25,794 bases of DNA from a virus. The notes under the pieces are model-generated. The model had not been told where the DNA came from, made no database searches, and saw nothing but the letters and a program-made list of their open reading frames with translations. This document shows positions 1-25,794 of the stretch, one piece after another. Where the stretch lies: positions 1 to 25,794 of the IMG/VR virus record IMGVR_UViG_3300017746_000129; one strand, given 5' to 3'. The number at the start of each line of letters is the position of its first letter. The stretch's first letter is position 1. The position numbers were made by a program, and so were the translations under genes.

Positions 1-162
1 AATGTGGTTACAGGAAATATGGTAAATATGATTAAGTCCGGAATTATAGATCCTCTTCTGGTTACTAAAAGCGCTTTGTTAAATGCAGCTTCTGTGGCTA
101 CTACTATTTTATCAACTGACTGTGTAATCAATAATTTACGTGTAGATGAAGGCGGTAGGTAA
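1..162 (+). CDS. groEL: GroEL-type chaperonin (Hsp60), C-terminal end only
   Basis: The reading frame is open from base 1 to a TAA at 160-162 and encodes the last 53 residues of a protein whose start lies outside the window. The piece contains [20 protein letters not shown], which matches the end of the equatorial domain of group I chaperonins (E. coli: [20 protein letters not shown]), followed by a strand like TTECMVTDLP. GroEL is the double-ring ATPase that folds proteins inside a closed cavity. The protein ends in VDEGGR, so the Gly-Gly-Met tail of bacterial GroEL is absent. The next gene, a GroES, starts inside this one with a 17-base overlap, so the two are probably co-translated. Recognition is by sequence pattern; the ATP site is outside the window. 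A host origin is unlikely because everything downstream is phage. Confidence 0.9.
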
Positions 163-406
163 TAATTTAGTTATAAAAACAAAACCTATAAAGAATAAAG
201 AAACGCAAACTGGTTTGTTGTTGTCTGTTCAAGATAGGGAAGATATTAGATATAATTTAGCTACAGTAGTTTCAGTAAGTGATGCTATAGATTATATTAA
301 AAAAGATGATACTATATACTACGACAGGCACGCTGGTAGTACAGTAGAGATAGATGATAACGAATATAAGGTTATCAAAATACAAGATGTTGTAATTGTT
401 TTATGA
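146..406 (+). CDS. groES: GroES-type co-chaperonin (Cpn10), phage-encoded
   Basis: This 86-residue protein has the Cpn10 layout. It opens with a strand ([10 protein letters not shown]), followed by a loop with the hydrophobic tripeptide LLL at residues 24-26. That is where GroES carries IVL, the part of the mobile loop that docks on the GroEL apical domain. It continues with a barrel strand (LATVVSV, 38-44), a turn like the family's 'V..GD.V' ([15 protein letters not shown], 50-64) and a C-terminal strand like 'I...DI.AV' (KIQDVVIVL). It is slightly shorter than the E. coli protein (97 residues). It should form a seven-membered lid on the chaperonin encoded just upstream. The ATG lies inside the groEL end, and the stop overlaps the next ATG (ATGA), so the three genes are translationally linked. 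No Shine-Dalgarno is evident. Confidence 0.88.
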
Positions 407-846
407 GACTAGACTCTAGTGATATTAAAAGTTTAAACCTTTTAAAGCATTACAGAATAATACGTAAGTGGGCCTGTAAAAACAACGGGCTCACTGACGC
501 TGATCTAGAACTTTTAATATTTTTAGACTGTACAGATCTTTTTACTAAAAAAGATTTTGAAATGGGTTGTTACTCTTACAGTTGGGATAACCGTAGGTGG
601 AATAGATTATTAAAAGAAAACTGGATAGTTGTTTGGAGAAAACAAAACAGAACGACACAAAAGTATAATATATATAAAGTTTCGTTTAAAGCTAAACAAC
701 TTATACAGCGCATGTATAAAATAATGCTAGGTGAAGAGGATATACCTGTAAGCACTAGAAGAAATAAAATAATGAAAGGTAAAAGTTATATGGACAAAGT
801 GCTTATAACCTCTATCAAAAACGTAAACAACGATAAAGAAAGGTAA
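403..846 (+). CDS. Putative winged-helix DNA-binding protein
   Basis: A 147-residue basic protein that I cannot assign with certainty. Residues 10-110 alternate predicted helices and a short basic beta-hairpin region (WIVVWRKQNRTTQKYNIYKVS, about 74-94) followed by a long helix (FKAKQLIQRMYKIML). This is the arrangement of a winged helix-turn-helix (MarR-like) domain, and the segment around DNRRWNRLLKEN could be the recognition helix. The C-terminal 35 residues are Lys/Arg-rich and probably disordered. The start overlaps the groES stop by four bases (ATGA). Next to the chaperonin genes and ahead of the late block it could act as a regulator, but that is inference. A non-regulatory nucleic-acid-binding role is equally possible. 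Confidence 0.5.
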   Translation: MRLDSSDIKSLNLLKHYRIIRKWACKNNGLTDADLELLIFLDCTDLFTKKDFEMGCYSYSWDNRRWNRLLKENWIVVWRKQNRTTQKYNIYKVSFKAKQLIQRMYKIMLGEEDIPVSTRRNKIMKGKSYMDKVLITSIKNVNNDKER

Positions 847-847
847 T

Positions 848-1501
848 ATGTATAAGAAAAAAGATGGCATGCCGATGACGGGGCAAGTAGGTATGAACTC
901 AGTGTTTGGTGGTCCTAGGCAATTAGATGTAGACTCATTGCAATATCCTTACTCAGGAGCAATGACACGTATGGATCAAGGTGCTATAGACAAAGCAAAC
1001 GAAATGTTCGGACCGCTAGCAATGCGTCAGCATGGTATGAATATGTCTGGACCATTAAATAAAATGTTACCATCACCTGAAGAAAATCCAGGCGTTAACA
1101 AATTACCTAGTGGTGTTCAAAAGAAAATGGGTTATACAGAAGACAGCTCTGGTGATCCGCTTATGATAACACCTACTTTTAACAGAGAATATAAACCTTT
1201 AGATACTTCAGCTATTGGACAAACAATGAATTATTCTGACGCGTTTAAATCTGGTGCTTTTGCTACTGAAGCTGAAAATACTACCGCAGCTCAAAACACA
1301 AATGAACAACCTGAAGGAGTACAAACTTATGAAGACGCTATGGCAGTTACAACGCGACCAACTGGTGAGACACCTCAAAGTCTTAGAAAGGATGAGCGCA
1401 CTAGAAACACTAAAGATAGAATAGCTAGAAGAGATGCTAGAAAAAAAGAAAGAGGTGGAGGTACTAGAGTTGGTAATTTTTTAAGAAACACATTTAATTA
1501 A
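848..1501 (+). CDS. Hypothetical low-complexity protein with GPL motifs and a basic tail
   Basis: This 217-residue protein is not recognised. It is rich in Met, Gly, Pro, Asn and Thr. Two motifs, MFGPLAM (about 54) and MSGPLNKM (about 67), recur in related form in the proteins at 1507 and 3233. Residues 175-217 are strongly basic (RKDERTRNTKDRIARRDARK and onward) and end in VGNFLRNTFN. No membrane segment or enzyme motif is visible. The composition suggests a largely disordered protein that binds nucleic acid or an acidic partner. The start at 848 is supported by AAAGG six to ten bases upstream, one of the few Shine-Dalgarno-like sites in the window. It sits in the accessory and lysis block. 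A minor virion or head-packing protein is one possibility. Confidence 0.72.
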   Translation: MYKKKDGMPMTGQVGMNSVFGGPRQLDVDSLQYPYSGAMTRMDQGAIDKANEMFGPLAMRQHGMNMSGPLNKMLPSPEENPGVNKLPSGVQKKMGYTEDSSGDPLMITPTFNREYKPLDTSAIGQTMNYSDAFKSGAFATEAENTTAAQNTNEQPEGVQTYEDAMAVTTRPTGETPQSLRKDERTRNTKDRIARRDARKKERGGGTRVGNFLRNTFN

Positions 1502-1506
1502 TAATT

Positions 1507-1710
1507 ATGGATCACAAAATAAGTAAATTACTTGGTAAGCCTTCGCTAGAAGGACAAGTTGGAGAATCACACGTTTGGGACGGGCCACTAGATACTACTG
1601 GTTTTCCAATGGGTCAAGGTAGTAGTAGAGGTATTACAGGTATGCAAGTTAAAAAATATCCTTGTAGCTATAAAGCTGGACCTATCACTCAAATAGCTAG
1701 AGGCAAATAA
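1507..1710 (+). CDS. Hypothetical small protein with GPL motif
   Basis: A 67-residue protein of unknown function, rich in Gly, Ser and Lys, with two cues linking it to its neighbours. It has GQVGESHVWDGPLDTTGFP, which resembles the opening of the 848 gene product (TGQVGMNSVFGGP), and it has the shared GPL tripeptide. It may be a short paralogue of that protein's N-terminus. It has no signal peptide, membrane helix or catalytic motif. It begins five bases after the preceding stop, inside an AT-rich spacer (TAATT-ATG), and is followed within two bases by the next gene, so it is certainly part of the same transcript. The close coupling on both sides supports its being real despite its small size. 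Confidence 0.6.
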   Translation: MDHKISKLLGKPSLEGQVGESHVWDGPLDTTGFPMGQGSSRGITGMQVKKYPCSYKAGPITQIARGK

Positions 1711-1711
1711 G

Positions 1712-1867
1712 ATGAGTCTTAACGATTTAAAATTATACGCTATTAATACAACCACGCTTGGTGTAACTACATTTGCACAAATAGAAATGAGTTTAAAAGT
1801 ATTACTTTTGATAGTAACTATTGGTTACACTTTGTCTAAATGGATTCAGCTTAAAAATAAAAAATAA
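1712..1867 (+). CDS. Small single-TM protein, candidate holin
   Basis: A 51-residue ORF. It starts with MSLNDLKLYAIN, has one hydrophobic stretch (about residues 28-41, LKVLLLIVTIGYTL) and ends in a basic tail (KWIQLKNKK). This gives a single membrane helix with a probable cytoplasmic positive end. The stop overlaps by one base the ATG of the M15 peptidase gene (TAATG), and small TM proteins directly before an endolysin are often holins or spanin-like lysis proteins. Many marine phages carry a similar short protein with the 'SLNDLKLYAIN' type of N-terminus near lysis genes. That recollection is from general knowledge and was not checked here. A three-TM holin candidate also exists at 3735, so this one could instead be a regulator (antiholin) or a pinholin-like partner. 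Confidence 0.68.
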   Translation: MSLNDLKLYAINTTTLGVTTFAQIEMSLKVLLLIVTIGYTLSKWIQLKNKK

Positions 1868-2229
1868 TGTTTAAGTATTTTACTTACGAAGAGTTCGATT
1901 CGCCTGACGTACAAGGTAGCGGGCAGATGATGAGTAAAAAGCTTATAAGCATATTAGATAGTATAAGAGAAGAATTAGGTACGCCTTTACGTATAACATC
2001 TGGTTACCGAACGCCTTCACATAACGAAGCTGTAGGTGGAACAAGTAAGTCGTCTCATTTAAAAGGACTTGCTGTAGATATAGCTTGCAGCAAAAGTAAA
2101 GAACGTTTCTCTTTAATTAGAGAATTATTGGAACACGGTGTAGACCGTATAGGTATTGGTGATACTTTTATTCACGCTGATATAGACGATGATAAATCAC
2201 CTAATGTAATTTGGACATATGGCAACTGA
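1867..2229 (+). CDS. Peptidase M15-type cell-wall hydrolase (endolysin)
   Basis: A compact 120-residue single-domain zinc peptidase of the M15 (D-Ala-D-Ala carboxypeptidase-like) fold. The family signature is visible. ITSGYRTPSHNEAVGG (residues 43-58) is followed by SSHLKGLAVDI, with H64 and D71 as zinc ligands, and by FIHADI, with H103 as the third ligand. Such phage enzymes cleave peptide cross-links of peptidoglycan. There is no signal peptide, so export would need a holin; candidates lie directly upstream (1712) and downstream (3735). The opening YFTYEEFDSPDVQGSG is typical of the M15_3 subgroup. It overlaps the next gene by 11 bases. A virion-associated role is less likely than lysis given the neighbours. 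Confidence 0.9.
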   Translation: MFKYFTYEEFDSPDVQGSGQMMSKKLISILDSIREELGTPLRITSGYRTPSHNEAVGGTSKSSHLKGLAVDIACSKSKERFSLIRELLEHGVDRIGIGDTFIHADIDDDKSPNVIWTYGN

Positions 2230-2479
2230 TAAGAAAACACTTAAGTGTAACAAACCTCGGCGAACGCCAGATCATAAAACTAAATCACATGTAGTTAAAG
2301 CTTGCGAAGGTGGTTTAGAAAAAATTATACGATTTGGTCAACAAGGTGTTAGCACAGCTGGTAAAAAAACAGATGCTAAGTCTAAAGCGCGTAGAGCTAG
2401 TTTTAAAGCTCGCCACGCTAAGAACATTAAAAAAGGAAAAATGTCTGCTGCATATTGGGCTGACAAAGTAAAATGGTAA
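2219..2479 (+). CDS. Conserved small basic phage protein (DUF6321-like)
   Basis: An 86-residue, strongly basic protein (many Lys, Arg and His) that matches a family I recall from marine myoviruses and other environmental phages. The conserved features are CNKPRRTPDHKTKSHVVKAC (10-29), IRFGQQGV (37-44), KARRASFKARHAKNI (56-70) and the ending KMSAAYWADKVKW. The two cysteines at 10 and 29 and the several histidines could bind metal. The function is unknown; the charge suggests DNA or RNA binding. The start lies 11 bases inside the peptidase gene. The family label is from memory, not a database search. Confidence 0.78.
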   Translation: MATDKKTLKCNKPRRTPDHKTKSHVVKACEGGLEKIIRFGQQGVSTAGKKTDAKSKARRASFKARHAKNIKKGKMSAAYWADKVKW

Positions 2480-2481
2480 TT

Positions 2482-2718
2482 ATGGAAAAAGGACACTACG
2501 GCCACTATACTGGCAACGCAAGACACTCACAAACTCCTGTAACAAAATACAATTACAAGGCTACAGAAAGAGACGACGCTGCTCATATAAGTTATTTAAA
2601 GCAAGACGTTAATTATGATGCTAAGCATGGTGGTAGCGATAAGCAAATGACTAATGACGAAAAGCATATATCTAAACTAGCTGGAGATATGAAGTACGAT
2701 AAAAAACATCATAGTTAA
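2482..2718 (+). CDS. Hypothetical small His/Lys/Tyr-rich protein
   Basis: A 78-residue hydrophilic protein with many His, Lys, Tyr and Asp residues (HYGHYTGNARHSQTP at the start, MKYDKKHHS at the end). I do not recognise the family. Repeated 'YDAKHGG', 'NDEKHISK' and 'YDKKHH' units (Asp/Glu then Lys and His) give it a loosely repetitive C-terminal half, perhaps metal binding. I chose the ATG at 2482. It follows the previous stop by two bases (TAATTATG), like other starts here, whereas the in-frame ATG at 2473 lies inside the end of the upstream gene and would add only three residues. No RBS or membrane segment is visible. Confidence 0.58.
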   Translation: MEKGHYGHYTGNARHSQTPVTKYNYKATERDDAAHISYLKQDVNYDAKHGGSDKQMTNDEKHISKLAGDMKYDKKHHS

Positions 2719-2735
2719 TAATTAAATATAATATA

Positions 2736-2894
2736 ATGAAATCAAGAGGATTTGGAGATGACGTTGAAAAGTTTACAACAGCAACTGGTATTAAAAGTAT
2801 GGTAGATACTATTTCAAAAGGTTTAAACGTACCCTGCGGATGCCAAGCTCGTAAAAACAAACTCAACCAAATGTTTCCGTATAATAATAAATAA
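2736..2894 (+). CDS. Conserved small phage protein with a CGC motif
   Basis: A 52-residue protein. It begins MKSRGFGDDVEKFTTATGIK, continues with a short amphipathic helix (SMVDTISKGL) and ends VPCGCQARKNKLNQMFPYNN. The pattern 'GFGD..EKFT.ATGIK' followed by 'CGC..RK..LN.MFP' recurs in many marine phage genomes to my knowledge, always as a protein of unknown function. The Cys-Gly-Cys pair could bind metal or iron-sulfur, but two cysteines alone do not define a site. The stop overlaps the next ATG by one base (TAATG). The preceding 17 bases (2719-2735) are A/T only with no Shine-Dalgarno. Confidence 0.72.
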   Translation: MKSRGFGDDVEKFTTATGIKSMVDTISKGLNVPCGCQARKNKLNQMFPYNNK

Positions 2895-3217
2895 TGTCGT
2901 TTAAATTAGATAACCCACCTTACGTTATTGATAACACGCCGCTGTATCATACTCATTTAGAAGATGGTGTACTAGGCAAAGCCCTTAATAATGGTAGTAT
3001 ACTTATGAATAAAGATATAAAAGATCCTATTCAGTATAAACAAGTGTTAGCGCACGAGATGGGTCATATGCACCAAATAAAAAATGGTGATCTAAATTAT
3101 GATGATGAAAATGTTTATTATAAAGGAAAAACATATTCAAGAAGCAATATGAAAGAAGGTAGCAGCGCATTACCTTGGGAGGCATTCGCAAATGAATACG
3201 CTAAAAAAAATACATAA
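2894..3217 (+). CDS. Small HEXXH zinc-metallopeptidase-like protein
   Basis: A 107-residue protein with a perfect zinc-peptidase signature, VLAHEMGHMHQ (H54, E55, H58), in a predicted helix. It has a downstream glutamate in LPWEAFANEY (E96) suited as the third ligand, as in gluzincin-type peptidases. The short region between them (NYDDENVYYKGKTYSRSNM) looks like a conserved beta-hairpin. It is much shorter than secreted metalloproteases, has no signal peptide or propeptide, and starts one base inside the preceding stop. Related short HEXXH proteins occur in marine phages. Its substrate is unknown: a second lysis enzyme, a virion-maturation protease or an inactive zinc-binding protein are all possible. 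Confidence 0.72.
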   Translation: MSFKLDNPPYVIDNTPLYHTHLEDGVLGKALNNGSILMNKDIKDPIQYKQVLAHEMGHMHQIKNGDLNYDDENVYYKGKTYSRSNMKEGSSALPWEAFANEYAKKNT

Positions 3218-3232
3218 ACTAAAACAAATATT

Positions 3233-3733
3233 ATGCCTAAAATGAAACCTGGTAAAGATCAAGGCAATGCGGCTTTACCAAAACTTGGATCGCCTTGGAC
3301 TTCTAAACATAGTCAAGATTTATTAAAATATAATGCCGTTGATGATCACGCCGCGCACCCAATGAGTATGCGAGGGCCTTTAGACAAGCATCACCCTATG
3401 AAAAAGTATGGTGATCCTATGAAAAAATATGGACCATTATCATCACACGGACCAGGTGGTTCACATCCAACTACAACATTGTCAAATGCACGAGCGTCTG
3501 ACGAAGACTACGAAGTAGTTCCAGGATATCAAAAAAGACTTGGTGGTGAATTACCAGAAGTTGTTGTAACTGCGCCTGCTCAAACAAACAAACAAAAGCG
3601 CAAAGCAAAAAGAGAGGCTAGAAGAAATACTTACTCTAAAGCTGGAAATTTGTTAAGAGGAATAAATCCTTTTAGCACGAAGCATAAAAGAGTTAGAGCT
3701 AGAACTCGTTTAGGTCAAGATAGATTATTTTAA
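3233..3733 (+). CDS. Hypothetical protein with GPL motifs, tandem repeat, EVVVTAP motif and basic tail
   Basis: This 166-residue protein is not recognised. The N-terminal half is rich in Met, Lys, His, Gly and Pro and carries two GPL motifs (MRGPLDK at 46-52, YGPLSS at 66-71) around a tandem PMKKYG repeat (55-67). Residues 106-115 read ELPEVVVTAP, a short hydrophobic motif reminiscent of the TonB-box region of Bacteroidota outer-membrane receptors and seen in other phage proteins. Residues 119-166 are strongly basic (KQKRKAKREARRN and onward) and resemble the basic end of the 848 gene product. It is probably disordered. The shared architecture suggests this gene and 848 are diverged relatives. 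The function is unknown. Confidence 0.7.
   Translation: MPKMKPGKDQGNAALPKLGSPWTSKHSQDLLKYNAVDDHAAHPMSMRGPLDKHHPMKKYGDPMKKYGPLSSHGPGGSHPTTTLSNARASDEDYEVVPGYQKRLGGELPEVVVTAPAQTNKQKRKAKREARRNTYSKAGNLLRGINPFSTKHKRVRARTRLGQDRLF
3395..3432 (+). repeat. Two-copy 21-base tandem repeat inside the 3233 gene
   Basis: Bases 3395-3411 and 3416-3432 are identical except at one position (17 bases, CCTATGAAAAAGTATGG, period 21). They encode the duplicated PMKKYG unit. Because the period is a multiple of three, copy number can change without breaking the frame. Confidence 0.85.
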
Positions 3734-3734
3734 T

Positions 3735-4139
3735 ATGAAAAAAATTCTTCAATTTATAACTGGAGGTCTCATCAAAGATATAGGTAAAGTAATAGATGAT
3801 CTAGTAACTACAGATGAAGAAAGACTCGAGGCTAAACTAAAAGTTGAAGAGCTGCTAGAGCAAGCAGACAAAGATGCTCAAGACCAGGTAACAGCAAGAT
3901 GGGAGTCGGATATGAAGTCCGATTCCTTCTTGTCTAAAAATATAAGGCCCATGGTTCTTATATACCTTACCTTTATATTTTCTGTATTAGCATTTTTTGA
4001 TGGTAACATAGGAGAGTTTTCAATAGCAGAGGATTATATACCTATATTCCAGTCGCTATTAATAACTGTGTATGGCGCTTATTTTGTAGGTCGTACGTGG
4101 GAAAAAGGTAAAAAAATAAGTAATAATAAAGATAACTAG
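3735..4139 (+). CDS. Phage holin, gene-transfer-agent/3TM type
   Basis: A 134-residue protein. The N-terminal half is amphipathic and charged (ITGGLIKDIGKVIDDLVTTD and a helix rich in Glu and Lys, 25-50). It is followed by ARWESDMKSDSFLSKNIRPM (54-73) and two clear membrane helices, about 74-90 (VLIYLTFIFSVLAFFDG) and 102-120 (IPIFQSLLITVYGAYFVGR). The 'W..DM.SDS.LSKNIRP' stretch followed by hydrophobic helices is the mark of the 3TM holin family first named for gene-transfer-agent release. It would open the inner membrane at the end of infection so that the 1867 peptidase reaches the wall. It begins two bases after the preceding stop. Confidence 0.85.
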   Translation: MKKILQFITGGLIKDIGKVIDDLVTTDEERLEAKLKVEELLEQADKDAQDQVTARWESDMKSDSFLSKNIRPMVLIYLTFIFSVLAFFDGNIGEFSIAEDYIPIFQSLLITVYGAYFVGRTWEKGKKISNNKDN

Positions 4140-4168
4140 TTAAATATATATTAATTAAATTAAATCAA

Positions 4169-4429
4169 ATGAGTAAAGTTAAAAGTATAGAGAAAAAAGT
4201 AACTGAAGATCAATTAAAAACAATTGTAGATCAGCAGAATAAAGTAGGGCAATTGCTTAAGCAGATTGGCTACGTAGAAAACGATAAGCATCAACTACTA
4301 CACGAGTATGCTGGTGTTATTCAAGAAGTAGAAGCTTTTAAAAAAGAGCTTGAAAATGAATATGGAGCTGTAAATATTGACATCGCTACTGGAGTAATAA
4401 CTCCTATTGAAACAAAAGAAGCGGAGTAA
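4169..4429 (+). CDS. Small coiled-coil phage protein
   Basis: An 86-residue acidic protein. Residues 10-65 are predicted as one long alpha-helix with heptad-like spacing (LKTIVDQQNKVGQLLKQIGY, then HQLLHEYAGVIQEVEAFKKE). It ends in a short conserved-looking tail, LENEYGAVNIDIATGVITPI. Comparable helix-plus-'YG.VNI...G.I.PI' proteins are frequent in phages of Bacteroidota. To my knowledge none has a proven function. It could be an oligomeric assembly factor. The 29 bases upstream (4140-4168) are almost pure A/T with no Shine-Dalgarno and no gene. The stop is followed one base later by the next ATG. Confidence 0.72.
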   Translation: MSKVKSIEKKVTEDQLKTIVDQQNKVGQLLKQIGYVENDKHQLLHEYAGVIQEVEAFKKELENEYGAVNIDIATGVITPIETKEAE

Positions 4430-4430
4430 A

Positions 4431-4658
4431 ATGTTAAACGTTATAAGAAAAATCAGTATAGGCTCTGATTATAAAAATGATGCTATGCACTATTCTGTAG
4501 GCCAAGAGGTTTACGGTGGTCATAAGATTTCTCATATTATATTTCAAGAGTCAGATAATTCTTATAACATACATATTAAAAAAAACAACGAGGTATTGCC
4601 ATGGAAGAAATTTAATTCTAACATGGCTATATCTCTTGAGTATGATTTAGAATATTAA
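4431..4658 (+). CDS. Conserved small phage protein, beta-rich
   Basis: A 75-residue protein, MLNVIRKISIGSDYKNDAMH and onward, ending SNMAISLEYDLEY. It looks like a small beta-barrel or sheet, with strands at VGQEVYGG, ISHIIFQES, YNIHIKKN and AISLEYDL. It closely resembles uncharacterised proteins in environmental phages that share 'NVIRKISIG.DYKNDAMHY.VGQ' and 'WK.FNSNM..SLEY'. The start at 4431 is preferred because it follows the upstream stop by one base; an earlier in-frame ATG (4407) lies within the previous gene. The stop overlaps the next ATG (TAATG). The function is unknown. Confidence 0.75.
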   Translation: MLNVIRKISIGSDYKNDAMHYSVGQEVYGGHKISHIIFQESDNSYNIHIKKNNEVLPWKKFNSNMAISLEYDLEY

Positions 4659-5275
4659 TGAAAAGTATTTTTCAATTTATTGTTAAACCTATAGGTAATA
4701 GATATAACAATGAAATAAACATTGAAGATAAAGCGCTTATCATTAACGCTGGTATTGAAGATCACAAGTTTGTAAATAGACTTGCTGAAGTTATAGAAGT
4801 TCCAGCCGCTATAAAAACCCCTATAAAAAAAGGTGATAAAGTAATAGTTCACTTTAATCTTTTTAGAAGATGGTACGATATTAAGGGTAATGAAAAAAAT
4901 AGCAATAAGTATTTTAAAGATGATATGTATTTTGCAAGTTCTGAACAAATATATATGTACCAAAAACAAAACAAATGGTCTACAAATTCTGACTATTGTT
5001 TTGTAAAACCTATTTTAGAAACTTCTAATTTAAAGGGCGATAAATTAAAAAGCCTACGTGGTATACTAAAATATGGTAATAGTTCTTTAGAAGCCATGGG
5101 AGTTAATCCTGGAGACTATGTAGGGTTTAAACCCGGCAGTGAGTTTGAGTTTGTGGTTAATAAAGAACTTTTTTATTGTATGAAATCAAATGATATTGTT
5201 GTTAAACATGAACGTAAAGGAAACGAAACAGAATATAATCCAAGCTGGGCAGAGAGCAGTAGAGGAATTAATTAA
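4658..5275 (+). CDS. Double-unit GroES-like protein
   Basis: A 205-residue protein that reads as two co-chaperonin-like units in tandem. Unit 1 starts FIVKPIGNR (7-15). It has a loop with LIIN (27-30) where GroES carries its IVL contact, then RLAEVIEVP (41-49) and PIKKGDKVIVHFN (55-67), the pattern 'G.V..VG ... VK.GD.V.F', ending SEQIYMY. Unit 2 starts again with CFVKPI (114-119) and continues GILKYGN (135-141), NPGDYVGFKPGSEFEF (150-165) and a final strand NDIVV (178-182). The tail EYNPSW is conserved-looking. The insert FRRWYDIKGNEKNSNKYF is not found in standard GroES. It is twice the normal co-chaperonin length. It may be an alternative GroEL lid, as T4 gp31 is for capsid folding, or a GroES-derived structural protein. 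Assignment is from pattern only. Confidence 0.68.
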   Translation: MKSIFQFIVKPIGNRYNNEINIEDKALIINAGIEDHKFVNRLAEVIEVPAAIKTPIKKGDKVIVHFNLFRRWYDIKGNEKNSNKYFKDDMYFASSEQIYMYQKQNKWSTNSDYCFVKPILETSNLKGDKLKSLRGILKYGNSSLEAMGVNPGDYVGFKPGSEFEFVVNKELFYCMKSNDIVVKHERKGNETEYNPSWAESSRGIN

Positions 5276-5477
5276 GGTAGCTAAAGAAGCTATTGTTGAT
5301 TCTGATGATGACATCTCAGCTGATCGTTTAAAAAACGCAGCTGCTACAAAAAAGCTAGCTATATTCGATGCTTTCGAAATACTTAATCGTATTGAAGAGG
5401 AAAAAGCTTTACTTAACGGTTCTAAAGAAACAAAAGCAAAATCATTTAAAGGCTTTGCTGAAGGTAGATCAAAATGA
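5208..5477 (+). CDS. Probable small terminase subunit
   Basis: An 89-residue, mostly helical protein, recognised mainly by position immediately before the large terminase. It has helices QNIIQAGQRAVEELIKVAKE and SADRLKNAAATKKLAIFDAF, followed by a third around EILNRIEEEKALL. Small terminases bind the packaging site and stimulate the large subunit; the size is small for that family. I chose the ATG at 5208 rather than 5190 because MNVKETKQN gives a normal N-terminus. Either start overlaps the upstream gene by 68 bases or more, and no later ATG, GTG or TTG leaves the first helix intact. Its stop overlaps the terminase ATG (ATGA). If it is not TerS, it is a conserved packaging-associated protein. 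Confidence 0.55.
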   Translation: MNVKETKQNIIQAGQRAVEELIKVAKEAIVDSDDDISADRLKNAAATKKLAIFDAFEILNRIEEEKALLNGSKETKAKSFKGFAEGRSK

Positions 5478-7687
5478 GTTATGAACAAACACTTGTAAAA
5501 ATACTACCTGAATATATAAAGCCTAAGGTTTTAAAAAGAAATAACAAGTATAAAAAATGGAAATACGGCTATGACAAAGAGCATGATGTTATAGTTATAA
5601 GTAACACAGGTGAAATAGGTGATGTATACGAGATACAAAATTTAAAAATAGCATTACCAAAACAAAACAATATACACACTTTTAATAATGACAAGTGGAA
5701 TAGGTTAGAATATCCTAAAGATCTTGATAAAATAAAAAGTGTATTTGAATGGAATCAAAAGCCTGAATATTTTAAAGAGCTTTGGTATGATTACATTGAT
5801 AGTGAATTTTATAAAAGAGAACAAGGTTTTTGGTTCTATAATAAAGGCGTGGCTACTTACATTACTGGTACTCACTATATGTACTTGCAGTGGTCCAAGA
5901 TTGATGTTGGGGCAGCAGATTTTAGGGAATCAAACAGATTATTCTTTATATTCTGGGAAGCTTGTAAAGCAGACTCAAGATCATATGGTATGTGCTACCT
6001 TAAAAATAGAAGGTCTGGTTTTTCATTCATGGCATCAGGTGAAACAGTCAACCTCGCTACGATATCAAGCGATGCAAGATTCGGTATCTTATCAAAATCA
6101 GGGGCTGATGCTAAAAAAATGTTTACCGATAAAGTCGTACCGATCTCTATCAACTATCCGTTCTTCTTTCGACCCATACAAGACGGTATGGACCGGCCAA
6201 AAACGGAACTTGCTTATAGAATCCCCGCGTCAAAACTTACCAGGCGTAAACTTGATCAAGGCGAAAACCCCGAAGAATTAGAAGGACTTGATACTACTAT
6301 TGACTGGAAAAATACAGGTGATAACAGTTATGATGGTGAAAAACTAAAGCTGTTAGTGCATGATGAATCCGGTAAATGGGAAAGACCTGATAATATATTA
6401 AACAACTGGAGGGTTACAAAAACCACACTGCGATTAGGTAGTAGAGTTGTAGGTAAATGTATGATGGGTTCAACTAGTAACTCTTTAGATAAAGGTGGTG
6501 AAAACTTTAAAAAACTTTATTATGATTCAGACGTTACAAAAAGAAACCGCAATGGACAGACTAAGTCAGGATTATATAGTTTGTTCATACCTATGGAGTG
6601 GAACTACGAAGGATTCATTGATACTTATGGAGTACCTGTATTCGACACGCCAGAAAAAGAAGTTGAAGGGCCTTATGGCGAGATCATTGACCAAGGTGTA
6701 ATAGAGCATTGGCAAAATGAAGTAGATGGTTTAAAGACAGATCAAGACGGGTTAAATGAATATTACCGTCAGTTTCCTCGTACGGAGCAACACGCTTTTA
6801 GAGATGAAGCTAAAGAATCTTTATTTAATCTAACTAAAATATACGAGCAAATAGATAACAATGAAGAAGCTAGATATTCTTCTTTATTAACTAGAGGAAA
6901 TTTTCAGTGGCGTAACGGTGTTAAAGATACAGTTGTAGAGTTTACACCAAACAAAAACGGTAGGTTTTTAATATCGTGGGTACCACCTGTTAATTTACAA
7001 AACCGTGTAATAATAAAAGATGGAGTTAAATATCCTGGTAATGAACATATCGGTGCTTTTGGTTGTGACTCTTATGATATATCAGGAACAGTAGATGGTA
7101 AAGGATCTAAAGGGTCTTTACACGGTCTTACAAAGTTTAGCATGGAAAACGCTCCTGCTAATAGATTTTTTTTAGAATATATAGCTAGACCTCAAACGGC
7201 TGAGATATTTTTTGAAGATGTATTAATGGCATTAGCTTTTTATGGCATGCCAATACTTGCGGAAAACAATAAGCCAAGGCTATTGTATTATTTAAAAAGA
7301 AGAGGTTATAGGAGATTCTCTATGAATAGACCAGACAAGGTTTGGAACAAACTATCTGTAGCTGAAAAAGAAATAGGTGGAATACCTAACTCCTCAGAAG
7401 ATATTAAGCAGGCTCACGCTGCTGCTATAGAATATTATATAGAAACATTTGTGGGTAATTTAGAAAATGGATATGGTGATATGTATTTTCAAGAAACATT
7501 AGAAGATTGGGCCAAATTTAATATAAACAATAGGACAAAGCACGATGCTTCAATAAGCTCTGGCTTAGCTATTATGGCTTGTAACAAAAACAAATATACT
7601 CCAGTTGCTCAAAGAAGAAACAATCCTGTTTCGTTAAACTTTGGAAAATACAACAACGACGGGTCTAGTTCAAAAATAATAAAATAA
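5474..7687 (+). CDS. Terminase large subunit (TerL)
   Basis: A 737-residue DNA-packaging motor with an N-terminal ATPase and a C-terminal RNase H-like nuclease. Visible elements are an adenine-side segment (GTHYMYLQWSKID, 132-144), a Walker A-like loop KNRRSGFSF (177-185) and Walker B LKLLVHDE with D297 and E298. A coupling motif GSTSNS follows at 332-337. Candidate nuclease metal ligands are D532 (GCDSYD), E597 (LAENN) and D691 (KHDASIS). The Walker A is the degenerate 'RR.G.S' type common in large-phage and crAss-like terminases. The protein is long for the family (often 450-650 residues), with an N-terminal extension of about 90 residues. It would load the genome through the portal encoded next. 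Confidence 0.93.
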   Translation: MSYEQTLVKILPEYIKPKVLKRNNKYKKWKYGYDKEHDVIVISNTGEIGDVYEIQNLKIALPKQNNIHTFNNDKWNRLEYPKDLDKIKSVFEWNQKPEYFKELWYDYIDSEFYKREQGFWFYNKGVATYITGTHYMYLQWSKIDVGAADFRESNRLFFIFWEACKADSRSYGMCYLKNRRSGFSFMASGETVNLATISSDARFGILSKSGADAKKMFTDKVVPISINYPFFFRPIQDGMDRPKTELAYRIPASKLTRRKLDQGENPEELEGLDTTIDWKNTGDNSYDGEKLKLLVHDESGKWERPDNILNNWRVTKTTLRLGSRVVGKCMMGSTSNSLDKGGENFKKLYYDSDVTKRNRNGQTKSGLYSLFIPMEWNYEGFIDTYGVPVFDTPEKEVEGPYGEIIDQGVIEHWQNEVDGLKTDQDGLNEYYRQFPRTEQHAFRDEAKESLFNLTKIYEQIDNNEEARYSSLLTRGNFQWRNGVKDTVVEFTPNKNGRFLISWVPPVNLQNRVIIKDGVKYPGNEHIGAFGCDSYDISGTVDGKGSKGSLHGLTKFSMENAPANRFFLEYIARPQTAEIFFEDVLMALAFYGMPILAENNKPRLLYYLKRRGYRRFSMNRPDKVWNKLSVAEKEIGGIPNSSEDIKQAHAAAIEYYIETFVGNLENGYGDMYFQETLEDWAKFNINNRTKHDASISSGLAIMACNKNKYTPVAQRRNNPVSLNFGKYNNDGSSSKIIK

Positions 7688-7691
7688 ATAA

Positions 7692-10100
7692 ATGGTTTAT
7701 ACTAACTACAATAGTTCATTTCCAGATCAGGTAGTACCTGTAGCGGTTAAGGATTCTTACGATTATGGATTACAAGTAGGTAATGCCGTAGAGAACGAGT
7801 GGTTTAGAAGCAACCGCGGTGGGTTAGAAAGATTCACAGCTAACTTTCAAAACTATAACCGTTTAAAGTTATACGCTAGGGGTGAGCAGTCTGTACAAAA
7901 ATACAAAGATGAATTAGCTATAAACGGTGATTTGTCTTATTTAAATTTAGACTGGAAGCCAGTACCTGTATTGTCCAAGTTTGTAGACATTGTTGTTAAT
8001 GGTATGACTGATAAAGGTTATAAGATAAATTCTTTTGCTCAAGATCCATTTGCTTTAAAACAAAGAACTGATTTTGCCTTTGCTGCTTTACGTGATATAG
8101 AAAACAAAGATCTTATAGAAGAATTAGGCGCAGCAACAGGTAAAAACTTTTATGCAACTCCAAAACCTGAAGAATTACCAGGTAATCAAGATGAGCTAGA
8201 TCTTTATATGCAGCTTAACTATAAGCAGAGTATTGAAATAGCAGAAGAAGAATTAATATCTAATGTTCTTGATTATAATAGATACGAAGAAACAAAAAGA
8301 CAAATAGCTTATGATTTAGCCGTGCTAGGTATAGGCGCTGTTAAAACAAATTTTAATAAGTCAGAAGGTATAACAGTAGAGCATGTTGATCCTGCTAGCT
8401 TAGTTTATTCTTATACAGAAGATCCTAATTTTGAGGATATATACTATGTAGGTGAAGTAAAAAGCATGTCATTATCAGAGGTTAAACGTCAGTTTCCAGA
8501 CTTAACACCTGATCAACTAGAAGAGATACAGCAATATCCAGGTAGTACTAACTACACTTTAAATTGGTGGGGACAAGATCAAAGAGATCAAGTTCAAGTT
8601 TTGTTTTTTGAATATAAAACTTATCACGATCAAGTATTCAAACTAAAAAGAACAGAGCAGGGTCTTGAAAAAATTATAGAAAAAGACGACACGTTTGATC
8701 CACCTGAAAATGATAACTTTGATAGAGTACATAGAGCTATAGAAGTTTTATACACAGGCGCTAAAATTCTAGGTATGAATAATATGCTAGAGTGGAAGTT
8801 GTCAGAGAATATGTCTAGACCTTATGGTGATACTACTAGAGTTAATATGAATTATGTTATATCAGCTCCACGTATGTACAAAGGTCGTATTGATTCTTTA
8901 GTAAATAGAGTTACTGGCTTTGCTGATATGATACAGCTAACGCATTTAAAGCTGCAGCAAGTGATGTCGCGTATGGTGCCTGATGGTGTTTATGTTGATG
9001 TTGATGGTTTAGCAGAAGTAGATCTTGGCAACGGTACTAGTTATAATCCACAAGAAGCTTTGAATATGTACTTCCAAACTGGTAGTATTGTAGGTAGAAG
9101 TTTAACACAAGATGGTGATGGTAACAGAGGTAAAGTACCAATTCAAGAGTTACAAAGCTCTAATGGTATGGCTAAGATATCTTCACTAACACAAACGTAC
9201 CAGTATTATTTACAAATGATACGTGACGTAACCGGGCTTAATGAGGCTAGAGACGGTAGTCAACCTTCTAAAGATGCTTTAGTTGGTTTACAAAAACTAG
9301 CAGCTGCTAATTCTAATACAGCGACAAAACACATATTACAATCTTTAATGTATTTAACTGTTAGAGCTGCTGAAAATATAAGCTTAAGAGCTGCTGATGC
9401 TTTAGCATTTCCATTAACAAAACAAACTTTAATGGGTAGTATAAATCAATTCAACACAGCTACTCTTGAGGAAGTCGATAAGCTTAGCATGCACGAGTTT
9501 GGTATATTTTTAGATTTAGAACCTGACGAAGAGGAACAAAATAAGTTAGAACAAAATATACAAATAGCATTACAGTCTGGAAATATAGGTCTTGAAGACG
9601 CTATAGATATTAGAGAAATACGTAATATTAAATTAGCCAATCAATATTTAAAGTTTAAACAAAAAGAAAAGCAAGAAAAGAAAAGAGCTGAACAGTTAGA
9701 GAATATACAAGCTCAAGCTCAAGCTAATGCGCAGTCTGCTGAAAAAGCCGCTATGGCTGATGTTCAAAAAGAACAAGCCCTTGCCCAGACTAAGGTTCAA
9801 ATAGAGCAAGCTAAAACTGAGTTTGAAATAAAGAAAATGGAACAAGAAGCTTTAATTAAAAAGCAATTAATGGCTGAAGAGTTTGATTACAACATGAAGC
9901 TTGCTCAAATGAGAGCTCAAGTAGATAAACAAAAAGAAGCTGATATAGAAGATCGTAAAGACGAGCGCGCTAGAATCATAGGCACGCAACAATCAGAAAT
10001 GATTTCGCAACGTCAAAACGATGAACTACCTAAAAACTTTGAGTCATCAGGATTTGACTCGTTAGGAGGATTTGGACTTGAACAGTTTGAACCTCGTTGA
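7692..10100 (+). CDS. Portal protein
   Basis: An 802-residue portal, the twelve-subunit ring through which DNA enters and leaves the head. Size, position after TerL and before the scaffold and capsid genes, and the segment PRMYKGRIDSLVNRVTGFAD with LKLQQVMSRM (long central helix) support this. DVTGLNEARDGSQPSKDALV is the typical portal crown and wing region. Residues 655-765 form a long Gln/Ala/Glu/Lys-rich coiled coil (KQKEKQEKKRAEQLEN onward), probably projecting into the head. The end FGLEQFEPR is a short Phe/Gly-rich tail. It is longer than most podoviral portals and resembles those of crAss-like phages. It begins four bases after the terminase stop. Confidence 0.88.
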   Translation: MVYTNYNSSFPDQVVPVAVKDSYDYGLQVGNAVENEWFRSNRGGLERFTANFQNYNRLKLYARGEQSVQKYKDELAINGDLSYLNLDWKPVPVLSKFVDIVVNGMTDKGYKINSFAQDPFALKQRTDFAFAALRDIENKDLIEELGAATGKNFYATPKPEELPGNQDELDLYMQLNYKQSIEIAEEELISNVLDYNRYEETKRQIAYDLAVLGIGAVKTNFNKSEGITVEHVDPASLVYSYTEDPNFEDIYYVGEVKSMSLSEVKRQFPDLTPDQLEEIQQYPGSTNYTLNWWGQDQRDQVQVLFFEYKTYHDQVFKLKRTEQGLEKIIEKDDTFDPPENDNFDRVHRAIEVLYTGAKILGMNNMLEWKLSENMSRPYGDTTRVNMNYVISAPRMYKGRIDSLVNRVTGFADMIQLTHLKLQQVMSRMVPDGVYVDVDGLAEVDLGNGTSYNPQEALNMYFQTGSIVGRSLTQDGDGNRGKVPIQELQSSNGMAKISSLTQTYQYYLQMIRDVTGLNEARDGSQPSKDALVGLQKLAAANSNTATKHILQSLMYLTVRAAENISLRAADALAFPLTKQTLMGSINQFNTATLEEVDKLSMHEFGIFLDLEPDEEEQNKLEQNIQIALQSGNIGLEDAIDIREIRNIKLANQYLKFKQKEKQEKKRAEQLENIQAQAQANAQSAEKAAMADVQKEQALAQTKVQIEQAKTEFEIKKMEQEALIKKQLMAEEFDYNMKLAQMRAQVDKQKEADIEDRKDERARIIGTQQSEMISQRQNDELPKNFESSGFDSLGGFGLEQFEPR

Positions 10101-10133
10101 AAATAAAATCCTTTAATTTTATACTATTATATT
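10101..10133 (+). promoter_or_regulatory. A/T-rich leader with TTTAATTTTAT element
   Basis: The 33-base spacer is almost all A/T and contains TTTAATTTTAT at 10112-10122, followed by TATTATAT just before the ATG at 10134. The same 11-mer lies before the gene at 12892. It could be a late promoter or a translation-enhancing leader. No canonical -33/-7 Bacteroidota promoter is seen. Confidence 0.25.
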
Positions 10134-11336
10134 ATGTCAACAGAAGTAAAACAAGAAGGGGAATTTAAAGTAAAAAAACCTTCAAAGCCTAAAAATTTAG
10201 GTCAAACAAATAATGAAACTATTAAAGTAGATTTAACATCGCCGGAAGCTACTGGTGAGATTAAACCAGAAATTACTAAAGTAGTAATAAAAGAAGAAGA
10301 CGATGCCGTTCAAGCACAGGAGACAAATGATAGCGATGCTATTGTCGAAGAACCAAAAGACAGTGGCGACAGCGAAACAGTGGTTGAAGAAATACGGGCC
10401 ACCGAAGAAGAAGTAGATTCTCCTTTACAGGAAATAACAGAAGAAGAGGAGCAAGAGGTAAAAGAGATAGAACAAGAAGTGCAACAAGCTAAAGCAGATG
10501 AGCAAGTTCTAGGAAAACCTTTACCAGAAAATATTGAAAAGCTAGTTTCTTTTATGGAAGAAACAGGCGGAACTGTAGAAGATTACGTTAGATTAAATAA
10601 AGATTACTCTAACATAGATAACACAAGTTTGCTTAGAGAGTATTATAGGCAAACCAAACCTCATTTAGACGCTGAAGATATTAGTATTCTTTTAGAAGAC
10701 TTTACTTATGATGAAGATCTAGATGATGAAAAACAAATACGTAAAACAAAAATTGCGTTTAAAGAAGAAATTGGAAAAGCCAAAAAGTTTTTAGATGGGC
10801 TTAAGGGTAAGTATTACGAAGAGATCAAGTTGAGACCTGGCGTAACCCAAGAGCAGAAAAAAGCTATGGAGTTTTTCAATCAGTACAATGAAGAGCAAAA
10901 TGCTATGAAGCAAAAGCATGAGCGTTTTAAAATGAATACAAGTAAACTATTTAATAATGAATTCAAAGGTTTTGATTTCAAAGTTTCTGATAAAAAGTTT
11001 AGATATTCTGTAAAAAACACTGATCAAACAGCTGAAGTGCAATCTGATATTAGTAACTTTGTCAAGACGTTCTTAGACAAAAACGGTGAAGTTTCAGATC
11101 ACAAAGGCTATCATAAAGCTTTATATGCAGCGAGGAATCCCGACGCTCTAGCAACTCACTTTTATGAACAAGGCAAAGCTGATGCTATAAAAAATCAGTT
11201 AGCTAAGTCTCGTAATATAAGTACAGAACCTCGCAAGACGGCGAGTGGTGATGTATTTGTTAACGGTTTAAAAGTAAGGGCTATATCTGGGGCTGACTCT
11301 AATAAATTAAAAGTAAAAACAAAACGATTTAATTAA
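10134..11336 (+). CDS. Scaffold-like head assembly protein
   Basis: A 400-residue protein between portal and capsid, where phages keep the scaffold. Residues 55-125 are highly acidic and low in complexity (EEEVDSPLQ, ITEEEEQEVKEIEQEVQQAK). The middle is helical and charged (DEDLDDEKQIRKTKIAFKEE, and a coiled-coil-like EQKKAMEFFNQYNEEQNAM). The C-terminal region ends in a basic segment (NGLKVRAISG, LKVKTKRFN). An acidic body with a basic C-terminus is the usual make-up of scaffolds, where the basic end contacts capsid protein. No protease motif is visible, so a fused prohead protease is not supported. Function is inferred from position and composition. Confidence 0.68.
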   Translation: MSTEVKQEGEFKVKKPSKPKNLGQTNNETIKVDLTSPEATGEIKPEITKVVIKEEDDAVQAQETNDSDAIVEEPKDSGDSETVVEEIRATEEEVDSPLQEITEEEEQEVKEIEQEVQQAKADEQVLGKPLPENIEKLVSFMEETGGTVEDYVRLNKDYSNIDNTSLLREYYRQTKPHLDAEDISILLEDFTYDEDLDDEKQIRKTKIAFKEEIGKAKKFLDGLKGKYYEEIKLRPGVTQEQKKAMEFFNQYNEEQNAMKQKHERFKMNTSKLFNNEFKGFDFKVSDKKFRYSVKNTDQTAEVQSDISNFVKTFLDKNGEVSDHKGYHKALYAARNPDALATHFYEQGKADAIKNQLAKSRNISTEPRKTASGDVFVNGLKVRAISGADSNKLKVKTKRFN

Positions 11337-11353
11337 TTTTAAAATTTAACATT

Positions 11354-12811
11354 ATGCCAGTAGTAGAAGCGTTTGGTTCAATTAAACCAAGCCAAAAACA
11401 ACAAGTGCTAATTGACAATTATTTAAGCTTCAACGATGGAAGTGGAAATGATTTCGCTCAGCAGTACTTACCAGAAATTTATGAACAAGAAGTAGAGCGT
11501 TACGGAAATCGTACGTTGTCAGGTTTCTTACGAATGGTTGGAGCAGAAATGCCCATGACATCTGATCAAGTTATTTGGTCTGAACAAAACCGTTTGCACG
11601 TAGCTTACAATGACGTATCATGTACAGGCGCTGCTACATTAACATTTGCACTAGACGCAGCGGCAGGTAAAGACTTTGTCGGAAACGTTATTTCAGCAAA
11701 TGACACTATTGTAATTATGGATCCAGCTAGTGGAGCTGAATTAAAAGCATTAGTAGAAATTAGCGCTGACACATCAGCTACATTAGCTACACTAACAGTT
11801 AAGCCTTATACTCAACAAGATCTTGTTGCTGGTGGTGGTGCTGCTGGTGAAGTAGATTTTACAGGTTTAACAACTCTTAAAATCTTTGTATATGGTTCTG
11901 AATTTAAGAAAGGAACAGCTGATGGGCGTGAGCGTTCAATCACTCCTTCTTTTACTCAGTTTTCTAACTCACCTATTATCATTAAAGATAAATACGAAAT
12001 CAATGGTTCTGACACAGCTCAGATCGGGTGGGTTGAAGTAGCTACTGAAGATGGTACATCAGGTTTCCTATGGTATCTAAAAGCAGAGTCTGAAACACGT
12101 CTACGCTTTGAAGATTACCTAGAAATGGCTTTAGTTGAAGGTGAAAAAGTAAGTGGAACATCTACGCTAGGAGCTGGAACTGTAGGTTATAAAGGAACTG
12201 AAGGTTTATTCTCAGCTATTGCTGGTCGTGGTAACACAATCAACAACTTTACCGGAGCAAATGGTAGTTTAGCAGATTTTGATAGTATTTTGAAAAATCT
12301 TGACACTCAAGGTGCCATTGAAGAAAACATGTTGTTTGTTGATAGAGGATTAGCTCTTGAAATAGACGATATGCTAGGTGGAATATCTGACGGTGGTCAA
12401 GGTGGTACTGCTTATGGTTTATTTGAAAACTCTGAAGAAATGGCATTGAACCTTGGGTTCAGTGGTTTCCGCAGAGGTTCTTATGACTTTTATAAGACTG
12501 ACTGGAAATATCTAAACGACGCATCAACTCGTGGAGCTGTTGCTGTTTCTGGTATTGAAGGAGTTCTTATTCCAGCGGGTACATCAACAGTGTATGATCA
12601 AATTTTAGGAACAAACATCCGTCGTCCATTCTTGCACGTACGATATAGAGCATCACAAGCTGATGATCGTCGTATGAAGTCTTGGATTACAGGATCTGTA
12701 GGTGGTGCTTACACTTCTGCGCTTGACGCAATGCAAGTACACTTCTTATCTGAAAGATGTTTAGTTACTCAAGGTGCTAACAACTTCGTGTTGTTCACAG
12801 CATCTGCATAA
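11354..12811 (+). CDS. Major capsid protein (HK97-type fold)
   Basis: A 485-residue protein directly after the scaffold candidate. The N-terminal arm (GSIKPSQKQQVLIDNYLSFN) is followed by EIYEQEVERYGNRTLSGFLR, an ordered helix, and a sheet-rich middle (DTIVIMDPASGAELKALVEI) like an insertion domain. Later elements are FEDYLEMALVEG (the family's spine helix), GRGNTINNF, MLFVDRGLALEIDDMLGG and YKTDWKYLND. RRPFLHVRYRASQADDRRMK leads to the A-domain and the end VTQGANNFVLF. The length and 'TDWKYLND' style match capsid proteins of crAss-like and marine Bacteroidota phages. It uses many favourable codons and is followed by a strong terminator, as expected for an abundant late product. Confidence 0.9.
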   Translation: MPVVEAFGSIKPSQKQQVLIDNYLSFNDGSGNDFAQQYLPEIYEQEVERYGNRTLSGFLRMVGAEMPMTSDQVIWSEQNRLHVAYNDVSCTGAATLTFALDAAAGKDFVGNVISANDTIVIMDPASGAELKALVEISADTSATLATLTVKPYTQQDLVAGGGAAGEVDFTGLTTLKIFVYGSEFKKGTADGRERSITPSFTQFSNSPIIIKDKYEINGSDTAQIGWVEVATEDGTSGFLWYLKAESETRLRFEDYLEMALVEGEKVSGTSTLGAGTVGYKGTEGLFSAIAGRGNTINNFTGANGSLADFDSILKNLDTQGAIEENMLFVDRGLALEIDDMLGGISDGGQGGTAYGLFENSEEMALNLGFSGFRRGSYDFYKTDWKYLNDASTRGAVAVSGIEGVLIPAGTSTVYDQILGTNIRRPFLHVRYRASQADDRRMKSWITGSVGGAYTSALDAMQVHFLSERCLVTQGANNFVLFTASA

Positions 12812-12818
12812 CCTCATA

Positions 12819-12863
12819 GGTAGTATTTACCCCCTGATAAAACGTCAGGGGGTAATACTTACC
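12819..12863 (+). terminator. Rho-independent terminator after the capsid gene
   Basis: A long hairpin with stem TACCCCCTGA (12828-12837) pairing with TCAGGGGGTA (12845-12854) and loop TAAAACG. The stem extends outward with GTAT/ATAC and GGTA/TACC through single-base bulges at 12827 and 12859, giving about 18 paired positions. A T-rich run follows (TTTATTAATT). The GC-rich stem in AT-rich surroundings makes it conspicuous. It separates the head-shell genes from the 12892 gene. Confidence 0.9.
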
Positions 12864-12891
12864 TTTATTAATTATTTAATTTTATTATATC
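12864..12891 (+). promoter_or_regulatory. A/T-rich leader with TTTAATTTTAT element
   Basis: The 28 bases between the terminator and the next ATG are almost all A/T and carry TTTAATTTTAT at 12875-12885, identical to the element at 10112-10122. The 12892 gene needs either read-through or a promoter here. The element is a candidate for the latter. No known consensus is matched, and A/T richness makes chance similarity likely. Confidence 0.25.
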
Positions 12892-13713
12892 ATGGCAAAA
12901 AAAGCTGTAGCAGAAGAAACAATTGAGGTTGCACCTCAAAAAGTCGAAAAGACAATAGTTAAAAAACCAACAAAACCTAGTTGGGAAATAAAAGATAGAA
13001 CATATCTATTAAAAGGTGGTAAACAACCATTAACTTATATGATGCAAGGTAGACACTCTCGTAGGTTTCCTTTATTGTGGTTTGATACTGATACAAACGA
13101 GCAAAGGGAATTGCGTTACGCTACCAACATGAACAGTCCTTTTAGAGACGAACAAAAAGGAGAGGCTACACTAGGTCATATTATGTTTCAAAATGGAGTG
13201 CTTACAGTACCTAAAGAAAAACAAAACTTGCAAAAGCTATTATCGTTATATCACCCTAAAAGGAATGTTATATATTATGAGTTTGATCAAGTTGAAGTGG
13301 CTAAAGATGAATTAGAAGATTTAGAGTGGGAATTAGAAGCTTTAAACCTAGCTAAAAACATAGACATAGACCACGCTGAAGCTATACTTAGAGTCGAGCT
13401 TGGTAGTAAAGTAGGAACAATGAGTTCTAAAGAAATAAAAAGAGATGTAATGTTGTTTGCTAAGAAAAACGCTATATTGTTTTTAAATTTAGCAAATGAT
13501 GAAAATGTAGAGCTTAGAAACTTTGCTATTAAAGCATCAGAAGCTAATATAATTTATTTAGCACCAGACCAAAAAAGTATACATTGGTCTTCAAATAATA
13601 AAAAGTTAATGGTAGTACCTTTTGACGAAAATCCTTATAGTGCATTTGCATCATATTTAAAAACAGATGAAGGTGTAGATGTTTATAAATCAATCGAGAA
13701 AAAACTAAATTAA
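12892..13713 (+). CDS. Conserved virion-associated protein of unknown function
   Basis: A 273-residue protein, isolated between two terminators just after the capsid gene. It has a short disordered Lys/Val/Ala-rich N-terminus (1-30). A compact beta domain follows (WEIKDRTYLLKGGKQPLTYM, HSRRFPLLWFD, EQRELRYATNMNSPF, EATLGHIMFQNGVLTVPK), then a helical region (KQNLQKLLSLYHPKRN; DELEDLEWELEALN; HAEAILRVELGSKVGTMSSK) and a C-terminal domain ending VDVYKSIEKKL. Similar proteins follow capsid genes in many marine Bacteroidota-type phages and are usually uncharacterised. Plausible roles are capsid decoration or head completion. No enzyme motif is evident, and assignment to a named family is not possible from sequence alone. 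Confidence 0.78.
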   Translation: MAKKAVAEETIEVAPQKVEKTIVKKPTKPSWEIKDRTYLLKGGKQPLTYMMQGRHSRRFPLLWFDTDTNEQRELRYATNMNSPFRDEQKGEATLGHIMFQNGVLTVPKEKQNLQKLLSLYHPKRNVIYYEFDQVEVAKDELEDLEWELEALNLAKNIDIDHAEAILRVELGSKVGTMSSKEIKRDVMLFAKKNAILFLNLANDENVELRNFAIKASEANIIYLAPDQKSIHWSSNNKKLMVVPFDENPYSAFASYLKTDEGVDVYKSIEKKLN

Positions 13714-13730
13714 CCTGTAACAATAGTAAT

Positions 13731-13755
13731 GAGGCGGTTCGCCGCCTCTTTATTA
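13731..13755 (+). terminator. Rho-independent terminator with UUCG tetraloop
   Basis: A perfect 7-bp stem GAGGCGG (13731-13737) pairs with CCGCCTC (13742-13748). The loop is TTCG, one of the most stable RNA tetraloops, followed by TTTATTA. It ends the single-gene unit at 12892. The spacer 13714-13771 otherwise holds only A/T-rich leader for the next gene. Confidence 0.92.
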
Positions 13756-13771
13756 TAATAAAAAAATAAAA

Positions 13772-14545
13772 ATGGCAGTAAACGTAAATACGGTATATCA
13801 AACTGTGTTACTAATACTAAACAAAGAACAGCGAGGTTATATGACCCCAACTGAGTTTAACAACGTAGCAACGCAAGTGCAGCTTGAAATATTCGAAAAA
13901 TATTTTGAAGATTTAAATCAACAAGTAAGGGTACCGCAAACAAATACGGATTACGCTAATAGACCAGAAAACATAGACGAAAAAATGTCTATATTTAGAA
14001 CTTCAGGTAATTGTAACTACAATATATCTGGAAGATTTTTTAATCTACCTACGGTAGATTTTTCTGGTAATACTATATCTTCAACACAAAATTCACCAGA
14101 TGAGTCAGGCTTTTATATGCTTGGCAATGTTGTTTTAAATAATGAAACAGAGTTTCAAAGAGTAGATAGAACAACATTTTACTACACAAACAAATCAGGT
14201 TTAACTAAACCATCAAAATATTTTCCAATATATCTATTAGAAAGCAATAGAATATTTGTAAGACCAGCAGATATAGCAACCAACGTAAGTGTTGATTTTA
14301 TACGCAAACCTAAAAGTGTTGTATGGGGTTTTAATGCTGGTGGTGTTGGTCAATACATATGGAATAAAACACCTTATTCAAATAGTAATCCAACGGGTTC
14401 TATAAACTTCGAGTTGCATGAATCAGAGCAAACTGATATTGTTATGAAAATATTATTGTACGCTGGTATAATAATAAGAGATCCTCAAATAGTACAAGCC
14501 GCGGCTTCACAGGTTCAAGCTGAAGAAGTTAACGAAAAAAGTTAA
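13772..14545 (+). CDS. Putative ring/head-tail adaptor protein
   Basis: A 257-residue structural-type protein at the start of the tail block. The N-terminus is helical (VNTVYQTVLLILNKEQRGYM, FNNVATQVQLEIFEKYFEDL). The middle is strand-rich with many aromatic residues (CNYNISGRFFNLPTV, FYYTNKSGLTKPSKYFPIYL), followed by SNRIFVRPADIATNVSVDFI. The C-terminal helices (FELHESEQTDIVMKILLYAG, IIIRDPQIVQAAASQV) include the 'E..Q.DIV.KIL.YAG..IRDP.IVQ' pattern that I associate with ring or adaptor proteins of crAss-like and related podoviruses. It probably forms a dodecameric ring below the portal. It is preceded by a strong terminator, so it begins a new transcript or depends on read-through. Confidence 0.68.
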   Translation: MAVNVNTVYQTVLLILNKEQRGYMTPTEFNNVATQVQLEIFEKYFEDLNQQVRVPQTNTDYANRPENIDEKMSIFRTSGNCNYNISGRFFNLPTVDFSGNTISSTQNSPDESGFYMLGNVVLNNETEFQRVDRTTFYYTNKSGLTKPSKYFPIYLLESNRIFVRPADIATNVSVDFIRKPKSVVWGFNAGGVGQYIWNKTPYSNSNPTGSINFELHESEQTDIVMKILLYAGIIIRDPQIVQAAASQVQAEEVNEKS

Positions 14546-14552
14546 ATAAATT

Positions 14553-15812
14553 ATGCCAATAACAAATACTCCTAACGGTGGTTTAATAGAAGAAACTAAC
14601 CAACAGTATTACGCAGGTTCGCAGACTATAATATCTACAGCTAATCAAAGTGTTTTTAACTATACGTTTGATACTGAGTTAGATTTTAGAAATGCAGATC
14701 CAGGATCAACAGATTATGCTTTAAATAATTTTAAACTATACGTTAGTTCTAACGGCGCTCCTGATTCTTTTGAAGAATTTATACCTAGCAGTTCTTTATT
14801 TATACCTTATACAGTTTCTAACAACACTATAACGGTTTTAGCTAGCGATGGATCAACATTAAACACTGGTACCTATCTAGTAGTTCAATTAAAAAGTAGA
14901 CGTGGTGGAAGTTTTGGAGATAGAGATGCTTATGGATCTACCGTTGAAGAAAATTATGGAAGCTATGAGTATGTAAAAATAGTTGATGTAGTGAATAATT
15001 TTTTACTAGCGTATGTAGGTGAAGGCAAATTAATATCTAATGTAAAAAGAACAGATGTTATATTTCACGCTAAACGTGCTATACAAGAGTTTAGCTTTGA
15101 TACTTTAAAAGTTGTAAAATCCCAAGAATTAACAGTGCCTATTGGGTTGAGCATGCCACTACCTCAAGACTATATAAATCTTGTAGCGGTTTCTCGCATT
15201 GATAATCAAGGTGTTAAACACCCTATATATCCTACTGACTTAAGTATTAGACCTCAACAAACACTTATACAGGATAACGATGGTATACCTGTTCAAGACA
15301 ATCAAGGAACAAATACGCAGGGTAGTCCTTCTAAAACAAACGAACGTTGGGATAATAACCAAATAAAAAGCAGAGAAGAACTTTATGATTACTGGGTAGG
15401 TTTAGGTTACCAAAATGGTGACTGGCCTCAAGGTTGGGGATATCCAGGGCAACAATATGGTCTTGACACTACGTTAGCAAACATTAATGGTTATTACATG
15501 ATAGACCAGGCATTTGGCAAAATATCTTTCTCTAACGATCTCACAGAGTCTCTTATAGTATTAGAGTATATATCAGATGGCTTAGCGTATGAAGAAGATA
15601 TGAAGATACCTAAAATGGCTGAAGAGGCTATGTACGCACATATATCACACGCTATAGTAGCTAGTAGAATAGGTCAACCAGAGTATATAGTACAAAGATT
15701 AAAAAGAGAGCGTAGCGCTAAGCTTAGAAACGCTAAGCTAAGGTTATCTAATATAAAACCTATAGATATCATACAAGCTTTTAGAGGCAAATCTAAATGG
15801 ATAAAACACTAG
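14553..15812 (+). CDS. Ring/tail-neck structural protein with beta-rich N-terminal extension
   Basis: A 419-residue virion-type protein. Residues 1-140 form a beta-rich domain that begins after GLIEETNQQYYAGSQT and includes an FNYTFDTELDF stretch. Then comes the conserved-looking core: VVNNFLLAYVGEGKLISNVK (146-165), TDVIFHAKRAIQEFSFDTLK, VKSQELTVPIGLSMPLPQDY and INLVAVSRIDNQGVKHPIYP. Residues 285-318 are Trp/Gly/Tyr-rich, and the C-terminal part is basic and helical (HISHAIVASRIGQPE, LKRERSAKLRNAKLRLSN). Proteins with this core occur beside ring proteins in marine Bacteroidota phages, where the N-terminal extension is often shorter. The probable role is a second ring or gatekeeper. It starts seven bases after the previous stop. 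Confidence 0.72.
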   Translation: MPITNTPNGGLIEETNQQYYAGSQTIISTANQSVFNYTFDTELDFRNADPGSTDYALNNFKLYVSSNGAPDSFEEFIPSSSLFIPYTVSNNTITVLASDGSTLNTGTYLVVQLKSRRGGSFGDRDAYGSTVEENYGSYEYVKIVDVVNNFLLAYVGEGKLISNVKRTDVIFHAKRAIQEFSFDTLKVVKSQELTVPIGLSMPLPQDYINLVAVSRIDNQGVKHPIYPTDLSIRPQQTLIQDNDGIPVQDNQGTNTQGSPSKTNERWDNNQIKSREELYDYWVGLGYQNGDWPQGWGYPGQQYGLDTTLANINGYYMIDQAFGKISFSNDLTESLIVLEYISDGLAYEEDMKIPKMAEEAMYAHISHAIVASRIGQPEYIVQRLKRERSAKLRNAKLRLSNIKPIDIIQAFRGKSKWIKH

Positions 15813-15818
15813 AATTAA

Positions 15819-18800
15819 ATGGCTGAAGTTAAAAACGCTTTTATTAAATCTAAAATGAATCAAGACTTGGATGCTAGATTGCTTCCAAGCGGCGAGTATA
15901 GAGAAGGATTTAATATACAGGTTAGTAAATCAGAAGGTCCTGACGTTGGAGCGTTAGAGAACGTGCTTGGTAATCAAATGCTAGCGACAAGTCAACAAGA
16001 CTTGGAACAATTAACAGGGCTTTCAACTATAATCATAATAGGTGCTTATGTTGATAAAAGTAGTGATACTTTATTTTTATTCATAACAGACAATACTGGT
16101 AGTGAAAAATATAATCCTAATGCTAATAACTTTGTATATTCTTTTAATGTAACAAGTGAATTATATACTAGATTATTAACTGGTAATTTTTTAAATTTCC
16201 ACGTCAACTACCCAATTATTGGTATTAATCTTTTAGAAAATTTATTGTTTTTTACAGACAACAGAAACCAACCAAGAAAAATAAACATAAATAATATAAA
16301 GGCTGGTAGTAATGATTCTTTATATTATACTAATGAAGATCAAATATCTGTAGCTAAATATAACCCTTATCAAGCTATAAATTTATATAAGTATCAAAAA
16401 GATCCTGTACCTTATGGAGGTGAAGGTTTTGTAACTACAATGCAGGATGTTGTTAGTGAAAAACTACCTGATGGTACTACTGATAATCCTTACTATAACG
16501 AAAAGTACCCTGGTGATGAAGATTTTTTACAAGATAAATTTGTTAGATTTGGTTATAGATTTAAATTTGAAGATGGTGAATACTCTGTATTTTCTACGTT
16601 TACACAAGAAGCTTTTATACCTCAACAAGATGGTTATTTTTTAGGTAACACGCAATATACTTCAGACCCAAACATTACTGATGACGAAGGTAACACATAT
16701 AGAAGCGGTGAAGTTTCTTTTATGATTAACAAGGCTAATCAAATAGAACTAATAATTCCTCTTGAGTCTGAAAGTTTTATTGAAGCTCAAAATATTGTTG
16801 AAGTAGATATTCTTTATAAAGAATCAGATGGACTTGCCGTGCAAGTTGTAGATACATTAGATTTAAGTTATATCAATAAACAAAGAGAAGTATCTCCTGG
16901 AGTTTTTGAATATATAAATAAAAAAGAATACGCTGGTAATTGGTTTTTGCAATATACTTATCAAGGTAGAAAACCTTATAAAACATTACCAGAAAGTCAA
17001 TTGCTTAGGGTTTTTGATAAGATACCTGTAAAAGCTTTCGGTCAAGAGGTTTCAGGTAATAGAATTATATATTCTAATTTTCAAGATAAACACACGCCAC
17101 CAATTAATTTAAATTATAATGTAGCGGTTACTAATAAGTATCAATTTGAAGCTGATCAACCAGGGCAGCTTATTAATTCTACGCAATATAGAACAAGTAT
17201 TGTAGAATACCCAGAGCATACTGTAAAGCAGGATAGAAATTACCAAGTAGGAATTGTTTTGTCAGATAGATACGGAAGAACATCTTCTGTTTTACTTTCT
17301 AGCGTTGATAGTTTTTCAGATGAAAATGAAGGTATTTTTTACGGATCAACCGTTTTTAATAAATACATAAATAAAAGTCAATTTGATTCTGATTACGCGC
17401 CAAACGATTGGCAGGGCGATTCTATTAAATTAATATTTAACGACACTATAAACACAGCTCCAAACCCAATAACGCTTTATCCAGGTGTTTATAATGGAGA
17501 CTCAACAAAACCTGAATATAATCCGTTAGGTTGGTATAGTTATAAAGTTGTAGTAAAACAATTAGAACAAGAGTATTATAATGTATACCTACCTGGTATA
17601 CTAGAAGGCGATCCTAACGCAGCCACAACTGCTGGTAATCCAACTGGTACAATAGCTACAATACCTTTAATAGGTGATAACGTAAATAAAATTCCTAAAG
17701 AATTAACAAATGTAAATCCTACTCAAGAACAATTTACAAGTAGTACTGTTTTATTCCCAAGAGTTACAGCTAATTTTGTTAATGGCAATGATCCTACTTT
17801 TAATGAAGCGTTTTTCCCTACAAGTAGAGGTGTTAATGTAGCTGCTCTAGGTGATTATAGAGATTTGTTAAGAGAAAAAAATGGCGATCCTATTGACGCG
17901 CTACCTGATGTTTATGAATCAACAACAAACCCTTTAGTAGCTAGGCTTGCGACTGCTGATTCTGGAGTAGCTTATTCAAGTGATATCCTAGGAAGTTTTC
18001 CTTCAACTCAACCCACTCAACCATATCCTTTTTATTTAAGTGTTTTAGAAACAAACCCTGTAGTTTCAAGAATAGAATTATATTATGAAACTTCTACATC
18101 TGGAATTATACAAGATTTAAACCTAGCTACTATAGAAGGCGAAGATATACCAACGGATTTAATTAACTGGGATTTTAATTTAAACGAAAGCGATCCTGTT
18201 GGCACTGCTATAACAGATCCTTTTCACTTACAAACTACAGATCCGATTTTTGGTCTTATTGAAGCTAAAGACGTTACGCTTAACAGTTGGAATGTTTTTG
18301 ATGAAAGCGGTAATGATAGATTTAATGATTTTGAGGTAATTAAAATTAATAAAAATACACAGGATTTAAATGGCAATGCAACAAACTATGATAGATTTTA
18401 TTTAAAATCAAATAATACTTTTGTGTTTACGTCAGAATCTATAGGCGCTTCTGGTAGTTTTGTATTTGATTTTAATTTTAGTTTAACAGGCGAAACAGTA
18501 AGCGAAAATTTTGCTAGAGAAGGTGATTTAGGTAATGCCGCTCCTGTAATATTAGCCACGGATGGTTCTGCAAACCTACCAACATCTATACAAATAGATT
18601 CTAGTGTAGTAGATATATATCAATTTACAGGTAAAAATGGTTCTGTCAGTCAAAATCAAGGTGATAGAATTATAGATTTATTTTGGAGTATAATTTCAGG
18701 AAATGAATCTGGAAACTTTAACATTACAGCTAATGGTCTTTTACAGGCTATTGGTGATAATGTTACTGGTAGTTTTAATTTAACAATACAGTTAGAAGAC

Positions 18801-21098
18801 GGTGGTGGGGCAAGTGACACATATTTGCTAAATATTACTTCAGATGTTATACCTAATCTTACTTTTACTAATGATAATTTTTGGTGTACACCTATTGCGC
18901 CAATAACTCTTAGCACTGGTAATGGTAGTAGCTCTGGATTTTATTGGACATCTTCAGCTGACAATGCTCAGTTGAACGAACCATATTTAAGAAGTGTAAC
19001 TCCTAGTTTACAGCTACCTAGCTTGTTAAGTGGATATGACACTAGATCACAGACAGCGCAACAATCAGGCTGTGGCATGTTTACTTTTTCTAATACTAAT
19101 TTTACCAGCAAAGGAAACTACACTGATAACTTAGTTGTAAACCAAAGTCCACAAGCTAATACAAACCTACAATCAGGAACCGCGTTTGTACAGGTTACGG
19201 CTAATACTAGACAACCTTACTATAGCGATGCGTCAGGCAGCGGCATTGGTCAAGGCTGCATAAATGGTTTTGATGGTTTATTAAAAGTTACATTTCCAAT
19301 AGTGTTACAATATAGAGACCCTAACAGCTCTAGCTATCCAAACAATTGGGTTACGGCTATTGATACTGAAGGTGTAGACTGTACTTTTGGAGGTGAGCAA
19401 CAAACTAGTAGTAACCCTAGACTTGCTTATAATAATAACTTTGGTTTTTCTAAATCAGGTGTATTAGTTGAAAGAAATATATCCAGCTTGTCTACGCCTG
19501 GCGGAAATCCAGGCGATACATCACAGGTTAATATACAAATGTTTAAAGAAGGATTAGACAGTTGGCAGCAACCTTATGAACAAACAGGTGGTGGAGATAA
19601 TATAGAAAATGGAGAGCAACAAGTTTCCGGTTGGACTATTAGTGTTAAAAATGGTGGCGAAATAATTAATCCATCAACTTTTAAAAGAATACCTGTAAAC
19701 ATGGTTACTACTCAAAGTGCCATTAGATTTTTTGATTTATACTTAACAAGAAATAACTCAAACGCAACAACGCCTTTTACTGTAACTGTAAGAGTTAATG
19801 GCGAAGACGCTGTTACAAAATATGTTACAAATAATAATTTTAATAATTCTTATAAACTCAACTTAATAAATGTCGATGCCCCGCTTGGTTCGCTATTTAC
19901 AGTTTTTATAGAAGCTGATAGTGATATATCTTTTAATGAAATAAAATATGAATTAATAGACGGTAGAAGTGGTCAAGCTAGAACAATTTCAGAGTTTCCT
20001 ACATCTTTTGAATATGTAGCTACTTCTTCTACAGATGCGGTTTACACAACTGTTTTAGCATCTGAATCTAAACTTACAAAAACTTTTGCTTTTGGTAGAG
20101 ATCAATACTACAACGAAAGACCAGATAGATTTGGTGATTACAGACTTATAGTTAGATATCCTTTTGGAGATTACCCAGCGCCTGTTTCTTCAACGTGTGT
20201 TGGTAATGGTTTAGCTACAGTAACGCCTACTGGTTGCCCAGACAACGATGTGTTTAAGTCTACAAACAACATTGATTTTAGTGATGTGAAAATGCAATAC
20301 GGTGATTTCTATAATCCTGTAGCAGCTGGAAAACCTTGTTTACCTACAGAGTATAGTGATATTATTAATCCTTCTTCTTACGAATATAAAATATCTACAA
20401 TACCTACTAACAATACAGACGAAAACACAGCTGTAGAATTAGCTTCTAGAATACTGCCTACAAGAACTGTATACGCTAGAGAGTGGCATTGTAAATATAT
20501 AACAAAGTTATATACAGACGCCGCACTTCAAAATGAAGTAACAAATTTAGTTAGTGGTTGGTATAGTTATTCTTTAGCAACTGACGTCTCTAGAGTTGAA
20601 ACTAGTGGCACACAAAGTTATGACTTTGTATTATCACAAAATGATAGATCACATTCTCAAGAGCGAGGAGCTACGGTTGCTAGTATAGATTCTAACGAAG
20701 AAAGAAGATGGGTAGCTTATTTTGCTAATGGTGTTAAGCGAGCTGCATCAGCCGTGCCTAATATATTTGGAACAACCGGTTTTAGTGATATAGATGATGA
20801 TAACGACGATGCTTGTGTTGGTGTTAATATATACCCACAAAATTATTTTGATAACGAAAATCAATTTGATGGTCAAGAAAAAACATTAGTGTATACTACC
20901 TGTGGTGGCGTTCCTAGTATAATAATATTTGGTCCTAACGGTATTATTGGTCAAAATACACAAGAGTATTTTACAGTTTGTTTAGATAGAACTAAACTTA
21001 TAACCGTAGATAATCAACAAATAGATCCAGAAATTGATTCTGATAGCGATTGTAGTTCAGGTTTGTTTGATTCTGATTTAAATAAGCGAACGGACTAA
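15819..21098 (+). CDS. Giant tail/stabilisation-type structural protein with Cys-rich C-terminal module
   Basis: A 1759-residue protein, the largest here. The N-terminus (KNAFIKSKMNQDLDARLLPS, then GEYREGFNIQVSKSEG and DVGALENVLGN) is the typical start of crAss-like 'stabilisation' tail proteins. Residues 1-500 appear beta-propeller-like (repeated strands such as NLLFFTDNRNQPRKININ). Residues about 500-900 are variable. Residues about 910-1014 resemble a cadherin- or Ig-like domain (SIISGNESGNFNITANGLLQ, NLTIQLEDGGGASDTYLLNI). From C1023 onward the chain gains twelve cysteines where there were none, with several sheet-like blocks and an acidic end (DPEIDSDSDCSSG). The C-terminal 740 residues are probably an exposed, disulfide-stabilised or metal-binding host-contact module. 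The next gene may be the continuation of the same structural unit. Confidence 0.75.
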   Translation: MAEVKNAFIKSKMNQDLDARLLPSGEYREGFNIQVSKSEGPDVGALENVLGNQMLATSQQDLEQLTGLSTIIIIGAYVDKSSDTLFLFITDNTGSEKYNPNANNFVYSFNVTSELYTRLLTGNFLNFHVNYPIIGINLLENLLFFTDNRNQPRKININNIKAGSNDSLYYTNEDQISVAKYNPYQAINLYKYQKDPVPYGGEGFVTTMQDVVSEKLPDGTTDNPYYNEKYPGDEDFLQDKFVRFGYRFKFEDGEYSVFSTFTQEAFIPQQDGYFLGNTQYTSDPNITDDEGNTYRSGEVSFMINKANQIELIIPLESESFIEAQNIVEVDILYKESDGLAVQVVDTLDLSYINKQREVSPGVFEYINKKEYAGNWFLQYTYQGRKPYKTLPESQLLRVFDKIPVKAFGQEVSGNRIIYSNFQDKHTPPINLNYNVAVTNKYQFEADQPGQLINSTQYRTSIVEYPEHTVKQDRNYQVGIVLSDRYGRTSSVLLSSVDSFSDENEGIFYGSTVFNKYINKSQFDSDYAPNDWQGDSIKLIFNDTINTAPNPITLYPGVYNGDSTKPEYNPLGWYSYKVVVKQLEQEYYNVYLPGILEGDPNAATTAGNPTGTIATIPLIGDNVNKIPKELTNVNPTQEQFTSSTVLFPRVTANFVNGNDPTFNEAFFPTSRGVNVAALGDYRDLLREKNGDPIDALPDVYESTTNPLVARLATADSGVAYSSDILGSFPSTQPTQPYPFYLSVLETNPVVSRIELYYETSTSGIIQDLNLATIEGEDIPTDLINWDFNLNESDPVGTAITDPFHLQTTDPIFGLIEAKDVTLNSWNVFDESGNDRFNDFEVIKINKNTQDLNGNATNYDRFYLKSNNTFVFTSESIGASGSFVFDFNFSLTGETVSENFAREGDLGNAAPVILATDGSANLPTSIQIDSSVVDIYQFTGKNGSVSQNQGDRIIDLFWSIISGNESGNFNITANGLLQAIGDNVTGSFNLTIQLEDGGGASDTYLLNITSDVIPNLTFTNDNFWCTPIAPITLSTGNGSSSGFYWTSSADNAQLNEPYLRSVTPSLQLPSLLSGYDTRSQTAQQSGCGMFTFSNTNFTSKGNYTDNLVVNQSPQANTNLQSGTAFVQVTANTRQPYYSDASGSGIGQGCINGFDGLLKVTFPIVLQYRDPNSSSYPNNWVTAIDTEGVDCTFGGEQQTSSNPRLAYNNNFGFSKSGVLVERNISSLSTPGGNPGDTSQVNIQMFKEGLDSWQQPYEQTGGGDNIENGEQQVSGWTISVKNGGEIINPSTFKRIPVNMVTTQSAIRFFDLYLTRNNSNATTPFTVTVRVNGEDAVTKYVTNNNFNNSYKLNLINVDAPLGSLFTVFIEADSDISFNEIKYELIDGRSGQARTISEFPTSFEYVATSSTDAVYTTVLASESKLTKTFAFGRDQYYNERPDRFGDYRLIVRYPFGDYPAPVSSTCVGNGLATVTPTGCPDNDVFKSTNNIDFSDVKMQYGDFYNPVAAGKPCLPTEYSDIINPSSYEYKISTIPTNNTDENTAVELASRILPTRTVYAREWHCKYITKLYTDAALQNEVTNLVSGWYSYSLATDVSRVETSGTQSYDFVLSQNDRSHSQERGATVASIDSNEERRWVAYFANGVKRAASAVPNIFGTTGFSDIDDDNDDACVGVNIYPQNYFDNENQFDGQEKTLVYTTCGGVPSIIIFGPNGIIGQNTQEYFTVCLDRTKLITVDNQQIDPEIDSDSDCSSGLFDSDLNKRTD

Positions 21099-21136
21099 CT
21101 AGAGTAATATAATAAAAAAATAAGTGATAATAAAAT

Positions 21137-22624
21137 ATGCCAGCTATAATAGAAGTTAAGTATTTTAACGCGTTTATATTAAGAAAAACATACAACGCAG
21201 GTGATGTTCCTACTTGGGGTGGTTCTAGGGGTGATAATACTTATCCTCAGGCAGGCTTACAATTTGATACTAAATCTTGGTTTGTAGAAGAGGCTAGAAT
21301 AAAAGGCGGGTTTAATAATACGTCTGTAAGTTTTGGTACTAAAGCTTATTTAGTAGAGGAAGAACCACAAGCCTCTAAAAGAATTAACGCTCTTATATAC
21401 TCTGGTATATTCAACTCTAGAACTGGTGTTAATAATACTAATCAATTTCCGGCTGATAAAGATATAAGTAAAGCTGTAGATCCTGCAAATGGCAGTATAC
21501 AAAAGCTGCATGCTGAAGATACAAACCTTATTATATTTCAAGAAAATAAAATTAGTAGAGCTCTTATAGATAAAGATGCTATATATTCTGCTGAAGGTGG
21601 GGGTAGCGTTACGTCTTCAAATTTAGTTATAGGTCAAATAGTTCCTTACGCTGGTAACTTTGGTATAAGTAAAAACCCAGAAAGCTTTGCTGTATACGGT
21701 TTTAGAAAGTACTTTGTTGATAAAAATAGAAACGCTGTGCTTAGATTATCTCAAGACGGTCTTACAGAAATATCTAATTATGGTATGAAAGACTTTTTTA
21801 GAGATCAATTAACTTCTTTAGATTTAATTGTAAAAGAAAGGGGTAGAAAATCTGGTAAAATTATAGGTGGTTGGGACACATATACAAAGCAGTACGTTGT
21901 ATCTATGCAGCCGTCTGTTGATAATGAAAAACTAGCAGAATACGATAATTATAAAACACTTTCTTTTGATGAAGACGTAAGAGGTTGGACTAGTTTTTAT
22001 AACTATAAACCTTCATTTATGTTTAGTTTAAAAGGTAAATTTTATACTACACCAGTAGATTCAAGTAGTATAAATAGCGGGGTTTATCTTCATAACGCAC
22101 CGGATATAGACCCTGATTCACCTAGAGCTAATTTTTACGGTAGACAATATAATTCTAGTATAAAATTTATATTTAATCCTAAAGTTAGTTTATCTAAAAA
22201 CTTTAAAACAATTAACTATGAAGGTAGCAATGGTTGGCAAGTTGATTCTTTTATTTCTGATACAACAGGATTAGGATCACCTAATATTAATCAATTGGAT
22301 CCTAAAGCATCTGCTAGTCAAGACACTACAGCTGTAGTACTAAGTTATAACGAAGGTGCTTACGATTCTTATGGAAATCAAGCACCTAACCAATTGATAC
22401 CACCAGTGTTTCATGCTGGCTTTAATAGAAAAGAAAACAAATATATGGCTAATTTAATTAGCACTAGCGGGCCTGCATATGGCGAAGTATTGTTTAACGG
22501 TTCTATGACTGGGATTAAAGGTCAATTTGCAGAAGTAACAATGAGTACAGATTCTACAACAGATCCAGGTAAAATGAAAGAACTTTTTGCTGTATCATCT
22601 GAGTATGTAGACTCTGCGTATTAA
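21137..22624 (+). CDS. Tail stabilisation-type protein, second part
   Basis: A 495-residue beta-rich protein with strongly patterned segments. These are YNAGDVPTWGGSRGD (19-33), YPQAGLQFDTKSWFVEEARI (36-55), KGGFNNTSVSFGTKAYL (56-72), IYSGIFNSRTGVNNTNQFP (87-105) and EDTNLIIFQENKISRALIDK (126-145). Further on come IVPYAGNFGISKNPESFAVYG, FVDKNRNAVLRLSQDG and FDEDVRGWTSFYNYKPSFMF. The repeated Trp/Tyr/Asp strands suggest a beta-propeller, as in stabilisation or tail-hub proteins of marine Bacteroidota phages. The 38-base gap to the previous gene is A/T-rich with no Shine-Dalgarno, intron or frameshift signal. It is likely a partner subunit of the 15819 product and may form the tail base. Exact role uncertain. 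Confidence 0.75.
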   Translation: MPAIIEVKYFNAFILRKTYNAGDVPTWGGSRGDNTYPQAGLQFDTKSWFVEEARIKGGFNNTSVSFGTKAYLVEEEPQASKRINALIYSGIFNSRTGVNNTNQFPADKDISKAVDPANGSIQKLHAEDTNLIIFQENKISRALIDKDAIYSAEGGGSVTSSNLVIGQIVPYAGNFGISKNPESFAVYGFRKYFVDKNRNAVLRLSQDGLTEISNYGMKDFFRDQLTSLDLIVKERGRKSGKIIGGWDTYTKQYVVSMQPSVDNEKLAEYDNYKTLSFDEDVRGWTSFYNYKPSFMFSLKGKFYTTPVDSSSINSGVYLHNAPDIDPDSPRANFYGRQYNSSIKFIFNPKVSLSKNFKTINYEGSNGWQVDSFISDTTGLGSPNINQLDPKASASQDTTAVVLSYNEGAYDSYGNQAPNQLIPPVFHAGFNRKENKYMANLISTSGPAYGEVLFNGSMTGIKGQFAEVTMSTDSTTDPGKMKELFAVSSEYVDSAY

Positions 22625-22634
22625 ATTAAATTAT

Positions 22635-23054
22635 ATGATATTAAATACTAATAAAGAAAAAGATTGGGAATGTAGATTAGAAAACGCTCAATCTTTTTAT
22701 CCTACTATGTTAAAGTGGGCAAAGCAGCATAATTTTAATATAGTTCCAATAGAGTTAATGCCTTGGGATGTTTTTGTATTAAAAGAAAAAGGTAAAGACG
22801 TGTATTGTACTTCTTTATTTGTAGCAGATCATCTAGCTTTTACAGTGTTTCCTTTAGGAAATAAAGATGTAGAAGCTACTGCAGGTGGTTTAGCTTTTGT
22901 GTTTGAAACAATAGAAAAATATTGTAAAAAGTTAGATATACATATACTAGCAACAACAGTTGGTGAAACAAAATATAAAAGATTTTTAGAAAAAGTAGGT
23001 TGGTCTTGCACGGGTTTAGTTTGTGAAGATCATTACATGAAAATAATAACTTAA
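22635..23054 (+). CDS. Putative acyltransferase-fold (GNAT-like) small protein
   Basis: A 139-residue protein that I cannot assign firmly. The layout of a strand (VFVLKEKGKDVYCTSLFVAD), another (HLAFTVFPLGN), a long helix (AFVFETIEKYCKKLDIHILA) and then YKRFLEKVGWSCTGLVCEDH resembles the end of the GNAT fold ('...FLEKVGF...'). It contains five cysteines in 139 residues. Phage virion regions sometimes contain acyltransferase-fold proteins, for example the T7 gp13 family, so a virion or assembly role is possible. The acetyl-CoA pyrophosphate loop (R/Q-x-x-G-x-G/A) is not visible, so activity is doubtful. It starts ten bases after the preceding stop. Confidence 0.5.
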   Translation: MILNTNKEKDWECRLENAQSFYPTMLKWAKQHNFNIVPIELMPWDVFVLKEKGKDVYCTSLFVADHLAFTVFPLGNKDVEATAGGLAFVFETIEKYCKKLDIHILATTVGETKYKRFLEKVGWSCTGLVCEDHYMKIIT

Positions 23055-23056
23055 CT

Positions 23057-23878
23057 ATGGGAGATGCAGGAAGGTCAGTACAGGCAGGTGCGCAGGTAGC
23101 GGTAGCTGGTATGCAAATACTTTATGCTGAAAAGCAGGCCAAAAGAGCTAGAGAAAGAGAGCGAAAGCTTAAGGGTGAAATGGCAGAAGTTAAAAACTCT
23201 AGGCCTGATATTATAAATCCATACGAAGGTATAGAAGATTTAGGTAAAACTTTTGGAGATGCTTCAGGGGTTTTAGACGATCAATCTAGCCTAGCCATAG
23301 ACGCTAGTGGAGGTTTTTCAAATCCTTTTGCCAACATAGGTGTAGCAACTGGAGCAGCGGAGTTTGCTGCAGAGCAGGCTGATATATCGCTAGCTAATAC
23401 ACTAGATACTTTAGCAGCTACAGGTGCTAGTGCTGGTGGCGCGACTGCCTTAGCTCAAGCCGCATTGCAGAGTAAGCGTGGTATATCTAATGATATACAA
23501 AAACAAGAAATGCAAAACGCTCAGCTTAAAGCTCAAGGCGAACAAAATTTACAGCAAAGAGTTGCGGCTGAACAAGCTAGAGTACAAGGTGTACAGGTAT
23601 CTGAAGGTGTAAGACTTGACTCTGCAGAACTTTCAGAAGCTCAAAGAACTCAAGCTATGGCTTATCAAGAAGGTCAAAGGCTTCAAAACGCAGAAGCTAT
23701 GGGTGCTGAATATATGTTTGCGCAAGAAGAGCGCAGAACTATAGACGATTTAAATAGATTAAACTCTCAAATAACAGGAGCACAACAAGCACAACAAGCT
23801 GCCCAATCAGGTACAATGACAGCTCTTGGAAATCTAGGCCAAGGCTTAGGAAATCTAGGCGCTAGCTTTACAGATTAA
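23057..23878 (+). CDS. Internal virion protein, alanine/glutamine-rich, helical
   Basis: A 273-residue protein. The N-terminus (AGRSVQAGAQVAVAGMQILY) is a weakly hydrophobic helix, followed by a charged coiled segment (EKQAKRARERERKLKGEMAE). A Gly/Ser region leads to an Ala-rich stretch (ANTLDTLAATGASAGGATAL) with AQAALQSKRGISNDIQKQEM and long Gln/Ala/Glu helices to the end (QGLGNLGASFTD). This composition matches T7 gp14-like internal or core proteins and the 'cargo' proteins of crAss-like phages, which are packed inside the head and ejected into the cell. The segment 'AATGASAGGATALAQAAL.SKRGIS..I..QE..N..L' is recurrent in phage proteins of this type. It starts two bases after the preceding stop. 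Confidence 0.72.
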   Translation: MGDAGRSVQAGAQVAVAGMQILYAEKQAKRARERERKLKGEMAEVKNSRPDIINPYEGIEDLGKTFGDASGVLDDQSSLAIDASGGFSNPFANIGVATGAAEFAAEQADISLANTLDTLAATGASAGGATALAQAALQSKRGISNDIQKQEMQNAQLKAQGEQNLQQRVAAEQARVQGVQVSEGVRLDSAELSEAQRTQAMAYQEGQRLQNAEAMGAEYMFAQEERRTIDDLNRLNSQITGAQQAQQAAQSGTMTALGNLGQGLGNLGASFTD

Positions 23879-23891
23879 CAAACAAAAAAAT

Positions 23892-25541
23892 ATGGCATTA
23901 CCAACATTCACAAGAACATACAAATCGGTTGACGTACCAAAAAACGTAGCGCCAGTTAATTTATCTCAGCAGTTTGCGGTTATGTCTGCGAACATGAATA
24001 AGCAGTTTGTAGCGCAGCAAGAAGCCGCTTTAAAAGCTCAGACAGCACAAGCTAAAAGAGCTTCTGATTTACTTGAATATGGTTTAGATTTTAGCACTAG
24101 AAATCAATCTGATTTGTACAAAAACCTACAAGAAGCTGGTGTTAATAATCCAGAGTTGTATAAGGTAGCTGACAATCATATAAATGAAATGACTAATTGT
24201 CAAATTGGTGCTAAAAAATCTACAAGCAGAGAAGATCAAGCCGCTTATTTACAATGTGTTGCTTATCAAAAACAAAAAGTAAACGAGTTGGTATCTTTAA
24301 CAAACGAAGGTAGAGCTGCTGATCAATTGTTTGCTGAAGATTTTGCTAATGGATTTAACACCGTTGGTAGACAAGGTGGTGTGGCTACAGCTGGTAATAT
24401 ATCTTTTGGTCCTGAAGAATCCGGTGTTGATTTTAATAAATACCAATTAGGTATGTATGTTAGAAATGGCATTGGTAAAAACCTTAAAGAAGAATTTTTT
24501 GTAGAAGATGGTGTGTACAAGATAAAGTATACCAGTGATAATATAACTCAAGCAGGTTATAAAGACGGTATGGTTGTAGACGCAAAAGAATTTTTAGGTT
24601 TTCAACCTGAAACTGTACCAAAGTCTAATGAAGATATTGATGATAAGTTAAAAAATATTTGGAGTAAAGCCAAAGGTGCTAACGCTGTATATCAAGATCC
24701 TCTTGTTGTAGAAGGTGAGATAAGTGCTGATGGTATTTATGTTACTGAAAAAATAAAATTTAAAAAAGAAAACTTCTTTAAAGACGTTGCTAACGCTGTT
24801 GATCCTGTAGCGGCTGGTAATTTAGCTTCTGGAAATCAAGCAGAAATAGATTTACAAACTACACTTATACCTCACTTCGTCGCTAAGTATAGCGAAAAAG
24901 ATAAAGACGGTAATGAAATAGGAACCTTTACACTTGGCGTTGGTGATGAGGCAAAGACTGTGAAAATATCTAAGCTTAAAGAATTTACATTAAAGCAAGG
25001 TAGCGGTTCTTCTGGTGGTAACAAATGGGATTCATACTCACAAGGTTTATACAAAGAACTTTTTAGAAACTACGCTTTTGATTACACTGGTGTGGCAAAA
25101 ACTATAAGTAAAAATGATAAAGGTGCTTACTTTGTAAGTGGTAATACTACAAAATATAGTGGACCAAGAGGTGGAGGCCAAGGTACTCCCGCTGCTAGCC
25201 CAGCTACTATAGAAAAAATAAATGCTATTGAAATACCATTTGGTGATATGCCTGGTCCTGCAACAGAATCTGGTGAAAAACCTAGAAGACCTGTAGATAT
25301 AGTAGCATTGTTAGGAAATTTAAATGCAGAAAGATTTTATGCTCAAGGAAAAATTTATAAAAATCCAGATGGCGTGATGGCTGTTGATATTAGTAAATCT
25401 ACTAAAGGTAGAACTAGCGGTCCTAAAGCTACGCTACGTGCTGACATGACTGCTGATCAAATTAGAGACATACTAATAGAAATAGAAACAGGGCAAGACG
25501 CTCCTGAAAGAGAAAAACCTCTTTTACCTGGTTTACAATAA
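23892..25541 (+). CDS. Internal/virion structural protein of unknown function
   Basis: A 549-residue protein that follows the 23057 internal protein. The N-terminal 70 residues include a basic and hydrophobic helix (QQEAALKAQTAQAKRASDLL). Residues 90-140 hold two cysteines 22 residues apart (MTNCQIG, YLQCVAY). The middle is a mixed alpha/beta domain (FEDGVYKIKY-like strands, ADGIYVTEKIKFKKENF). The later part is Gly-rich (GSGSSGGNKW, SGPRGGGQGTPAASP), and the end is ADMTADQIRDILIEIETG. It resembles mid-size virion proteins found beside internal proteins in environmental Bacteroidota-type phages. No enzymatic motif is seen, and its role in ejection is inferred from position only. Confidence 0.65.
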   Translation: MALPTFTRTYKSVDVPKNVAPVNLSQQFAVMSANMNKQFVAQQEAALKAQTAQAKRASDLLEYGLDFSTRNQSDLYKNLQEAGVNNPELYKVADNHINEMTNCQIGAKKSTSREDQAAYLQCVAYQKQKVNELVSLTNEGRAADQLFAEDFANGFNTVGRQGGVATAGNISFGPEESGVDFNKYQLGMYVRNGIGKNLKEEFFVEDGVYKIKYTSDNITQAGYKDGMVVDAKEFLGFQPETVPKSNEDIDDKLKNIWSKAKGANAVYQDPLVVEGEISADGIYVTEKIKFKKENFFKDVANAVDPVAAGNLASGNQAEIDLQTTLIPHFVAKYSEKDKDGNEIGTFTLGVGDEAKTVKISKLKEFTLKQGSGSSGGNKWDSYSQGLYKELFRNYAFDYTGVAKTISKNDKGAYFVSGNTTKYSGPRGGGQGTPAASPATIEKINAIEIPFGDMPGPATESGEKPRRPVDIVALLGNLNAERFYAQGKIYKNPDGVMAVDISKSTKGRTSGPKATLRADMTADQIRDILIEIETGQDAPEREKPLLPGLQ

Positions 25542-25557
25542 AATAAAAAATTAAATT

Positions 25558-25794
25558 ATGTTTGAATACGAAGGTTTTCAATATACGTTAGACGAAGTTA
25601 CTAAAGCTGCGGAAAGCGAAAAAATATCTGTAGACGAGTACGTTGGTAAGCACGGTCTAAAAAACGTTGAAGTTACAGAAGAAATACAAACTGACCCTAC
25701 AGAGGGAAAGACAAACGGTGCTGTGGAAACGGATGCGGCTGTAGCACCAGTAACAACTCCAAGCAGAGCATCCATGATTGTAGATGCTCAACCA
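25558..25794 (+). CDS. N-terminal fragment of a further virion-type protein (cut by window edge)
   Basis: The last 79 codons of the window are open from an ATG at 25558. They begin MFEYEGFQYTLDEVTKAAES, then EKISVDEYVGKHGLKNVEVT, followed by a Thr/Ala/Pro-rich stretch. A short 'F.Y.G..YTL.EV..AA....S.DEY' opening is common at the start of very large internal or cargo proteins in crAss-like and marine phages. That is memory-based and cannot be tested here because the gene runs off the edge. It follows the previous stop by 16 A/T-rich bases. It could equally be a small protein. Confidence 0.6.
   Translation, partial: MFEYEGFQYTLDEVTKAAESEKISVDEYVGKHGLKNVEVTEEIQTDPTEGKTNGAVETDAAVAPVTTPSRASMIVDAQP

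Follow-up and report, generated by a model that had tools for sequence, protein, structure and literature searches.

Sequence and model evidence for a crAss-like phage muzzle divided between two genes at a surface loop that carries a variable appendage

The locus at positions 15819 to 22624 of the IMG/VR virus record IMGVR_UViG_3300017746_000129 raises the question of what is encoded by a gene for a giant tail-region protein whose cysteines all lie in its last part. The stretch of DNA that was analyzed, here called the window, comprises positions 1 to 25,794 of this record. A first-pass annotation had listed open reading frames for proteins of 1759 and 495 residues at 15819-21098 and 21137-22624, and had taken residues 1023-1759 of the larger one for a foreign, exposed and possibly disulfide-bonded receptor module, swapped into a tail protein whose other parts look conserved, with the onset of cysteines as its mark. 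Both reading frames are present, and the count is exact: there is no cysteine up to residue 1022, and there are twelve from C1023 onward. The genes, called P and Q, are:

15819..21098, + strand: gene P, 1759 aa, very probably the N-terminal subunit of a split muzzle
21137..22624, + strand: gene Q, 495 aa, very probably the C-terminal subunit of the same muzzle

The muzzle is the tail-tip gatekeeper of crAss-like phages. Protein Q matched the Pfam families crAss_MUZ_C (43 bits) and crAss_MUZ (last part; 33.9 bits), for which the curated cut-offs are 27, and P alone gave no Pfam match. PHROG 14478, which matched P with an E value of 6.7e-51, spans both genes in order, with profile positions 1-181 on the start of P and 919-1219 on Q. 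Both matches fall within one annotated gene in phi38:1, elemoF and Gundel_1, where the reading frames were checked. In the crAss001 muzzle gp44 (1371 aa), the Q profile matched residues 1057-1293 (E 1.6e-14) and the N-terminal profile residues 29-155. At the sequence level, neither the individual proteins nor profiles gave a significant match in the PDB. The predicted model of P 1-1022 (pLDDT 78) had the crAss001 muzzle 7qol_P as its best PDB match by Foldseek (E 2.7e-9), and VIA-align placed P 61-768 on gp44 64-934 (7qol/7qok) with Z 11.8 and rmsd 4.5 over 350 residues. Cadherin chains scored close behind, on another part of the same model.

From the Pfam, PHROG 14478, gp44 profile and model matches we conclude that P and Q are two muzzle parts, very probably two subunits of a split crAss-like muzzle that would gate the DNA channel at the tail tip. 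As judged from sequence and model comparison, P and Q are homologous to different portions of the single-chain muzzle of crAss001 and of cultured flavobacterial phages, Q presumably corresponding to the remainder of the propeller and the C-terminal domain. Since the window, like one clade of 63 tree rows, encodes the muzzle by two genes, we class it as a split variant and not as an ordinary crAss-like muzzle.

The gene order in the window is TerL, portal, capsid, two virion genes, P and Q, with terminase, portal and capsid matched at family level. The succession of portal, capsid, ring/virion genes and muzzle is identical from the portal onward in the closest cultured relatives of P and Q, which are Cellulophaga phi38:1 (gp97), the Flavobacterium elemo phages (elemoF) and Tenacibaculum Gundel_1. 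Their muzzle-like structural proteins are encoded by one gene and measure 1324-1493 aa. In crAss001, gp44 (PDB 7qok, 7qol; PMC10172136) likewise follows the ring-protein genes, and its homologous N- and C-terminal parts stand in the same order as P and Q. Three further genes lie upstream of the terminase:

1867-2229: likely endolysin/peptidase (PHROG 894)
3735-4139: likely holin (PHROG 3427)
4658-5275: GroES-like co-chaperonin, just upstream of the terminase (PHROG 13932, E 1.3e-24)

The position of the break was examined by aligning the two proteins with muzzles that are undivided at this point. The relevant parts of P, the first of which is delimited by conservation and by the VIA-align match, are:

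15819..18113, + strand: conserved muzzle core, P residues 1-765
18048..18092, + strand: last strand before the break, P residues 744-758, ETNPVVSRIELYYET, whose counterpart in one-piece muzzles is FETVPVDTNQDIYYELS

By comparison with crAss001, the core would comprise the ring-joining part, the start of the propeller and Ig-like insertions. Against relatives that keep both parts together, a P profile aligned over P 1-625 (E about 1e-74) and gave a weak second match, P 742-759, immediately ahead of the Q region. A joined profile of P 560-800 and Q 1-400 aligned over its full length to undivided relatives (E 1.3e-51, 1.6e-52 and 4.8e-60), pairing ETNPVVSRIELYYETS of P with the same one-piece strand and MPAIIEVKYFNAF of Q with APAIIDL..FNAF. 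Residues E744, S750 and E757 of P are invariant across 59 relatives. In the undivided protein, about 22 loop residues separate the P-type and Q-type strands. The structure match stops at P 768 / gp44 934, and the G-H insertion of the crAss001 IG2 domain covers residues 940-1012 (PMC10172136).

The joined-profile alignment and the end of the structure match together locate the break, by comparison with crAss001, at the IG2 G-H loop, a placement that depends on alignments of about 30% identity and on a model. On this evidence the chain is interrupted at a short exposed loop between two neighboring strands, and Q resumes on the next strand. The site occupied by residues 765-1759 of P is thus taken up in other muzzles by a short loop or by an insertion of 72 residues. 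Whereas gp44 is one chain with a large crass domain, the window has two genes and a smaller insertion at that place: P has about 85 residues at approximately 656-740, against about 320 in relatives undivided there (L155), and from this difference in length the crass domain of P seems reduced.

Compared with gp44, about 1,000 residues are added to P at the G-H loop, which by alignment and model form an outer appendage at the break point. The phi38:1, elemo and Gundel_1 proteins have neither the cadherin-like pair nor the distal module at this loop, and these phages lack the junction element described below. According to the 2023 structure paper, muzzles differ in length because of insertions in their crass and IG2 regions, and such an appendage is consistent with this (PMC10172136). 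Its parts are:

18141..18851, + strand: two cadherin-like Ig domains, P residues 775-1011, first part of the appendage
18861..21095, + strand: distal module with all 12 cysteines, P residues 1015-1759
19419..20018, + strand: cysteine-free insertion within the distal module, P residues 1201-1400

The Ig/cadherin-like assignment made in the first-pass annotation agrees with the model, in which P 775-1011 resemble a cadherin domain pair (Z 10-11.5 with cadherin chains; Z 10.3 and rmsd 2.3 for a single domain by itself). A region the size of this pair, 222-310 aa, is present in all 81 aligned sequences, and the distal part that comes after it measures 82-831 aa. The predicted model of P 1012-1759 had pLDDT 63 and pTM 0.62, and its fold search returned no Foldseek match at E <= 0.001, the best Z being 6 for a generic beta-sandwich. 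Residues 1015-1200 and 1401-1650 are common to about half of the clade, while the insertion between them is complete only in the window and L006 (occupancy 0.01-0.3). Part of this insertion is beta-sandwich-like, a generic match of low confidence (Z up to 6, about 85 residues).

The question of a foreign module can be addressed by comparing the parts of P among relatives. The first 500 or so residues and the product of the gene at 21137 are conserved parts, as had been expected. A module boundary at 1022/1023 finds no counterpart in the profile and structure comparisons, by which the clade-specific part already begins near residue 765. The distal part of P is clade-specific, variable in length and faster evolving than the core, and region 1023-1759 was detectable by tblastn in 48 of 80 aligned relatives. 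The expectation that this region be variable or absent in relatives was borne out across the clade, but not in the nearest relatives L006 and L007, where identity is 84% in the distal part, 78% over residues 1-500, 70% in the middle and 88-89% in Q.

A recent acquisition would fit the onset of cysteines at 1023, the excess variability and evolutionary rate of the distal part, and a few sequence pairs that suggest exchange. In two pairs, similarity of core and distal part diverges (L126/L134, core 0.51 and distal 0.79; L038/L054, core 0.92 and distal 0.26), which suggests that the appendage may occasionally be exchanged elsewhere in the clade. Other observations point the opposite way. Codon use has no step at 1022, with a synonymous codon distance across this position of 0.084 vs 0.092 +/- 0.014 in shuffles and similar GC3. 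The nearest relative L006 retains, besides the 84% identity, 12/12 cysteines. Over all pairs, similarity of the core correlates with that of the distal part (r 0.80), close to the value for core and Q (0.85). These comparisons of the parts of P indicate a variable appendage without a boundary at 1022, and a foreign receptor-binding module recently swapped onto this tail protein is very unlikely, a reading largely refuted for this phage.

The cysteine distribution itself is real. The twelve residues are 1023, 1085, 1147, 1188, 1460, 1473, 1507, 1558, 1666, 1695, 1721 and 1745; if placed at random, an N-terminal gap of this length has p about 3e-5, and any such gap p about 4e-4. Most virion proteins of the window are free of cysteine (portal, 0 in 802 residues; the 400-aa and 419-aa proteins and Q, none), so that the N-terminal part of P is not unusual and the enrichment lies at the distal end. 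Among 81 relatives, the number of cysteines per 100 aa rose from 0.23 for the core and 0.48 for the cadherin-like pair to 1.11 for the distal part, and Q had 0.09. Density was higher in the distal part than in the core in 62 of these 81, with a p-value that is only indicative because the sequences are related. Distal enrichment is a family-wide trend. Core and cadherin pair are wholly cysteine-free in 10/81 relatives, which limits the sharp step at 1022 to a few branches.

The cysteines of P lie within the shared stretches and the C-terminal 100 residues, with none in the 1201-1400 insertion. Their retention was no better than that of an average residue, both at 84% identity (12/12, p 0.13) and at 24% identity (5/12, p 0.15), and cysteine conservation was rejected as evidence for disulfides since it is not above background. 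The cysteine step had pointed to the right gene, for another reason than supposed, and had left unseen that P and Q are halves of one known protein.

A split muzzle implies that Q is produced separately. The alternative is that P and Q yield one polypeptide by frameshifting, stop readthrough or ribosome bypass, so that the muzzle would not truly be split. The gaps between the genes, mostly <45 nt, and the presence of a conserved element between them would suit such a mechanism. At the end of P, however, all three stop codons occur (TAA in 49 loci, TAG in 14, TGA in 1), and the lengths of the gaps are spread evenly over the three frames (26/24/23). These two findings make readthrough or frameshifting unlikely and separate translation of Q the simplest solution. 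The high variability of the P C-terminus, the nearly fixed distance of the Q ATG from the element, and the long gaps with small ORFs at some loci also speak against a single polypeptide, which we regard as extremely improbable. Separate subunits, with Q translated from its own ATG, remain the preferred reading.

The long gaps, of 390-438 nt, were found in L106, L111-L115, L119, L120, L131 and L135. That of L106 contains an 88-aa ORF, and those of L131 and L135 a 137-aa ORF with a stretch, GGVLNK...DIDIAIFG, that looks nucleotidyltransferase-like by eye.

Motif counts identified a bipartite element just before Q:

21104..21131, + strand: junction element GTRAT-N13-AAGTRATWAT, 28 bp, GTAATATAATAAAAAAATAAGTGATAAT

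Of 64 non-redundant loci, 47 have the box AAGTRATWAT immediately ahead of the start of Q, where shuffles predict 0.06, and in 28 of these 47 a second GTRAT occurs exactly 20 nt further upstream. The full element was found once per locus in 60 loci, some of which share a contig, and always on the same strand; 59 copies are at a typical Q start and the 60th is ahead of a divergent Q-like start. No full element was found in loci whose muzzle gene is undivided or is split in the second way described below. When viral contigs were scanned by the element alone, 79 of the 120 matches listed had an ORF with a match to the Q profile no more than 25 nt away.

Because the element keeps a nearly fixed distance to the Q ATG but a variable one to the P stop, we favor the view that it is an expression signal for Q, and this is probably what the element is. 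Sigma-70-type promoters and terminators at the junction were not above shuffles. A Shine-Dalgarno reading was discarded: GTGAT could pair with the 16S rRNA end, but the equally frequent GTAAT could not. The element might alternatively be a recombination joint that allows the appendage of P to be exchanged while Q stays untouched. Its location, once per locus and precisely where the most variable coding stretch gives way to a highly conserved one, would suit such a joint, and some pairs show discordance between core and distal part. Exchange would need neither a nearly fixed distance to the Q ATG nor the 20-nt spacing of the boxes, and most pairs are not discordant. A recombination joint is accordingly unlikely, and we continue to consider the element a putative expression signal for Q.

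The spread of the split was followed in 222 loci with the N-terminal part, which are not all distinct. P is separate from a complete Q in 111 of them; in 38, one gene runs from the N-terminal part into the first part of Q, and a second gene encodes what is left of Q; 15 have a whole muzzle gene; and the remaining loci are cut off or ambiguous. Sequencing error as the cause of the split was rejected in view of >60 non-redundant split loci. When 108 non-redundant rows were placed in a tree, the 63 metagenomic rows with the window-type split came together on a single branch with full support, and a smaller bootstrap tree agrees (split branch 100/100). As the muzzle is whole in crAss001 and several flavobacterial phages, the simplest view is that the split is derived; the outgroup branch is very long, so that the direction, fission and not fusion, rests on parsimony. 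To our knowledge, no split-type phage is in culture. A scan of genome contigs gave mostly Bacteroidetes bins, a weak hint that these phages have Bacteroidetes hosts.

The only other tree row labeled as a window-type split is Maribacter phage Panino, which breaks at another place. Its muzzle is on two overlapping ORFs (L004, 6433-10346) with the break inside the Q region, and this may be an independent event or a frameshift. The second split type (L155, L189) resembles the window in having the muzzle in two genes and differs in the site, at about Q residue 265 at the start of the conserved GWxSF strand, in occurring in other lineages and in lacking the junction element. In L155, L156, L162, L189 and others, a gene of its own, of about 250 aa, encodes the last part of Q; in some loci this gene lies about 1 kb further downstream, beyond an intervening gene. 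PHROG 18548 (241 aa, annotated as of unknown function) is probably this separated part. The second type requires about five changes on the tree and has whole genes among its members, which indicates a more complex history.

To explain how a divided muzzle might work, we considered what is proposed for crAss001. The P and Q halves would fold together non-covalently, giving six P-Q pairs below the tail barrel, with a propeller begun by P and closed by Q. The cadherin-like stalk and the cysteine-bearing distal module would extend outward at the tip, where they would touch the cell surface, and the cysteines may have a role there. In crAss001, gate opening by contact has been proposed for the crass domain (PMC10172136). 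By analogy, the appendage would take over surface contact from the seemingly reduced crass domain, and this contact would open the gate. The ring-joining domain and propeller of crAss001 are stated to resemble the T7 gp12 nozzle (PMC10172136). A similar working could be extended to P and Q through crAss001 only, and the T7 nozzle is a small single chain without the distal parts. The distal module might also set host specificity.

Descriptions of the muzzle present it as one highly conserved protein that holds the crAss-type gate. We found no description of a divided muzzle gene in the literature searched, which covered a minority of subscription papers; one paper that mentions a propeller and a nozzle (PMC10607447) deals with a different protein. 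We see about even chances that the full picture holds, namely that a whole lineage builds its tail-tip gate from two genes by way of an opened surface loop, that the freed C-terminus has become a variable appendage replacing the crass-domain contact, that a lineage-specific 28-bp element, present almost only at the junction, serves Q, and that division at a second site arose independently elsewhere. Recognition of the split puts a name to P and Q, and to the second-type genes that resemble PHROG 18548, all of them annotated as structural or unknown. The junction element provides a simple search handle for the group; it is uncommon for a single junction to have a dedicated signal. The split would also locate the freely variable part of the tail tip, and its inheritance in a large uncultured group shows that this loop tolerates both a break and large additions.
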